NCBI RefSeq assembly: GCF_041821045.1
Contig: NZ_JBGUAW010000007.1
Location: 124,001 to 188,000 of the forward strand
DNA length: 64,000 bases
Source of the DNA: Thiohalorhabdus sp. Cl-TMA
GTDB lineage: Bacteria; Pseudomonadota; Gammaproteobacteria; Thiohalorhabdales; Thiohalorhabdaceae
Reading direction: 5' to 3'
Part shown: positions 1 through 64,000 of the stretch, one piece after another
Layout: each line of letters opens with the position of its first letter
Position numbering within the stretch: the first letter of the stretch is position 1
Made by a program: the position numbers and the translations under genes
Notes under the pieces: model-generated
The model's input: the letters and a program-made list of their open reading frames with translations, nothing else
What the model was told of the DNA's origin: nothing
The model's database searches: none

Positions 1-325
1 CCGAATTCCACACCGTCGGTGCGTTACGCGGGCCCACGCGGCCGTGCACACCCATGGAGGAGGGCCGCCCGTCATCCCCGCCTTCCCTGATGTTGTGGCA
101 GGTGTTGCACGAAACAGTGCCGGTCTCCGACAGCCGGGGATCGAAATAGAGCTTCTTGCCGAGCTCCACCTTGGCTTCCGTGGTCGGGTTATCCTGAGGC
201 GCCTCCACGGACTCCGGCAGGGACTGCCAGTCATAGGCCAGCGCGGGACCCGCCGCGAGCAGGCCGGTGGCGGCACCGGCCACCATGAGCCCGTGAACGA
301 CGTTCTTCCGGAAGGCTCGTGCCAT
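1..325 (-). CDS. Di-haem cytochrome c peroxidase, N-terminal part (cut by window edge)
   Basis: The first 108 residues are in the window and the gene continues beyond base 1. Residues 1-30 form a signal peptide (basic start, hydrophobic core, cleavage near AGPALA), so the product is periplasmic. A haem c motif CNTCH is at residues 73-77, preceded by ELGKKLYFDPRLSETGTVSC, which is typical of the CcpA/MauG di-haem peroxidase family. Members reduce hydrogen peroxide with electrons from small c-type cytochromes. The start is ATG at 325, about 9 bases after a strong AAGGAGGGG ribosome site. The gene diverges from cobC across an AT-rich spacer with palindromes. A MauG-like role cannot be excluded without the C-terminal half. 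Confidence 0.85.
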   Translation of the reverse strand, partial: MARAFRKNVVHGLMVAGAATGLLAAGPALAYDWQSLPESVEAPQDNPTTEAKVELGKKLYFDPRLSETGTVSCNTCHNIREGGDDGRPSSMGVHGRVGPRNAPTVWNS

Positions 326-378
326 GAACCAACCCCTCCTTGTCAGGTTGTTGAATAGCCGCTGAAAAGTGTGCGCTT

Positions 379-407
379 AGTATATATAAAAAGTTAGAAG
401 AAGTCTA
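379..407 (-). promoter_or_regulatory. Candidate sigma-70 promoter for the cytochrome c peroxidase
   Basis: On the minus strand TAGACT (407-402) and TATACT (384-379) are separated by 17 bases, matching four and five positions of the sigma-70 consensus. The expected transcription start is near 372, leaving a leader of about 45 bases before the ATG at 325. The surrounding 354-440 is markedly AT-rich against a GC-rich background. Confidence 0.45.
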
Positions 408-408
408 A
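394..408. promoter_or_regulatory. 15-bp palindrome overlapping the peroxidase -35 region
   Basis: TTAGA-N5-TCTAA, perfect 5-bp arms around AGAAG. The geometry fits a T-N11-A type site bound by a dimeric regulator such as a LysR-family protein. It overlaps the predicted -35 hexamer of the peroxidase promoter, so binding could control that gene. The regulator is unknown. Confidence 0.35.
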
Positions 409-413
409 AATAT

Positions 414-434
414 TTCCATATTAATATTATGGAA
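414..434. promoter_or_regulatory. 21-bp palindrome upstream of the peroxidase promoter
   Basis: TTCCATA-TTAATAT-TATGGAA: perfect 7-bp arms around an AT-only centre. It sits just upstream of the candidate peroxidase promoter and about 80 bp before cobC, where an activator or shared operator would be expected. It does not match the FNR or Fur consensus. Confidence 0.35.
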
Positions 435-516
435 TAAACAAATCCGGCGAACAACGCGGGCGGCGAATGGGCTACAATCGGGGCACTAGCCACCAAGCCC
501 GAATTCGCTCTTTTCT

Positions 517-1119
517 ATGGATACGCCAGATACGCTTATCGACCTGATCCGCCACGGCGAACCGGAAGGCGGGAAGAAGTACCGCGGCCAGACCGACGAC
601 CCGCTCACGGAGCGGGGCTGGCAGCAGATGTGGACCGCCGTGGGCGGGCACCGCCCCTGGCGGCGAATCGTCAGCTCGCCTCTATCCCGCTGTGCCGCCT
701 TCGCCCATGCCCTGGCTGGGGAAATGGGGCTGGAGGCGGCCACCGACCCCCGACTCATGGAGGTGGGCTACGGTCCCTGGTCCGGACGCACCACCGACGA
801 GATCCGGGCGGAGGAGCCCGATGCCATGGCGGCCTTCCTGCGGGACCCGTGGAGCAACCGGCCCGTAGGGGCCGAGGATATGGAGCGCTTCACGGCGCGG
901 GTGCTCGCCGCCTACGAGGAGCATCGCTCGGGAGACGACGGCCCCCTGCTGATCGTCGCCCACGCCGGGGTACTGCGCACCGTCATCGCGCACAACCTGG
1001 GCATGCCCCTGGAGAACCTCTTCCATCTCCAGATCCCCTACGCTGGCCGCGCCCGATTCCATGCCCCCGACGGACGCCTCCGTCTAACCCATCTCGCGGC
1101 GCGGCCGCCGGAGCGCTGA
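517..1119 (+). CDS. cobC: Histidine phosphatase, probable alpha-ribazole phosphatase
   Basis: 200 residues of the histidine phosphatase (phosphoglycerate mutase-like) superfamily. The RHGE motif (12-15) carries phospho-acceptor His13, SSPLSR (53-58) supplies a phosphate-binding Arg, Glu82 lies in MEVGYGPWSG, and the second catalytic His149 is in VAHAG. The family alone does not fix the substrate, but the stop codon is one base before the start of cobS, so removal of the phosphate from alpha-ribazole 5'-phosphate in late cobalamin assembly is the natural reading. The start ATG at 517 lacks a strong ribosome site. A weak -10-like TACAAT lies at 473-478. Confidence 0.8.
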   Translation: MDTPDTLIDLIRHGEPEGGKKYRGQTDDPLTERGWQQMWTAVGGHRPWRRIVSSPLSRCAAFAHALAGEMGLEAATDPRLMEVGYGPWSGRTTDEIRAEEPDAMAAFLRDPWSNRPVGAEDMERFTARVLAAYEEHRSGDDGPLLIVAHAGVLRTVIAHNLGMPLENLFHLQIPYAGRARFHAPDGRLRLTHLAARPPER

Positions 1120-1120
1120 G

Positions 1121-1864
1121 ATGCTTCCGCCCCTGGTGGCCCTGGCGGACCTGACCCGCATCCCGGTACCCCGAACCTCCCGGGCCGGCGCGGCGGATCA
1201 TGCCCGCGCCGTGCCCTGGTATCCAGCCGCGGGCCTGGTAATCGGGGTGCTCCTCGTCACCACCGCCTTCCTCCTACAGGGGCTGCCGGTGTTTCTGGTG
1301 GCCATTGCCGTTACAGGCCTGTGGATCGGCCTCACGGGCGCCCGGCACCTCCAGGGGCTGGCGGACACCGCCGACGGCTTCATCGGCGGCTACGGCAACC
1401 GGCGACGCATCCTGCGGATCATGCGGGACCGCCAGGGCGGGATGGGCGCCCTGGCGGCGGTGATCCTGGTGGTCCTGGCCAAGGCCTTCGCCGTCGGCTG
1501 CCTGCTCCACCATCAACAGTGGGCCAGCCTGCTGGCCGCGCCCGTGGCCGGGCGGGTGCTCCTGGGAGGCATCCTTGCCACCACCCCCCACGTTCCCGAC
1601 GACCCGGGCGACCTTCCCCTGTTTCCCCACCTGGACCGGGCGGCGGTGATGGCGGGGATCCTGGCCGGGGCCCTGCTGCTCGGCGCGGCCATGACCGGCG
1701 GCCTGGCGGCGCTCGCCGTGCTGGCGGTGCTCGCCGGCCTCCTTCGCTGGGCATCCAAGCAGGCCCTGGGCGGATTCAATTCGGACATCCTCGACACCGC
1801 CTGCGAGCTGGGCGAGCTCGCCGCCCTGGGCGCGGCCCTCTGGGGCGCGGGCGCATGCCTGTAA
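1121..1864 (+). CDS. cobS: Adenosylcobinamide-GDP ribazoletransferase (cobalamin synthase)
   Basis: 247 residues, an integral membrane protein with several hydrophobic segments. It joins alpha-ribazole to adenosylcobinamide-GDP, the last step of the nucleotide-loop pathway. The conserved acidic stretch DTADGFIGGYG followed by RILRIMRDRQGGMGALA is the CobS signature. It begins one base after cobC and is co-transcribed with it. The window also ends in B12-dependent metH, so a working cobalamin supply makes sense, although cobT, cobU and cobD are not nearby. Confidence 0.9.
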   Translation: MLPPLVALADLTRIPVPRTSRAGAADHARAVPWYPAAGLVIGVLLVTTAFLLQGLPVFLVAIAVTGLWIGLTGARHLQGLADTADGFIGGYGNRRRILRIMRDRQGGMGALAAVILVVLAKAFAVGCLLHHQQWASLLAAPVAGRVLLGGILATTPHVPDDPGDLPLFPHLDRAAVMAGILAGALLLGAAMTGGLAALAVLAVLAGLLRWASKQALGGFNSDILDTACELGELAALGAALWGAGACL

Positions 1865-1885
1865 CCCCGCACCGGACGGCTCGCC

Positions 1886-2704
1886 GTGCCTGAGCTGCCG
1901 GAAGTAGAGGTCACTCGCCTCGGCATACAGCCCCATACCGAAGGGCGGCTCCTGGAAGGGGCGCGCATCCGGGAGCCGCGCCTGCGCTGGCCGGTCCCGG
2001 AAGGCCTCCACGAGCGCTTGCGGGGGCGGCGGATCCGGGCGGTGGAGCGGCGGGCCAAGTACCTCCTCCTGCGCCTGGAGCCCGGCGGCACCCTGCTGAT
2101 CCATCTGGGCATGTCGGGAAGCCTGCGCGTGGTGCCGGCGGAAACGCCGCCCGCCCCCCACGACCACGTGGACCTCCTGCTGGAGGACGGCCGGGTCCTC
2201 CGTCTGCGGGACCCGCGGCGATTCGGTGCCGTGCTGTGGACGGAGGAGGCCCCAGAGATCCATCCCCGCCTGGCCGGCCTGGGGCCCGAGCCCCTCTCGC
2301 CGGCGCTTACCGGCACACACCTCCATCGGCGCAGCCGGGGAAGAAAACTGGCCGTCAAGTCCTTCCTCATGGATCCGCAGGTGGTGGTGGGGGTGGGCAA
2401 CATCTACGCCAGCGAGGCGTTGTTCCGGGCGGGAATCCACCCCGGGCGGGAGGCGGGACGGATCGGGCGGGAGCGCTACGACCGCCTGGCACGAGCAGTG
2501 GCGGAAGTGCTGGAAGCGGCCATCGCGGCCGGCGGGACCACCCTGCGGGACTTCACGAGCAGCGACGGCGCGCCCGGCTATTTCCGCCAGCAGCTGGCGG
2601 TCTACGGTCACGCCGGAGCGGCCTGCCCCGGATGCGGTGCCACCATCGAGAAGGCGGTGATCGGCCAGCGGTCGAGCTTCTTCTGCCCGAAGTGCCAGCG
2701 TTGA
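1886..2704 (+). CDS. mutM: Formamidopyrimidine-DNA glycosylase
   Basis: 272 residues, full length for Fpg. It excises 8-oxoguanine and formamidopyrimidines and nicks the abasic site. After removal of Met the N-terminus is PELPEVEV, with catalytic Pro and Glu. VGVGNIYASEALF contains the helix-two-turn-helix region and the C-terminus is a zinc finger (CPGCG ... FFCPKCQR). The start is GTG at 1886; no ATG would retain the essential N-terminal Pro. It follows cobS by 21 bases and converges with ggt. Confidence 0.95.
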   Translation: MPELPEVEVTRLGIQPHTEGRLLEGARIREPRLRWPVPEGLHERLRGRRIRAVERRAKYLLLRLEPGGTLLIHLGMSGSLRVVPAETPPAPHDHVDLLLEDGRVLRLRDPRRFGAVLWTEEAPEIHPRLAGLGPEPLSPALTGTHLHRRSRGRKLAVKSFLMDPQVVVGVGNIYASEALFRAGIHPGREAGRIGRERYDRLARAVAEVLEAAIAAGGTTLRDFTSSDGAPGYFRQQLAVYGHAGAACPGCGATIEKAVIGQRSSFFCPKCQR

Positions 2705-2720
2705 GGGGCGTTCGTCCTGT

Positions 2721-4433
2721 TCAAGGCTTGGCCGGACTCAGTACCATCCCCTTCCCTTCCCCGCGTGGGTCGGCGGCCGCCTCCACCTCGCCGTTCTTCC
2801 GGTCCCAGAGTATCGCCTGCATATTACCGAAGGTCCGGCCCACGCTCTCGAAGGAATGGCCCATGCCCTCCAGGGCCTCGCGCTCCCGGGCGGAGAAGGT
2901 GTCCGGCTCGTGCTGGACGGCGTCGGGCAGATACTGGTGGTGGAAGCGGCGGCGGGTGACCCAGTGCTCGAGGGCCTCGGCGCCCCCCTCGTCGTAGATG
3001 GAGCCCAGCACCGCCCTCGCCACCATGGTAATGATGCGCGAGCCGCCCGGCGTCCCCACGATCAGGGTTCGCTCAGGACCTTCCACGAAGGTGGGGCTCA
3101 TGGAGGAGAGCGGGCGCTTGCCGGGCGCGATGGCGTTGGCCGCGCCGCCCACCAGACCATAGACGTTGGGGGAGCCCGGTTTGGCGACGAAGTCGTCCAT
3201 CTCGTCGTTGAGTACCACGCCCGTATCCCCGGCCACGAAGCCGCTTCCGAAGGGGTAGTTGATGGACAGGGTGGCGGCCACGCGATTGCCGCTGGAATCC
3301 AGGATGGAGAAATGCGTGGTGTGGCGGGCGGCCCGGGCCGCGGGCGGTCCGGGCAAGTATTCGCTCGGCAGGGCCTTCTCGGGGTGGATGGTCGCCGCCA
3401 GGCCGGCGTTGTAGGGCCGGCTGATCAGGCGCCCGATGGGCACGTCGACGAAGTCCGTATCGCCAAGATGGACCGCCCGGTCGCGGTAGGCGCGCCGCAT
3501 GGCCTCGATGAGCAGATGCATGCGGGTGACCTCGTCCCGCTCGGCGTACTCCTTGGCCGCGAGCATGCGGAGGATCTGGGCGATGGCCACCCCGCCGGAG
3601 GAGGGGGGCGAAGCGGACACCACACGATGACCGGCCACCTCGAAGGCGATGGGCGCACGCTCCACCACCTCGTAGGCCGCCAGATCCTCCCGGGTAATGA
3701 GCCCCCCCGCGGCCTGGTTGACCTCCGCCAGCTCGCGCGCCACGGGTCCCGCGTAGAAGCCCGCGCGCCCTTCCTCGGCGATGCGCGCCAGGGTCTTCGC
3801 CAGCCCGGGCTGCCGGATCACCGTGCCGAGCTCGGGGACCTTGCCATCCACCAGGAACAGCTCGGCGGCCCGGGGGTAGCGGCGCAGCACCTCCTGGCGG
3901 AATTCCGCCAGGAGCCGGTAGCGCTCGGTGACCTCGAAGCCCTCCCGCGCGTAGCGGATGGCCGGGGCGAGGCTCCGCTCCAGTGGTAACGCCCCGTATT
4001 TCTTCGCGATATGCACCAGCGCCGCCGGCTCGCCCGGCACCCCCGCGGCCTTGGGGCCGTTGATGGAGGCCCCCTCGATCACCTCGCCGCGGTCGTTCTG
4101 ATACATGTCCGCACTGGCCGCTGCCGGGGCCTCCTCCCGGCCGTCCACCATCACCTCGCGTCCGTCGGCGGTGCGCAGCAGCCAGAAGCCGCCGCCGCCG
4201 AGCCCCGAGCTGTAGGGCTCCACCACCGCCAGCGCGGCGGAAACCGCCACCGCGGCATCGAAGGCGTTGCCTCCTGCCGCGAGGATCTCGCGGCCGGCCC
4301 GGGTCGCTAGCGGGTGAGCACTCGCCACGGCGGCCGGATGGGAGGGACCCTCCGCCCATACCGGAGCGGGGAGGAAGAGCAGGATCAGAAGCCAGACGGA
4401 AAACCGTCGCGACGAGGGAGCGCGTCGGCGCAT
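2721..4433 (-). CDS. ggt: Gamma-glutamyltranspeptidase
   Basis: 570 residues with an N-terminal signal peptide (hydrophobic core about 11-27, ending VWA), so periplasmic. It hydrolyses glutathione and other gamma-glutamyl compounds or transfers the glutamyl group. The precursor self-cleaves before the catalytic threonine, here Thr372 in RHTTHFSILD. Downstream motifs GSGFVAGDTGVVLNDEMDDF and PLSSMSPT are those of the mature small subunit. It lies 79 bases downstream of coaD on the same strand and converges with mutM. Confidence 0.93.
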   Translation of the reverse strand: MRRRAPSSRRFSVWLLILLFLPAPVWAEGPSHPAAVASAHPLATRAGREILAAGGNAFDAAVAVSAALAVVEPYSSGLGGGGFWLLRTADGREVMVDGREEAPAAASADMYQNDRGEVIEGASINGPKAAGVPGEPAALVHIAKKYGALPLERSLAPAIRYAREGFEVTERYRLLAEFRQEVLRRYPRAAELFLVDGKVPELGTVIRQPGLAKTLARIAEEGRAGFYAGPVARELAEVNQAAGGLITREDLAAYEVVERAPIAFEVAGHRVVSASPPSSGGVAIAQILRMLAAKEYAERDEVTRMHLLIEAMRRAYRDRAVHLGDTDFVDVPIGRLISRPYNAGLAATIHPEKALPSEYLPGPPAARAARHTTHFSILDSSGNRVAATLSINYPFGSGFVAGDTGVVLNDEMDDFVAKPGSPNVYGLVGGAANAIAPGKRPLSSMSPTFVEGPERTLIVGTPGGSRIITMVARAVLGSIYDEGGAEALEHWVTRRRFHHQYLPDAVQHEPDTFSAREREALEGMGHSFESVGRTFGNMQAILWDRKNGEVEAAADPRGEGKGMVLSPAKP

Positions 4434-4512
4434 GGGGGCTCCTTTCCGGTGCTTGAAGGGCTGTTCGGGCTCGGCGGGCTACCACTCCGCCGGACGCGAT
4501 CCGGCCGCCCGC

Positions 4513-5046
4513 CTACTCCTCCCCCGGGCCCGCGCCTCCGCCGGAACCCAGGCGACGGTTCAGGGCGCTCACCACCTCCGAATGCACGAACGCCGAAACG
4601 TCCCCGCCCATGCGGTAGATCTCGCGCACGAGCCCGGAGGAGAGATAGGTATAGGACTCGCCCGTCATCAGGAACAGGGTCTCCACGTCCGCATCCAGCT
4701 TGCGGTTCATGGAGGCCATCTGGAACTCGTACTCGAAATCCGAGATGGCGCGCAGCCCGCGCAGTATCACGCCCGCGCCCTGATCGTGGACGATGTCTAT
4801 GAGCAGGCGGTCGAAGGAGATCACCCGCAGGTTGGGGATATCGCTCATGACCCGCTCCACCAGGGCCACCCGCTCCTCCAGCGGGAACCAGGGTCCCTTG
4901 GAGTAGTTGGCGGCCACGGACACGACCACCTCGTCGAAGAGGCGGCTGGCCCGCCGGATCAGATCCTCGTGCCCCTTGGTTATGGGATCGAAGGTCCCGG
5001 GGTAGATGGCCACCCGAGGATCCCGTCCCGGCGTTTTCCCCGTCAC
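4513..5046 (-). CDS. coaD: Phosphopantetheine adenylyltransferase
   Basis: 177 residues, catalysing the fourth step of coenzyme A synthesis (ATP + 4'-phosphopantetheine to dephospho-CoA). The nucleotidyltransferase signature YPGTFDPITKGHEDLI carries the T/HxGH-type motif at about 23-26. RGLRAISDFEYEFQMASMNR and the late SSGLVREI stretch are CoaD hallmarks. The ATG at 5046 gives about ten extra residues before the usual VAIYPGTFD start, so the true start may be slightly internal. It follows rsmD by 25 bases; rsmD-coaD is a common bacterial pair. Confidence 0.93.
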   Translation of the reverse strand: MTGKTPGRDPRVAIYPGTFDPITKGHEDLIRRASRLFDEVVVSVAANYSKGPWFPLEERVALVERVMSDIPNLRVISFDRLLIDIVHDQGAGVILRGLRAISDFEYEFQMASMNRKLDADVETLFLMTGESYTYLSSGLVREIYRMGGDVSAFVHSEVVSALNRRLGSGGGAGPGEE

Positions 5047-5071
5047 TGCATTCCTCGCTCGGCGTACGGGC

Positions 5072-5623
5072 TCATTCCCCGTCCCGCCTGTACAGATGGA
5101 AGTCCGAGGCCCCGCATGTGCCGGACCGGTCCTCCCGCCACCGCTCCGGCACCGTGGGGGACCCCTCGTCCTTCCCCGCCTCCAGGTAGATACGGGCCTC
5201 CGGCGCCAGCCAACCGCCCACCTCCAGGGCCGCCGCGGCGCGGCCGGCCCACTGGTGGCCGAAGGGGGGATCCAGAAAGACCAGATCGAAAGGCCGTTCC
5301 GCCGTCCCGGCGAGGAACCGCCAGGCGGATGCCGGCACGACGCGGATGCGGGCGTCCTCGCCGAAGATGGTCAGGTTGTCCCGCAGCGCCGCCAGCGCCG
5401 GCCGGCCCTGCTCCACGAAAGTGGCATGACCGGCCCCCCGGGAAAGGGCCTCGATGCCCAGCGCCCCGCTGCCGGCGAACAGATCCAGCACCCGGGCGCC
5501 CTCCACTTCCCCCTGAAGCCAATTGAACAGTGTCTCCCGCACCCGGTCCGCGGTGGGCCGCACGTCCTTGCCGCGCGGCACGCGCAGCCGGCGGCCCCTG
5601 GCCGCTCCGCCGATAACCCGCAC
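5072..5623 (-). CDS. rsmD: 16S rRNA (guanine-966-N2)-methyltransferase
   Basis: 183 residues. It methylates G966 of 16S rRNA with SAM during small-subunit assembly. MRVIGGAARGRRLRVP is the typical N-terminus, followed by RPTADRVRETLFNWL, the SAM-binding LDLFAGSGALGIEALSRGA and the catalytic DPPF (DPPY-type) motif in VFLDPPFG. In gammaproteobacteria rsmD sits beside ftsY-ftsE-ftsX; here the M16 peptidases and a response regulator lie between. Confidence 0.93.
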   Translation of the reverse strand: MRVIGGAARGRRLRVPRGKDVRPTADRVRETLFNWLQGEVEGARVLDLFAGSGALGIEALSRGAGHATFVEQGRPALAALRDNLTIFGEDARIRVVPASAWRFLAGTAERPFDLVFLDPPFGHQWAGRAAAALEVGGWLAPEARIYLEAGKDEGSPTVPERWREDRSGTCGASDFHLYRRDGE

Positions 5624-5681
5624 GACCGCTACGCCGATGCCGGGCGCGCAGCGGGACGATTCCCTCCCCGGTCAGCCCGGC

Positions 5682-6539
5682 TCACCACTTCCGCTCAAGC
5701 CCCACGCCGCAGTGCTCCAGCAAGGCGCTGGTGCCCCCACCCTCAGGATAGGTGGCGGTCACGGCAGTGGCGGTGAGGTCCAGCTCCCGCCCGCCCTGGG
5801 GGGAAGTGAAGCGCTCATTGGCGATGCGGTCCTTCCAGATGCCGCCCGCGGCCTGCGCATCCTGGGCGCTGGCCTCGGGGAGCAGCACGGTGAAATGGTC
5901 GGGACCCGAGCGGCTGATCTGGTTGTACTTGCGCATGTTCGCGCCCAGTAGCGCGCCCACCTGCTCCAGGAAGGCGTCGGCGGTGAAGTCGCCAAACTCC
6001 TTGCGGTAGCTGGAGAGCTGATCGAGCTTCAGGGTCATGATGCTGAACTGCCGCTGGAACCGCTCGGAACGCGCCTCCTCGGCGACCACCTGCTCCCGGA
6101 AGGGCTCCGGCATCATCATGCCGGTGACCGGATCCCGCTGGTAGACCTGGAAGAACCGCTCCGTCCGCTTCAGGGCCGTTCGGATACGCGCCAGCAGCTC
6201 CTCGGCCTCGATGGGCTTGGTTATGTAGTCGTCCGCTCCCAGGGAGAGTCCGTACACCTGGTCCTGGATCTCTTCCTTGGCGGTGAGGAACAGGAAGGGG
6301 ACGAGGGCGTACCGCCCCTGGCTGCGTACCTGCCGATAAAACTCGTAGCCGTCCATCTCCGGCATCATGATGTCGGAGACGATGGCATCCGGGCGCCGCA
6401 GCTGGAGAACCTCCAGGGCTTCCTGACCGTTCTCCGCGGAGATGACGTCGAACCCTCCGGAACGGAGGATATGCTCCAGCATCTGCCGGGAGGAGCTGGA
6501 GTCCTCCACCAGCAGCACCCGTTGCACTACGTCGGCCAT
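5682..6539 (-). CDS. Response regulator with degenerate GGDEF-like output domain
   Basis: 285 residues. The N-terminal receiver domain (about 5-120) has acidic Glu12/Asp13, phospho-acceptor Asp56 in VSDIMMPEMDG and the late Lys of ITKPIEAEELL. The C-terminal part (about 130-285) aligns with a diguanylate cyclase fold: DPVTGMMMPEPFREQ replaces the usual DxLTGLxNRRxF, and SGPDHFTVLLPE replaces GGDEF. Both the substrate-binding glycines and the metal-binding acid are gone, so catalysis is unlikely and a GTP- or partner-sensing role is inferred. No sensor kinase is adjacent. Confidence 0.8.
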   Translation of the reverse strand: MADVVQRVLLVEDSSSSRQMLEHILRSGGFDVISAENGQEALEVLQLRRPDAIVSDIMMPEMDGYEFYRQVRSQGRYALVPFLFLTAKEEIQDQVYGLSLGADDYITKPIEAEELLARIRTALKRTERFFQVYQRDPVTGMMMPEPFREQVVAEEARSERFQRQFSIMTLKLDQLSSYRKEFGDFTADAFLEQVGALLGANMRKYNQISRSGPDHFTVLLPEASAQDAQAAGGIWKDRIANERFTSPQGGRELDLTATAVTATYPEGGGTSALLEHCGVGLERKW

Positions 6540-6724
6540 GTTCGCTCCCTCCGGCCGTGCCTCCTGTCAGAGACAAACCGAGACGCACGGGCGGTGGCTG
6601 CCGCCCTCGATCCCGGATCCCGGTGGACGCGGGAAACGGTTGGCCTATAGGTTCCCACAACCGGCCTCGTCATGGAAACCGCACGTGGCCCACGGGTACT
6701 GCCCGCAAGGCAGAGCAGTGCCCG

Positions 6725-6768
6725 AAAAAACGCCCCGCGCAACCGGAGTCCGGGAAACGCGGGGCGCT
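6725..6768 (-). terminator. Intrinsic terminator after the M16 peptidase pair
   Basis: On the minus strand a 9-bp GC stem (CGCCCCGCG / CGCGGGGCG) with an inner CCGGA/TCCGG pairing is followed by six T's (6730-6725). It lies about 40 bases beyond the stop of the second M16 gene, separating it from the response regulator. The rest of the 268-base gap 6540-6807 shows no gene. Confidence 0.8.
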
Positions 6769-6807
6769 GATGGCCGGGGCGGGCCCCGGTCGGCCGCATG
6801 CCGTGGG

Positions 6808-8226
6808 CTATTCCGCCGCCTGATCCTCCTTGAAGGCCTCCGGACGGCGGTTGCCCACCACCACCGTCACCATCCGCGCGGGGTCCAGCCGCTGCTGCAT
6901 GGCCTCCTGGATCCCGCCCGCCTCCGCGCTCCGCACCCGCGGAATGTAGCGCTCCAGATAGTCGGCTCCCAGGGTGTAGAAGCCCATGGTGGCCAGCTGG
7001 TCCACGATATCCTGGTTACTGGAGATCTTCAGGGGAAAGGAGCCGGTAAGATACCGCTGGGCGGCCGTCACCTCTTCCTCGGTGGGGCCGTTCTCCACGA
7101 ATTTCGCCACCTCCTCCTCGAGCAGGCCCATGGCTTTGCCGAGGTTCTCGTTGGCCGTCTGGAGCCCGGCCACGAACGGCCCCAGGCGCTGCATGCCGCT
7201 GAAGGTGCTGAACACGCTGTAGGACAGGCCGTGCTCCTCGCGGACGGCGCCCACCAGCCGAGAGGCGAACCCGCCCCCGCCGAGGCTGTAGTTCCCCACC
7301 AGCAGCGGGAAATAGTCCTCGTCATCGCGCCGCGTGGCGGGCTGCCCCATGAGCACGTGGGCCTGTGCCACATCCCGCTCCAGGAACACCTGGCGGGGCC
7401 CTTTCATCTCCGGAACCTCCGGAAGGGGCTCCGGCTTGGTCCCTTTGGGCAGGCGGCCTAGGGTGTCAGCGAGCAGCTTCTCCGCCTCGCCGCGATCCAG
7501 ATTCCCCACCACGGCGATGGTGGCGTTGGACCCCACGAAATGGCGCTCGGCGAATTCCTGCAGGTCGGCCCGGTCAATCTTGCGGATCTGCTTGGGCACC
7601 CCTTCCGTGGGATGGGCGTAGGGGTGGTCGCCGTAGACCTCCCGGAAAAAGGCCTTCACCGCCACGGTCTGGGGATCCTCCCGGCCACGCCGGATGCCGA
7701 TGATCTGGCGCTGGCGCTCCCGGGCCAGCGCCTGCTTGGAGAAGGCCGGCTTCATGAGCGCCTTGGCCATCAGGTCCAGGGCCTTCCGCTCGGTGCCCTG
7801 CCGGGTGAGGCTGGTGACCTGGAGGCTCAGGGTGTCGTGGCCGTTGGAAGCGCCGTATTCCAGCCCCAGGCTGTCCACCTTGCGGGCGAAGGCGTCGGGG
7901 GAAAGGTCGCCGGCCCCCTCGTCGAGCATGCGCGCCGTGAGGGCCGAGAGGCCGAACAGACCCTCGGGGTCCCGGGCGCTGCCCGCGTCGAAGCTCACCC
8001 GGACGCTGACCATGGGCAGGGAGGTGCGCTTGACGAACAGCACCCGGGCGCCATTGTCCATCCGCCAGGTCTGGATGGGGATGGAATACTCGGGCGTCCC
8101 GTGTTCGGGCTCCTGCGCGGCCTGGCCGCCGGCTCCCCAGGCGGCCAGTAGCAGGCCGGTCATCGCCGCCGCCAGGAAACGCCCTGCCCTGCCCCCGAAT
8201 TGTCGCCTCGGCATAGCTCTGCTCAC
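6808..8226 (-). CDS. M16-family peptidase homologue lacking the zinc-binding motif
   Basis: 472 residues with a signal peptide or membrane anchor. It has the M16 fold: a start like YSIPIQTWRMDNGARVLFVK, a middle FREVYGDHPYAHPTEGV and a second-domain VLMGQPATRRDDEDYFPLLV. Where active members have HxxEH there is LSALT, so no zinc site. It is therefore the likely non-catalytic partner of the active subunit encoded just upstream, forming a heterodimer like other bacterial M16A/M16B pairs. GTG at 8226 overlaps the upstream stop codon (translational coupling); ATG at 8214 is an alternative start. Confidence 0.87.
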   Translation of the reverse strand: MSRAMPRRQFGGRAGRFLAAAMTGLLLAAWGAGGQAAQEPEHGTPEYSIPIQTWRMDNGARVLFVKRTSLPMVSVRVSFDAGSARDPEGLFGLSALTARMLDEGAGDLSPDAFARKVDSLGLEYGASNGHDTLSLQVTSLTRQGTERKALDLMAKALMKPAFSKQALARERQRQIIGIRRGREDPQTVAVKAFFREVYGDHPYAHPTEGVPKQIRKIDRADLQEFAERHFVGSNATIAVVGNLDRGEAEKLLADTLGRLPKGTKPEPLPEVPEMKGPRQVFLERDVAQAHVLMGQPATRRDDEDYFPLLVGNYSLGGGGFASRLVGAVREEHGLSYSVFSTFSGMQRLGPFVAGLQTANENLGKAMGLLEEEVAKFVENGPTEEEVTAAQRYLTGSFPLKISSNQDIVDQLATMGFYTLGADYLERYIPRVRSAEAGGIQEAMQQRLDPARMVTVVVGNRRPEAFKEDQAAE

Positions 8227-9584
8227 GATTCACTCTCCGCGGATTGGCGCTGTTCCGGATGGAGCCGCACGATGGTGCGGCGGTTGGGCTGGAGGTACTT
8301 GCGGGCCACCGCCCGGACCTGCTCGGGGGTCACCGCGCGGATGCGGTCCAGGTAGGTGTTCAGGTATTCGTGACCGTAGCCGATGGTCTCCAGCTTGCCG
8401 ATCTGCATGGCCTGGTAGAAAACGGAATCCCGCTGAAACACCTCGGCGGCCTCGATCTGGCGCTTCACCCGCTCCAGCTCGTCGGCGGGGACCAGCTTCT
8501 TGCGCAGGGTCCCAACCTGCTCCAACAGGGCGGATTCCAGATCCTGCAGGGAAGCGTCGGAGGATGGCGTCCCCTCCAGGTAGAACAGACCGGGCTCCCG
8601 GCTTTCCGGGTCATAGTAGACACCCGCAGCTGCCGCCACCCGCTGGTTGCGCACCAGATCGGCGGAGAACCGGGAGGAGCGCCCCTCGTCCAGGACGCCG
8701 GCCAGGACCCGCAGCGCGAATGGCTCCCACGGCTTGTCGGCGGCGGGCAGGTTGGGTGCGTGGTAACCGGCGATCAGATAGGGCACCCGCGCCCGCTCCG
8801 TGAGGTCCACGCTGCGCCTGCCGCTGATGTCCGGGTTGTAGGAGGGCTTGCGGCGCGGATCCTCGCCCCGCTCGAAGCCTCCGAAATACTTCTCCGCCAG
8901 ATCGAATACCTGCGCCGGCTTCACGTCCCCCACCACAACCAGGCGTGCGTTGCGCGGGGAATAGTATTCCTCGTACCAGGACCGGGTCTGGGCCAGCGTC
9001 AGATCCTTGAGGTCCGGCATCCAGCCGATGACCGGATCGCCGTAACCACTGGCGTCGAAGGCCACCGAGGTCAGGGTTTCCTGGGCCAGGGCCTGGGGGT
9101 TGTCCTCAACCCGCAGGCGGCGCTCTTCCATGACCACCTGGACCTCCTTTTTGAACTCCTTCTTCAGGAGCTTCAGGTTGACCATGCGGTCGGCCTCGAG
9201 CCGCAGGCCCACCTCCAGGCGGTCGGCGGCGAGCTGTTCGAAGTAGGCGGTGTAATCCTGACCGGTAAAGGCGTTCTCCTGGCCCCCGTTGCGGGCGATG
9301 ATCTCGGAGAGCTCGCCCGGCCCCACCTCCTTGGTGCCCTTGAACATCATGTGCTCGAGCACGTGGGAAATGCCGGTCTGGCCGCGAATCTCATCAAGCC
9401 CGCCAACCCGGTACCAGACCATGGAGGTAACCACGGGCGCGCGGTGGTCGGGCTTGACGAACACTTCCATGCCGTTCGACAGCGTCCGCGAGACCACGCC
9501 CCCTTGGGCCTGGACGGCCGGGGCCGCCACGGCCAGGGCGCTCGCGGCGAGGAACAGCCACACGAGCAGACGGCCTTTGAGCAT
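8223..9584 (-). CDS. M16-family zinc metallopeptidase (catalytic subunit)
   Basis: 453 residues, exported (signal peptide about 1-26 ending VQAQ). The zinc-binding HxxEH motif is present as HVLEH in GQTGISHVLEHMMFKGT, with the third ligand Glu in VVMEERR about 75 residues on. It resembles PqqL/YmxG-type processing peptidases. The start is ATG at 9584 preceded by AGGAG. The reading frame stays open a long way upstream, over ftsY on the other strand, but only this start gives a signal peptide and ribosome site. It is coupled to the non-catalytic partner downstream. Confidence 0.9.
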   Translation of the reverse strand: MLKGRLLVWLFLAASALAVAAPAVQAQGGVVSRTLSNGMEVFVKPDHRAPVVTSMVWYRVGGLDEIRGQTGISHVLEHMMFKGTKEVGPGELSEIIARNGGQENAFTGQDYTAYFEQLAADRLEVGLRLEADRMVNLKLLKKEFKKEVQVVMEERRLRVEDNPQALAQETLTSVAFDASGYGDPVIGWMPDLKDLTLAQTRSWYEEYYSPRNARLVVVGDVKPAQVFDLAEKYFGGFERGEDPRRKPSYNPDISGRRSVDLTERARVPYLIAGYHAPNLPAADKPWEPFALRVLAGVLDEGRSSRFSADLVRNQRVAAAAGVYYDPESREPGLFYLEGTPSSDASLQDLESALLEQVGTLRKKLVPADELERVKRQIEAAEVFQRDSVFYQAMQIGKLETIGYGHEYLNTYLDRIRAVTPEQVRAVARKYLQPNRRTIVRLHPEQRQSAESES

Positions 9585-9786
9585 GTCTTCTCCTAAAGTA
9601 CGGGTCCTGCGCGTTCGGGGGGCAAGCCCACACGAGTCAGAGGACGAGTGGAGGTTACGAAATAAGCAATTGATATTCAGACAGGAAATTGTCCCGGAGA
9701 GTTCCCGGGCCCTACTATGCCGGGAGCCATCCTCCCGGAGCGTGGGTCCGGCGCGGGCGCTCCGGGCTCGCCGAATGGCGGCGAAT

Positions 9787-9815
9787 TTCTGAGACAGGAC
9801 GCTAGAGGTTATCAT
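9787..9815 (+). promoter_or_regulatory. Weak candidate promoter for ftsY
   Basis: TTCTGA and TATCAT separated by 17 bases, 46 bases before the ftsY start. The -10 is good (5/6) and the -35 poor (3/6). It lies in the 276-base divergent gap between the M16 pair and ftsYEX (9585-9860), where promoters for both directions must lie. Nothing else clear was seen in the gap. Confidence 0.3.
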
Positions 9816-9860
9816 GGGCCCATGAACCGCCTGACGGCTCCCCCAACGTAGTGAGGGCGC

Positions 9861-10862
9861 ATGTTTAAGCGCAAGAACGAAATACCGGAGGCCTCCAGCG
9901 GTACCGAAGAGGGCCGTCGTGGCCTGTTCAGCCGCATGAAGCAGGGCCTCGCCAAGACCCGGGGCAGCTTCACCGAGGGCCTGGCCCGACTGGTGGCGGG
10001 CAAGAAGCAGATCGACGACGAGCTCCTGGAAGAGCTGGAGACCCTGCTGATCACCGCCGACGTGGGCGTGGAGGTCACCACGGAGATCATCGACGCCATC
10101 ACCGAACGGGTCAAACGGCGCGATCTGGATGACCCGGAGGCGCTGGTACGCGCCCTTCGGGGCTACCTGGTGGAGGCCGTCTCGGTTCCCGGGGAAATAC
10201 CGGAATGGCGGCCCGGCGAGGACAACCGCGTGGTGCTGGTGGTGGGCGTCAACGGTGTGGGCAAGACCACCACCATCGGCAAGCTTGCCGCCCGCTACCA
10301 GCAGGAGGGCCTGTCGGTCATGCTGGCCGCCGGGGATACTTTCCGCGCGGCGGCGGTGGAACAGCTCCAGCAATGGGGGCAGCGGTGCGATTGCCCCGTG
10401 GTGGCGCAGGATTCCGGGGCGGATTCCGCCTCCGTCATCCACGACGCCGTGCAGGCGGCCGCCAGCCGGGGCACCGACGTCCTGCTGGCGGATACCGCCG
10501 GGCGGCTGCACACCAAGACCAACCTCATGGAGGAGCTCACCAAGGTCCGCCGCGTGGTGAACCGGCTGGACGGCGACGCACCCCATGAGACCTGGCTGGT
10601 GGTGGATGCCACCACCGGGCAGAACGCCGTCGCCCAGGCGGAGAAGTTCAACGAGTCCGTGCCGCTGACCGGCCTGGTGGTAACCAAGCTGGACGGCACG
10701 GCCAAGGGCGGCATCGCCGTTTCGCTGGTCCGCCGCCTGGGCCTGCCCATCCGCTACATCGGCGTGGGCGAGGGGTTGGAGGACCTGCGGCCCTTCGATC
10801 CGGAGGCCTATGTGGACGCCCTGCTCGATACCGAACCGGCCGGGACTGATGCTGCGCCTTGA
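9861..10862 (+). CDS. ftsY: Signal recognition particle receptor
   Basis: 333 residues: a short charged N-terminal region, an alpha-helical N domain (about 45-110) and the GTPase G domain. P-loop GVNGVGKTTT (129-138), DTAGRL and TKLDGTAKGG are visible. FtsY docks ribosome-SRP complexes at the membrane for co-translational insertion. The acidic A domain is much shorter than in E. coli, as in many other bacteria. It begins the ftsYEX-rpoH block and its last 14 bases overlap ftsE. Confidence 0.95.
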   Translation: MFKRKNEIPEASSGTEEGRRGLFSRMKQGLAKTRGSFTEGLARLVAGKKQIDDELLEELETLLITADVGVEVTTEIIDAITERVKRRDLDDPEALVRALRGYLVEAVSVPGEIPEWRPGEDNRVVLVVGVNGVGKTTTIGKLAARYQQEGLSVMLAAGDTFRAAAVEQLQQWGQRCDCPVVAQDSGADSASVIHDAVQAAASRGTDVLLADTAGRLHTKTNLMEELTKVRRVVNRLDGDAPHETWLVVDATTGQNAVAQAEKFNESVPLTGLVVTKLDGTAKGGIAVSLVRRLGLPIRYIGVGEGLEDLRPFDPEAYVDALLDTEPAGTDAAP

Positions 10863-11502
10863 CCGCGTTTCCAAACGCTACGCCCAGGGCCATACGGCCC
10901 TGCAGGGCATCTCCCTGGAGCTGGAGCCCGGTTCCATGCATTTCCTCACCGGGCATTCCGGCGCCGGCAAGAGCACGCTCTTGAAGCTCGCCACGGCCAT
11001 GGAGCGGCCTTCCGGCGGCCGGATCTTCTTCGGCGACCAGGAGATCACCCGCATCCCGCGCCGCCGCGTTCCCCATCTGCGCCGCGCCATCGGCACGGTC
11101 TTCCAGGACCACAAGCTGCTGTACGACCGCACCGTGCACGAGAACGTGGCGCTGGCCCTGCGGGTGGCCAACTTTCCGCGGAACCGCATCCACGGGCGCG
11201 TCCAGGCGGTGCTCACCAAGGTGGGCCTGGAGGGGCACCAGAACAAGCTGCCCATCACCCTTTCCGGGGGCGAGCAGCAGCGGGTGGCCATCGCCCGCGC
11301 CCTCGTGAACAAACCCGACCTGCTGCTGGCGGACGAGCCCACGGGCAACCTGGACCAGGAGCTGGCCGACGAGATCATGGACCTGTTCTACGAGTTCCAC
11401 CAGTTCGGCATGACCGTGCTGGTGGCCACGCACGATCTCACACAGCCGAACCGGCTGGACCTGCCGCAGATCCGGCTCCAGCAGGGCCAGATGGCCGCCT
11501 GA
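10849..11502 (+). CDS. ftsE: Cell-division ABC transporter ATPase
   Basis: 217 residues. ATPase of the FtsEX complex, which acts on the divisome and, in other bacteria, on periplasmic murein hydrolase activators. Walker [10 protein letters not shown] (35-43), signature LSGGEQQ and Walker [13 protein letters not shown] are intact. The ATG at 10849, in frame with [11 protein letters not shown], was chosen over an upstream ATG at 10810 because it matches the family start. It overlaps ftsY by 14 bases and ftsX by one. Confidence 0.95.
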
Positions 11503-12419
11503 TGCTGCCCTTTACCCCGCTTCGCCAGCACCGCGAGATATTCCGCGAGGCGGCCGCCAACCTGGCCCGCCATCCGGGCAGCACGCTCCTCACCGTGCTG
11601 GTCCTGGCGGCGGCCATGGCCTTGCCGGCGGCCCTCATGCTGGTCACGGACAACCTGGAACGGCTGACCAGCCGCTTCGATGCCCCGGGCACCCTGAACG
11701 TCTTCCTCGCTTCGGAGACCGACCGACCGGTGGCGGACATCGAATCCCGGCTCCTTGGGCTCGACGACGTGGCATCCGTTTCCTACACCCCCCCGGACCA
11801 GGCACTCGAAGAGGCGGCCCGGCTCCTGGACCTGGGCGACGCCCTGGGCGGCCTGTCGGAGAACCCGCTGCCCGGGAGCTTCCGCGTGACCGTGGCCGCC
11901 GGCCGGCGCGGACCCGATCGGCTGGCGCGCCTGGCGGACAGCATCGGCGGCTGGCCGGGCGTGGATCGGGTCCAGTACGAGCGCCAATGGGTGGAGCGGT
12001 TTCAGGCTTCCGTGGGCTTTCTCCGGAGCGTGGGCAGCGTAACCGCCCTGCTCCTGGGAGGCGTGGTGGTGCTGGTCATCGGCAACACCATCCGCCTGGC
12101 GGTGGCGGCGCGGCGCAGGGAGATCGAGGTCATCAAGATGATCGGCGCCACCGACGCCTTCGTCCGCCTTCCCTTCCTCTACACGGGACTGCTGCAGGGG
12201 GCTCTGGCGGCCCTGGGGGCGTGCATCCTGGTAGCCGTGGCGCTGGGCTTCCTGGAAGGGGCCATCGCTGATCTGGCGTCCCAATACGGGGCCCGATTCA
12301 CCCTGGAGGGACCCGGCTTGCGCTATCTGGGCGCGCTACTTCTGGCCGGTGCCGGCCTCGGCTGGCTGGGCTCCCGCTTGGCGGTCGGCCGGCACCTTCG
12401 GGATATCGAGCCTGCCTAG
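11502..12419 (+). CDS. ftsX: Cell-division ABC transporter permease
   Basis: 305 residues with the FtsX layout: cytoplasmic N-terminus, TM1 at about 30-50, a periplasmic loop, and three TM segments in the C-terminal half (about 180-290). REIEVIKMIGATDAFVR is the conserved cytoplasmic loop contacting FtsE. The start codon shares one base with the ftsE stop (TGATG), so the two are translationally coupled. Confidence 0.93.
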   Translation: MLPFTPLRQHREIFREAAANLARHPGSTLLTVLVLAAAMALPAALMLVTDNLERLTSRFDAPGTLNVFLASETDRPVADIESRLLGLDDVASVSYTPPDQALEEAARLLDLGDALGGLSENPLPGSFRVTVAAGRRGPDRLARLADSIGGWPGVDRVQYERQWVERFQASVGFLRSVGSVTALLLGGVVVLVIGNTIRLAVAARRREIEVIKMIGATDAFVRLPFLYTGLLQGALAALGACILVAVALGFLEGAIADLASQYGARFTLEGPGLRYLGALLLAGAGLGWLGSRLAVGRHLRDIEPA

Positions 12420-12462
12420 TACCCCTTGGTGACCATTCACGAGCCCGTTTAACATCAGCACC

Positions 12463-12491
12463 CTTGAATTCGGCGGGACGAATCCCCATTT
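12463..12491 (+). promoter_or_regulatory. Sigma-32 (heat-shock) type promoter upstream of rpoH
   Basis: CTTGAAT (12463-12469), a 14-base spacer, then CCCCATTT (12484-12491). The heat-shock consensus is CTTGAAA-N11-16-CCCCATNT, so the -35 matches six of seven positions and the -10 matches throughout. This suggests positive autoregulation of rpoH. Expected leader about 160 bases. Confidence 0.65.
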
Positions 12492-12516
12492 TAGGAAAGA
12501 GTCCAATCCGTCCTCT

Positions 12517-12544
12517 GGAACTTCCTTCAGCCATCGGGCTCTAA
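12517..12544 (+). promoter_or_regulatory. Sigma-E (RpoE) type promoter upstream of rpoH
   Basis: GGAACTT (12517-12523) and TCTAA (12540-12544) with 16 bases between. The -35 is identical to the RpoE consensus and the -10 close to TCTGA/GTCTAA. E. coli rpoH also has an RpoE promoter, so envelope stress feeding into heat-shock sigma synthesis is plausible. Expected start near 12551, leader about 108 bases. Confidence 0.6.
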
Positions 12545-12658
12545 GAAAATACGACGGTGGCAGAAGGAGTTACGGAACCGCTTCCGGCCAGCCCGGCTGT
12601 AAGCCACCGAGGAAAAGAACCAGGAACTCGCTTCCCAACCAAGGGGGAGGTTTCGCCC

Positions 12659-13528
12659 ATGGCTTCCAAAAGCCTGGCACTCTCGATCGACGCCCATAGC
12701 GGCTCTCTAGAGAGCTATCTTTCCTACGTACGCCGGCTTCCTCTGCTCTCCTGGGAGGAGGAGCAGGATTACGCCCGCCGGTACCGTGGCGAGGAGGATC
12801 TCGAAGCCGCCCGTGCCCTGGTTCTGTCCCATCTCCGGGTGGTGGTGCGGATCGCGCGCGGCTACCAGGACTACGGACTGCCCTTCGCCGACCTGATCCA
12901 GGAAGGCAACATCGGCCTCATGAAGGCGGTGAAGAACTTCGATCCGGATCGCGGGGTGCGACTGGTGAGCTTCGCCGTGCACTGGATCCGGGCCGAGATC
13001 CACGAGTACATCCTGCGCAATTGGCGGATGGTGAAGGTCGCCACCACCAAGGCGCAGCGGAAGCTGTTCTTCAATCTCCGCAAGGCCAAGAAGCACCTCT
13101 CCTGGCTGTCCCGGGAGGAGGCCCGAGACATCGCCGAGGACCTGCAGGTCCCCGAGGAGCAGGTACTGAAAATGGACGCGGTGATGTCGCGCGGCGACCA
13201 GTCCCTCAACGAGCCCATCGGTGAGGACGAGGAAGGCGACACCCGGGTGGACATGCTCGCCGACGGCGGAGCCACCGTCGAGGAAGAGCTGGCCGAATCC
13301 GAACAGAAGCAGCGCACCGGTCAGGCCCTTTCGCGGGCCCTCGCCAACCTGGACGATCGCAGCCGCAATATCATTCAGCGCCGCTGGCTCGCCGAACAGC
13401 CGGCCACGCTCCAGGAGCTCGCCGATCAGTACGAGGTCTCCGCGGAGCGGGTTCGTCAGATCGAGCGCAAGGCGCTTACCAAGCTGCAGGGCCCCATCTC
13501 GGAGGCCATGGAGGCCGAAAACGGTTGA
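12659..13528 (+). CDS. rpoH: RNA polymerase heat-shock sigma factor (sigma-32)
   Basis: 289 residues. Regions 2.1-2.4 (about 50-125: DLIQEGNIGLMKAVKNFDPDRG, SFAVHWIRAEIHEYILRNWR) are followed by the RpoH box QRKLFFNLRK (133-142), which distinguishes RpoH from other sigma factors, and by a region 4 helix-turn-helix (TLQELADQYEVSAERVRQIERKA). ATG at 12659 follows AAGGGGGAGG by 8 bases; upstream in-frame starts lack a ribosome site. It follows ftsX with its own promoters and directs transcription of chaperones and proteases after heat shock. Confidence 0.96.
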   Translation: MASKSLALSIDAHSGSLESYLSYVRRLPLLSWEEEQDYARRYRGEEDLEAARALVLSHLRVVVRIARGYQDYGLPFADLIQEGNIGLMKAVKNFDPDRGVRLVSFAVHWIRAEIHEYILRNWRMVKVATTKAQRKLFFNLRKAKKHLSWLSREEARDIAEDLQVPEEQVLKMDAVMSRGDQSLNEPIGEDEEGDTRVDMLADGGATVEEELAESEQKQRTGQALSRALANLDDRSRNIIQRRWLAEQPATLQELADQYEVSAERVRQIERKALTKLQGPISEAMEAENG

Positions 13529-14129
13529 GACGCCGAGGCTCCTCCTCGTAACCGAACGGCACCGCACCGGCGGACGACCGCTGCTGGGCGTGGTGGAGGA
13601 GGCCTTGCGTGCGAACCTGCCCGCAGTGCAATTCCGCGACCGCGATCTCCCCGAGGAGGAGGCCTGGGAATACGCGGCTGCCCTCCGCGAGGCCACACGC
13701 AGGCGGGGTGCCCTCCTGTTCGTGAACGGGCGTCCGGAGCTCGCCCGGGCGGTTCGGGCGGATGGTCTGCACCTCCCCGAGGGCTATCCCCGTCCGCCAA
13801 CCACGGAGTGGAGCGGAGTGCTCACCGTGGCCGCCCATGACGGGCACGGCCTGGAGCGTGCCCGGCAGGTACATGCGGACTTCGCCCTTCTCTCTCCCCT
13901 GTTCGACACCCGCAGCCATCCGGATACCGAACCGCTGGGGCCCAAGCGCTTCGCCGCACTGGCCGCCGAAAGCCCGGTTCCTCTGGTGGCCCTCGGCGGC
14001 ATCAACGCCGGGAACGCCCACCTTGCCCGGGAATCCGGAGCCCGCGGCGTGGCCTGCATGGACGCCATCCTCGGGGCGCCGGATATTGCCGGAGCGGTGT
14101 CGGACCTGCTCGCCGCCTTCGGCGACTAG
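13527..14129 (+). CDS. TMP-synthase-like (ThiE/TenI-fold) protein without a canonical start codon
   Basis: About 200 residues of a TIM-barrel protein like thiamine-phosphate synthase. Visible motifs: RLLLVTER (first strand), AVQFRDRDL, LFVNGRPELARAVRADGLHL, FALLSPLFDTRSHPDTEPLG and PVPLVALGGIN. The FVNGRPEL and SPLFDTRSHP forms resemble the domain fused to Nudix (MutT) hydrolases in Pseudomonas rather than true ThiE. Similarity starts at the rpoH stop, in the +1 frame, and no ATG, GTG or TTG is available from inside rpoH to GTG at 13590, which would remove the first strand. Initiation is unresolved: near-cognate start, +1 frameshift at the rpoH UGA, or an indel. Function unknown. Confidence 0.7.
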   Translation, partial: ETPRLLLVTERHRTGGRPLLGVVEEALRANLPAVQFRDRDLPEEEAWEYAAALREATRRRGALLFVNGRPELARAVRADGLHLPEGYPRPPTTEWSGVLTVAAHDGHGLERARQVHADFALLSPLFDTRSHPDTEPLGPKRFAALAAESPVPLVALGGINAGNAHLARESGARGVACMDAILGAPDIAGAVSDLLAAFGD

Positions 14130-14262
14130 CTTCCAAAGTCCCCACTCCTCCAGAAGCTCGGTTACGGCGCGGGACTGACCCCATTTGTTCGGTTCGGTTT
14201 CGGGAAAGGCGACGTCTTGCCCACGCCTGTACGGCGGGAGATGCGGAGCCCGACCGGTAGCT

Positions 14263-14682
14263 CTAGAGGGGATCGAACAGGCCGTGGCCGGCCAGATGGC
14301 GCAGCAGGGGACCGTTGGCGCCCGGCATGGCGGCCGCCTCCGCCCACAGCTCCGCCTTCTCCGCCCAGCGGATAGCCTGGCCCTCCAGGCCGCTGGGCTC
14401 GCCCGCGAAGCGGGTCACCAGGAAGGGATAGAGCCGCACGGCATAGTCCCGTTGCGCATGATCGAAGGCGGGATACGGATGGGCCTCCGCAACGCGGATA
14501 CCCAGCTCCTCCGCCAGCTCCCGGAAGAGTGCCGCCTCCGCGGACTCCCGCGCTTCGAGCTTGCCCCCGGGGAATTCCCAGGTGCCGCCGCCCGGACCCT
14601 CCGGGTCGCGGCTCCCGAGCAGAAAGTATTCCTCCCACCGCACCAGTCCCACCGCCACATATAGCTCGGGCTGCGACGACAC
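14263..14682 (-). CDS. mutT: Nudix hydrolase, MutT-like
   Basis: 139 residues. A complete Nudix box spans about 40-62 (G40, E46, REL and EEL to 60, G61), the metal site that hydrolyses nucleoside diphosphates linked to a moiety; MutT removes 8-oxo-dGTP. GTG at 14682 follows GGAGG by about 6 bases and gives the short N-terminus expected before ELYVAVGLV. It lies downstream of secA-argJ, its usual place in gammaproteobacteria, but lacks the C-terminal TMP-synthase-like domain of many relatives; that domain is encoded convergently at 13527-14129. Confidence 0.87.
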   Translation of the reverse strand: MSSQPELYVAVGLVRWEEYFLLGSRDPEGPGGGTWEFPGGKLEARESAEAALFRELAEELGIRVAEAHPYPAFDHAQRDYAVRLYPFLVTRFAGEPSGLEGQAIRWAEKAELWAEAAAMPGANGPLLRHLAGHGLFDPL

Positions 14683-14777
14683 GGCTTTCCCTCCTGATGT
14701 GCTCCGGTCACCCGCCCGACCCGCGGGCACCCGGAGTCAACGGTCCACGGCGTCGGTATGGCGACGCGGGCGGGCGC

Positions 14778-16004
14778 CTAGGTGCGGTATTCGGCGTTGA
14801 TGGTCACGTATTCGTGGGAGAGGTCGCAGGTCCAGAGGTGGGCCCTTCCCGCGCCCCGGCCCAGATCGAGGTGCAGGGTCACCTCCTCGGGGGCCATGGC
14901 CGCTTCTCCGGCCTCCTCGGTATAGTCCGGGGCGCGCACGCCGCCCCGAACCACGCATACCTCGCCGATGTGCAGGGTCACTCCGCTCCAGTCCAGCTCC
15001 TCCGGGGCCGCCGCCCCGGCGGCCATCAGGATCCGGCCCCAGTTCGGATCGGTCGCGTAGGCGGCCGTCTTTACCAGCGGCGAGCATCCGATTCGGCTGG
15101 CGATGGCCTCGGCCTCGGCGGTATCCGCTCCCCCGGTAACCTGGACGGTAAGGAGCTTAGTGGCCCCCTCCCCGTCCCGGACGATGGCCAGGGCCAGATC
15201 CTTGCACACCGCTTCCACCGCTTCGGCCACGGTCCCGAAGCGGGGATCGGTGACGTCGGCGATCGGCGCGATCCCCGCCTGGCCGGTGGCGCTCAGCGTT
15301 AGCGCATCGTTGGTGGAGGTGTCCCCGTCCACGCTGATGCGGTTGAAGCTTTCCCCCACCGCCTTGCGCAGCATGGCTTCCAGCGGGACGTCCTGAACCG
15401 GGGCGTCGGTGGCCACGAAGGCGAGCATGGTGGCCATGTTGGGGTGGATCATCCCGGAGCCCTTGGCGATCCCGGTCACATGCACGGACGTCCCGTCCAC
15501 GGTAACGGTCCGGCTGGCGCCCTTGAGGCGGGTGTCCGTGGTGCCGATGGCTGCCGCCGCGTCCCACCAGGCCTCCGGCTCCTCCCGGAGCCTATCGCCG
15601 CAGACGGGCAGGGCCCGCTCGAAGGGAGCCAGCGGCAGGGGATCGCCGATGACGCCCGTGGAGAAGGGAAGGACGGCATCGGCCTCCACCTCCAGCAGCT
15701 CCGCGGCGAGCCGGCAGCTTTCCCGCGCCACCTCCATCCCGGCGTCGCCGGTGCTGGCGTTGGCATTGCCGGAATTGATCACCAGGGCCCGGGGCGCCGC
15801 GGCGCGCAGATGCTCCTCGGCCACCAGGACGGGGGCGGCGCGAAGCCGGTTTCGGGTGAAAACGGCGGCGGTGCGGCTTCCGGGTGCCAGCGCCATCACC
15901 ACGAGGTCCTCGTGGTCGGTATACTTGAAGCCGCCCGCCCCGGTCCCCAGGCGCACCCCCGGGACCGGCGCCAGCGCGGGCCGGTGATCCGCACCCACTG
16001 CCAC
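14778..16004 (-). CDS. argJ: Bifunctional ornithine acetyltransferase / N-acetylglutamate synthase
   Basis: 408 residues. It recycles the acetyl group between N-acetylornithine and glutamate in arginine synthesis. The proenzyme cleaves itself before the nucleophilic threonine, here Thr192 in KGSGMIHPNMATML, giving alpha and beta chains. GVIGDPLP and NTNDALT-like stretches (STNDALT) support the family. It starts two bases after the secA stop, in a secA-argJ-mutT arrangement. Confidence 0.95.
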   Translation of the reverse strand: MAVGADHRPALAPVPGVRLGTGAGGFKYTDHEDLVVMALAPGSRTAAVFTRNRLRAAPVLVAEEHLRAAAPRALVINSGNANASTGDAGMEVARESCRLAAELLEVEADAVLPFSTGVIGDPLPLAPFERALPVCGDRLREEPEAWWDAAAAIGTTDTRLKGASRTVTVDGTSVHVTGIAKGSGMIHPNMATMLAFVATDAPVQDVPLEAMLRKAVGESFNRISVDGDTSTNDALTLSATGQAGIAPIADVTDPRFGTVAEAVEAVCKDLALAIVRDGEGATKLLTVQVTGGADTAEAEAIASRIGCSPLVKTAAYATDPNWGRILMAAGAAAPEELDWSGVTLHIGEVCVVRGGVRAPDYTEEAGEAAMAPEEVTLHLDLGRGAGRAHLWTCDLSHEYVTINAEYRT

Positions 16005-16006
16005 GG

Positions 16007-18739
16007 CTAGCTCGCCTTACCGTGGCACTGCTTGTACTTCTTCCCCGAACCGCAGGGGCAGGGCTCGTTGCGTCCCACTTTGCGTCCCTCCCGGCGGTAG
16101 GTCTGGGGCCGCTCTTCCACCTCGGCCTCCGACGGCTGGGCGTGCTCCCCGGAAGGACCCACCTCCTCCGAGGCCACGGCGCCCTCGGCGGTGGGATGCT
16201 GATACTCGATATCCTCCGCGGAGCGGTCCTCCTCGAAGGCCTCCAGGTCCGATTCGGCATTGACCTGCACCTTGTACAGCAGCTCGACCACCTCCTGCTT
16301 GAAGCGCTCGAGGAGCTCCTCGAACATGCTGAAGGCTTCGCGCTTGTACTCCTGGATCGGCTGCCGCTGGGCGTAGCCCCGCAGATGGATGCCTTCCTTG
16401 AGGTGGTCCATGGCCGCCAAGTGATCCTTCCACTGGGTGTCCAGCACCTGGAGCGCCACCACCTTCTCGAACTCCCGCATCACCTCCGGGCTCACCGAGG
16501 TTTCCTTGGCCTGATAGAAATCGGTGACGGCCTCCCAAAGCTTCTGCTTGAGAGTCTCCTCATGCAGGTTGGGATCCTCCTCCAGCCACTGACGCACCGG
16601 GAAGTGCAGGCCGAAGGTGTGGTAGAGGCCCTCCTCCAGGCCGGCGGTGTCCCATTCCTCCTCCACGGAGTGGGGCGGCACGTGCTGGTGGAAGACGTTA
16701 TCCAGCACCGTCTCCCGGAAGGCCTCCACGGTCTCGGAAATGTCCGCGGACTCCATCAGGTTGCGGCGCTGCTCGTAGATGAGCTGGCGCTGCTGGTTGG
16801 CCACGTCGTCGTATTCCAGCAGCTGCTTGCGGATGTCGAAGTTGCGCCCCTCCACCTTGCGCTGTGCGTTGGAGATGGCCTTGTTCACCCACGGATGCTC
16901 GATGGGCTCCCCCTCGGGCATGCCCAGGCGCTGCATAAGCCCGCTCACCCGCTCGGAGGCGAAGATGCGCATCAGATCATCTTCCAGGGACAGGAAGAAG
17001 CGCGAGGAGCCCGGGTCGCCCTGGCGTCCCGAGCGGCCCCGCAGCTGGTTGTCGATTCGCCGGGACTCGTTCCGCTCGGTACCGACGATGTGCAGGCCGC
17101 CCAGCTCCACCACTTTGTCGTGCCGCTCCTGCCAGGAGCGGCGCGCCTCCGCCCGGCGGTTCTCCTTTTCGGCCTCGGAGAGCCCGTCGTCCTGGTCGAT
17201 GGCACGTAGCTCCTGATCCAGGTTCCCGCCGAGGACGATGTCGGTTCCCCGTCCGGCCATGTTGGTGGCGATGGTCACCGCGCCCGGCTGCCCGGCCTGG
17301 GCGATGATCTCCGCCTCTTTCTCGTGGTACTTGGCATTCAGGACGTTATGCGGGATCTTGGCCTTGCTGAGCTGCTCGTCCAGCTCCTCCGAGACCGCGA
17401 TGGAGGCCGTGCCCACGAGTACCGGTTGGCCGCGCTCGTGGCAGTCCCGGATCTCCTCCAGGAGGGCGTCGAACTTCTCCTGCTTGGTGCGGTAGACGAC
17501 GTCGTCCAGGTCCTCCCGGATCATGGGCTTGTGGGTGGGGACCACCACCACTTCCAGGCTGTAGATCTGGTGGAGCTCCACCGCCTCGGTGTCGGCGGTG
17601 CCCGTCATGCCGGAGAGCTTGTCGTATAGCCGGAAGTAGTTCTGGAAGGTGATGGAGGCCAGGGTCTGGTTCTCGTTCTGGATCTCCGCACCCTCCTTGG
17701 CCTCCACCGCCTGGTGCAGGCCGTCGGACCAGCGGCGCCCGGGCATCATCCGCCCCGTGAACTCGTCGATGATCACCACCTCGCCGTCGTTGACGATGTA
17801 GTCCTTCTCGCGGGTGAACAGGGCGTGGGCGCGCAGCGCCTGGCTCACATGGTGAACGAGGTTCACATTGGCGGCGTCGTACAGGTCGCCTTCGTTGAGC
17901 AGTCCGGCCTCGCTCAGCAAGCGCTCCACCTTTTCGTTACCCTCCTCGGTGAGGGTGACCTGGCGCGCCTTTTCATCCACCGTGTAGTCCGTCTCCGCCT
18001 CCAGGTTCGGGATGATCCCGTCGATCTTGTAGTAGAGATCGGTACGGTCCTCGGTGGGTCCGGAGATGATCAAGGGAGTTCGCGCCTCGTCGATGAGAAT
18101 GGAGTCCACCTCGTCGACGATGGAGAAGGCGTGCCCCCGCTGCACCTGCTCTTCCTTGCGGAAGGCCATGTTGTCGCGAAGGAAATCGAAGCCGAACTCG
18201 TTGTTGGTCCCGTAGGTGATGTCGCAGGCGTAGGCCTGCTTCCGGTCCTCCGTGGGCATGTTCGCCCGGATGGTCCCCACCGACAGCCCGAGGAACCGGT
18301 AGACCTGGCCCATCCACTCCGCGTCGCGGGCGGCCAGGTAATCGTTCACCGTCACCACGTGAACGCCCTCCCCCGCCAGGGCGTTGAGATAGGCGGGCAG
18401 GGTGGCCACCAGGGTCTTGCCCTCGCCGGTCTTCATCTCCGCGATCCGGCCCTCGTGGAGTACCATGCCGCCGATGAGCTGGACATCGAAATGGCGCATG
18501 CCGAGTACGCGCTGGCTGGCCTCCCGGACCGTGGCGAAGGCCTCGGGCAGCAGGTCGTCCAGGGTTTCCCCGTTGGCGAGGCGCTCGCGGAGCCGCTCCG
18601 TCTGCGCGGCCAGATCCGCGTCGCTCAGCCCTTGAACGTTTTCCTCCTGGGCATTGACCCGCTCCACCAGCTTGCGGTGGCGCTTCAAGAGTCGTTCATT
18701 CCGGGTACCGAAGGTCTTACCGATCAGCTTGGTCAGCAT
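16007..18739 (-). CDS. secA: Preprotein translocase ATPase SecA
   Basis: 910 residues, full length. SecA drives unfolded preproteins through SecYEG. Walker A MKTGEGKT (about 102-109), [19 protein letters not shown] (Walker B/DEAD region), [10 protein letters not shown] and [10 protein letters not shown] motor motifs are clear. The linker of about 60 residues before the C-terminus is Glu-rich, and the C-terminal zinc motif [13 protein letters not shown], which binds SecB, is intact; secB is also in this window. It follows the M23 peptidase gene; the E. coli secM position is taken by that gene. Confidence 0.97.
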
Positions 18740-18885
18740 GGTTGGTCCGTATGGCTGGCAAATGGGGAGAGAACTACGGAACGCCCCCTTCGGAGCTTCC
18801 GAAAGCGGGGGCTATTCCTTGGTCCCGTAAAAGGGCGATTGGTTCTTTCGGAGAGATAACGAGAGTACGATAGCGGAACGGCGGG

Positions 18886-19935
18886 TTACCGGTCCAGGAA
18901 TTTGCGCGGATCAATGGCCTTGCCGTTGTGCAGAACCTCGAGGTGAATATGCGGACCCGTAGAGCGTCCGGTGTTCCCCACCTCGGCGATTGCGTCCCCT
19001 TTCGCCACACGCTCCCCGACATGGACCGTCACCGCTTCATTGTGCCCGTACCGGGTACGGTAGCCATTGCCGTGGTCGATCTCCACCAGCTTCCCGTATC
19101 CGTACCGGTCACCGGCCCAGGTTACCACCCCCGGGGCGATGGCATTTACGTCCGAGCCCTCGCGGTTGGCGATATCCACGCCGTCATGGAAGGCCGGATT
19201 CCCGGAAAAGGGATCGATGCGGCGGCCGAAATGCGAGGATAGCCATCCACCCTCCGTCGGCCAGCCGTCGGGGCGCATCTTCTGGCGGACATTGCGCCGG
19301 TCGATCATGCCCTGCAGCAGCTCCAGCTGGCCCTGGCGATTGGCAATCCGTTCGGAAAGCTGCTCCACCTGGCGCGCCAGCTCGGTCAGGTTCTGTCCTT
19401 CCAGCTTCACGCCCCCCGAGCCGCCGTTCCTGCTGTCCTCGGGACCGCCCACCGCCGGGCCGCGCGCGAAGCTGAACTCGCCGTCGTCCAGGCCGGCCAC
19501 CTTCACCACGCGCTCCCCCAGCGAATCCAGTCGGGTTACGCGCGCCTGCATGGTGCCCACCTGGCGTCCCAGGGTATGCAGGGCCGCCTCCATGCCTTCC
19601 CGGGTCTCCCGGAAACGCCTGATATCCGCCTGCAGCGACTGGCGCTCCGATTTGATACGCGAAAGCCGTTGTTCGTACTTGTTTTTCAGGGAGGCCACAT
19701 CTGGCGGGGAGAGGAGGAACTGCGAGGCAAGGTAGGCAAATACCGCCACGAAGCCCAAGAACGTTACAATACCGCTATAGAGCGTCGTGCGGCTGAAACT
19801 GACATGGAACGGCCGCCCGGTGGACCCCCGTGTCAGAACCAGGCAATAGCTCTCTTTGCAGTTTCGTGCCAATTGTCTCTTCCTTTGGGACAGCCGGACG
19901 AATTCGCGCCCAATAGCGTAAAAACTAGCAAACAT
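18886..19935 (-). CDS. M23-family peptidoglycan endopeptidase (membrane anchored)
   Basis: About 350 residues: one N-terminal TM segment (TLYSGIVTFLGFVAVFAYLA), a long coiled coil, then an M23 (LytM) domain with zinc motifs HDGVD and HIHLEV, both intact, so probably an active murein hydrolase facing the periplasm. The start is uncertain: ATG at 19935 has GGAGG almost touching it, while TTG at 19872 has AGGAAGAG and begins nearer the conserved region; longer starts run into dciA on the other strand. The order lpxC - dciA - M23 - secA matches Pseudomonas. Confidence 0.83.
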   Translation of the reverse strand: MFASFYAIGREFVRLSQRKRQLARNCKESYCLVLTRGSTGRPFHVSFSRTTLYSGIVTFLGFVAVFAYLASQFLLSPPDVASLKNKYEQRLSRIKSERQSLQADIRRFRETREGMEAALHTLGRQVGTMQARVTRLDSLGERVVKVAGLDDGEFSFARGPAVGGPEDSRNGGSGGVKLEGQNLTELARQVEQLSERIANRQGQLELLQGMIDRRNVRQKMRPDGWPTEGGWLSSHFGRRIDPFSGNPAFHDGVDIANREGSDVNAIAPGVVTWAGDRYGYGKLVEIDHGNGYRTRYGHNEAVTVHVGERVAKGDAIAEVGNTGRSTGPHIHLEVLHNGKAIDPRKFLDR

Positions 19936-19969
19936 CCCTCCGCTTGGGAAGCGACGCGGGCTAGACATC

Positions 19970-20443
19970 ATGAGACACAGCAAGTCACGTCCGAACGCTG
20001 TCGCCAGCTCCATCCGGGAATGGCTCAAGCGTCATGGACTTTCCAAGGAAATCGAGCAGCTTGCCGCGGTTACCCGCCTTTGGGAACGTTCGGCGGGAGG
20101 CCAGTGGCGGCAGGTCAGCTGGGTGGAGCGCTGGGACGGAACGGCGCTGACGGTGGGCGTGTCCAGCCCCGGCGTCGCCACGCGTCTGCGCTTCGAGCAC
20201 GACGAGCTGCTGGCCAGCCTGCAGCGGGATGGGCTCACGGAAGTCCGCGAGCTGAGGGCCGTCGTTCGTCCCAAGGAGGTACGGCGACCGCTGCGGCGCC
20301 ACCGCCGGTACAGCCCCGGCGGGGCCGTCCGCATGGCGGAATCCGCGGAGGAAATCGCCGACCCCGAGCTCCGCGAGGCCCTTCTGCGCCTGGCGGGGCG
20401 CTTGAACGCCCCGCCGGAGGACGGGGAAGGGCAGGGGGGATGA
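19970..20443 (+). CDS. dciA: DciA-type (DUF721) replicative helicase loader
   Basis: 157 residues. The DUF721 core covers about 30-100, with LTVGVSSPGVATRLRFEHDELLASL as the recognisable KH-like stretch. DciA loads the DnaB helicase in bacteria lacking the phage-derived DnaC. The C-terminal third is basic then acidic. It is the only plus-strand gene between ftsX-rpoH and the aldehyde dehydrogenase and sits, as in Pseudomonas, between lpxC and the M23 peptidase, with a 34-base divergent gap. Confidence 0.75.
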   Translation: MRHSKSRPNAVASSIREWLKRHGLSKEIEQLAAVTRLWERSAGGQWRQVSWVERWDGTALTVGVSSPGVATRLRFEHDELLASLQRDGLTEVRELRAVVRPKEVRRPLRRHRRYSPGGAVRMAESAEEIADPELREALLRLAGRLNAPPEDGEGQGG

Positions 20444-20452
20444 CGGGCTTGC

Positions 20453-20464
20453 GGGGGGGGGGGG
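20453..20464. repeat. Run of twelve G's
   Basis: An uninterrupted 12-G tract lies in the 30-base gap between the convergent dciA and small membrane protein genes. No gene frame depends on its length. It could be length-variable or a sequencing weak point. Confidence 0.9.
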
Positions 20465-20473
20465 TACCGGGAC

Positions 20474-20659
20474 TCAGAGAAAACCCCGTAGCCGCCCCGT
20501 GAACAACGCTCCGAGCAGCACCAGGAGAAGGATCAGGACCAGCTGGAGGATGCGGAAGAACCAGCGGAGATAGAAGCGCTCACGGGTGATCACCCAGAGC
20601 AGCAGGCTGGCCAGCAGGGCGAGCCCGCCGATGAAGAGGAACAGGCGGAGTACGAACAA
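20474..20659 (-). CDS. Small two-TM membrane protein of unknown function
   Basis: 61 residues with two hydrophobic helices (about 3-24 and 36-55) separated by a basic loop RERFYLRWFFR. The start is TTG at 20659 with GGAGG just upstream, only 18 bases after the lpxC stop, so it is probably translated from the lpxC transcript. The composition suggests a real inner-membrane peptide; no family is recognised. Confidence 0.55.
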   Translation of the reverse strand: MFVLRLFLFIGGLALLASLLLWVITRERFYLRWFFRILQLVLILLLVLLGALFTGRLRGFL

Positions 20660-20677
20660 CCCGCCTCCGCCGCCGGA

Positions 20678-21586
20678 TCAGTGGGACGGGAGCGGATCGA
20701 GGTAGGGGCGGGGCTCCATGGCGCTTTCCTCGCGCTCCACGAACTCCCATGCCGAAGCGTCCGCCAGCAGGGCGCGCAGCAGACGGTTATTGAGGGCGTG
20801 GCCCGACTTGTGTCCACGGAAATGGCCGAGCACGGGATGGCCCATCAGGTAGAGGTCGCCGATGGAGTCCAGCACCTTGTGGCGCACGAACTCGTCGTGA
20901 TAGCGCAGACCTTCCTCGTTCAGGAGGCGATGGTCATCCACCACGATGGCGTTGTCCAGGTTGCCGCCCAGCGCAACCCCTTGCTCCTGCAGGCGCTCCA
21001 CGTCCCGGGCGAAGCCGAAGGTGCGCGCACGGCTGATTTCCCGGGTAAAGGCGGTCTCCGAGAAATCAACCGCCACCTCGTTGTTATTGCGCATCAAGGG
21101 GTGGTCGAAGTCGATGGTGAAATGGATGCGCAGGGCGCTGCCCGGCTCGAAGCTCACCCGCCGATCGCCGTCGGTGACCTGCACCCGCCGTTTGATGCGG
21201 ATGAACCGTTTGGCCGATTCCTGCTCCCGGACGCCGGCGCATTGCAGCAGGAAGACGAAGGGCGCGGCCGATCCGTCCATGATGGGCACCTCCGCGCCGT
21301 CCAGATCCACGTAGGCGTTGTCTATGCCCAGTCCAGCGAAGGCCGCCATCAGGTGCTCCACCGTGGCCACCCGGATACCGTTCACGCCGAGCGTGGTGCA
21401 CAGGGTGGTCTCCACGACATTTTCCACCCAGGCCGGGATCTCCGGACGCTCCGGAAGGTCCGCCCGCCGGAAGATGATGCCGGTGTTTTCCGGGGCTGGG
21501 TGGAGGGTTACCGCCACCTTCTCGCCGGAGTGGAGACCGATTCCGGTCCCTTGTATGGAATTGCGGAGCGTCCGTTGAGCGACCAT
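20678..21586 (-). CDS. lpxC: UDP-3-O-acyl-N-acetylglucosamine deacetylase
   Basis: 302 residues, the committed step of lipid A synthesis and a zinc amidase. The N-terminus [21 protein letters not shown] is typical; zinc ligands and the catalytic His lie in [25 protein letters not shown] and [12 protein letters not shown]. It closes the dcw cluster after ftsZ with a 127-base gap (21587-21713) that probably holds its own promoter; no unambiguous one was seen. Confidence 0.96.
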
Positions 21587-21713
21587 GGCATTTCTACCCT
21601 GTAGAGGGCCCGGACCCGATTTCGCGGGTGGTTTCAGACACCCGTTCCGGGCCGGACCGGTTCCTTTGGGGGTACTTATCGTATCGCAAATCCAAAACTT
21701 TAGGAAACGCTCC

Positions 21714-22856
21714 TCAATCGGCTTGTTTTCTTAGAAACGCCGGAATATCAAGGTCGTCCTGATCCAGCTGACTGCCCTGCCCCTGCTCCCGCTGGCGGCG
21801 CAGATAGGTCGGGGTATCCAGGGACTCCGCGTTCTCCCTCCGCTGCCGCACCGGAGCCGGCTGGGATTCGGACGCCTTGGGCTTGGCCCGAGCCTTGGCC
21901 TCGCCCAGTCCGGTGGCCACCACGGTCACGCGCAGCTCGTCGCTGAGCTCCGGATCGAGCACCGTCCCCATGACGACATTGGCGTCCTCGGAAGCGAACT
22001 CGCGCATGACGTTGCCCACGGACTCGAACTCGCTGATGGCCATGTCCATGCCGGCGGTGACGTTCACCAGCACGCCCTTGGCGCCGGAGAGGTCCATGTC
22101 CTCCAGCAGCGGGCTGGAGATGGCGTGGTTGGCCGCCTCTTCCGCCCGGTCGTCGCCGGTGGCCGCCGCCGAGCCCATGACCGCCATGCCCATCTCCGAC
22201 ATGACCGTCCGCACGTCCGCAAAGTCCACGTTGATGAGTCCGGGGCGGGTGATCAATTCGGAGATCCCCTGAACCGCGTTCAGCAGCACGTCGTCGGCCC
22301 GCTTGAAGGCGTCGAGCAGGCTGGCCTTGCGCCCCATCACCTGCAGGAGCTTCTCGTTGGGGATGGTGATGACCGAGTCCACGTGCTTGGACAAGGCTTC
22401 GATGCCCGCATCGGCTTGCTGCTGCCGTTTCTTGCCCTCGAACTCGAAGGGCTTGGTCACCACCGCCACGGTCAGGATGCCCTGCTCCTTCGCCTCCTGG
22501 GCGAAGACCGCCGCGGCGCCCGTGCCGGTACCGCCGCCCATGCCGGCGGTTATGAACACCATGTCCGCCCCGGCCTGGACCTCGCGGATCCGGTCCCGAT
22601 CCTCCTCGGCGGACTGGCGACCCACCTCCGGAGAGGCCCCGGCCCCAAGGCCCTTGGTGATGTTGGCGCCCAGCTGGATCTTGTTCTCCACGTTTATCCG
22701 GCGCAAGGCCTGGGCATCGGTGTTGGCGACAATGAACTCCACACCGTCCAGGTTCGAGGCCACCATGTTGGCGATGGCGTTGCCGCCTCCGCCTCCGACT
22801 CCCACCACCTTGATGGTGGCGTTGTCCTGGCCCACCGTATCTGCCAGTTCGAACAT
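21714..22856 (-). CDS. ftsZ: Cell-division GTPase, Z-ring protein
   Basis: 380 residues. The tubulin signature GGGTGTG is at about 107-113 and the N-terminal glycine-rich [10 protein letters not shown] at 19-28. A Gln/Arg-rich variable linker (about 320-365) ends in the conserved C-terminal peptide [11 protein letters not shown], which binds FtsA and ZipA. It is separated from ftsA by an unusually long 271-base spacer. Confidence 0.97.
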
Positions 22857-23127
22857 CGCTCCCCTCCTCCTGGCGCTAGCCTAAGCCCGCTTGGCTTTTC
22901 CGATCCGACGGTTCCCGCCCCGGCCTGCGCCGACCGGCGATCCGCCTGCTATGCCCGGCTCCCGGACCGAGCCGGCTCCGCTTCAGCCGGACTGTCCGGC
23001 CGGGCAGGAACAGCCCATGCGGGCGCGCCCGTCGATTCCTTTGTATTGATGAAAAAGAAGCTTCTCTCTTCTTTCGCCCATTTCGCTCTTCCGCCCCGGG
23101 CTACAGATCCGGCCCGGGGCCCGCCAC
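22857..23127 (-). other. Long ftsA-ftsZ spacer with hairpins
   Basis: 271 bases with no gene in a cluster where other genes abut or overlap. It holds an 8-bp perfect stem CCCCGGGC / GCCCGGGG (23094-23101 / 23112-23119) just after the ftsA stop, and an A/G-rich stretch with AAAGAAG / CTTCTTT arms near 23055-23075 ending in T's on the minus strand. This would suit an ftsZ-specific promoter plus partial termination or mRNA processing; no convincing -35/-10 pair was found. Confidence 0.4.
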
Positions 23128-24369
23128 TCAGAAATTCTCGCGGAACCAGGCCCGCATGCGCTTGACGATCGCCTTCCACCCGGACCCGGTCCAGTCCCGG
23201 ATGGAGGGCTCCTTGCCGTTATAGCGCCCGAACTCCACCAGCCCCACGCCGGTGGCGTACATGGGGTTGCGGACCACGTCGTTGAGCCCGCCAACCCCTT
23301 CCGGAACACCCAACCGGACCGGCGCGTGGAAGATCTCCTCGGCCAGGTCCTGCATCCCCTCCATCTGGCTGGAGCCGCCGGTGAGCACGATCCCCGAGGC
23401 CACCACCTCCTCCAGCCCGGAGCGCCGCAGCTCCTCCTGCACCAGGTTGAACAGCTCCTCCACCCGTGGCTGGATGATCTCCGTCAGGGTCTGGCGCGCC
23501 AGCTTGCGGGGCTCCCGACCGCCGACGCTGGGGACGTCGATTTCCTCGTCCTCCTTGATCAGGTCGGTGAGCGCGCAGCCGTACTTCTGCTTGATCTCCT
23601 CGGCGGCCCAGGTGGGCGTGCGCAGGGCGAAGGCGATGTCGCTGGTGATCTGGTCGCCGCCCACCGGAAGCACCGCCGTATGGCGCAGGCTGCCCTGGGT
23701 GAACACGGCGATATCCGAGGTGCCGCCGCCGATATCCACCATGCACACGCCAAGCTCCCGCTCGTCGTCGGAGAGCACCGCTTCGCTGGAGGCCACCTGC
23801 TCCAGGACCACGTCGTTGACCTCCAGGTCGCAACGGCGGACGCACTTGATGATGTTCTGCACCGCCGACACCGCGCCGGTAATGACATGGATCTTGGCCT
23901 CCAGGCGAACGCCGGACATGCCGATGGGCTCCCGGACGCCCTCCTGGTTGTCGATGATGAACTCCTGGGGCAGCACGTGGAGGATCTTCTGGTCCGTGGG
24001 CAGGGCGAAGGCGCGGCCGTTCTCCATGACCCGCTGGACGTCCGCCTCGTCCACCTCCTGGTTCTTGATGGCCACAACGCCCTGGGAGTTGTGGCCCCGG
24101 ATATGGCTGCCGGCGATTCCGGCCCAGACGGCGTCGATGGAGCACCCGGCCATGAGCTCGGCCTCCTCCACCGCCGCCCGGATAGAGGCCACCGTGGACT
24201 CGATGTTCACCACCACCCCCTTGCGCAGGCCCCGGCTGGGGTGGCGGCCGATGCCGATGATCTCCAGGCCGCCGTCCGCGGTCCGGGTACCGACCACGGC
24301 GCAGACCTTCGAGGTCCCGATATCGAGTCCGACGATCAGGTTGTTTTCCGTATTCCTGGTCATATCCAC
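23128..24369 (-). CDS. ftsA: Cell-division actin-like ATPase, Z-ring membrane anchor
   Basis: 413 residues. Actin-like phosphate motifs GLDIGTSKVCAVVG (near 14), CMVDIGGGTSDIAVF and VLTGGSSQMEGM are present. The C-terminal amphipathic helix (WKAIVKRMRAWFRENF) attaches FtsZ polymers to the membrane. It follows ftsQ by 6 bases. Confidence 0.97.
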   Translation of the reverse strand: MDMTRNTENNLIVGLDIGTSKVCAVVGTRTADGGLEIIGIGRHPSRGLRKGVVVNIESTVASIRAAVEEAELMAGCSIDAVWAGIAGSHIRGHNSQGVVAIKNQEVDEADVQRVMENGRAFALPTDQKILHVLPQEFIIDNQEGVREPIGMSGVRLEAKIHVITGAVSAVQNIIKCVRRCDLEVNDVVLEQVASSEAVLSDDERELGVCMVDIGGGTSDIAVFTQGSLRHTAVLPVGGDQITSDIAFALRTPTWAAEEIKQKYGCALTDLIKEDEEIDVPSVGGREPRKLARQTLTEIIQPRVEELFNLVQEELRRSGLEEVVASGIVLTGGSSQMEGMQDLAEEIFHAPVRLGVPEGVGGLNDVVRNPMYATGVGLVEFGRYNGKEPSIRDWTGSGWKAIVKRMRAWFRENF

Positions 24370-24375
24370 CCTTAT

Positions 24376-25188
24376 TCACCCTTTGTTCGGGGGGTGTCCG
24401 GTCGCGGCCCGGTCTCCGCGCGTTCCCTGTCCGGTGGTGGCAACTGCCAGCCCATCCGGGTAACGCAGATCGATTCTGCTGACCGCCCGTTCAAGGAGCC
24501 TCCATTCGCGCTCGACCCGGAGAAACCGGGCCAACCGCTGCTTCCAGTTGCGACGCCCGAAATGGAGGGCCACCCGGCCGTCCACCTCCGCCATCCACGC
24601 GCCGCGTGCATCCACCCGGACTCTGGTGATCCGGTGGCCGCCCAGCCGTTCCTTCAGCACCGCCAGCCGCTCCAGGAGCGCGTCCAGATCCGCCCGGGGA
24701 CCGGCGAGGCGCGGAAGATCGCCGGGATCGCCCCGGCCGAGGGGCTTGAATACGACGCCCGCCTCGTTCACCAGGCGCCACTGCCCGCCGTGGGACCACA
24801 GGGCCCGGGGCTGCTGCTCCTCCACCCGCACCCGCAGCGTGTCGGGCCATTGGCGGCGGATGCGTACCGAACGGATCCAGGGCCGTTCCTCGGTCCGGAC
24901 CTGCAGGCGCGTCAGGTCGGCGGTGAAGAATCCGCCCTCCAGACGGTCACCCATCCAACGGGCCAGGGCCTGCGGGTCCGTGTGGCGGAAGTCGCCGTTC
25001 ATGGCCACTTTTCGCACCGGGGCCTGGCGGTCCAGCCACTTTCGGGCCGCATCTAGATTCGCCCACAGCCCACCCAGGACGGCGAGGACCACGGCCCCGG
25101 CCACGAGGTACCGCGCGCGCGGCAGGTAGCGGAAGCCGCCGCCTTCACGCCCGGACGGCCGCGCCAAGGATTCGCTCCACCAGCTCAT
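24376..25188 (-). CDS. ftsQ: Divisome protein FtsQ
   Basis: 270 residues: cytoplasmic N-terminus, one TM segment (about 26-45, YLVAGAVVLAVLGGLWANL), a POTRA domain (VRKVAMNGDFRHTDPQALARW onward) and a beta domain. It links early and late divisome parts through FtsB and FtsL. The ATG at 25188 overlaps the end of ddl by 44 bases, in the same order as ddlB-ftsQ in E. coli. Confidence 0.92.
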   Translation of the reverse strand: MSWWSESLARPSGREGGGFRYLPRARYLVAGAVVLAVLGGLWANLDAARKWLDRQAPVRKVAMNGDFRHTDPQALARWMGDRLEGGFFTADLTRLQVRTEERPWIRSVRIRRQWPDTLRVRVEEQQPRALWSHGGQWRLVNEAGVVFKPLGRGDPGDLPRLAGPRADLDALLERLAVLKERLGGHRITRVRVDARGAWMAEVDGRVALHFGRRNWKQRLARFLRVEREWRLLERAVSRIDLRYPDGLAVATTGQGTRGDRAATGHPPNKG

Positions 25189-26047
25189 CGAATCCGATTC
25201 CCGCGTGGGCCGCCGCCTTGGGAACCAGACTGTGCTCGGTCATGCCGGGGATGGTGTTCACCTCGATCACCTGGACGCCCGACTCCCCGACCATCATGTC
25301 CACCCGCCCCCAGCCGCGGCAGTCCAGCGCCCGGAAGGCGTCCAGGGCCACGCTCTGGCAGAACTCCTCCACCTCCGCGCCCAGGCCGGTGGGATGCAGG
25401 TACTGGGTACCGGCACCGCTCTCGTACTTCGCGGTATAATCGTAGAAGCCGCGCTGCACCTCCAGGCGGAGCACCGGCAGGGCCTCGCCCTCCAGCACGC
25501 CCACCGTGACCTCCACGCCGTCCACCCAGGATTCCGCGAACACCGTATCGTCGTAGGATCGGGCCGATTCCCAGGCCGTGCGCAGCGCCTCCGGCCCGTC
25601 GGCACGCGCCATGCCGAGCGAGCTTCCGCTCCGGGCCGGCTTGACCATCACCGGCCAGCCCAGCCGCGCGGGCACGGTTTCCAGGGGCTCCAGCCCGAGA
25701 TCCACCACTGGCGGCGTGGGCAGCTCGGCCGCCTGCCAGACTCGCTTGGAGCGCAGCTTGTCCATGGCCAGCGCCGAGCCCAGCACCCCGGATCCGGTGT
25801 AGGCCAAGCCCATGGTCTCCAGGCAGCCCTGAACCACGCCGTCCTCGCCGAAGGGTCCGTGCAGCGCCACCCAGGCACGGTCCGCGCCGCTCTCGCGCAG
25901 TCGTTCCGGGAGATCGCGCCCGGCGTCGATGCGGGCCACCGCGTGGCCCCGCCGCTCCAGGGCGCCGGCCACCGCCTCGCCGCTCTTGAGGCTGATGGCC
26001 CGCTCGGCGCTGGGGCCGCCGTAGAGCACCGCCACGGGGGCGCTCAT
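25145..26047 (-). CDS. ddl: D-alanine--D-alanine ligase
   Basis: 300 residues, ATP-grasp enzyme making the D-Ala-D-Ala end of the peptidoglycan stem. VLYGGPSAERAISLKSG at the N-terminus, MVKPARSGSSLGM for ATP binding and the C-terminal VNTIPGMTEHSLVPKA metal site are typical of DdlB. The start ATG at 26047 overlaps the murB stop (ATGA). The frame is open further upstream over murB but family length supports this start. Confidence 0.95.
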   Translation of the reverse strand: MSAPVAVLYGGPSAERAISLKSGEAVAGALERRGHAVARIDAGRDLPERLRESGADRAWVALHGPFGEDGVVQGCLETMGLAYTGSGVLGSALAMDKLRSKRVWQAAELPTPPVVDLGLEPLETVPARLGWPVMVKPARSGSSLGMARADGPEALRTAWESARSYDDTVFAESWVDGVEVTVGVLEGEALPVLRLEVQRGFYDYTAKYESGAGTQYLHPTGLGAEVEEFCQSVALDAFRALDCRGWGRVDMMVGESGVQVIEVNTIPGMTEHSLVPKAAAHAGIGFDELVERILGAAVRA

Positions 26048-26937
26048 GGCTCGCGCCCCACGATGCGCACCTCCGGCTCCAGCTCCATGCCGAACCGCTC
26101 CGCCACCCGCTGCTGGATCAGGCGGATCAGGGCCTCGATATCCGCGGCGGTGGCCTCGCCCCGGTTGATGATGAAGTTGGCGTGGCGCTCCGATACCTCC
26201 GCGCCGCCGACCCGGGTGCCCTTCAAACCGGCCGCCTCCACCAAGCGGGCCGCGTGCTCCCCCGGCGGATTGCGGAAGACCGAGCCGGCATTGGCCAGAT
26301 GCACCGGCTGGGTCCGGCCGCGGTGCTCCAGCAGGGCCTGGGTCCGGGCACGGATCTCCTCCGGATCGCCCGGTTCCAGCCGGATGTGCGCGGCCACGAA
26401 CCATTCGCCCTCCGGCAAGCGGGAGTGGCGATAGGTGAACCGGAATTCCGCCGGATCAGCTACCCGTACCCGGCCCTGCCGGTCGATGACCTCCGCCGCC
26501 TCCAGGATGTCGGCCAGCTCCGAGCCGTAGGCCCCGGCATTCATGGCCAGCGCCCCGCCGACCGCCCCGGGAATACCGGCCAGGAACTCCGCGCCCGCGA
26601 GCCCCTGATCCGCGCAGAAGCGTGCCACCCGGGCGGAGCTGACGCCGGCCTCGGCACGCACCCGGGTATCGTCCAGGCGCTCCAGCGCCTTGGGACCGCC
26701 GCGTGTGCAGATCACCGTACCCGCAACGCCGCCGTCCCGGACCAGGAGGTTGGAACCGTGGCCCATCCACAGGAAGGGCTCCACCGCCTCCCCGCCGGCG
26801 AGGAATTCCTGCAGGTCGGCCAGGGTCCGCGGGGCGAACAGGCGATCCGCGGTTCCGCCCACCCGCCAGGTGGTGCGCGGCGCCATGGGCGCATCGAACT
26901 GGACCCTCGCGCGGCGGTCGGCGGCTGACGCGTTCAC
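26044..26937 (-). CDS. murB: UDP-N-acetylenolpyruvoylglucosamine reductase
   Basis: 297 residues, FAD enzyme reducing UDP-GlcNAc-enolpyruvate to UDP-MurNAc. TTWRVGGTADRLFAP, GHGSNLLV, GIPGAVGGALAMNAGAYG and the late SVFRNPPGEHAARLVEAAGLKG are hallmarks; the short form is the type II enzyme seen with dcw clusters outside E. coli. The start is GTG at 26937, overlapping the murC stop. Confidence 0.94.
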   Translation of the reverse strand: MNASAADRRARVQFDAPMAPRTTWRVGGTADRLFAPRTLADLQEFLAGGEAVEPFLWMGHGSNLLVRDGGVAGTVICTRGGPKALERLDDTRVRAEAGVSSARVARFCADQGLAGAEFLAGIPGAVGGALAMNAGAYGSELADILEAAEVIDRQGRVRVADPAEFRFTYRHSRLPEGEWFVAAHIRLEPGDPEEIRARTQALLEHRGRTQPVHLANAGSVFRNPPGEHAARLVEAAGLKGTRVGGAEVSERHANFIINRGEATAADIEALIRLIQQRVAERFGMELEPEVRIVGREP

Positions 26938-28364
26938 TCCTCCACCTCCCCGTCCGGGCACAGCTCCCGGGCCAGGGCGCCGATATCCCCGGCGCCGAGG
27001 GTAAGCACCACGTCTCCGGGGCGGACCGTTTCCTCCAGCGCTTCGGCCATCCCTGAGAGGGGCCCCACGAAGCGCACCTCGGGGTGGCCGTGGCGCGTCA
27101 CCGCCTCGTGGAGGTCGCGGCCCTCCGCGCCCGGGATCGGCTCCTCGCCGGCGGGGTAGACCTCCGCGAGCAGGAGCCGGTCGGCCGCGTCGAAGGCCCC
27201 GCCAAACTCTTCCAGCAGATCCCGGGTCCGGGTGTAGCGGTGCGGCTGGAAGGCCACCACCATCCGCCGCTCCGGCCAAGCCTCGCGTACCGCCGCCAGG
27301 GTCAGCCGCACCTCCTCCGGGTGATGGCCGTAGTCGTCCACGTACAGCACGCCGTCGCGCTCGCCCCGGAGCTCCGTGCGCCGGCCCACCCCCGAGAAAG
27401 CCTCCAGGCCCCGGCGAATGGCCTCCGGATCTACCCCCAGGTGGTCGGCCACGGCGATGGCGGCGAGCGCGTTGGCGATGTTGTGCCGGCCCGGCAGATT
27501 CAGGGACACGGTGGCCAGCGGCGACTCCTCGTTCTGCCGCCAGCATTCGAAGCGCATCCGTCCGCCCCGGGCGGTCACGTTGCGGGCCTGGTAGTGGGCC
27601 TCCGTTTCCAGCCCATAGGTCACCCAGGGCTTGGTGAGCCGGGGCAGCAGGGCCCGCACCCGCGGGTGGTCGTTGCACAGCACGGCGAGTCCGTAGAAGG
27701 GCACCTGCTGCAGGAACTGCAGGAAGGCGGCCTCCAGGCGCTCGGGATCGCCGCCGTAGGTGTCCATGTGGTCCGGATCCATGCCCGTGACCACCGCCAC
27801 CTGCGGATGCAGGTAGAGGAAGGAGGCGTCGCTCTCGTCCGCCTCGGCCACCAGGTAGTCGCCCTCGCCCAGCAGGCCGTTGCCGGTGATGCTGTTCAGC
27901 CGGCCGCCGATAACCATAGTGGGATCCAGGCCGCCCTCGTGGAGCAGCGTGGCCACCAGGGAGGTGGTGGTGGTCTTGCCGTGGGTGCCCGCAACCGCGA
28001 CGCCGCGCTTGAAGCGCATGAGCTCGGCCAGCATCTCCGCCCGGGGGATGACCGGCACCGCCGAGTCGAGGGCGGCGGCCACTTCCGGATTGGCCCGCGA
28101 TACCGCCGACGAAGTCACCACCACATCGGCTCCGGCGATATTGGCCGGATCGTGGCCGATGTGCACCGCCGCACCCAGCTCCCGCAGGTGGGCGACCGTC
28201 CCCGACTCCTTGAGGTCCGAGCCGCTCACCGGGAATCCGAGGGCGAGGAGCACCTCGGCGATACCGCTCATGCCCACCCCGCCGATGCCGACGAAATGGA
28301 TCCGGTGGTGCCGTTCCGGTCCCACCGGCCGGCGTACCGCCTCAAAGGGTCCCTTATCCTGCAT
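26934..28364 (-). CDS. murC: UDP-N-acetylmuramate--L-alanine ligase
   Basis: 476 residues, first amino-acid-adding Mur ligase. HFVGIGGVGMSGIAEVL binds the UDP substrate, AGTHGKTTT is the ATP P-loop, and DDYGHHPEEV with FQPHRYTRT marks the C-terminal domain. ATG at 28364 (MQDKGPFEAV) is preferred to an upstream start within murG; it overlaps murG by 11 bases. Confidence 0.96.
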   Translation of the reverse strand: MQDKGPFEAVRRPVGPERHHRIHFVGIGGVGMSGIAEVLLALGFPVSGSDLKESGTVAHLRELGAAVHIGHDPANIAGADVVVTSSAVSRANPEVAAALDSAVPVIPRAEMLAELMRFKRGVAVAGTHGKTTTTSLVATLLHEGGLDPTMVIGGRLNSITGNGLLGEGDYLVAEADESDASFLYLHPQVAVVTGMDPDHMDTYGGDPERLEAAFLQFLQQVPFYGLAVLCNDHPRVRALLPRLTKPWVTYGLETEAHYQARNVTARGGRMRFECWRQNEESPLATVSLNLPGRHNIANALAAIAVADHLGVDPEAIRRGLEAFSGVGRRTELRGERDGVLYVDDYGHHPEEVRLTLAAVREAWPERRMVVAFQPHRYTRTRDLLEEFGGAFDAADRLLLAEVYPAGEEPIPGAEGRDLHEAVTRHGHPEVRFVGPLSGMAEALEETVRPGDVVLTLGAGDIGALARELCPDGEVEE

Positions 28365-29487
28365 TTTCCCCTCCCTCCAGGCAGTGATCCGCCACGATGC
28401 GCGCGGCATCGGGGCGGGCAAATTCACGGGCGGCCTCGGCCATGCGGGCGAGCTCCGCACGCTCCCCCAGCCGGCCCCGGAGCAGCCCGAGCACGGCCTC
28501 CGTGCTCCATTCCTGCTGGGTCAGGCATACCGCGGCGTCCCGGTGCACCAGGGCCTCGGCATTCCTGCGCTGATGATCGTCCACCGCATGCGGGAATGGC
28601 ACCAGAACCGAGGGCACCCCCACCGCCGCAAGCTCCGCCACCGTGGCGGCTCCGGCCCGGCAGAACACCAGGTCGCACCAGGCATAGGCGGCCGCCATGT
28701 CGTCGATGAAGGGGGTCACGTCGGCTTCCACCCCCGCCTCTGCATAGGCCCGCTCCACCGTGGCCCCTTCCGTGCGGCCCGCCTGGTGCCAGACGGTGAC
28801 CGGGCGCTCGGCGGCCAGTGCCGCCAGGCACCCGGGTACTTCCCGGTTGAGGAACTGCGCCCCCTGGCTGCCTCCGAATACCAGCACCCGCAGTGGGCCG
28901 GTGCGCTCGGCGTAGCGCCCGGCCGGGGCATCCACGTCCAGGAGACCACGGCGCACCGGGGTACCCACCCACTCGGCCCGGGCGCCGAGCTGCTCCGCCG
29001 CTTCGGGGAAGCCGGTGAGCGTGCGGCGGGCCAGCCGGCGCAGGAGCCGGATGGTCAGCCCGGGCACGGCATTTTGCTCGTGCAGGACCAGGGAGCGACC
29101 CTGCAGCCGCGCGGCGAGCCCGGTGGGAGCCGCCGCGTAACCGCCCATGGCGAGTACCGCCCCGGGCCGCAGCCGTCGCAGGATTCCCATGGCCGCGGTA
29201 ACCGACTTGGCCAGCGCCCAGGGCAGCGCGGCCCAGCGCCGCCAGCCGCTGCCACGCAGCCCCCGCATCTCCAGCAGCTCCAGGTTGTAGCCGGCCGCCG
29301 GCACGGCCCGGGCCTCCACACCGGCGCTGGTCCCCAGGAAGTGCACCTCCACGCCGCGGCGGGCCAGCTCATCCGCCACCGCCAGGGCCGGAAACACATG
29401 TCCCCCGGTGCCGCCGGCGGCAATGGCAACCCGGGCTATCGCCGCACCTCCCGCGGCCTCCTTCCCGCTCGGGTATAGCCCCTTCAT
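28354..29487 (-). CDS. murG: Lipid II synthase (GlcNAc transferase)
   Basis: 377 residues, peripheral membrane GT28 glycosyltransferase turning lipid I into lipid II. The N-terminal AAGGTGGHVFPALAVA and the FGGSQGAQFLN and FCRAGAATVAELAAVGVPSVLVPFP motifs are diagnostic. An N-terminal extension of about 15 residues precedes the conserved start; the ATG at 29487 overlaps the ftsW stop (ATGA), which supports it. Confidence 0.96.
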   Translation of the reverse strand: MKGLYPSGKEAAGGAAIARVAIAAGGTGGHVFPALAVADELARRGVEVHFLGTSAGVEARAVPAAGYNLELLEMRGLRGSGWRRWAALPWALAKSVTAAMGILRRLRPGAVLAMGGYAAAPTGLAARLQGRSLVLHEQNAVPGLTIRLLRRLARRTLTGFPEAAEQLGARAEWVGTPVRRGLLDVDAPAGRYAERTGPLRVLVFGGSQGAQFLNREVPGCLAALAAERPVTVWHQAGRTEGATVERAYAEAGVEADVTPFIDDMAAAYAWCDLVFCRAGAATVAELAAVGVPSVLVPFPHAVDDHQRRNAEALVHRDAAVCLTQQEWSTEAVLGLLRGRLGERAELARMAEAAREFARPDAARIVADHCLEGGENAG

Positions 29488-30680
29488 GCCGCCGCCCCCG
29501 CACCGGCGGGGATGGCTCCCCTGCCGCCGTCCCCCCGGGCACCCGCGGGATCGGCTCCTCCGACACGCCCCCGGTGGCGGTCGATGGACGCCAGGATGCC
29601 CAGGGCGGCCAGCGTGGTCACCAGGCTCGACCCGCCGTAGCTCATGAGCGGCAGCGTCAGCCCCTTGGTGGGCAGCAGGCCCAGGTTCACGCCCATGTGG
29701 GCCAGGGCCTGGAAGCCCAGGATGAAGGTGATACCCTGCGCCACCAGCCGGCCGTAGGCGTCTCCCGCCCGCTCGGCAATGGCGAAGCCGCGCTGCACCA
29801 GCAGGCCGTAGAGGGCCAGCACCGTCAGAGTACCGATCAGGCCCAGCTCCTCGCCGATCACGGCGAAGAGGAAATCCGTATGGGGCTCCGGCAGGTAGAA
29901 CAGCTTCTGGATACTGTCGCCGAGCCCCACCCCGCTGTACTCCCCCCGGCCGAAGGCGATCAGGGACTGGCGGAGCTGGAAGCCGGAATCCTGCGGATCG
30001 GCCCAGGGGTCCAGGAAGGCCACAACCCGCTGGTAGCGGTAGGCGCTGCCGAATACCGCCCAGGCCGCCAGGGGCAGGGCCGCCAACGCCGCCGCCAGGA
30101 GATGGCGCAGGCGGATGCCGCCCAGGAAGCCCATCACCAGGCCGGTACCCACCACCATGGCGGCGCCACCGAAATCGGGCTCCAGCAGCAGCAGGGCCGC
30201 CGAAAGCCCGGAGATCACCAGGATCGGCAGCAGGCCGTGCGCGAAGGTGCCCAGCCGTGCCTCACCCTTGCGCACCAGATAGCCGCCCAGATAGAGGATG
30301 AAGGCGATCTTGAACGGCTCCGACACCTGTACCTGCACCGGGCCCAGATCCAGCCATCGTGCCGCGCCGCCCACCCGCACCCCGATCCCCGGGATCAGCA
30401 CCAGCACCAGCGCCACCAGGCCGGCCAGAAGGGCGAAGGGGGCCAAGCGCCGCCAAAGAGCCGGCGGCGCAAGCGCACACCCCGCTCCTACGCCCAGCCC
30501 CAGCAGGACGTACACAGCCTGCCTGGCCACCACGTGAAAGGAGCTGCCCACCTCCTCGGCGGCCAGGGCCGCGGAGGAGGAATAGACCATGACCAGCCCC
30601 AGACCCAGCAGGGCGACCATCGCCGCCAGCAGGAGGGGATCGGGGAGCTCGCGGCGCCAGCGTGCTTCAGCGGAGGGCAT
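29484..30680 (-). CDS. ftsW: Septal peptidoglycan glycosyltransferase (SEDS family)
   Basis: 398 residues, about ten TM helices. SEDS proteins polymerise glycan from lipid II together with a class B PBP, here FtsI. Family stretches include GLVMVYSSSAALA, LLLEPDFGGAAMV, YRYQRVVAFLDPWADPQDSG, PEPHTDFLFAVIGEELG and LPLMSYGGSSLV. ATG at 30680 overlaps murD by 14 bases; an open frame continues upstream but would encode murD antisense-frame residues. Confidence 0.95.
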   Translation of the reverse strand: MPSAEARWRRELPDPLLLAAMVALLGLGLVMVYSSSAALAAEEVGSSFHVVARQAVYVLLGLGVGAGCALAPPALWRRLAPFALLAGLVALVLVLIPGIGVRVGGAARWLDLGPVQVQVSEPFKIAFILYLGGYLVRKGEARLGTFAHGLLPILVISGLSAALLLLEPDFGGAAMVVGTGLVMGFLGGIRLRHLLAAALAALPLAAWAVFGSAYRYQRVVAFLDPWADPQDSGFQLRQSLIAFGRGEYSGVGLGDSIQKLFYLPEPHTDFLFAVIGEELGLIGTLTVLALYGLLVQRGFAIAERAGDAYGRLVAQGITFILGFQALAHMGVNLGLLPTKGLTLPLMSYGGSSLVTTLAALGILASIDRHRGRVGGADPAGARGDGGRGAIPAGAGAAA

Positions 30681-32097
30681 GCTGCGCCTCCAGGGTGGCC
30701 ACCGCGGCCCGGAAATCCTCGCCGCGCGCCTCGAAATTGGGGTACTGGTCGAAGCTCGTGCAGCCGGGCGAGAGCACCACCGTGTCCCCGGGCCGGGCCA
30801 CCTTCGCGGCCCGGCGCACGGCGGCCCGCATGTCGTTTGCCTGATGCACTGGCACCACATCCGCAACGGCGTCCGCGATCTCCGCGCTGGCCTCGCCGAT
30901 GAGGACCGCCTCCCGGCAATGCGCCGCCAGCACCGGGCGCAGAGCGATGAAATCGCCGCCCTTGTTTACCCCGCCGGCGATCCATACCCAGCGCCCCTCC
31001 AGGCCTTCCAGGGCGGAGGCCACGGCGCCCAGGTTGGTGCCCTTGGAGTCGTTCACATAGCGCACCCCGCCCACCGTGGCCACCGGCTCCATACGGTGGG
31101 GCAAACCGCCGAAACCGCGCATGGCACGAGCCATGGCGGTATCCTCCAGACCTGCGGCCCGGCCCGCGGCCAGCGCGGCCAGCGCGTTCAAGCGATTGGG
31201 GGCGCCCACGAGCGGCCAGTCCCGCTCCGGAAGAACCGGCTCCGGCGAGGCGGTCCCGCCCAGGGCGAGCCACCGCGCACCGTTTTCTTCCGTCAGGCCC
31301 GCGTCTCCGGGCTCGGGCGCTCCGGTACCGAACCAAACCCGACGCACCTCCGCGGGCAGGCGCCCCGCATGCCCGCGGACCTCCGGATCGTCACCGTTGA
31401 GCACGGCCACATCGCCGGCGCCCATGTTCGCGAACAGGCGGAGCTTGGCCGCGTAATAGGCGCGCTCGTCGGGGTACCGGTCAAGGTGGTCGGCGCTCAG
31501 ATTGAGGAGCACCCCCACCTGGGGCCGGAAGGTATCCAGACCCTCGGCCTGGAAGCTGGAGACCTCCAGCACATAGGCCTCCGGAACGTGGTCATCGAGC
31601 AGCTGCAGGGCCGGCGTACCCAGGTTTCCGCCCACCCGGACCGACCGCCCGGCCGCTTCGAACATGGCGCCCACCAGCGTGGTGACGGTGCTCTTTCCGT
31701 TGGAGCCGGTGATCGCCACCACCGGCGCACCCGCGTAGCGCCCGAAGAGCTCCACATCACCGATCACCGGGACGCCAGCTGCCGCCGCGGCGCGGATGGC
31801 GCTTTCCGCCAGCGGGACACCGGGGCTCACCACCACCAGCTCCTGGCGCGCCAGCAGGCTTCCGTCGAGGCCGCCCAATGCAATCTCCGCCAGCCCCTCT
31901 TTCGCTTCCGGATCCGCCAGCGCGGGCGGATCGGCGCGGGTATCGGTGAGCGCCACCCGGGCCCCGGCCGCCCGCAGGAAGCGTACCGCGCTGAGCCCGG
32001 TCTTTCCCGCCCCCACCACCGCGGCCCGGCGACCGGTCAGGTCGGCGCGGGCATCGGCAAGGGGGCTCGGGGTCCGGGCGATCATCGGCGCATGCAC
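30667..32097 (-). CDS. murD: UDP-N-acetylmuramoyl-L-alanine--D-glutamate ligase
   Basis: 476 residues. Adds D-glutamate to UDP-MurNAc-L-Ala. GAGKTGLSAVRFL (UDP binding), GSNGKSTVTTLVG (P-loop) and DDPEVRGHAG / NDSKGTN central motifs are present. The ATG at 32097 follows the mraY stop by three bases; an internal Met5 is an alternative start. Confidence 0.95.
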   Translation of the reverse strand: MHAPMIARTPSPLADARADLTGRRAAVVGAGKTGLSAVRFLRAAGARVALTDTRADPPALADPEAKEGLAEIALGGLDGSLLARQELVVVSPGVPLAESAIRAAAAAGVPVIGDVELFGRYAGAPVVAITGSNGKSTVTTLVGAMFEAAGRSVRVGGNLGTPALQLLDDHVPEAYVLEVSSFQAEGLDTFRPQVGVLLNLSADHLDRYPDERAYYAAKLRLFANMGAGDVAVLNGDDPEVRGHAGRLPAEVRRVWFGTGAPEPGDAGLTEENGARWLALGGTASPEPVLPERDWPLVGAPNRLNALAALAAGRAAGLEDTAMARAMRGFGGLPHRMEPVATVGGVRYVNDSKGTNLGAVASALEGLEGRWVWIAGGVNKGGDFIALRPVLAAHCREAVLIGEASAEIADAVADVVPVHQANDMRAAVRRAAKVARPGDTVVLSPGCTSFDQYPNFEARGEDFRAAVATLEAQHALR

Positions 32098-32100
32098 TCC

Positions 32101-33183
32101 TTATCGAATCTTGAGCGTGGACAGGGCCACCAGCACCAGGATCACCGTAATGATCCAGAACCGCACCACGATGCGCGGTTCGGGCCACCCCTGCAGCTCG
32201 AAGTGGTGGTGCAGGGGTGCCATGCGGAACACCCGGCGGCCGGTGAGCTTGTAGGAGGCGACCTGGATCATCACGGACAGGGTCTCCATCACGAAGATGC
32301 CGGCCATGATCACCAGCTCGATCTCCTGCCGGGCCACCACCGCCACCATTCCCAGCGCGGCCCCCAACGCCAGCGCCCCCACGTCGCCCATGAACACCTG
32401 GGCGGGGTAGGCGTTGAACCACAGGAAGCCCAGACCGCCTCCGATCAGGGATCCGCAGATCACCGCCATCTCGCCAGCCCCATCAACGTGCGGGATCTTC
32501 AGGTATTCGGCGAATCCGGTATGGCCGGTAACATAGGCGAATATGCCCAGACCGAAGGCGATCATCAGGGCCGGAAATATGGCGAGGCCGTCCAGCCCGT
32601 CGGTCAGGTTCACCGCGTTGGAGGTGCCCACCACCACCAGCACGGTGAGCGGAATGAAGACCACCCCGAGCGGGATCAGGATGTCCTTGATGAACGGCAG
32701 CGTCAGGGCCGTATCCACGGGGGAGTCGGCGATGGCGTACATGTACACCGCGGCGCTGGTGGCCACCAGCAGTTGTCCGCCGAATTTGTTGGCGGCGCCG
32801 ATTCCCCGGGGATCCTGCTTGGCCAGCTTGAGGTAGTCGTCCACCAGACCGATGAGCCCGTAGGCGGCCGTGGTGAGCACCACGACCCAGACGTACCGAT
32901 TGCTCAGATCGGCCCAGAGCAGCGTGGGCCCGAGCAGCGCCACCAGGATCAGGGTACCGCCCATGGTGGGCGTGCCCGCCTTGGGGAGGTGGCTCTCCGG
33001 GCCATCGTCGCGGACCGTCTGGCCGATGTTGTACCGGCTCAGCCGGGCGATCATCCACGGCCCCACCAGGAACGCCAGGGCCAGGGCGGTCAAGGTCGCC
33101 GCGATGGTCCGGAAGGTAATGAACTGGAACAGGGAAAAGCCGGGCAGATCCCCCAGTTGCTCGTACAGCAGGTGATACAGCAC
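32101..33183 (-). CDS. mraY: Phospho-N-acetylmuramoyl-pentapeptide transferase
   Basis: 360 residues with ten predicted TM helices. Makes lipid I on undecaprenyl phosphate. Catalytic acidic stretches [21 protein letters not shown] and the [13 protein letters not shown] loop are intact. Start abuts the murF stop. Confidence 0.97.
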
Positions 33184-34521
33184 CTAATATTCTCCCGTAA
33201 GGCGGGCCACCAGCCGTTCCAGCCGCATGGTCCGCGACCCCTTTATTAGTACCCGGTCCCCGCTCGCCGCTTCGGTTTCCAGGATGTCTGCGACCTCCTC
33301 CCAGTGGGCCACTCGCCGGCCCCCGCCGCCGAAAGCGCATACAGCCTCGCCCGCCAGATCGCCCACTGCGAGGAGGTGATTCACGCCCACCGCCAGCGCC
33401 TGCTCGCCGGCCTGGCGGTGCAGCTCGGCCCCGGAGGCACCGAGCTCGCCCATGTCGCCCAGGACCAGCCAGGTCCGGACCGCCTCCCCGGCGAGCACGT
33501 CCAGCGCCGCGGCCAATGATGCCGGGTTGGCGTTATAGGTATCGTCCAGGACCGTAAGCCCGCCGAGGCCGGCGCGTAAATGCAGCCGTCCGGACGCCGG
33601 CACCACCGCCTCCAGACCCCGGATCACCGACGCCCGGGGAATGCCCAGGGCGGAGGCTGCCGCCGCGGCCGCCAGGGCATTGCAGGCGTTGTGCCGGCCG
33701 GGCAGCGGCAGGCGCACCTCGCCTTCGCCGTCCGGGAGCCGCAGCCAGAGCCGGCCGCCGCTTCCCGCCGCTTCCCAGGCCCCCCGCACCTCGGCCGGCG
33801 CATCCATGCCGAAACGCAGAACGGCGCCCGGGGCCGAGCGGGCCCACTGCTCGACGAAAGGCGAGTCCGCGTTCAGCACCGCCACCCCGTCGGGCCCAAG
33901 CCCCTGCAGCAGGCGGCCTTTTTCCGTCGCCACCCCCTCCAGGGATCCGAGCCCTTCCAGGTGGGCCGCGGCGGCATTGGTTATGACCGCCACGTCGGGC
34001 GCCGCCACCGGCGCCAGCCGCTCCATCTCGCCGGGCCGATTGATGCCCACTTCCACCACGGCGTAGCGGTGGTCCCGGCTCAGGCCGAACAGGGTGAGCG
34101 GCAGCCCCACCGTATTGTTGTGGTTCCCCGGCGTGGCCAGGGTCCGCGCCTCCGCGGCCCGCAGAATGGAGGCCACCATCTCCTTGACGGTGGTCTTGCC
34201 GCAGGAGCCGGTGATGGCCACCACCTCGGCGTCCGTCAGGCGGCGCCAGCCCGCGGCCAGATCCAGCAGCCCCTGGCCGGTGTCCGCCACCTCCACACGC
34301 GGCAAGGACGGCCTCTTTACGCCGGGCTCCACCAGGGCTGCGGCGGCTCCGGCGGCGTCGGCTTCGGCGAGGTGGTCATGGCCGTCGAAGCGCGCACCCC
34401 GCAAGGCGACGAACAAGGCACCCGGCCGGATGGTCCGGGTATCCGTGGACACCTCCCGGATCTCCGCCTCCCCATGCCGACGCCCCCCGGTCCATTCGGC
34501 CACCTCATCCAGATTCATCAT
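33184..34521 (-). CDS. murF: UDP-MurNAc-tripeptide--D-alanyl-D-alanine ligase
   Basis: 445 residues. Attaches D-Ala-D-Ala, the product of ddl in the same cluster. P-loop GSCGKTTVKEM, TPGNHNNTVGLPLTLF and DDTYNANPASLAAAL are MurF hallmarks. It overlaps murE by 17 bases. Confidence 0.96.
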   Translation of the reverse strand: MMNLDEVAEWTGGRRHGEAEIREVSTDTRTIRPGALFVALRGARFDGHDHLAEADAAGAAAALVEPGVKRPSLPRVEVADTGQGLLDLAAGWRRLTDAEVVAITGSCGKTTVKEMVASILRAAEARTLATPGNHNNTVGLPLTLFGLSRDHRYAVVEVGINRPGEMERLAPVAAPDVAVITNAAAAHLEGLGSLEGVATEKGRLLQGLGPDGVAVLNADSPFVEQWARSAPGAVLRFGMDAPAEVRGAWEAAGSGGRLWLRLPDGEGEVRLPLPGRHNACNALAAAAAASALGIPRASVIRGLEAVVPASGRLHLRAGLGGLTVLDDTYNANPASLAAALDVLAGEAVRTWLVLGDMGELGASGAELHRQAGEQALAVGVNHLLAVGDLAGEAVCAFGGGGRRVAHWEEVADILETEAASGDRVLIKGSRTMRLERLVARLTGEY

Positions 34522-35965
34522 GGCCCGCGGCTTCCCCGGGATACGCCAGCCACTGGCGGACCGCCTCCCGGTCGCTGAAGGGGATGCGGCGTCCGGCGAT
34601 CTCTTGCTCCCGTTCGTGGCCCTTGCCGGCGATGATCACCGTATCCCCCGGATCCGCTGCCGCCAATGCATGCCCGATGGCCGCGCCCCGGTCGGCGATG
34701 ACCGTCGGCTCGACGTCCCCCATGCCGGCGCGAATGGCCCGGATGATTTCCTCAGGGTCCTCGCCGCGTGGGTTGTCGGAGGTCAGCACCACCCGGTCGC
34801 AGTGCCGGGCCGCCACCTCACCCATGGCCGGGCGCTTGGCGGTGTCCCGTTCGCCGCCGCACCCGAATACGCACCAAAGCGCCCCCTCGGTCAGCTTCCC
34901 GGCGCCCGCCAGGGCCCGGTCCAGAGCGTCGGCGGTGTGGGCGTAATCGATCCAGACATGGGCCCCGCGCGGGGTGGTGCCCAGATTTTCCATGCGGCCC
35001 GGCACCGGCGCGGCCGAGGACAGCCGCTGTCCCGTCCTGGCCGGACTCAGGCCGAGGGCCAGCCCGGCGGCCACCGACGCGAGCAGGTTGGCCAGATTGA
35101 CCCGACCCACCAGCGCGGAATGCACGGTCACCTCGCCCTTGGGCGTGGCGGCCCGCATTTCGATGCCCTCGGGCCCGCACTTCGCCTCCTTGAGGGTCAC
35201 GTCTCCCCGCTCCAGCCCGTACCGCCACAGCCGCACGTCGGGCGCGACCACCGCGGCGAAGGCGTCGGCCTCCGGGTCGTCGGCATTGATGACGGCGAAG
35301 CCCAGCTCGGGACGCTCCAGGAGCCGGAGCTTGGCCGCCCGGTAGGCCTGCAGGTCCTCGTGATAGTCCAGGTGCTCGGGGGTTAGGTTGGACCAGACCG
35401 CGCCCACCAGCGTAGTCCCGGCGAGCCGGTCCTGATCCAGCGCGTGCGAGCTCGCTTCCATGGCCACCCCTGCCACCCCTTCCGTGCGCAGATGGGCCAG
35501 CCGTCCCTGCAGCGTGACCGCGTCGGGGGTGGTCTCCCCGGAAGGATGCAGCTCGCCCGGGCGTCCCCAGCCGAGCGTGCCGATGATGGCCCCGTCGCCG
35601 AGCAGGGCCGCCAGCAGCCACGTGAGGGTGGTCTTGCCGTTGGTCCCGGTGACCCCGATCACGGCCATATCCCGTGAGGGATGGTCCTGGAGGCGCGCCG
35701 CCGCCTCTCCGAGCAGCCGACGCGCCTCGGGATGGAAGACCACCGGGGCCTCCGGCGGCGTTTCCACCGGGCGCTCGGCCACTACGCCCACCGCACCGGC
35801 GGACAGGGCGTCGGCAATGTAGTCGTGGCCGTCGGCCACCGTTCCCCGCAGGGCGAAGAACAGGGAGCCGGGCCGGACCGAACGGCTGTCTGCCGTTACC
35901 GCGCTCACCATGTGCCAGCCGGCGCCCTCGGCCACCGCCTCCGGGAGCAGGCGCACCCACTTCAT
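34505..35965 (-). CDS. murE: UDP-MurNAc-dipeptide--meso-diaminopimelate ligase
   Basis: 486 residues. P-loop VTGTNGKTT (about 105-113), WSNLTPEHLDYH and the specificity motif DNPR at 397-400, which selects meso-diaminopimelate rather than lysine, so the wall is of the usual Gram-negative type. ATG at 35965 overlaps the ftsI stop (ATGA). Confidence 0.96.
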   Translation of the reverse strand: MKWVRLLPEAVAEGAGWHMVSAVTADSRSVRPGSLFFALRGTVADGHDYIADALSAGAVGVVAERPVETPPEAPVVFHPEARRLLGEAAARLQDHPSRDMAVIGVTGTNGKTTLTWLLAALLGDGAIIGTLGWGRPGELHPSGETTPDAVTLQGRLAHLRTEGVAGVAMEASSHALDQDRLAGTTLVGAVWSNLTPEHLDYHEDLQAYRAAKLRLLERPELGFAVINADDPEADAFAAVVAPDVRLWRYGLERGDVTLKEAKCGPEGIEMRAATPKGEVTVHSALVGRVNLANLLASVAAGLALGLSPARTGQRLSSAAPVPGRMENLGTTPRGAHVWIDYAHTADALDRALAGAGKLTEGALWCVFGCGGERDTAKRPAMGEVAARHCDRVVLTSDNPRGEDPEEIIRAIRAGMGDVEPTVIADRGAAIGHALAAADPGDTVIIAGKGHEREQEIAGRRIPFSDREAVRQWLAYPGEAAGHDESG

Positions 35966-37689
35966 GACGGCTGCCCCGCGACGGCCGACTCGCCTTCCTG
36001 GCCCCGGGCTTGGCGCATGGGGACGGGGAAGTGCCTGCGCTCCTCGCGGGGGAGGGGCGGAACCTGGTTGAGGCGAAGCCCCTGAGCCATGATGCGCCGG
36101 AAAACGGGCGCGGCTACCAGCCCGCCGTAATGCTCCCCTTTGGGCTCGTCGATCATCACCACCGCCACCAACCGGGGATCGTTCACGGGCGCGAAGCCTG
36201 CGAAGGAGGCCAGGTACTTTCCTTCCAGATACCCTTCCCCGCCCGGCTTCTGGGCGGTCCCGGTCTTCCCCGCGACCCGGTATCGCTCGAGCGCCGCCCG
36301 CCCGCCGGTGCCCTCGGGGCTGACTACCATGTTCAGCATTCGCCCTATCTGCCGGGCCGTTTCACGGCTGAGCACTCGCTTTCCCGGAACGGCCTCGCTG
36401 TCCTCCACCCGGCGCAGGGTCAGCGGCAGGCGCACCCCGCCGTTCGCCAGCACCGAATACGCCCGGGCCACCTGAAGGGCGCTCGTGGCCACGCCGTGGC
36501 CGAAGCCGATGGTTGCCCGGTCGAATCGCTGCCACTGGTGGGGCATGTGCAGTATGCCCCGGGTCTCGCCCGGGAAGCCGGTACCCGGCTGGAGGCCGAA
36601 ACCGAAATCGCGGAGCTGGCGCCAAAGCTGCTCATTGTCCTGCTTGAGGGCGATCTTGGCCGCGCCGATGTTGCTGGATTTCTGGATGACCTGCCGTACC
36701 GTTACCCGCCCGATGGGGTGGGTGTCATGGAGCTGGTGCCCCGATACCCGCATCAGGCCTTCTTCGCAATATACCTCGGTTTCCGGCCGCACCTTGCCCT
36801 TCTCCAGGGCCGCGGCCACGGTGAAGGGCTTGAAAATGGAGCCGGGCTCCATGGCGTCGGTGACGGCCCGGTTGCGCCGCTGGGACGGGCCCGAGCCGTC
36901 CAGGCTGTTCGGGTTGTAGGAGGGGACGTTGGCGAGGGCGACCACCTCCCCGGTATGGGGGTCCACCACCACCGCCATGCCCGCCTTCGCCTGGTAACGG
37001 GCAACCCCTTCCTTGAGCGCCTGGTAGGTAACGTACTGCAGCCGGTTGTCGATGCTGAGGAACAGGTTCTTGCCGCGCTGCACGGACTCTTCCACCCGCA
37101 GCGTGCGCATGTCCCGTCCCAACGCATCCCGCTCCACCAAGCGTTTTCCCGGCTCGCCGCTCAGGGTCCGGTCGTAGGCGAGCTCCACGCCTTCCAGGCC
37201 GTTGCCGTCCACCCCGGCGAACCCTACCACATGGGCCGCCACCTCGCCCGCCGGATAATACCGCCGGTATTCCTGCAGGGCGCCTATGCCGCTGATTCCG
37301 AGCGCGTCGACGGTCCTCGCCACCTGCGGGGGCACCTGCCGCTTGAGGTAGACGAAGGGGCCGTCCCGCTCCAGGCGCTTCCGAAGGGCGCGCGGCTCCA
37401 GATCCAGCACCCGGGCCAGGCGGCCCAGCGCGTCCTCGCCCATGGCCACCTCCGCGGGAACCGCGTAGATGGACTTCACCGGCGTGCTCACGGCCAGCGG
37501 GCTGCCGTTGCGGTCCAGGATCGCCCCCCGGATTGCCGGCACCCGCACGTGGTGCACCGCCTGGCGACGAGCCTCCTCCTGCAGGGCGGGCGCGCGCACC
37601 ACCTGCATGCGGATCAGCTGGGCGCTGATACCCAGCAATCCGAGCAGGAGCAGGAGAAACGCGAATCGGCCCCGCCAGGCGAGCTTCAT
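35962..37689 (-). CDS. ftsI: Septal peptidoglycan transpeptidase (PBP3)
   Basis: 575 residues: short cytoplasmic tail, TM helix (about 9-27), pedestal domain, then the penicillin-binding transpeptidase domain with active-site Ser284 in SIFK, SSN (338-340) and KTGT (475-478), all intact. It partners FtsW at the septum. Overlaps ftsL and murE by four bases each. Confidence 0.96.
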   Translation of the reverse strand: MKLAWRGRFAFLLLLLGLLGISAQLIRMQVVRAPALQEEARRQAVHHVRVPAIRGAILDRNGSPLAVSTPVKSIYAVPAEVAMGEDALGRLARVLDLEPRALRKRLERDGPFVYLKRQVPPQVARTVDALGISGIGALQEYRRYYPAGEVAAHVVGFAGVDGNGLEGVELAYDRTLSGEPGKRLVERDALGRDMRTLRVEESVQRGKNLFLSIDNRLQYVTYQALKEGVARYQAKAGMAVVVDPHTGEVVALANVPSYNPNSLDGSGPSQRRNRAVTDAMEPGSIFKPFTVAAALEKGKVRPETEVYCEEGLMRVSGHQLHDTHPIGRVTVRQVIQKSSNIGAAKIALKQDNEQLWRQLRDFGFGLQPGTGFPGETRGILHMPHQWQRFDRATIGFGHGVATSALQVARAYSVLANGGVRLPLTLRRVEDSEAVPGKRVLSRETARQIGRMLNMVVSPEGTGGRAALERYRVAGKTGTAQKPGGEGYLEGKYLASFAGFAPVNDPRLVAVVMIDEPKGEHYGGLVAAPVFRRIMAQGLRLNQVPPLPREERRHFPVPMRQARGQEGESAVAGQPS

Positions 37690-37952
37690 GGCCGGAAGTC
37701 CCAGATTTCCCCAGGCTCGGGGATGTGCATGTCATGCCGTTTTCGGGCTAGGCTTTCCACCCGGGAGCGGGCTCCCAGCGCGGCCCGCTCCAGCTGGAGG
37801 CGGCCCCATTCGGTTTCCAGGGCTCGGATCCGGTCCCGGTGGGCCTGGATGGCCAGATCCAGCTGACGGGCCTCTTCCCGGACCCATACCACCGTCAGCG
37901 CGCTCGCCAGCCCCAGGACCAGAAGGATCGCCGCCATGCCCGCCTCCCTCAC
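37686..37952 (-). CDS. ftsL: Divisome protein FtsL
   Basis: 88 residues, single TM helix (about 5-24) and a periplasmic coiled coil with heptad Leu/Ile (LDLAIQAHRDRIRALETEWGRLQLERAAL). Low sequence conservation is normal for FtsL; the call rests on size, topology and position between rsmH and ftsI. Start overlaps the rsmH stop (ATGA). Confidence 0.88.
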   Translation of the reverse strand: MREAGMAAILLVLGLASALTVVWVREEARQLDLAIQAHRDRIRALETEWGRLQLERAALGARSRVESLARKRHDMHIPEPGEIWDFRP

Positions 37953-38893
37953 GCCGCCAACCGCTCGGCCACCCGGGCTATGGCACTGCGCGCCCGGGGG
38001 TTCGCCTCCTGCTCACCCGCCTCGGGCCGCAAGGGCTTACCCACCGGGCGCAGGCGGGCCACCTTGTCGCACCGGCACACCGGAAAATCCGGCGGGCACA
38101 CGCAGGAGCGGGCCTCTTCACGGATGAACCGTTTCACCATCCGGTCCTCCAGGGAGTGGAACGCGATTACCACCAGGCGCCCGCTGGGCCGGAGCACTTC
38201 CACCGCGGCGGCAAGGAAGGCCTCCAGCTCCCCCAGCTCGTCGTTGACGGCCATGCGGATGGCCTGAAAGGTCCGGGTGGCCTTGTCCTTGCCCGGCTCC
38301 CCGCGTCCCGGCACGGCGCTGCGCACCACCTCCGCCAGCCCGGTGGTGGTGGCCAGCCCCGTCTGCTCCCGAGCCGCGATAATGGCCCGGGCCACCCGGC
38401 GAGCGTGTCGCTCCTCCCCGTATTCCCGGAGCACCCGTTCCAGCTCTCCGGAATCCACCCCGCGCAGCCATTCGGCGGCGCTCGCTCCGGTCCCGGGGTC
38501 CATGCGCATATCCAATGGGCCTTCCCCCCGGAAGCTGAATCCCCGGTGCGGATCATCGAGCTGCGGGGAGGAAACCCCCAGATCCGCCAGGACGCCGTCG
38601 ACGCCGTCAGGCCAGCCCGCTTCCGCCACCGCTTCCGCGAGCCGGGAGAAGGGATAGCGGTCGATCCGGAACCTCGGATCGGCACCGAATAGCGAGCGGC
38701 CGTGATCCACGGCTTCGGGGTCCCGGTCGAGCGCCAGGAGACGGCCCTCCCCGCCGAGCCTTTCCAGGATCCGCGCCGAATGGCCGCCGCGCCCGAAGGT
38801 GGCGTCCACCAGACGACGACCCGGCCCGGGAAGCAGCGCCTCCACGGCGGCCTCCGCGAGGACCGGGAGATGTTCCCCATGATCCGCCGTCAT
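37949..38893 (-). CDS. rsmH: 16S rRNA (cytosine-1402-N4)-methyltransferase
   Basis: 314 residues (MraW). HLPVLAEAAVEAL at the N-terminus, SAM-binding VDATFGRGGHSARIL, DLGVSSPQLDDPHRGFSF, IAFHSLEDRMVKRF and the C-terminal RSAIARVAER are family features. It modifies C1402 in the ribosomal P site. Follows mraZ by 36 bases. Confidence 0.96.
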   Translation of the reverse strand: MTADHGEHLPVLAEAAVEALLPGPGRRLVDATFGRGGHSARILERLGGEGRLLALDRDPEAVDHGRSLFGADPRFRIDRYPFSRLAEAVAEAGWPDGVDGVLADLGVSSPQLDDPHRGFSFRGEGPLDMRMDPGTGASAAEWLRGVDSGELERVLREYGEERHARRVARAIIAAREQTGLATTTGLAEVVRSAVPGRGEPGKDKATRTFQAIRMAVNDELGELEAFLAAAVEVLRPSGRLVVIAFHSLEDRMVKRFIREEARSCVCPPDFPVCRCDKVARLRPVGKPLRPEAGEQEANPRARSAIARVAERLAA

Positions 38894-38929
38894 TACGCCA
38901 TGGTTCCTCCGTCGTACGGCTGGAACGCC

Positions 38930-39373
38930 TCACAATCCCAGCTCGGCCAGGACCTCCATGGCGCCTTCCATGGAATCCAGGCACTGCTGTTGCTGCTGGG
39001 ACCACTGTTCCTGGTCCCAGAGCTCGAACTTCTTGATCTGCCCCGCCACCACCACCTCCCGCTGGAGGCCCGCGAAGCTCCGCAGATTCTGGGGCAGCAA
39101 GATTCGGCCCTGGCGGTCCAGCTCGCACTCCACCGCGTTTCCCACCAGGAACCGCTCTAGCTGACGCACTTCACGGCGCAGCATGGACATCTCGCCGAGC
39201 CGGGCTTCGATGCGCTCCCATTCCGGAAAGGGGTAGGCGGCCAGGCAGCGGTCCGGGTCCACGGTAACCACCACCTGGCCGTCGCTGTGGGACTCCAGCA
39301 GCTCCCTATACTTGGACGGAATGGACAAACGCCCCTTCTCGTCCATCGTATGTTCGAAGGTCCCACGGAACAT
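38930..39373 (-). CDS. mraZ: Transcriptional regulator of the dcw operon
   Basis: 147 residues with two SpoVT/AbrB-like DNA-binding repeats (about 1-50 and 75-125), e.g. MDEKGRLSIPSKYRELL and LDRQGRILLPQNLRSFAGL. In E. coli MraZ oligomers bind TGGG repeats in their own promoter and repress the dcw operon; three such repeats lie directly before this start codon. Usual family length. Confidence 0.95.
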   Translation of the reverse strand: MFRGTFEHTMDEKGRLSIPSKYRELLESHSDGQVVVTVDPDRCLAAYPFPEWERIEARLGEMSMLRREVRQLERFLVGNAVECELDRQGRILLPQNLRSFAGLQREVVVAGQIKKFELWDQEQWSQQQQQCLDSMEGAMEVLAELGL

Positions 39374-39375
39374 TG

Positions 39376-39400
39376 TCCCACCTTACCCCACGGCATCCCA
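39376..39400 (-). promoter_or_regulatory. MraZ operator: three TGGG boxes at 10-bp spacing
   Basis: On the minus strand TGGGA (39400-39396), TGGGG (39390-39386) and TGGGA (39380-39376) are each separated by five bases, exactly the known MraZ box arrangement, ending two bases before the mraZ ATG. A fourth TGGGA lies inside mraZ at 39365-39361, out of the 10-bp phase. Confidence 0.85.
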
Positions 39401-39418
39401 CTCTGTCCCCTCAAGCGA

Positions 39419-39447
39419 ACTCTATTAAGGGGGCACCCCCCCGTCAA
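39419..39447 (-). promoter_or_regulatory. Probable dcw promoter
   Basis: TTGACG (39447-39442), a 17-base spacer and TAGAGT (39424-39419); 5/6 and 4/6 matches to sigma-70. Expected start near 39412, so the MraZ boxes fall immediately downstream, a sensible place for repression. The spacer contains a G/C palindrome (GGGGGTGCCCCC). Confidence 0.6.
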
Positions 39448-39504
39448 GGAAATTCCCCCTCGGAAATAGGGGCCTTATGGACGTCCGGGCCGGGTGCGGA
39501 CACG

Positions 39505-39531
39505 AAAAAAGCCCGCCTTATGGCGGGCTTT
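39505..39531 (-). terminator. Intrinsic terminator after rnpB
   Basis: On the minus strand AAAGCCCGCC-ATAA-GGCGGGCTTT with a run of T's (39510-39505). It lies about 35 bases past the rnpB 3' end and insulates it from the dcw promoter. Confidence 0.9.
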
Positions 39532-39566
39532 CGCGGCAAAGCGATGCTTGCTGGACAAAAAGAAAT

Positions 39567-39946
<380 letters not shown>

Positions 39947-39973
39947 CATGATCGCAAGGCCGGCGACGCCGAC

Positions 39974-40417
39974 CTACTTGATCACTTTCAGATGACTGGC
40001 GCGCCTGGAGCCTTCGCCCTCTTCCTTTTCGGGCTCTTCGGACGCGGTTTCCGTATCCTCGGCGACGTCCTCGGCCTGCGTCTCTTCGTCCCCGCTTTCC
40101 TGGACCGGAAACAGCCAGGCAAGCACCGCGGCCTGCTGCTCGGGATCGAAGACCTGGACAACGGCGGACCAGGGGACAACGCAGTTGAAGGCACGGCCGC
40201 CGAAACGGGTGGACACCTCGATTCCCCATTCATTGACCACGGGCACCTGCGTGACCATGTTCAGGGCGAGGGTGCAGCTGTCCCTGTCCAGATACTCCGG
40301 CGGAAGCGCCGAAGCCTCCTCGCCCACCGAGGGAACCACATGGACGAAGCAACGCCCCTGCCGCTCCAGGAGTGCCTCCACCATCAAACGCTTCATCTCG
40401 GCGATTTTGTCCGCCAT
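39974..40417 (-). CDS. sspB: ClpXP specificity-enhancing factor SspB
   Basis: 147 residues. Globular substrate-binding domain (about 1-105: PPEYLDRDSCTLALNMV, STRFGGRAFNCVVPWSAV), an acidic Glu/Asp-rich flexible linker (about 107-137), and a C-terminal SHLKVIK tail like the ClpX-binding tail of SspB. SspB delivers ssrA-tagged proteins to ClpXP. The usual partner sspA is not adjacent; here the gene lies between gpsA and rnpB. Confidence 0.8.
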   Translation of the reverse strand: MADKIAEMKRLMVEALLERQGRCFVHVVPSVGEEASALPPEYLDRDSCTLALNMVTQVPVVNEWGIEVSTRFGGRAFNCVVPWSAVVQVFDPEQQAAVLAWLFPVQESGDEETQAEDVAEDTETASEEPEKEEGEGSRRASHLKVIK

Positions 40418-40569
40418 TTCTCCCTCCGGCCGATTTCAGTCCGCGCCCCGGAACCCCGGGGGGCGACCAGCGGCTCTGGATATTGGGCTCGCACCCTTGC
40501 GTGAAGTTCCCCGCCCCGGTTAACCGGAGCCCTCGTGCCGCGGCCCCGCGTGGGGCACCAGCGGGCTCG

Positions 40570-41580
40570 TCACTCGCCGTCCAGCGGCCGCTCCGCCTTG
40601 GGAGTGCGCTGCATCAGGCTACGCACCGCCCGCCGGGGGTCCTCGCCCTCGCAGAGGACCCGGTAGACCTGTTCGGTAATGGGCATATCCACGCCGAGCC
40701 CGGCGGCCTTGCCGTGAAGGGCCCGGGCGGCCCGGACCCCCTCAGCGCGCCGCCACAGCGCGGGGGAGACCCGGTCCACCGGGGTCCCCTGGCCCAGCAC
40801 CTCACCCAGCTGATGGTTCCGCGAGAGCGGCCCGGTACAGGTGAGCACCAAGTCTCCCAGTCCGGTCAGACCGGCGAAGGTCTCCGCGTGGCCGCCCATG
40901 GCCACCCCGAGCCGGCTCATCTCGGCGAGTCCCCGCGTGATGAGGGCGGCGCGGGCGTTGTAGCCGAGCCCCATGCCGTCGGCGATGCCGGCGGCGATGG
41001 CGATGACGTTCTTCACCGCCCCGCCGAGCTCAACGCCCACCGGATCGTCGCTGGTGTACACCCGCAGGGGATCGCAGCGAAACCAAGCCGCCACCTTCTC
41101 CGCCCGCTGGGCGTCGGGCTGGGCCACGGTGATGGCGGTGGGCAGGCCCCGCCCCACCTCGTCGGCGAAGCTGGGCCCTGACAGGATGGCCCATCCACCC
41201 AGGCGGTCGCCCAGGACCTCCACCAGGACCTCGTGCATGAGCTTTCCGGAGCCTTCCTCCAGGCCCTTGGTGGCACAGGCCGCCCAAGTCCCGCCGTCCA
41301 CGTACGGCTTCAGGGCGCCGGCCACCTCCCGCAGGGCGGCGCTGGGCACCGCCAGAACGAGACTCGGGACCCCGGCCACCCGGGAGAGGTCGGCGGAAAC
41401 GGTCACTCCGTCCGGGAGGGGCACGCCGGGGAGATAGGCCTCGTTCTCCCGGGCCTGCTGCGCGGCGGCCGCACGCTCCTGGTCGCGATCCCAGAGAAGC
41501 ACCTCGAAGCCACAGCGCGCCAGGTGGATCGCCAGGGCGGTCCCCCAGGCGCCGGCCCCCATGACCGCCGCCTTCGCCAA
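40570..41580 (-). CDS. gpsA: Glycerol-3-phosphate dehydrogenase [NAD(P)+]
   Basis: 336 residues. Makes sn-glycerol 3-phosphate for phospholipids. Nucleotide motif GAGAWGTALAIHLA near the N-terminus, CATKGLE, SGPSFADEVG, ELGGAVKNVIAIAAGIADG with catalytic Lys and GLTGLGDLVLTCTGPLSRN are all present. secB-gpsA adjacency is conserved in gammaproteobacteria, here with an SH3 protein between. The 152-base gap to sspB (40418-40569) shows nothing clear. Confidence 0.96.
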   Translation of the reverse strand: MAKAAVMGAGAWGTALAIHLARCGFEVLLWDRDQERAAAAQQARENEAYLPGVPLPDGVTVSADLSRVAGVPSLVLAVPSAALREVAGALKPYVDGGTWAACATKGLEEGSGKLMHEVLVEVLGDRLGGWAILSGPSFADEVGRGLPTAITVAQPDAQRAEKVAAWFRCDPLRVYTSDDPVGVELGGAVKNVIAIAAGIADGMGLGYNARAALITRGLAEMSRLGVAMGGHAETFAGLTGLGDLVLTCTGPLSRNHQLGEVLGQGTPVDRVSPALWRRAEGVRAARALHGKAAGLGVDMPITEQVYRVLCEGEDPRRAVRSLMQRTPKAERPLDGE

Positions 41581-41583
41581 CGC

Positions 41584-42036
41584 TCAGTCCCCCCAGACAA
41601 GCGGGGCGTAGACCCAGCCCTCGTCCCCGTCGGCATGCCGCACGTGGACCCAGCTCCCCTGCTGGCCCAGGTAAGTGAGCAGGACATGGCGCTCCGCCTG
41701 GAAGGCGATGTCGTGGTCGGTTCCCGGGCCCGCCCGGACGTTCACCAGCTTCCGGGTCACGAGCACGGTCCGCCGATCGGACAGCAGCTTCTCCGACACC
41801 CAGGCGACATCGCCCTCGTAGTCCTTGACCTTGGCCCAGCCGTCCCGGGTCTCGACCACCTGCAGGGGGTAGCCGTAGCTGACCACCCACCGCCGGGGCT
41901 GGTCGGTGCCCGGCCCGGCGCGCAGATTCACTTTCCCGGCGTCGATGGATTTATAGGTGGCGGCCTGGGCGGTGCCGACCGCCGCCAGCAGAGCCACCAC
42001 CAAGCCCACGGCCAGGGGGGTCCGCCGACCACCCAC
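41584..42036 (-). CDS. Exported protein with two bacterial SH3 domains
   Basis: 150 residues: signal peptide (about 1-25, ending AQA) and two SH3b domains (about 30-85 and 90-148), each with a V-N-L/V-RAGPGTD motif. SH3b modules usually bind cell-wall or protein ligands; the specific role is unknown. It starts three bases after the secB stop region and ends four bases before gpsA, so it is co-transcribed. Confidence 0.8.
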   Translation of the reverse strand: MGGRRTPLAVGLVVALLAAVGTAQAATYKSIDAGKVNLRAGPGTDQPRRWVVSYGYPLQVVETRDGWAKVKDYEGDVAWVSEKLLSDRRTVLVTRKLVNVRAGPGTDHDIAFQAERHVLLTYLGQQGSWVHVRHADGDEGWVYAPLVWGD

Positions 42037-42038
42037 GG

Positions 42039-42506
42039 TCAGTGCTCCCCGCCTTCACCCGCCTGCTGCTGGCGGGACTGCTCATAGAGCGCCTGGAAGT
42101 TCACGGGGTCGAGCAGCAGCTGCTGGAATCCGCCACGGGCCACCACGCTGGAGATGGCCTCCCGCGCGTAGGGGAACAGGATGGTGGGACAGTTGATTCC
42201 CATGAGCTGCTCGAGCTGCTCATCGGGGATTCCGGAGACCCGGAACAGGCCCGCCTGCTGCACTTCGGCGATGAACACCGTCTTGTCCTCGTGGGTAGAG
42301 CGGACGGTAACAGTGAGCACCGACTCCATGTGGCCCTGGTCGCTGACCATGCGGCCCTGGGTGCCCAGCTCAACGTTCACCTGCGGCTGGCCCTGCTGGG
42401 CAAACATCTCCGGGACGTTCGGAGACTCGAAGGAGAGGTCCTTGATGTAGACCCGCTCCAAGGCAAAGACCGGCTGCTCCTCCGGGGCGCCCTGCTGTTC
42501 ACTCAT
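42039..42506 (-). CDS. secB: Protein-export chaperone SecB
   Basis: 155 residues. Holds preproteins unfolded and delivers them to SecA. FALERVYIKDLSFESPNVPEMF, GIPDEQLEQLMGINCPTILFPYAREAISS and GGFQQLLLDPVNFQALYEQ are highly characteristic. ATG at 42506 follows a GGGAG-type site. SecA in this window retains the zinc tail that binds SecB. Confidence 0.97.
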   Translation of the reverse strand: MSEQQGAPEEQPVFALERVYIKDLSFESPNVPEMFAQQGQPQVNVELGTQGRMVSDQGHMESVLTVTVRSTHEDKTVFIAEVQQAGLFRVSGIPDEQLEQLMGINCPTILFPYAREAISSVVARGGFQQLLLDPVNFQALYEQSRQQQAGEGGEH

Positions 42507-42573
42507 ACCTGCTCCCGTCCCCTGTATTCCGTGTTCACCTGTTATCGGGCGCTCCCCGTATGGAGGCCCGCTC

Positions 42574-42843
42574 CTATTCCGAGGCGGCCTCAGCCAGCAA
42601 GGGGTCGAGGCCGCCCGCATCGTCGAGGGCCTTCAGCTCATCGAAGCCGCCGATATGCCGGCCGTTGATGAAGATCTGCGGCACGGTGTGCCGTCCGCCC
42701 GCGCGCTCCCGCATGCGCGCCCGCTCCTCCGTATGCACGTCCACCATGGTCTTCTCCGCTTCCACCCCCTTGGAGCGCAAAAGCGCATTGGCCATATTGC
42801 AGAAGGGGCAGATCCGGGTAGCGTACATCTCGACTCTGGCCAT
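42574..42843 (-). CDS. grxC: Glutaredoxin 3
   Basis: 89 residues, thioredoxin fold with dithiol active site CPFC (12-15) and glutathione-binding HTVPQIFINGRHIGGFDE. It reduces protein disulfides using glutathione. The order rhodanese-grxC-secB-gpsA matches E. coli yibN-grxC-secB-gpsA. Confidence 0.95.
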   Translation of the reverse strand: MARVEMYATRICPFCNMANALLRSKGVEAEKTMVDVHTEERARMRERAGGRHTVPQIFINGRHIGGFDELKALDDAGGLDPLLAEAASE

Positions 42844-42861
42844 GCTCGTCCCTCTTGAAAA

Positions 42862-43281
42862 TCACTTCTCGAGCGGCATGCCCGACTGCTGCCAGGCCAT
42901 GGTCCCGCCGCTCAGGTTGTAAACCGACGGGAACCCGGCCTTCCGGAGCTGCACGGCCGCGGTTGCCGAGCGGGTCCCGGAGCGGCAGACCACCACCACG
43001 GGGGCCCCGGACTCCTTGATCGGCTCCAGCTCGTCCATCCGGCCGGAGAGCTGCCCGAGGGGCGCGTGCACCGCTCCGGATATATGGCCCTGCTGCCATT
43101 CCCGGTCCTCGCGCACATCCACCACCCGGGCGTTGTCATGATTGATCAGGCGTACGGCCCCGGCGGGGTCCACCGAACCGACGCCGCCCAGGCGCAGGGT
43201 CAGCGGACCCTTCAGTAGGAGCACCGCCATTACGCCCAGTCCCGCCACCAGCAGCCAATTCTCTTGCAGGAATTCTATCAT
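42862..43281 (-). CDS. Membrane-anchored rhodanese (YibN-like)
   Basis: 139 residues. N-terminal TM helix (about 8-24) and one rhodanese domain with active-site Cys99 in CRSGTRS. It could carry sulfane sulfur or act in redox chemistry. Same place as yibN, 18 bases before grxC. Confidence 0.88.
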   Translation of the reverse strand: MIEFLQENWLLVAGLGVMAVLLLKGPLTLRLGGVGSVDPAGAVRLINHDNARVVDVREDREWQQGHISGAVHAPLGQLSGRMDELEPIKESGAPVVVVCRSGTRSATAAVQLRKAGFPSVYNLSGGTMAWQQSGMPLEK

Positions 43282-43312
43282 TCATGCCTTCCCATTCAGC
43301 CGTCCGGACCCG

Positions 43313-44356
43313 TCATTTCCGGCGGGCGGCGGCCCGGTACTTGTACAGATCCTCCAGCGAGCTCTCCTGGCGGCCGATGTAGGTGGGAACCACCGCCTCC
43401 AGGGTCCGGGGCTCCACCCCGAAGATCTCCGGGAAAGGCTCGGAGCAGGTATTGTCCTCCGACAGGCTCAACAGCTGGTCGCGCGTCAACGGCTTTCCGG
43501 GTACCCGCTCCAGGAAGGCGGCCTGCACCCAGGAAAGCCACTCGGGCACCGGCCATACCTGCCTCTGAACCCCTTCCAGCCGGGCGATGAAGCGCACCAG
43601 ATCGGCGAAGGTGTACTCGTGGGGCCCGCAGAGGGCATAGGTCTGGCCGTAGGTGCGGGGATCCCCGAGGGCCTTGGCGAAGACCTCGGCCACGTCCTCC
43701 ACCCAGACGGGGGCGAACCGGGTCTCCCCGCGCGGCAGCGGGAAGACCACCGGAATCCGGCGCACCAGCTTGGCGAAGCGGGTAAAGAAGCCGTCCCCTT
43801 CCCCGAAGATGATGCTCGGCTCGAAGATGGTCACGTCCAGCCCCTCGCCCCGGGTCATCTTGGGGCCGTTCAGCCAGGCTTCGCCGCCGTCCTCCCCGAC
43901 CTCACTGGCTTCCCGTAGGATCTGGGCGCCCAGGCCCTTGGAGCGCTGGTACTGGCTGGGGGCGAGCGGATCCGCGCCGTTGGCGCTCATGTGCAGCACG
44001 CGACGGATACCGGCCTGCTTGGCGGCCTTCACCACCAGCCGGGGCAGCTCCACGTGCACGGCATGGAAATCGCCCCGCCGCTCCAGGGGATAGTCCTGAC
44101 GCCCCGGGCGTTTTTCGGTCAAGGTGCCCACCAGGTTGATGACGGCGTCGGCGCCCTCCAGATGCCGGTCCAGATCCGCCCTCCGCAGCGGGTTTCCCTC
44201 CACCACCTCGACGCCGGGCATGACGCGCATATCCCGGTTGCGGGCGATGTCGCGGGTGACCACCCGGGCCTTGTAGCCGTGTTTGTGGAGCCGGTGGACC
44301 ACATGTCGGCCCACGAACCCACTTCCCCCCAGCACACAGACCCGCTCGATGCTCAT
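43313..44356 (-). CDS. NAD(P)-binding SDR protein, complex I NDUFA9-like
   Basis: 347 residues. N-terminal Rossmann motif GGSGFVGRHVVHRL; INLVGTL, FEPSIIFGEGDGFFTRFA and PVWVEDVAEVFAKALGDPRTYGQTY are typical of the atypical SDR group including the mitochondrial NDUFA9 subunit. The active-site YxxxK is present as YQRSK. Substrate unknown. It heads the minus-strand run toward rhodanese-grxC and diverges from the aldehyde dehydrogenase over a 204-base gap. Confidence 0.8.
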   Translation of the reverse strand: MSIERVCVLGGSGFVGRHVVHRLHKHGYKARVVTRDIARNRDMRVMPGVEVVEGNPLRRADLDRHLEGADAVINLVGTLTEKRPGRQDYPLERRGDFHAVHVELPRLVVKAAKQAGIRRVLHMSANGADPLAPSQYQRSKGLGAQILREASEVGEDGGEAWLNGPKMTRGEGLDVTIFEPSIIFGEGDGFFTRFAKLVRRIPVVFPLPRGETRFAPVWVEDVAEVFAKALGDPRTYGQTYALCGPHEYTFADLVRFIARLEGVQRQVWPVPEWLSWVQAAFLERVPGKPLTRDQLLSLSEDNTCSEPFPEIFGVEPRTLEAVVPTYIGRQESSLEDLYKYRAAARRK

Positions 44357-44560
44357 CCGTTTCTCCCCAGGCTTTCACGCTTGATCTATTGGTCGGAGCC
44401 CGTACCAGACCGGGACCCATCAGGAGGGCGCAGGAAAGCCCCGATCCCGGGGCCCTTTATCCCCTGCTCAAAGGGGGTTTATTCTCAAATGGGGCATCCC
44501 TCCCGTCAAGGAGGCCCGGCATCCCCCTTCACCGCCTCAGCACATTCCGGGAGGAGCGGC

Positions 44561-45925
44561 ATGGTGATGGAATCGATCAACCCGGCCACCGAAGAAGTCC
44601 TGGACGTCTTCGAGGAGCTCACCGACCAGCAGCTGGAGACCGCCCTGGAAGCCAGCCGTCAGGGACATGAAGCCTGGGCCCGGGCCTCTTTCTCCCATCG
44701 CCGCCAGGTCCTGGAACAGGCCGGCCGGCTGTTGCGGCAAGAGGCGGACGCCCATGCGCGCATGATCACCCGGGAAATGGGCAAGCCCGTGGGCGAGGCC
44801 CGGGGCGAGGTGGAGAAGTGCGCCTGGGCCTGCGACTACTACGCGGAGCAGGGGGAGCGCTTCCTCGCCCCCGAGCCGGTGGATACCGACGCCAGCCGGA
44901 GCTACGTCCGCTACGCCCCCCTGGGACCGGTCCTGGCTGTCATGCCCTGGAACTTTCCCTTCTGGCAGGTGTTCCGCGCCGCGGCACCCACCCTGATGGC
45001 GGGCAACGCCATGCTGCTCAAGCACGCCTCCAACGTGCCCGCCTGCGCCGCCGCCATCGAGGGCATCCTGGCGGAAGCGGGCCTGCCGCAGGGCGTCTTT
45101 CAGAACCTGCCCATCGGGTCCGGGCGCGTGGAAGGGGTGATCAACGATCCCCGCGTGCGGGCGGTCACCCTCACCGGCAGCGAAACGGCAGGGCGCAAGG
45201 TGGCCGCTGCGGCCGGATCGGCCCTGAAGAAGACCGTGCTGGAGCTCGGCGGCTCCGACCCCTTCCTCGTTCTTGAGGACGCCGACCTGGACGAGGCCGC
45301 GCGGTTGGCGGCCACTGCCCGCAACATCAACAGCGGGCAGAGCTGCATTGCCGCCAAGCGCTTCATCGTCGTCGACACGGTGGCCGACGCCTTCGTGGAG
45401 CGACTGCGGGCCCGGCTGGCGGAGCTGCCCGTGGGCGACCCCACCGCACCCGAGACGCGCATCGGCCCTCAGGCGCGCGGCGACCTCCGGGACACCCTGC
45501 ACCGCCAGGTCCGGGACAGCGTCAAGGGCGGCGCGCGCCTCCTGCTGGGCGGCGAGATCCCCGGCGGCAAGGGTTTTTTCTATCCGCCCACCCTGCTCGA
45601 CGGTGTCACCGAGGAGATGCCCGTGGCCCGGGAGGAGACCTTCGGTCCGGTGGCCCCGGTACTGCGGGTCCCCGACGAGGAAGCCGCCGTGGCCCTGGCC
45701 AACCACAGCCGCTACGGCCTGGGCGGGGCCGTCTGGTCCGGTGACCGTGAGCGGGCGGAGGCGGTGGGGCAGCGCCTGGACGTGGGCTGCGTGTTCATCA
45801 ACGGCATGGTGAAGAGTGATCCCCGCCTGCCCTTCGGCGGCGTCAAGGCTTCCGGCTACGGCCGGGAGCTCGGGCAGCACGGCATCCGCGAGTTCACCAA
45901 CATCCAATCCGTCTGGATCGGCTGA
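44561..45925 (+). CDS. NAD(P)-dependent aldehyde dehydrogenase (succinate-semialdehyde type)
   Basis: 454 residues. MPWNFPFWQVFRAAAPTLMAGN, catalytic Glu228 in LELGGSDP and nucleophile Cys262 in GQSC are in place, and the C-terminal PFGGVKASGYGRELG is typical. It resembles short GabD-like succinate-semialdehyde dehydrogenases; substrate is inferred. Two in-frame starts (44561 and 44567); the first has GGAGGAG at the better distance. It is followed by an inverted-repeat element. Confidence 0.85.
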   Translation: MVMESINPATEEVLDVFEELTDQQLETALEASRQGHEAWARASFSHRRQVLEQAGRLLRQEADAHARMITREMGKPVGEARGEVEKCAWACDYYAEQGERFLAPEPVDTDASRSYVRYAPLGPVLAVMPWNFPFWQVFRAAAPTLMAGNAMLLKHASNVPACAAAIEGILAEAGLPQGVFQNLPIGSGRVEGVINDPRVRAVTLTGSETAGRKVAAAAGSALKKTVLELGGSDPFLVLEDADLDEAARLAATARNINSGQSCIAAKRFIVVDTVADAFVERLRARLAELPVGDPTAPETRIGPQARGDLRDTLHRQVRDSVKGGARLLLGGEIPGGKGFFYPPTLLDGVTEEMPVAREETFGPVAPVLRVPDEEAAVALANHSRYGLGGAVWSGDRERAEAVGQRLDVGCVFINGMVKSDPRLPFGGVKASGYGRELGQHGIREFTNIQSVWIG

Positions 45926-46060
45926 AAGACGCCCAGGCGCCCAGAAGCCAAGGCCGCAAAGCCCCGGAAGCAGCCAACTCCCGACCATCTGAATACGAGG
46001 CCACAATGGCGGCCGCCCCGTGCTTCGGCTCTTCTGGCTTGGCGCCTAGGCGTTTTCGTC
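45926..46060. repeat. Dispersed GCCAAG-type inverted-repeat element, copy 1
   Basis: About 135 bp filling the gap after the aldehyde dehydrogenase. The outer arms carry tandem GCGCCCAG / GCGCCAAG-like units: GACGCCCAGGCGCCCAGAAG on the left and, read in reverse, AAAACGCCTAGGCGCCAAGC from the right end. Inner arms CCGGAAGCA / TGCTTCGG continue the pairing. No ORF. Confidence 0.7.
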
Positions 46061-46123
46061 TCCCCGTATTCCCTACTAAATTGGTAAGCCTTTAGACCTC
46101 CCGAAACCATTCAGGAGCCGACC

Positions 46124-48172
<2,049 letters not shown>

Positions 48173-48180
48173 GTAGCCGG

Positions 48181-48371
48181 GAAGCGCGAGAAAACACCGA
48201 GGCACCAAGAAATCGAGGAAACAGGATACCCGAGGCTTCCTGAACGAGGAGCGGTCCAATCCGCTTGGGGGCGATCACCCCTCCAGGCCGTCCAACCGGG
48301 GCCCGCGGATGGGCGCTCAGGGGGCTGCTTCTCGGTTCTTGGCTCCTCGGCGCCTCGCCGGTTTTCGCTCC
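48181..48371. repeat. Dispersed GCCAAG-type inverted-repeat element, copy 2
   Basis: About 190 bp between the DUF255 gene and the rhodanese. Left arm GAAAACACCGAGGCACCAAG; right arm, read in reverse, GAAAACCGGCGAGGCGCCGA then GGAGCCAAGAACCGAGAAGC. Same outer GAAAAC edge and CCAAGA units as the other copies, with an unrelated interior. Confidence 0.7.
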
Positions 48372-48404
48372 GTGCCCTTTTTCTCTTTCTCCAGGAGGAC
48401 GCAA

Positions 48405-48809
48405 ATGGCCAAGGCCCTCAAGGATTTCGTCACCGAGGCGCGCAGCCGCATCCGGGAAGTGGATCCCGATACCGCCGAGGAGATGCTGGAAGAGCGGGAG
48501 GGCGTGATGATCCTGGATGTCCGGGAGCCCGATGAATTCGAGATGGGCCATATCCCGGGAGCCGTGAACGTCCCCCGCGGCACGCTGGAATCGGCGGCCG
48601 ACCCCGACTACAAGAACCCTCACCGCGAGCTCTGCCGGGCGCGGGAGCGGCCGATCCTGCTCTACTGCAAATCCGGCGGGCGCAGTGCCATGGCCACGGC
48701 CACTTTGCAGGACATGGGCTTCGAGGAGGTCTACAACATAGCCGGGGGGGCCGCCGTTTGGCTCGGTGACGACTGCACCTGGGAGGGGGCCCTCAAGGAG
48801 GACGTCTGA
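48405..48809 (+). CDS. Single-domain rhodanese-like sulfurtransferase
   Basis: 134 residues. Rhodanese fold with VREPDEFEMGHIPGAVNVPRG and active-site Cys88 in YCKSGGRSA, so likely a persulfide carrier. No signal peptide, cytoplasmic. ATG at 48405 follows CAGGAGGA. It directly follows repeat copy 2 and converges with the diguanylate cyclase. Confidence 0.9.
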   Translation: MAKALKDFVTEARSRIREVDPDTAEEMLEEREGVMILDVREPDEFEMGHIPGAVNVPRGTLESAADPDYKNPHRELCRARERPILLYCKSGGRSAMATATLQDMGFEEVYNIAGGAAVWLGDDCTWEGALKEDV

Positions 48810-48853
48810 ACCGGCGACGAACGGCGGCGGACGGGCGAATCCGGGGCACCGTC

Positions 48854-49813
48854 TCAAGCGCCGGCCGGACCCGCTTCCTCCGCCGCCAGACTCCCTAGCC
48901 GGACCCGGTTCTTCCCCGCGGCCTTCGCCGCGTACAGGGCGTGATCGGCGGCGGACATCAGCCGGTTTTCCAGATCGTCCCCGCCGGGACGGACCCCGGG
49001 TAAGTGGCCTCCGGCCACCCCGATGCTCATGGTGAGGGGGCCGTCCGGCCCTTCCGGGCCCGGCAGGCCCTCCCGGATCAGCGCTTTCCGAAGCGCTTCC
49101 GCCTTGCGCCGACCCATTTCCGGCTCCATGTGCGGGAAAAGCGCCACGAATCCCTCGCCACCGAGCCGCGCCACGGTGTCCGTCCGCCGCACGCACCCGG
49201 TCAGCACCTGCCCCACGTCCCGCAGAACGCCATCACCGGCGATATGGCCCAGGCGATCATTGACCTTCTTGAAGTCATCCAGATCCAGGTAGGCCAGAGT
49301 CACCGGAAACCCGTGCCGGGACGCCCCCTGGACCGCGGCCCGCAGGCGCTCGCGAAAGCAGCGGCGGTTGGACAGCCCGGTTAGCTCGTCCCGATGAGCG
49401 GCCCGCTCCAGATGCTCAAGGCGCCGCTTCTCCAGGGTCAGCTCCACTACGCCCAGCAGTGCACCGCCTTGGAACCTACGGGAGAAGCCGGAACGGACGG
49501 CCCGGAACCAACGCCCCCGGACCTCTCCGTAGAGGGGACCCTCCGGTAGCGCGCCGTCCGAATCCAGCATGGGAGCCAGCCAGGGCCCCAGCTCCGGATG
49601 CGCCTTCAAGGCCTCCATGGGATGCCCAAGCCACTGCGCCGGCTCGAGCCCCCACCATTCCGACAGCCCCGGGCTGATCCACCGGATCGCACCCTCCTGG
49701 CCGAACAGGATACCGCCCGCGCCCAGCGCCCGGAGGATACCCTCCAGGCTCTCCCAGCCCATAGCCGCAAGGCCCTCCCAGTGACCTTCGCCTGTTTCGC
49801 CCTCGAACAGCAT
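48854..49813 (-). CDS. Diguanylate cyclase with N-terminal PAS-like domain and variant GGEGF motif
   Basis: 319 residues. The N-terminal 20-125 looks PAS-like (GGILFGQEGAIRWISPGLSEWWG), followed by a GGDEF domain (about 135-305) with RDELTGLSNRRCF and metal-binding DLDDFKKVND. The signature reads GGEGF (218-222): the metal-binding acid is kept but the next Glu is Gly, so activity is uncertain. An RxxD inhibitory site (209-212) lies five residues upstream. ATG at 49813 is four bases after the ner-like stop with GGGGAG overlapping that gene, indicating translational coupling. Confidence 0.87.
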   Translation of the reverse strand: MLFEGETGEGHWEGLAAMGWESLEGILRALGAGGILFGQEGAIRWISPGLSEWWGLEPAQWLGHPMEALKAHPELGPWLAPMLDSDGALPEGPLYGEVRGRWFRAVRSGFSRRFQGGALLGVVELTLEKRRLEHLERAAHRDELTGLSNRRCFRERLRAAVQGASRHGFPVTLAYLDLDDFKKVNDRLGHIAGDGVLRDVGQVLTGCVRRTDTVARLGGEGFVALFPHMEPEMGRRKAEALRKALIREGLPGPEGPDGPLTMSIGVAGGHLPGVRPGGDDLENRLMSAADHALYAAKAAGKNRVRLGSLAAEEAGPAGA

Positions 49814-49817
49814 TGGC

Positions 49818-50105
49818 TCACTCCCCGGGGGTGATATCCTCCCCCTGTACCCATGGGGACAGGGACCGGGAGTCCTCCCGCGCATCCGAGACGGAATCCT
49901 GGGCATTCGACCCGTAGCGGCTGGGCCACAAGGTTTCCGGGCGCTGCCCGATCGCCTCGGCGATGATGCGCTCCGCTTTCGGATAGGGACGGCGCAGGGC
50001 GTGCTTGAGCGCATTGGAATCGTAGCCGGAGGCGAAGCTCAGCCGGCGTAGCGACCAGCCGGCCTTGTGCAGAGCCGCCACGATGTCCGCTGGTTCCCAG
50101 TCCAT
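49818..50105 (-). CDS. Ner-like (Mu phage / SfsB family) DNA-binding regulator
   Basis: 95 residues. The N-terminal 70 match the Ner/Nlp family: DWEPADIVAALHKAGWSLRRL, SGYDSNALKHALRRPYPKAERIIAEAIGQ and WPSRYG. In phage Mu, Ner represses early transcription and sits divergent from the c repressor, as here. The C-terminal 25 residues are acidic and variable. It forms a two-gene unit with the diguanylate cyclase and faces a CI-like repressor. Confidence 0.85.
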   Translation of the reverse strand: MDWEPADIVAALHKAGWSLRRLSFASGYDSNALKHALRRPYPKAERIIAEAIGQRPETLWPSRYGSNAQDSVSDAREDSRSLSPWVQGEDITPGE

Positions 50106-50201
50106 GGCCTCCCCATCGGGCGCGAAGGATCAATACCATAGCGAACATAACAAATACGCCATACAAGAACAATCTTTTACGCAATACGGTATCGCCTTCT
50201 C
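50106..50201. promoter_or_regulatory. Divergent AT-rich operator region between ner-like and CI-like genes
   Basis: 96 bases, much richer in A/T than its surroundings. AATAC recurs at 50132, 50153 and 50183; CCATA at 50136 and 50159 and GAAC at 50142 and 50167 form two imperfect direct repeats about 21-25 bp apart, and ATACCATAGCG (50134) reappears inverted as ATACCGTATTGCG (read from 50193). This is the layout expected for shared Ner/CI operators. Confidence 0.5.
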
Positions 50202-50882
50202 ATGAGCGCATCCGCCCCGCCACCCCCCGAAAACGCCGCGCAAAGCCTCTTGCAGGGGCTCGGGGAGCGCATCACCCGAATCGCGGAAATGACAGGCGGG
50301 AAGCGCAAGCTGGCGGCCGCCGCCGGTATTCGGGAGAGCCAGCTCTTCCGCTACATCCGGGGCGACAACCTGCCGTCCCTGGCTGCCGCAGCCGCCCTGG
50401 CCGAGGCCGGCGGCGTTTCCCTGGAGTGGCTCGCCTACGGCCGGCTGCCGGATACCGGGCCGGAGGAAAGCGGTATCGCGGAGCCGCCGGGCGGGTACGG
50501 TGCCGGCGATGACTGGGTCGCCGTGCCCCTCCACAACCACGGGGCATCGCCGCTCTCATTCCGGCGGGCGTGGCTCCGGGACCTGGGCCTGGAGCCCGCC
50601 TCCCTGCTGCTGGCCGAGGTCCCGGACGATGCCATGATGCCCACCTTCCAGCCCCGGGACCTGGTGCTCGCCGACACACGCGCCAACCGGGTGGAGGCCG
50701 CCGGTCTCTACCTATTCCGGCTCGAGGATCTGGCCGTTCCGCGCCGCGCCGTCCCCGCCCCCGACGGCTCCCTGCGTCTGCAGAGCGACAACACCCTCTA
50801 TCCGGAAATGCACGTTTCCGGACAATCCCGCTCCGAGCTCCGGGTGCTGGGCCGCATCGCCTGGGCGGGTCGCCGCTTCTGA
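50202..50882 (+). CDS. CI-like phage-type repressor with S24-like domain lacking the catalytic serine
   Basis: 226 residues. N-terminal helix-turn-helix (about 33-66, RKLAAAAGIRESQLFRYIRGDNLPS) and a C-terminal LexA/CI S24 fold (about 105-225). The catalytic motif normally GDSMxPT reads DDAMMPT, with Ala144 for Ser, and no Lys is seen at the second catalytic position (DLAVPRRAV). Self-cleavage is therefore unlikely, so it should be insensitive to SOS induction. Divergent from ner, the classic Mu-like switch layout, with no other phage genes around. Confidence 0.85.
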   Translation: MSASAPPPPENAAQSLLQGLGERITRIAEMTGGKRKLAAAAGIRESQLFRYIRGDNLPSLAAAAALAEAGGVSLEWLAYGRLPDTGPEESGIAEPPGGYGAGDDWVAVPLHNHGASPLSFRRAWLRDLGLEPASLLLAEVPDDAMMPTFQPRDLVLADTRANRVEAAGLYLFRLEDLAVPRRAVPAPDGSLRLQSDNTLYPEMHVSGQSRSELRVLGRIAWAGRRF

Positions 50883-50907
50883 ACCGGCCGCGCTTGCCCC
50901 GGAACGC

Positions 50908-50940
50908 ACAAAAAGGCCCGCCCCCGAATGGGGGCGGGCC
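50908..50940 (-). terminator. Intrinsic terminator of the gcv-adenosine kinase operon
   Basis: An 11-bp GC stem GGCCCGCCCCC / GGGGGCGGGCC with a 4-base loop, followed on the minus strand by five T's (50914-50910). It is 23 bases after the adenosine kinase stop. On the plus strand there is no T run, though the stem could also slow transcription from the repressor gene. Confidence 0.88.
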
Positions 50941-50963
50941 CTTCGGCTTCAGGAACGCTCGCT

Positions 50964-51899
50964 CTAGAAGCTGCTGCCGAAATTCTCCTCCATGCGGGCC
51001 TTGAACTCGTCGATGGTGAACGAGTGGTTCTGCGGACCGCTGGATTCGATCTTGTAGGCCCCCATGGTGGCGGCGATGCGACCGGTGGTCTCCCAGTCGA
51101 AGCCGTTGGTCAGGCCGAAGAGCAGGCCGGCGCGATAGGCGTCGCCGCAACCGGTGGGATCCTCGATGGACTTCGGTTTGGCGGTGGGCACGTGGATCAT
51201 ACCGTCCTGGGTGTAGATTTCGGAGCCCTCACCGCCCTTGGTGACGATTAGGGTGGAAACCCGCTTGGACAGGTCCTCGGCGGAATGGCCGGTCTTGTCC
51301 TGCACCATCTGCCACTCGTAGTCGTTCACCGCGAGAATCTCGGCTTCATCCACCCGGGCCAGCAGCTCGTCGCCCGAGAACATGGGCAGGCCCTGGCCGG
51401 GGTCGAAGATGAACGGGATGCCGGCCTCCTTGAACTGCTGGGAATGCTCGACCATGGCGTCCTTGCCGTCGGGGCTGACGATGCCCCACTCCACCTTCTC
51501 CGTCACCTCGGAGATCTTCTGCCGGTGGGCCTCGCCCATGGCGCCCGGGTGGAAGGCGGTGATCTGGTTATCGTCCTCATCGGTGGTGATGAAGGCCTGC
51601 GCGGTGAAGTGCTCGGGGATTTCCTTCACGTACTTGCGGCTGATGCCGTGCTTGTCCATCCACTCCGCGTAGGGGCCGAAGTCCGTACCCACAGCGCCCA
51701 TGGCGATGGGATCGTTGCCCAGCAGCTTGAGATTGAAGGCGATGTTTCCGGCGGTTCCGCCGAACTCGCGGCGCATGGTGGGCACCAGGAAGGCCACGTT
51801 CAGGATGTGGACCTTGTCCGGGAGGATGTGGTTCTTGAACTTGTCGTGGAACACCAGGATGTTGTCGAACGCGAAGGATCCGGCGATCAGAGCGCTCAT
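50964..51899 (-). CDS. PfkB-family kinase, probable adenosine kinase
   Basis: 311 residues. Ribokinase fold: N-terminal GSFAFDNILVF, GGTAGNIAFNLKLLG and the PfkB motif DPTGCGDAYRAGLLFGL with catalytic Asp. The FKNHILPDKVHILNVAFLVPTMRREFGG stretch is that of proteobacterial proteins annotated as adenosine kinase. Adenosine from S-adenosylhomocysteine hydrolysis (ahcY is in this window) would be converted to AMP, pulling that reversible reaction forward. It follows gcvPB by 57 bases and ends the operon. Confidence 0.75.
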   Translation of the reverse strand: MSALIAGSFAFDNILVFHDKFKNHILPDKVHILNVAFLVPTMRREFGGTAGNIAFNLKLLGNDPIAMGAVGTDFGPYAEWMDKHGISRKYVKEIPEHFTAQAFITTDEDDNQITAFHPGAMGEAHRQKISEVTEKVEWGIVSPDGKDAMVEHSQQFKEAGIPFIFDPGQGLPMFSGDELLARVDEAEILAVNDYEWQMVQDKTGHSAEDLSKRVSTLIVTKGGEGSEIYTQDGMIHVPTAKPKSIEDPTGCGDAYRAGLLFGLTNGFDWETTGRIAATMGAYKIESSGPQNHSFTIDEFKARMEENFGSSF

Positions 51900-51956
51900 G
51901 GGGTTTTTCTCCTTAGTGGGTTTCTTGCGGAAATCGGTCCCGTGCGCGGCCGGGTA

Positions 51957-53423
51957 TCAGACCGCGGCCTTGCGCTCCCCGTCCCAGGCCAGATCCAGCT
52001 CCTTGGCCGCGCGCACGTCGTCGAGGCGCTTTACGGGGAGGGTGTAGGGGGCGTTCTTGATCTTGTCGGGGTCGACGTCCACTTCCTCGCGGATCGCGGC
52101 GAGCACCCCCGCGAAGTGGTCGAGGATCTCCTTGGCCTCGGATTCCGTGGGCTCCACCAGGAAGCACTCGGGCACCGAAAGCGGGAAATAGGCCGTGGGC
52201 GCATGCACCCCGAAATCGAGCATGCGCTTGGCCACGTCCATGGCCGAAACGTGCGCATCGGACTTGGCCAGGTCCTCGAGCGTGAGGATGAACTCGTGCA
52301 TGGCGCGCCGCCCCGGGAACGCCACCTGGTAATGGGGGCGCAGCTTCTCCAGCAGGTAATTGCTGTTGAGCACCGCGTGCTCGGCGATGCGCTCCATGCC
52401 CTCGCGGCCCGCCATGCGGATGTATGCATAGGCCCGCAGGAGCACCCCGATGTTGGCCGGGAAGGCGGTCATGCGGCCGATGCTCTGGGGCCGCTCCCGC
52501 TCGTACTCCAGGAAGTAGCCGCCGTCCGCGTCCCGCGCCACCAGCGGCACCGGCGCGAAGGGCAGCAGGCGCTCGCTGACGCCCACCGGTCCGGCCCCGG
52601 GCCCACCGCCCCCATGCGGGGTGGAGAAGGTCTTGTGCAGGTTGAAGTGCATGACGTCGAAGCCCATCTCCCCGGGCCGCACCTTCCCCAGGATGGCGTT
52701 CAGGTTGGCGCCATCGTAGTACAAGAGGCCGCCGGCTGCATGGACCTTGTCGGCAATCTCCTTGATGCCCCGCTCGAACAGCCCCAGCGTGGAGGGATTG
52801 GTGATCATCAGCCCGGCGGTGCGCTCGGAAAGGGCCTCCTCCAGACTCTCCAGGTCGATGTCGCCGTCCGGCTTGGTGCGGATCTCCACGGTCCGGAAAC
52901 CGCCCATGGAGGCGGTGGCCGGGTTGGTGCCGTGGGCGGAATCGGGGACGATGATCTCGTCACGCTCGTGGTTGCCGTGCGCCTTGTGATACGCCCGAAT
53001 CATTGCCACGCCGGCGTACTCGCCCTGGGCGCCGGCCGCGGGGGCCAGGGACACCGCATGCATGCCGCAGATGTCCGCCAGCATCTCCTGGAGCTCATGG
53101 AGCACCGAGAAGATGCCCTGGCTGAAGCGCGCCGGCGTCTCCGGATGGCGGTTCAGGAGCCCCGGCAGCATGGCCGCCTCGTTGGCGCCCCGCGGATTGT
53201 ACTTCATGGTGCAGGAGCCCAGCGGGTAGAAATGGGTGTCGATGGAGAAGTTCTGCTGGGACAGCCTCGTGTAGTGGCGGACCACGTCCATCTCGCTCGC
53301 CTGCGGCAGGCCCAGCGCGGAGCTGCGGCGCTGGGCCTCCGGCAGATCGTCCAGGGCCACCTCCCCCCGGGGCAGCTGCGCCTTGTTGGTCCGCTCGTCG
53401 CGGCTATGCTCGAAGATCAGCAT
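51957..53423 (-). CDS. gcvPB: Glycine dehydrogenase (decarboxylating) subunit 2
   Basis: 488 residues. PLP-binding half of the two-subunit P protein of the glycine cleavage system, with lysine 264 in HKTFSTPHGGGGPG. PLGSCTMKYNPR and DSAHGTNPATASM are typical. ATG at 53423 gives MLIFEHSRDE, matching family starts. An inverted-repeat element of about 165 bp separates it from gcvPA, which in other genomes is adjacent. Confidence 0.95.
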   Translation of the reverse strand: MLIFEHSRDERTNKAQLPRGEVALDDLPEAQRRSSALGLPQASEMDVVRHYTRLSQQNFSIDTHFYPLGSCTMKYNPRGANEAAMLPGLLNRHPETPARFSQGIFSVLHELQEMLADICGMHAVSLAPAAGAQGEYAGVAMIRAYHKAHGNHERDEIIVPDSAHGTNPATASMGGFRTVEIRTKPDGDIDLESLEEALSERTAGLMITNPSTLGLFERGIKEIADKVHAAGGLLYYDGANLNAILGKVRPGEMGFDVMHFNLHKTFSTPHGGGGPGAGPVGVSERLLPFAPVPLVARDADGGYFLEYERERPQSIGRMTAFPANIGVLLRAYAYIRMAGREGMERIAEHAVLNSNYLLEKLRPHYQVAFPGRRAMHEFILTLEDLAKSDAHVSAMDVAKRMLDFGVHAPTAYFPLSVPECFLVEPTESEAKEILDHFAGVLAAIREEVDVDPDKIKNAPYTLPVKRLDDVRAAKELDLAWDGERKAAV

Positions 53424-53437
53424 ATGTGCATCCTCAT

Positions 53438-53602
53438 GGAAAAGGCCGGAACGCCAAGACGCCAAGAAAAAAGGACAACCGCATTGTTGGCTTGCCCGAG
53501 CCCCGCTTCTCCCGCTCCCGCCGGAGAAATGCGGTCTTTCAGGCATCAGGCCGCCTTCCTGGCGTTCCTCGGTTCGCTTGGCTGCTTGGCGTTTTCTTTC
53601 CC
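53438..53602. repeat. Dispersed GCCAAG-type inverted-repeat element, copy 3 (inside the gcv operon)
   Basis: Left arm GGAACGCCAAGACGCCAAGA; right arm, read in reverse, GAAAACGCCAAGCAGCCAAG then CGAACCGAGGAACGCC. It occupies nearly the whole 191-base gap between gcvPA and gcvPB, so it must be transcribed with the operon and could fold into a long hairpin in the mRNA. Confidence 0.75.
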
Positions 53603-53614
53603 CGTCTCCCGGAC

Positions 53615-54958
53615 CTAAAGCACCTCGGCCAGGGCCTCGGTGAAGGCGTCGAGGTCGGCCTCGGTCTTGGTCTCCGTGGCGCAGACCAGCAGCGTGTCGC
53701 CGAGATCGCTGTACTCCCGGCCCAGGTCGAATCCACCCAGCACGCCGCGGTCCAGTAGGGCGCCGCCCACTTCCGCGGCCGGCCTGGGCAGACGCAGGGC
53801 CGCCTCGTGGAAGAAGGGACCGTCGAAACGCCGCTCGACGCCGTCGATGGCGGTGAGCTTCTCCACCAACCTGCGGGTATTGGTGTGGCTCATCCCCGCC
53901 ACCTGCTTGAGCCCTTCCTCGCCCACCAGGGACATGTAGATGGTGGCGGCGGTCATGGCCAGCCCCTGGTTGGTGCAGATGTTGGACTTGGCCTTGGCGC
54001 GCCGGATGTGCTGCTCCCGGGCCTGCAGGGTCAGGGAGAAGCCCTCCTTGCCGTCCGTGTCCACGGTGCGCGCCACCAGGCGGCCGGGCATCTGGCGCAC
54101 CAGCTTCTTGGTGGTGGCCATGAGGCCCAGATACGGCCCGCCGCTGGACATGGGCAGGCCGAGCGGCTGGCCCTCGCCCACCGCGATATCGGCACCCCAC
54201 TCGGCCGGCGGCGTCAGCAGGGCGAGCGCCGTGGGGTTGACCACGGCGATAACCAGGGCGCCGCGCGCCTTGGCCCAGGCCGCCAGCTCCTCCACCGCCT
54301 CCAGGCGGCCGAAGAAGTTGGGCTGGGGCACCACCAGGGCGGCGTACTCGTTGTCGTCGCCCCCCAGCCGCTCCGGATCCACCGTCCCGGAGGCCTCCTG
54401 GAAGGGAACCGATTCCAGCGTGACCCCCTGGGCCCCGCAGAAGGTGCGCGCCACGCGCAGGTAGGCCGGATGCACGCTCTCGGGCACCAGCACTTTCTGA
54501 CTCTTGCCCTTGTGGGCACGCACCGCCATGAGGACGGCCTCGGCGAGCGCCGTGCCGCCGTCGTAGAGGCTGGCGTTGGCGACCTCCATGCCGGTGAGGC
54601 CGGCGATCATGGTCTGGAACTCGTAGATGGTCTGGAGGGTTCCCTGGCTGGCCTCCGCCTGGTACGGCGTGTAGGCGGAGTAGTATTCCCCGCGGGTGGC
54701 CAGCTCCCAGACCGCCGAAGGGATGTGGTGCTCGTAGGCGCCGGCGCCCACGAAGGAGCGCAGGCCGGATTCATCCTGAGCGGCGCGCTCCCGCATCAGG
54801 CGCATGAGCTCCATCTCGGAGAGCCCCTCGGGCACCTTCTCCAGGGGCTTGGCCCGGATGCATTCGGGGATTTCCGCGAACAGCTCCTCCATGCTCGACA
54901 GCCCCAGGGTGTCGAGCATCTCGCGGGCCTCCGCCTCGGTGTGCGGAATGAACGGCAT
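53615..54958 (-). CDS. gcvPA: Glycine dehydrogenase (decarboxylating) subunit 1
   Basis: 447 residues, the N-terminal-type half of P protein. [54 protein letters not shown] and [21 protein letters not shown] are diagnostic. With GcvPB it decarboxylates glycine and passes the aminomethyl group to lipoyl-GcvH. Starts 3 bases after gcvH. Confidence 0.95.
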
Positions 54959-54961
54959 GGG

Positions 54962-55351
54962 CTACTCCTCGGACTCGCACAGCTCCTGGTAGGCCTCGTG
55001 TCCCATCAGGGCCTCCACCTCGCCCTCGTCGCCGGGCTTCATGCGGAAGATCCAGCCGCCGTCGAAGGGCTCCTCGTTGACCTTCTCCGGGCTGTCCTCC
55101 AAGGCCTCGTTCACCGCCACGATCTCCCCGGAAATGGGCGCGTAGATGTCGGATGCGGCCTTCACCGATTCCGCCACCGCCACCTCGTCGCCGGCGGCCA
55201 CGCTGCCCCCGGTTTCGGGGAGCTCGACGAACACCACGTCGGAAAGCAGGTCCTGGGCGTAATCGGTGACGCCGATGGAAACCGTGCCATCGCCCTCCGG
55301 CTTCACCCATTCATGGCTCTTGGTATAGCGGCGATCGTCCCGAATCTCCAT
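54962..55351 (-). CDS. gcvH: Glycine cleavage system H protein
   Basis: 129 residues, the lipoyl shuttle. The lipoylated residue is Lys64 in [36 protein letters not shown] marks the N-terminus. Notably acidic throughout, as expected in a halophile. Its lipoyl group would be made by lipA at the head of the same operon. Confidence 0.96.
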
Positions 55352-55387
55352 GGCATTCCCTCCTTCTATAGGGCGTTACGGCGGGGG

Positions 55388-56512
55388 TTAGATATCGAAA
55401 TTGGCTTTGCCGGCCTTCACGAAGGGCGGCCGGACCAGCTTTGCGGGCAGCTCGCGGTTGCGCACCACGACCCTGGCCGACCTGCCCGGCCCGGCGGCCT
55501 CCGCCGGGACCCGGGCCAGGGCGATGCCCCGCTCGAGGGTGGGCGAGAAGGTCCCGCTGGTGATCTCACCCACCTCCTCCAGACCTTCGAAATGGACCTC
55601 CTGGTGGCTCCGCAAAACACCCTTGCCCTCCAGGACCAGTCCGATGAGCTTGCGCTCCGGCTCCGCCTCACGCTGCTTTTCCAGGGCGGCCCGACCGATG
55701 AAGTCGCGGTCCGCCGGCTCCCAGGCCACGGTCCAGGCCAGGCCCCCCTCCAAGGGCGTAGTGGCCTCATCCATGTCATTGCCGTACAGGTTCAGACCCG
55801 CCTCCAGGCGCAGGGTATCCCGGGCGCCCAGGCCGGCGGGGCGGGCCCCCGCCTCCACCACGGCACCCCAGAAGGCCTCGGCCGCCTCATCGGGCATGGC
55901 CACCTCGAAGCCCTTCTCGCCGGTATAGCCGGTCTTGCCCACGAACAGCCCGCCCAGGGCGCCGGTGACGACCGCCGCCTGGAAGGGGCGCAGACCGTTC
56001 ACCGCGCCTTCGGCCCGTCCGCCCAGCAAGGGCGGGAGCAGGGATTCCGCTTCGGGTCCCTGGACGGCGATGAGGGCCAGATCCTCGCGGGGGCTGATCT
56101 CCACTCCGGGGTGGCCGGCATCGCGCCGGGCACGGATCCATTCCAGGTCGGCCTGTCGCCGACTGGCGTTGACCACCATCCGGAACCAGCCCGGCTCCAT
56201 GAAATAGACGATCAGATCATCGATCACCCCGCCTTCCGGATTGCACATGCAGGTGTATAGGGCGCGCCCCGCCTCCCCGCTGATCTTAGCCACGTCGTTG
56301 GCCAGCAGGTGGCGCAGGAAGGCCTCCACGGCGTCGCCGGTGAAGTCCACGATCTGCATGTGGGAGACATCGAAGATCCCGCAGGCTCGGCGCACCGCGT
56401 GGTGCTCTTCCACCTGGGAACCGTAGTGCAGCGGCATGTCCCAGTCGCCAAAGGGCACCATCTTGGCGCCGGCGGCCACATGGGTATTGTAGAGCGGCGT
56501 CCTCAGACCCAT
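55388..56512 (-). CDS. gcvT: Aminomethyltransferase (T protein)
   Basis: 374 residues. Releases ammonia and makes 5,10-methylene-tetrahydrofolate from the aminomethyl-H protein. TPLYNTHVAAGAKMVPFGDWDMPLHYG, GIFDVSHM, TGYTGEKGFE and ARDTLRLEAGLNLYGNDMD are family motifs. Starts 59 bases after lipA. Confidence 0.96.
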   Translation of the reverse strand: MGLRTPLYNTHVAAGAKMVPFGDWDMPLHYGSQVEEHHAVRRACGIFDVSHMQIVDFTGDAVEAFLRHLLANDVAKISGEAGRALYTCMCNPEGGVIDDLIVYFMEPGWFRMVVNASRRQADLEWIRARRDAGHPGVEISPREDLALIAVQGPEAESLLPPLLGGRAEGAVNGLRPFQAAVVTGALGGLFVGKTGYTGEKGFEVAMPDEAAEAFWGAVVEAGARPAGLGARDTLRLEAGLNLYGNDMDEATTPLEGGLAWTVAWEPADRDFIGRAALEKQREAEPERKLIGLVLEGKGVLRSHQEVHFEGLEEVGEITSGTFSPTLERGIALARVPAEAAGPGRSARVVVRNRELPAKLVRPPFVKAGKANFDI

Positions 56513-56571
56513 GACTGCTCCTCCCTGTTCCGTATATCCGTCGCCGGCTCATGCCGGCGACACCCGGGCCG

Positions 56572-57462
<891 letters not shown>

Positions 57463-57508
57463 CGTGGCTTCCTCCCGTTTGTACCGGGATTGGCCGTCAT
57501 CCGCCCAC

Positions 57509-57546
57509 AAAAAAGGGGAGGACGGCATTCCCGTGCCATCCTCCCC
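57509..57546 (-). terminator. Expression-platform terminator of the glycine riboswitch
   Basis: A 13-bp stem GGGGAGGATGGCA / TGCCGTCCTCCCC (one mismatch/wobble) with loop CGGGAA, then six T's (57514-57509). The 5' side touches the closing stem of aptamer 2 (GAGGGG), the usual geometry for a switch in which glycine binding prevents the terminator and turns the operon on. It lies 47 bases before the lipA start. Confidence 0.88.
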
Positions 57547-57768
57547 TCTGTACTGGAAACCTGAGAGTTCACATCGCTCTGGAATTCCGCTGGTCCGGGA
57601 ATTCCGGAGCGAGGCTACCCCTTCGGTGCCCTGCCAGCCGATCCTTGACGGATGCTGGCCAGGTCTCTCCAGAGCCCCATCCCCCGATGGTCCTTTTGCC
57701 TGAGAGCTTCCGGGAGGAGTTTCCCCTTCGGCGCCCCGCCGGACGGCGGCGGAGTCTCTCCCATCGGG
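57545..57768 (-). promoter_or_regulatory. Tandem glycine riboswitch
   Basis: Two aptamers on the minus strand. Aptamer 1 (about 57766-57685) has CGATGGGAGAGAC, GGCGCCGAAGGGG and CTCTCAGGCAAAAGGACC, closed by CGATGG/CCATCG. Aptamer 2 (about 57678-57545) has CTCTGGAGAGACC, GGCACCGAAGGGG and CTCTCAGGTTTCCAGTACAG. These are the conserved cores of class gcvT RNA. The short linker between aptamers is usual. Transcriptional control is shown by the terminator immediately after. Confidence 0.95.
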
Positions 57769-57811
57769 ATCTTCTGGGCCGAACGAATTTGATCTGCTTC
57801 TCGCCCGAAAC

Positions 57812-57839
57812 ATTGTATGGTGGACATGGGGCCTGTCAA
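57812..57839 (-). promoter_or_regulatory. Sigma-70 promoter of the gcv operon
   Basis: TTGACA (57839-57834), a 16-base spacer, TACAAT (57817-57812): 6/6 and 5/6 matches on the minus strand. Expected start near 57804, about 35 bases before aptamer 1. Confidence 0.8.
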
Positions 57840-58355
57840 TGACCAGGAACCGGTACGCCGTTCCCAAAACCCCCAAGCGGTGCCTTATCAGCCTGCGCAC
57901 AATGCTGCATTATCGCGTTTTTTGCGCAGATGCCGGGTCCGAGAAAACGAGGTATGTTTGGTCATGTGCAAGGTTGGTGGTAGGATACTTGCCAGTCCAA
58001 ACCGAGCAGGCGACTTCTTGCTTCCTGACACAGTTCTGTGCCTGGCACATGACTCCGGCCGCCGACGAGCCCTGGAAAGCTTCCGGGCACGTACCGAAGC
58101 CGGCACCCTGACGACCGACCCCGCGGCCGATCGCTCCGGCCCGCGCGGCCGGCCGTATCCTGCTCCGAACGACCACGCGACGCCATCTATTCGCGGATCG
58201 GCCCCTGCGCACCCCTACCGGAGCGCCGATTCGCGCTGCACCGATTTTGCCCCCCGGGGCGACCACGCCCGGGCACTGCGCCAACCCGCCCTTCGCCCCT
58301 AGCGGCTACCTATTCCGCAAACTACCCGTTTACCATCGAGGGAGGAGTTTCTCCT
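57840..58355. other. 516-bp non-coding region upstream of the glycine methyltransferase
   Basis: No convincing gene; short ORFs here have no ribosome sites or family features. The first part (57900-58010) is AT-richer and would suit a regulated plus-strand promoter; a weak TTGGTC-N17-TAGGAT pair lies at 57958-57986. CCCCGGGGC and GCCCGGGC stretches near 58252-58275 could form hairpins. The strong ribosome site GGGAGGAG sits at 58341-58348. Confidence 0.5.
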
Positions 58356-59126
58356 ATGGGGATTCGAAACGAGAACACCGGGCTCGAGCACGAGCAGTAC
58401 ACCCCGGATTTCGCCGACTACTGGGATGACCTGGTCGGCTGGAAAAAACGCGAGGAAGGCGAGGGCGGTTTCTACGAACGCCTGCTGGGAGCCTCCAACT
58501 GCGAGACCGTGGCCGACGTGGCCTGCGGCACCGGCTACCACGCCATCACTCTGGCCAAGAATGGCTTCAAGGTGACCGCCTCCGACGGCTCCGAAAACAT
58601 GGTGCGTAAGACCGAGGAGAACGCCAAGCAGATGGGCGTGACTCTTCAGGGCACCAAGGTGGTGGACTGGGTCAAGGCCTCCAAAGACCTCGGGGAGGAG
58701 ACCTTCGACGCGATCATCTGCCTCGGCAACTCCTTCACGCACCTGTTCGAGCATGAGGCCCGGCGGGACGCCCTGGAGGAGCTCTTCAAGGTGGTGAAGC
58801 CCGGCGGCATGGTGGTCATCGACCACCGCAACTACGACTCCATGCTCGAGCACGGCTACAGCTCGAAGCATAACTATTACTATTCCGGGAAGGGCGTGGA
58901 TGCCTACCCGGCGGAGCTGAACCGCTATCTGGCCCGTTTCGAGTACGTCTTCCCCGACGGCGCCAAGTTCCAGCTCAAGATGTATCCGCTGCGGCAGGAT
59001 TACGTTTCTCACCTGCTGGAAGATGCCGGCTTCATCAACGTGGTCCGCTATGGGGACTTCGAGAAGCCCTACGACCGTGATGAAGTGGACTTCATCCAAC
59101 AGGTGGCCTATAAGCCGCGTGGTTGA
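58356..59126 (+). CDS. Glycine/sarcosine N-methyltransferase (glycine betaine synthesis)
   Basis: 256 residues. SAM-dependent class I methyltransferase: motif I ADVACGTGYHAI (about 53-64), CLGNSFTHLF (122-131) and a substrate-region DHRNYDSMLEHGYSSKHNYYY followed by GKGVDAYP. These match the GSMT of Halorhodospira halochloris, which methylates glycine to sarcosine and dimethylglycine on the way to betaine. Acidic, cytoplasmic. The dimethylglycine methyltransferase for the last step is not in the window. It is the first gene of the run metK, ahcY, metF, metH, which makes and recycles the SAM it consumes. Confidence 0.87.
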   Translation: MGIRNENTGLEHEQYTPDFADYWDDLVGWKKREEGEGGFYERLLGASNCETVADVACGTGYHAITLAKNGFKVTASDGSENMVRKTEENAKQMGVTLQGTKVVDWVKASKDLGEETFDAIICLGNSFTHLFEHEARRDALEELFKVVKPGGMVVIDHRNYDSMLEHGYSSKHNYYYSGKGVDAYPAELNRYLARFEYVFPDGAKFQLKMYPLRQDYVSHLLEDAGFINVVRYGDFEKPYDRDEVDFIQQVAYKPRG

Positions 59127-59181
59127 TTAGGATCAACCGGCCCCGTCCCGGTCGGCGTACCATCTAGGTATCGGCCGGCAG

Positions 59182-59238
59182 GGGCTCCGGGCATCGCTTT
59201 ATCAGTAGCACCTGCGCCCCGGGCAGCTCCCGGGGCCC
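59182..59238 (+). other. Structured leader before metK with alternative pairings
   Basis: CCCCGGG-CAGCT-CCCGGGG (59217-59223 / 59229-59235) is a strong hairpin. CCCGGGGCCC (59229-59238) can instead pair with GGGCTCCGGG (59182-59191) with one G-U, so two exclusive folds exist. No T run follows, and a small GTTGA / TCAAC hairpin lies next. It could be an mRNA processing or control element; no known SAM riboswitch core is seen. Confidence 0.35.
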
Positions 59239-59290
59239 GTTGAAGATTTTCTCAACCCTCAACTTTCGCAACACGAGGAGCTTTTCGGGT

Positions 59291-60457
59291 ATGGCACGCG
59301 AATACCTCTTCTCCTCCGAGTCCGTTGGAGAAGGCCACCCGGACAAGGTGGCCGACAACGTCTCGGATGCCATTCTGGACGCCCTGCTCGAGCAGGACCC
59401 CATGTCCCGCGTGGCCTGCGAGACCATGGTGAACACCGGCATGGCCATCATCTCCGGTGAGATCACCAGCGGCGCCAATGTCGATTACACCGACATCGTC
59501 CGCAAGACCATCACGGACATCGGCTACAACAGCAGCGAGATGGGCTTCGACGGCAACACCTGCGCCGTGCTCATCGGTCTGGACAAGCAGTCCCAGGACA
59601 TCGCCCAGGGCGTGGACGAGGGCACCGGCCTCGACCTGGACCAGGGCGCCGGCGACCAGGGCCTGATGTTCGGTTTCGCCACCAACGAGACCGAAGACCT
59701 CATGCCCATGCCCATCCAGTACGCCCACAAGCTGACCGAGCAGCAGAAGGTGCTGCGCAACAACGGTAAGCTTCCCTGGCTGCGTCCCGACGTGAAATCC
59801 CAGGTGTCCGTGCGCTACGAGGGCAACACGCCCAAGGCCATCGACGCCGTGGTGATCTCCACGCAGCATGACGAGAGCGTCAGCTACGATGACCTCAAAG
59901 AGGCCGTCCAGGAAGAGGTGATCAAACCGATCATCCCCTCCTCCATGCTGTCCGACGACACCAAGTACTTCATCAACCCCACCGGCCGGTTCGTGATCGG
60001 CGGCCCCGTGGGCGACTGCGGCCTCACCGGCCGGAAGATCATCGTCGACACCTACGGCGGCATGGGCCGTCACGGCGGCGGCGCCTTCTCCGGTAAGGAC
60101 CCCACGAAGGTGGATCGCTCCGCCGCCTACGCCGCCCGCTACGTGGCCAAGAACGTGGTGGCGGCCGGCCTCGCCGACCTGTGCGAGGTGCAGGTGGCCT
60201 ACGCCATCGGCATCGCCAACCCGGTGTCCGTCCACGTCGAGACCTTCGGCACCGCCAAGATCGACGAGGAAAAGATCGAGCAGCTGATCCGGAAGCACTT
60301 CGATCTGCGGCCGAAGGGCATCGTGCAGATGCTCGACCTGCTGCGCCCGATCTACAAGAAGACCGCCTCCAACGGCCACTTCGGCCGGCCGGAGCCGGAG
60401 TTCTCCTGGGAGAAGACCGACAAGGCCGAGGCGCTGAAGGCCGACGGCGGCCTGTAA
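59291..60457 (+). CDS. metK: S-adenosylmethionine synthetase
   Basis: 388 residues. [23 protein letters not shown] (substrate/metal region), [37 protein letters not shown] and [19 protein letters not shown] are the MetK signatures. It makes SAM from methionine and ATP. ATG at 59291 gives the standard [12 protein letters not shown] start; an upstream in-frame ATG at 59240 would overlap the leader hairpin region. Follows the methyltransferase it supplies. Confidence 0.97.
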
Positions 60458-60481
60458 AAAAACACGGGCATAGTCGGAAAT

Positions 60482-60516
60482 GGCCCCGGCCGGGTTTCCG
60501 GCCGGGGCCCTTCTTC
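60482..60516 (+). terminator. Strong hairpin between metK and ahcY
   Basis: Perfect 12-bp stem GGCCCCGGCCGG-GTTT-CCGGCCGGGGCC followed by a C/T-rich tail CTTCTTCC rather than a pure T run. It may terminate part of the metK transcripts or stabilise the metK 3' end. Confidence 0.55.
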
Positions 60517-60563
60517 CCCGACCCCCGAATCGATTTTTCGCCAAGTAACCGAGGAGCGGTTTA

Positions 60564-61853
60564 ATGGCTAACGACTACAAGGTTGCGGATATCGGTCTGG
60601 CCGGCATGGGCCGGAAACAGATCATGATCGCCGAGACCGAGATGCCCGGTCTCATGAAGCTGCGCGAGGAGTGGGGCAGCAAGCAGCCCCTCAAGGGCGC
60701 CCGGATCTCCGGCTGCATCCACATGACGGTGCAGACCGCCGTGCTCATCGAGACCCTGCAGCACCTCGGCGCCGACGTGCGCTGGAGCTCCTGCAACATC
60801 TTCTCCACCCAGGACGAGGCCGCCGCGGCCATCGCTGCCGAGGGTACCCCGGTGTTCGCCTGGAAGGGCGAGACCGAGGAGGAGTACGAGTGGTGCATCG
60901 AGCAGACCATCAACGGCCCGGACGGTTGGACCCCCAACATGATCCTGGACGACGGCGGCGACCTCACCGCCATGGTCTACGAGAAGTACCCGCAGCTGCT
61001 TGAGCAGATCAAGGGCGTTACCGAGGAGACCACCACCGGCGTGCACCGGCTCTACCACATGGAGAAGCAGGGCGAGCTGAAGACCCCCTGCATCAATGTG
61101 AACGACTCGGTGACCAAGTCCAAGTTCGACAACCTCTACGGCTGCCGCGAGTCCCTGCTCGACGGGCTCAAGCGCGCCACCGACGTGATGGTGGCCGGCA
61201 AGTACGCCGTGGTGGCCGGCTACGGCGACGTCGGCAAGGGCTCCGCCCAGTCCCTGCTCGCCATGGGCGCCCGCGTGGCGGTCACCGAGATCGACCCCAT
61301 CTGCGCCCTGCAGGCTCAGATGGAGGGCTTCGAGGTGGTGACCATGGACGAGGTGGTCGACAAGGCCGACATCTTCGTCACCGCCACCGGCAACAAGGAC
61401 ATCATCACCCGCGCCCACATGGACAAGATGAAGCACAACGCCATCGTGTCCAACATCGGCCACTTCGACAACGAGATCGACGTGGCGGGCCTGTCCGACC
61501 TGGAGTGGGATGAGATCAAGCCGCAGGTGGACCACGTGATCTGGCCCGACGGCAAGCGCATCATCCTGCTGTCCAAGGGCCGCCTGATGAACCTGGGCAA
61601 CGCCACCGGCCACCCCAGCTTCGTCATGTCCAACAGCTTCTCGGACCAGACCCTGGCCCAGATCGAGCTGTGGACCAAGGGCGAGGAATACGACAACAAG
61701 GTCTACATCCTGCCCAAGCACCTCGACGAGGAGGTAGCCCGGGTGCACGTGGAAGGCCTCGGCGGTCATCTGACCCAGATGAACAAGGACCAGGCCGAGT
61801 ACCTCGGTGTACCGGTCGAGGGTCCTTACAAGCCGGAGCATTACCGCTACTAA
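60564..61853 (+). CDS. ahcY: S-adenosylhomocysteine hydrolase
   Basis: 429 residues. Splits SAH into homocysteine and adenosine, relieving product inhibition of methyltransferases. [36 protein letters not shown] motif [15 protein letters not shown] and the C-terminal KPEHYRY are all present; Lys and Tyr of that tail contact NAD in the neighbouring subunit. GAGGAGCG precedes the ATG. No SAH riboswitch core is seen in the 106-base leader. Confidence 0.97.
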
Positions 61854-61875
61854 TAGGCGGCGCCGGCATAAGGCC

Positions 61876-61961
61876 GGGGAGGGCCCCGTCCCTCCCCCGA
61901 ATGGGGCTCGTCCCCATTCGGTAGGCCGCCCGCGCAGGGCGGCCCACCAATGGGGATTTTT
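61876..61961 (+). promoter_or_regulatory. Candidate attenuator between ahcY and metF
   Basis: Successive hairpins: GGGGAGGG/CCCTCCCC (61876-61897), then CCGAATGGGG/CCCCATTCGG (61897-61906 / 61912-61921, perfect 10 bp), then GGCCGCCC/GGGCGGCC (61924-61944). TCCCCATT (61911-61918) can alternatively pair with AATGGGGA (61949-61956), enclosing the third hairpin and followed at once by TTTTT (61957-61961), i.e. a terminator. The second hairpin excludes that terminator, so it would be an antiterminator. The simple alternative is a plain ahcY terminator. Confidence 0.5.
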
Positions 61962-62009
61962 CGGAGGCGGCCAAGCCGCCAGGCATCCACGCTACGCGAG
62001 GATACGAAT

Positions 62010-62858
62010 ATGGGTTTCAAACGGGAAAATTTCGAATTTTCCTTTGAGTTTTTCCCGCCCAAGAATGACGAGGGCGAGAAGCGGCTCCAGGAAGCGGTGC
62101 ACGAGCTCAAGCCGCTGGATCCGGCATACTGCTCGGTAACCTTCGGCGCCGGCGGATCCACCCGGGAGCGAACCTTCCAGACGGTGGACTGGATCCAGAA
62201 GGAGGCCGGCATCGATGCCGCCCCGCACCTGTCCTGCATCGGCTCGCGCAAGGAGGACATCCACGAGATCCTCCAGCGGTACCAGGAAGCCGGCATCAAG
62301 CGGATCATCGCCCTGCGCGGCGATATCCCCGAGGACGAGGAGGCCTTCAAGGAAGGTGGCTTCCGCTACGCCAACGAGCTGGTGGCCTACATCAAGGAGC
62401 ACTTCCCGGACTTCGAGGTGGTGGTCGGCGCCTATCCCGAATTCCACCCCGAGGCCCCGGATCCCGCAACGGACATGGAGAACTTCGTCCGCAAGGTGAA
62501 GGCCGGTGCCGACGTGGCCACTACGCAGTACTTCTACACGAACCTGGCCTACTACAAGTTCGTGGAGGATGTGCAGAAAATGGGGGTGGACATCCCCATC
62601 AAGGTGGGGCTCATGCCGATCACCAACTTCAAGCAGATCGACCGCTTCTCCCAGATGTGCGGCGCGGACATCCCGGCATGGATCCGCAAGCGCATGGAGC
62701 ATTTCGGCGACGATACGGCGTCGCAGAAGGAGCTCGGGATCGACATTGCCACCCGGCAAGCCGAGGACCTGCTCAGTCAGGGCATTCCCGGCATCCACTT
62801 CTATTCGCTGAACAAGGCCGAGGCCACCAAGCGCATCTGGGAGAATCTGGGGCTGTAA
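62010..62858 (+). CDS. metF: 5,10-methylenetetrahydrofolate reductase
   Basis: 282 residues, FAD-dependent TIM barrel. FSFEFFPPKNDEGEKRL at the N-terminus, VTFGAGGSTRERTFQTVDWIQ, LRGDIPEDEEAF and ATTQYFYTNLAYYKFVEDVQ are typical. It turns methylene-THF, also the product of glycine cleavage, into methyl-THF for MetH. ATG at 62010 is the family start; ATG at 61950 would read through the leader structure. Confidence 0.96.
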   Translation: MGFKRENFEFSFEFFPPKNDEGEKRLQEAVHELKPLDPAYCSVTFGAGGSTRERTFQTVDWIQKEAGIDAAPHLSCIGSRKEDIHEILQRYQEAGIKRIIALRGDIPEDEEAFKEGGFRYANELVAYIKEHFPDFEVVVGAYPEFHPEAPDPATDMENFVRKVKAGADVATTQYFYTNLAYYKFVEDVQKMGVDIPIKVGLMPITNFKQIDRFSQMCGADIPAWIRKRMEHFGDDTASQKELGIDIATRQAEDLLSQGIPGIHFYSLNKAEATKRIWENLGL

Positions 62859-62956
62859 GGCCCGGGCACGCATTCGGACCGGGGTGGGGCCCTCCTCGCC
62901 CCTCTGCATGCCGACGCCCAACTCCTCACATCTAACTATCCAAAGAGGAGCCGGAA

Positions 62957-64000
62957 ATGAGCCGCTTCATGGACCGACTCAAAGAGCGGGTGCTGATCCT
63001 GGACGGCGGGATGGGCACCGCGCTGATGGAATATGACCTGGATATCGACAAGGACTTCCTGGGTCTGGAGAACTGCTCCGAGATCCTGTGCGATTCCCGT
63101 CCGGACGTGGTGAAGGACATCCACCGCTCCTTTTTCGAGGCCGGCTCGGACGCAGTGGAGACCAACACCTTCGGTTCCAACAAGGTGGTGCTCGCCGAGT
63201 TCGATCTCACCGAGCGCACCCGGGAGCTGAACCGCATCGCCGCCGAGCAGGCGCGCGAAGTGGCCAACGAGTTCGCCACCGAGGACTGGCCGCGCTTCGT
63301 GGTGGGCTGCATGGGCCCGGGCACCAAGCTGCCCAGCCTGGCCCACACCGACTACGATACCCTGGAGGATTCCTACGCCGAGCAGGCCCGGGGCCTGCTC
63401 GACGGCGGCATCGATGTGTTCCTGACCGAGACCTCACAGGATCCGCTGCAGATCAAGTCGGCCATCAACGGCATCCGCATCGCCCAGCGGGAAGCCGGGG
63501 TGGAGCTGCCCATCATCTCCCAGGTGACCATCGAGACCGTGGGTACCATGCTGGTGGGCACCGAGATCCAGGCGGCGGCCACCATCCTGGACGCCATGGA
63601 CGTGGACATGATGGGCATGAACTGCGCCACCGGCCCGGCGGAGATGTCCGAGCACGTCAAGTGGCTCGGTGAGAACTGGCCCAGGCCCTTCTCCGTGCTG
63701 CCCAACGCCGGCCTGCCCATGCTGGTGGACGGCAAGACCACCTATCCGCTGCAGCCCGCGGAGATGGCCGACTGGGTGGCCCGCTTCGTCGAGGAGGACG
63801 GCGTCAACCTGATCGGCGGCTGCTGCGGTACCACCCCGGAGCATCTCAAGGCCCTGCGCGACAAGATCGGCTTCCAGGCTCCGAAGGACCGCAGCGACGT
63901 GAAGCTGGAGCCGGCCCTGGCGTCCCTGTACAACCAGGTACCCCTGCGCCAGGAGAACGCCGTCATGGCCATCGGCGAGCGCACCAATGCCAACGGCTCC
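62957..64000 (+). CDS. metH: Cobalamin-dependent methionine synthase, N-terminal part (cut by window edge)
   Basis: The first 348 residues are visible. The homocysteine-binding domain (about 1-310) has LDGGMGTALMEYDLD, ETNTFGSNKVVLAEF, zinc-ligand Cys in MNCATGPAEM and the Cys pair in GGCCGTTPEHL. The folate (pterin) domain begins at IGERTNANGS. It transfers the methyl group of methyl-THF to homocysteine. AAAGAGGAG precedes ATG 62957. B12 dependence agrees with cobC-cobS earlier in the window. Confidence 0.96.
   Translation, partial: MSRFMDRLKERVLILDGGMGTALMEYDLDIDKDFLGLENCSEILCDSRPDVVKDIHRSFFEAGSDAVETNTFGSNKVVLAEFDLTERTRELNRIAAEQAREVANEFATEDWPRFVVGCMGPGTKLPSLAHTDYDTLEDSYAEQARGLLDGGIDVFLTETSQDPLQIKSAINGIRIAQREAGVELPIISQVTIETVGTMLVGTEIQAAATILDAMDVDMMGMNCATGPAEMSEHVKWLGENWPRPFSVLPNAGLPMLVDGKTTYPLQPAEMADWVARFVEEDGVNLIGGCCGTTPEHLKALRDKIGFQAPKDRSDVKLEPALASLYNQVPLRQENAVMAIGERTNANGS

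Follow-up and report, generated by a model that had tools for sequence, protein, structure and literature searches.

Putative tandem sigma-32-type and sigma-E-type promoters upstream of rpoH in Thiohalorhabdus sp. Cl-TMA

Organization of the rpoH locus

The analysed stretch of Thiohalorhabdus sp. Cl-TMA DNA (the window, 64 kb) carries ftsY (9861), ftsE (10810), ftsX and rpoH, all on the + strand and in an order common to the window and E. coli. The features of the locus are listed in Table 1. The RpoH product scored 388 bits against the TIGR02392 equivalog model (cut-off 323). Its alignment to E. coli RpoH gave 51% identity, with the segment KVATTKAQRKLFFNLRK invariant and the regions binding the -10 and -35 elements nearly identical to their E. 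coli counterparts. The order to which the organism belongs comprises three genomes in total: that of the window (G000), G001 and G002. RpoH identity to the window's protein is 92% in G001 and 88% in G002, and both genomes keep the GGGGAGG of the Shine-Dalgarno-like site.

Table 1. Coordinates of rpoH, its upstream neighbour and the sequence elements of the intervening gap
Feature	Position in window	Strand	Remarks
ftsX, upstream neighbour of rpoH	11502-12419	+	TIGR00439
Sigma-32-type -35 element CTTGAAT	12463-12469	+	Consensus CTTGAAA; CTTGAAA in G001
Sigma-32-type -10 element CCCCATTT	12484-12491	+	Consensus CCCCATNT; spacer of 14 bases, shared with E. coli groE
Sigma-E-type -35 element GGAACTT	12517-12523	+	Identical in G001; GGAACTC in G002
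Sigma-E-type -10 element TCTAA	12540-12544	+	16-base spacer; identical in G001; CCTAA in G002
Shine-Dalgarno-like GGGGGAGG	12643-12650	+	8 bases 5' of rpoH ATG; read from sequence
rpoH, heat-shock sigma factor, 289 aa	12659-13528	+	ATG start; TIGR02392 equivalog

The rpoH leaders of all three genomes fold, but their structures differ and three sequences are too few for covariation analysis, so that an RNA thermosensor is not proposed. A palindrome, GGCTCTCTAGAGAGCT, lies within the coding sequence at 12701-12716 (codons 15-20 of rpoH), with GGCTCTCTGGAGAGCT retained at the corresponding place in G001; either a hairpin for translational control or a mere codon effect may lie behind it. Rfam matches at a permissive threshold consisted of eukaryotic microRNA and ribosomal-leader noise and were discarded.

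Promoter-like sites in the ftsX-rpoH gap

Both promoter-like sites lie inside the 239-base gap between ftsX and rpoH. The preliminary description had reported CTTGAAT-N14-CCCCATTT (12463-12491) and GGAACTT-N16-TCTAA (12517-12544), 25 bases apart; on re-reading, the two sites proved exact to the base and the 25 bases between them occupy 12492-12516. Scored against CTTGAAA and CCCCATNT with spacers of 12-16 bases, the upstream, sigma-32-like site agrees at 13/14 consensus positions with a spacer of 14. The sigma-E-like site is an exact match to GGAACTT/TCNNA, and its spacer of 16 falls within the 15-17 bases allowed. By the same sigma-32 scoring, the E. coli groE promoter reaches 13/14 and those of dnaK, clpP and lon 12/14.

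To estimate chance expectation, the sequence of the 239-bp gap was shuffled 5000 times with its dinucleotide composition preserved. The sigma-32 score of 13/14 was reached by two shuffles, the sigma-E score (10/10 with TCNNA) by eight, and the GGAACTT/TCTAA form by none. On both strands of the 64-kb window, the site at rpoH was the sole sigma-32 match of at least 12/14, with 0 matches in the reversed control. An independent weight matrix, which combined sites from E. coli with other sites of this genome but included no rpoH site, gave it a score of 23.1, compared with 16.4 for the next site on either strand of the window. In the same matrix it ranked first among 209 rpoH upstream regions, the next scoring 18.8.

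No sigma-70 promoter above chance was found in the gap, the best match being 8/12, a value equalled by 57% of shuffles. The terminator scan found no terminator-like site there, and the ftsX side is a possible source of read-through into rpoH.

Elsewhere in the window, a sigma-E-like sequence GGAACTC-N17-TCTGA (9/10) was noted at 9705 on the - strand, in the gap divergent with ftsY. It lies about 110 bases before a gene for an M16-type peptidase (start near 9596) and is possibly a second sigma-E target within the window.

Conservation within the order

Conservation of the two sites in relatives had been proposed as a check, and it gave a divided outcome in this order of three genomes. Both sites are kept in G001, where the four promoter elements are identical to those of the window at 24/27 positions (89%), versus 76/167 (46%) in the remaining gap (Fisher p = 2e-5). 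The sigma-32-type -10 of G001 is CCCCACCT, with one consensus T lost. In G002, a genome 82% complete in which the gap is much changed, no sigma-32 site was found (best match 9/14), and a weak sigma-E site, GGAACTC-N16-CCTAA, is retained before rpoH.

Sigma-32-type motifs and the sigma-E branch elsewhere in the genome

The strict motif CTTGA-N15-17-CCCCAT occurs in 13 copies genome-wide, compared with one for the reversed pattern. Five of these copies precede clpS-clpA, clpP, hsp20, a rubrerythrin gene and rpoH, and eight have no obvious heat-shock gene nearby. G001 likewise carries the strict motif at clpS-clpA, clpP, hsp20 and the rubrerythrin gene. A weaker site, GTTGAAA-N14-CCCCA, is found at grpE-dnaK in all three genomes of the order; in G002 the gene for HrcA lies immediately 5' of grpE.

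In the window's genome, the groESL operon is preceded by a perfect copy of CIRCE, the HrcA operator, of the form TTAGCACTC-N9-GAGTGCTAA, about 120 bases before groES (L112, G000:C3:41821-42099), and no sigma-32 site was found upstream of the operon. Sigma-32 would therefore cover only part of the heat response.

Two further sites were recorded. The strict sigma-32 site at the rubrerythrin gene (L048, G000:C4:117357-117383, - strand) is repeated in G001 (L043), and peroxide defence may therefore belong to the heat-shock regulon. The fxsA gene, upstream of groESL in the window's genome, has a GGAACTT-N16-TCTAA site.

The sigma-E branch is also encoded. RpoE of this genome scores above the TIGR02939 cut-off, and rpoE is followed by genes for RseA (RseA_N) and RseB (MucB_RseB).

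Survey of rpoH upstream regions across the class

The survey covered 209 rpoH upstream regions of Gammaproteobacteria, a class taken here to include the former Betaproteobacteria. In 72 of the 209 regions a sigma-E-like site scoring 10/11 or better was present, versus three in the reversed control. Sigma-32 sites of at least 12/14 precede eight rpoH genes, with 0 in the reversed controls. These eight regions belong to the window's genome and its sister G001, two Pseudidiomarina species and four other families. Within the family of genome G078, several congeners keep CTTGNAN-N13-NCCCAT at the same position before rpoH. With eight of 209 regions spread over several lineages, a sigma-32 site before rpoH is therefore recurrent but uncommon, and a general class-wide signal of this kind was rejected.

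CIRCE is far more frequent at this position and is the rule in the class, preceding rpoH in 151/209 regions (e.g., L136, L165, L210, L216, L231) versus 0 in controls. About 60 regions have GGAACTT, with at most one mismatch, 16-17 bases 5' of CIRCE, so that the sigma-E -10 element falls inside the left arm of the operator. In that position HrcA would lie over the sigma-E start, and where this overlap occurs it would be predicted to control the entry of both heat and envelope-stress signals at rpoH. E. coli is a poor yardstick, since such a heat-responsive operator is already present at rpoH in most relatives.

CIRCE was not found at rpoH in G000, G001 or G002, the best match having 7-9 mismatches. 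Since all three genomes of the order are without it, it is tempting to regard sigma-32 autoregulation as its replacement. Exclusion between a sigma-32 site and CIRCE at rpoH, counted with one genome per family (2/90/3/32), was not significant (Fisher p = 0.13), and the replacement idea is therefore only suggestive. CIRCE is absent at rpoH and kept at groESL; heat input to rpoH thus seems rewired. We tentatively propose, at slightly below even confidence, that the class-typical HrcA/CIRCE input, often overlapping the sigma-E promoter, was lost at rpoH, kept at groESL and replaced by a direct sigma-32 promoter. Relief of repression would thereby have given way to positive autoregulation; a few other lineages, Pseudidiomarina among them, may have undergone the same change independently.

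Proposed regulation of rpoH

In E. coli, the standard model of the heat-shock response, RpoH is controlled mainly after transcription, by an mRNA thermosensor and by DnaK/FtsH. A near-perfect sigma-32-type promoter at rpoH suggests that here RpoH, unlike that of E. coli, probably switches on its own gene. Judged from the DNA sequence, rpoH is likely to be served by two stress promoters in tandem, of which RpoH would read the upstream and sigma-E the downstream one. The earlier proposal that heat-shock autoregulation and envelope-stress input are combined at this gene is thus well supported in silico by the match, spacing and scores of the sites, their conservation in G001 and the occurrence of the motif at other heat-shock genes.

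From this arrangement we infer transcription of rpoH from both sites and its induction by both stresses. On heat, unfolded protein would draw DnaK off RpoH, and RNA polymerase carrying the freed RpoH would read the upstream promoter, with a predicted start near 12498, establishing positive feedback. Other targets of freed RpoH would be clpP, clpS-clpA and hsp20, with grpE-dnaK a probable addition; the chaperones so produced would in turn close the RpoH loop. Under envelope stress, degradation of RseA would release RpoE to act at the downstream promoter (putative start near 12551), so that envelope damage would also raise cytoplasmic heat-shock capacity. The positive loop would need basal RpoH, which low sigma-E activity or ftsYEX read-through may supply.

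An alternative that we consider unlikely is that the sigma-E promoter alone is active, the sigma-32-like sequence being a chance or decayed one and heat control being post-transcriptional as in E. coli. It would agree with the missing site in G002, with the 201/209 regions of the class without a sigma-32 site at 12/14 and with the strong folding of the rpoH mRNA leader and start, but it is difficult to reconcile with a sigma-32 score reached in so few shuffles, a conserved island in G001, the top rank of the window's site among the 209 regions and the same motif at clpP, clpS-clpA and hsp20. Less likely still is expression of rpoH mainly from a sigma-70 promoter or by ftsYEX read-through, with both stress sites minor: the E. 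coli-like ftsYEX-rpoH order and the terminator-free gap fit it, but the best sigma-70 match does no better than chance, and read-through, which this leaves unaffected, is compatible with two tandem promoters as their basal source.

If rpoH does carry two tandem stress promoters, direct self-activation combined with envelope-stress input would make the heat response faster and perhaps switch-like, with signals arriving from two compartments. As the survey suggests, most members of the class regulate rpoH transcription by heat and E. coli is exceptional in this respect; evolution also seems able to exchange HrcA and sigma-32 as the source of that heat input.

Comparison with known systems

Control of rpoH by sigma-E, already known from enterobacteria, is the ordinary half of the arrangement described here. 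In Salmonella, ChIP-seq found sigma-E binding at rpoH (PMC4577112).

The P3 promoter of rpoH in E. coli K-12 resembles the downstream site, with GAACTT-N16-TCTRA located some 120-140 bases upstream of the start codon and the same gene order. The contrast with E. coli drawn in the preliminary description holds, as rpoH there has the sigma-E site TGAACTT-N16-TCTGA and is without a sigma-32 site (best match 10/14, distant); it also has no CIRCE. The upstream site finds its closest E. coli likeness at groESL, where the promoter CTTGAAG-N14-CCCCATTT equals it in spacing and in its score of 13/14. However, that promoter drives a chaperonin and not a sigma factor gene, and groESL of the window's genome has CIRCE instead.

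One paper (PMC545781) predicts CIRCE before rpoH in Geobacter sulfurreducens and, for Desulfovibrio, weak sigma-32 sites upstream of the same gene. In the literature searched, CIRCE before rpoH was found for Geobacter sulfurreducens only; further cases may be given in the survey of beta-, gamma- and epsilon-proteobacteria that Permina and Gelfand published in 2003. The rpoH genes under predicted CIRCE/HrcA control, including those of the 151 regions found here, would share with the present locus a heat input to transcription. They differ in that HrcA exerts negative control, whereas the lineage of the window has no CIRCE at rpoH.

The literature searched yielded no case of sigma-32 and sigma-E promoters combined at a gammaproteobacterial rpoH. 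Autoregulation by sigma-32 taken alone is no novelty for this gene, being known from Caulobacter, where, as far as the citing account relates, rpoH is positively autoregulated by sigma-32 (Wu and Newton 1997, cited in PMC5745026). On that account the likeness is close: rpoH would in both cases be transcribed by its own product, with positive feedback on heat shock. Caulobacter, however, is an alphaproteobacterium, whereas the organism studied here belongs to the Gammaproteobacteria and has the ftsYEX-rpoH order, with a putative sigma-E promoter 25 bases downstream of the sigma-32-type site.
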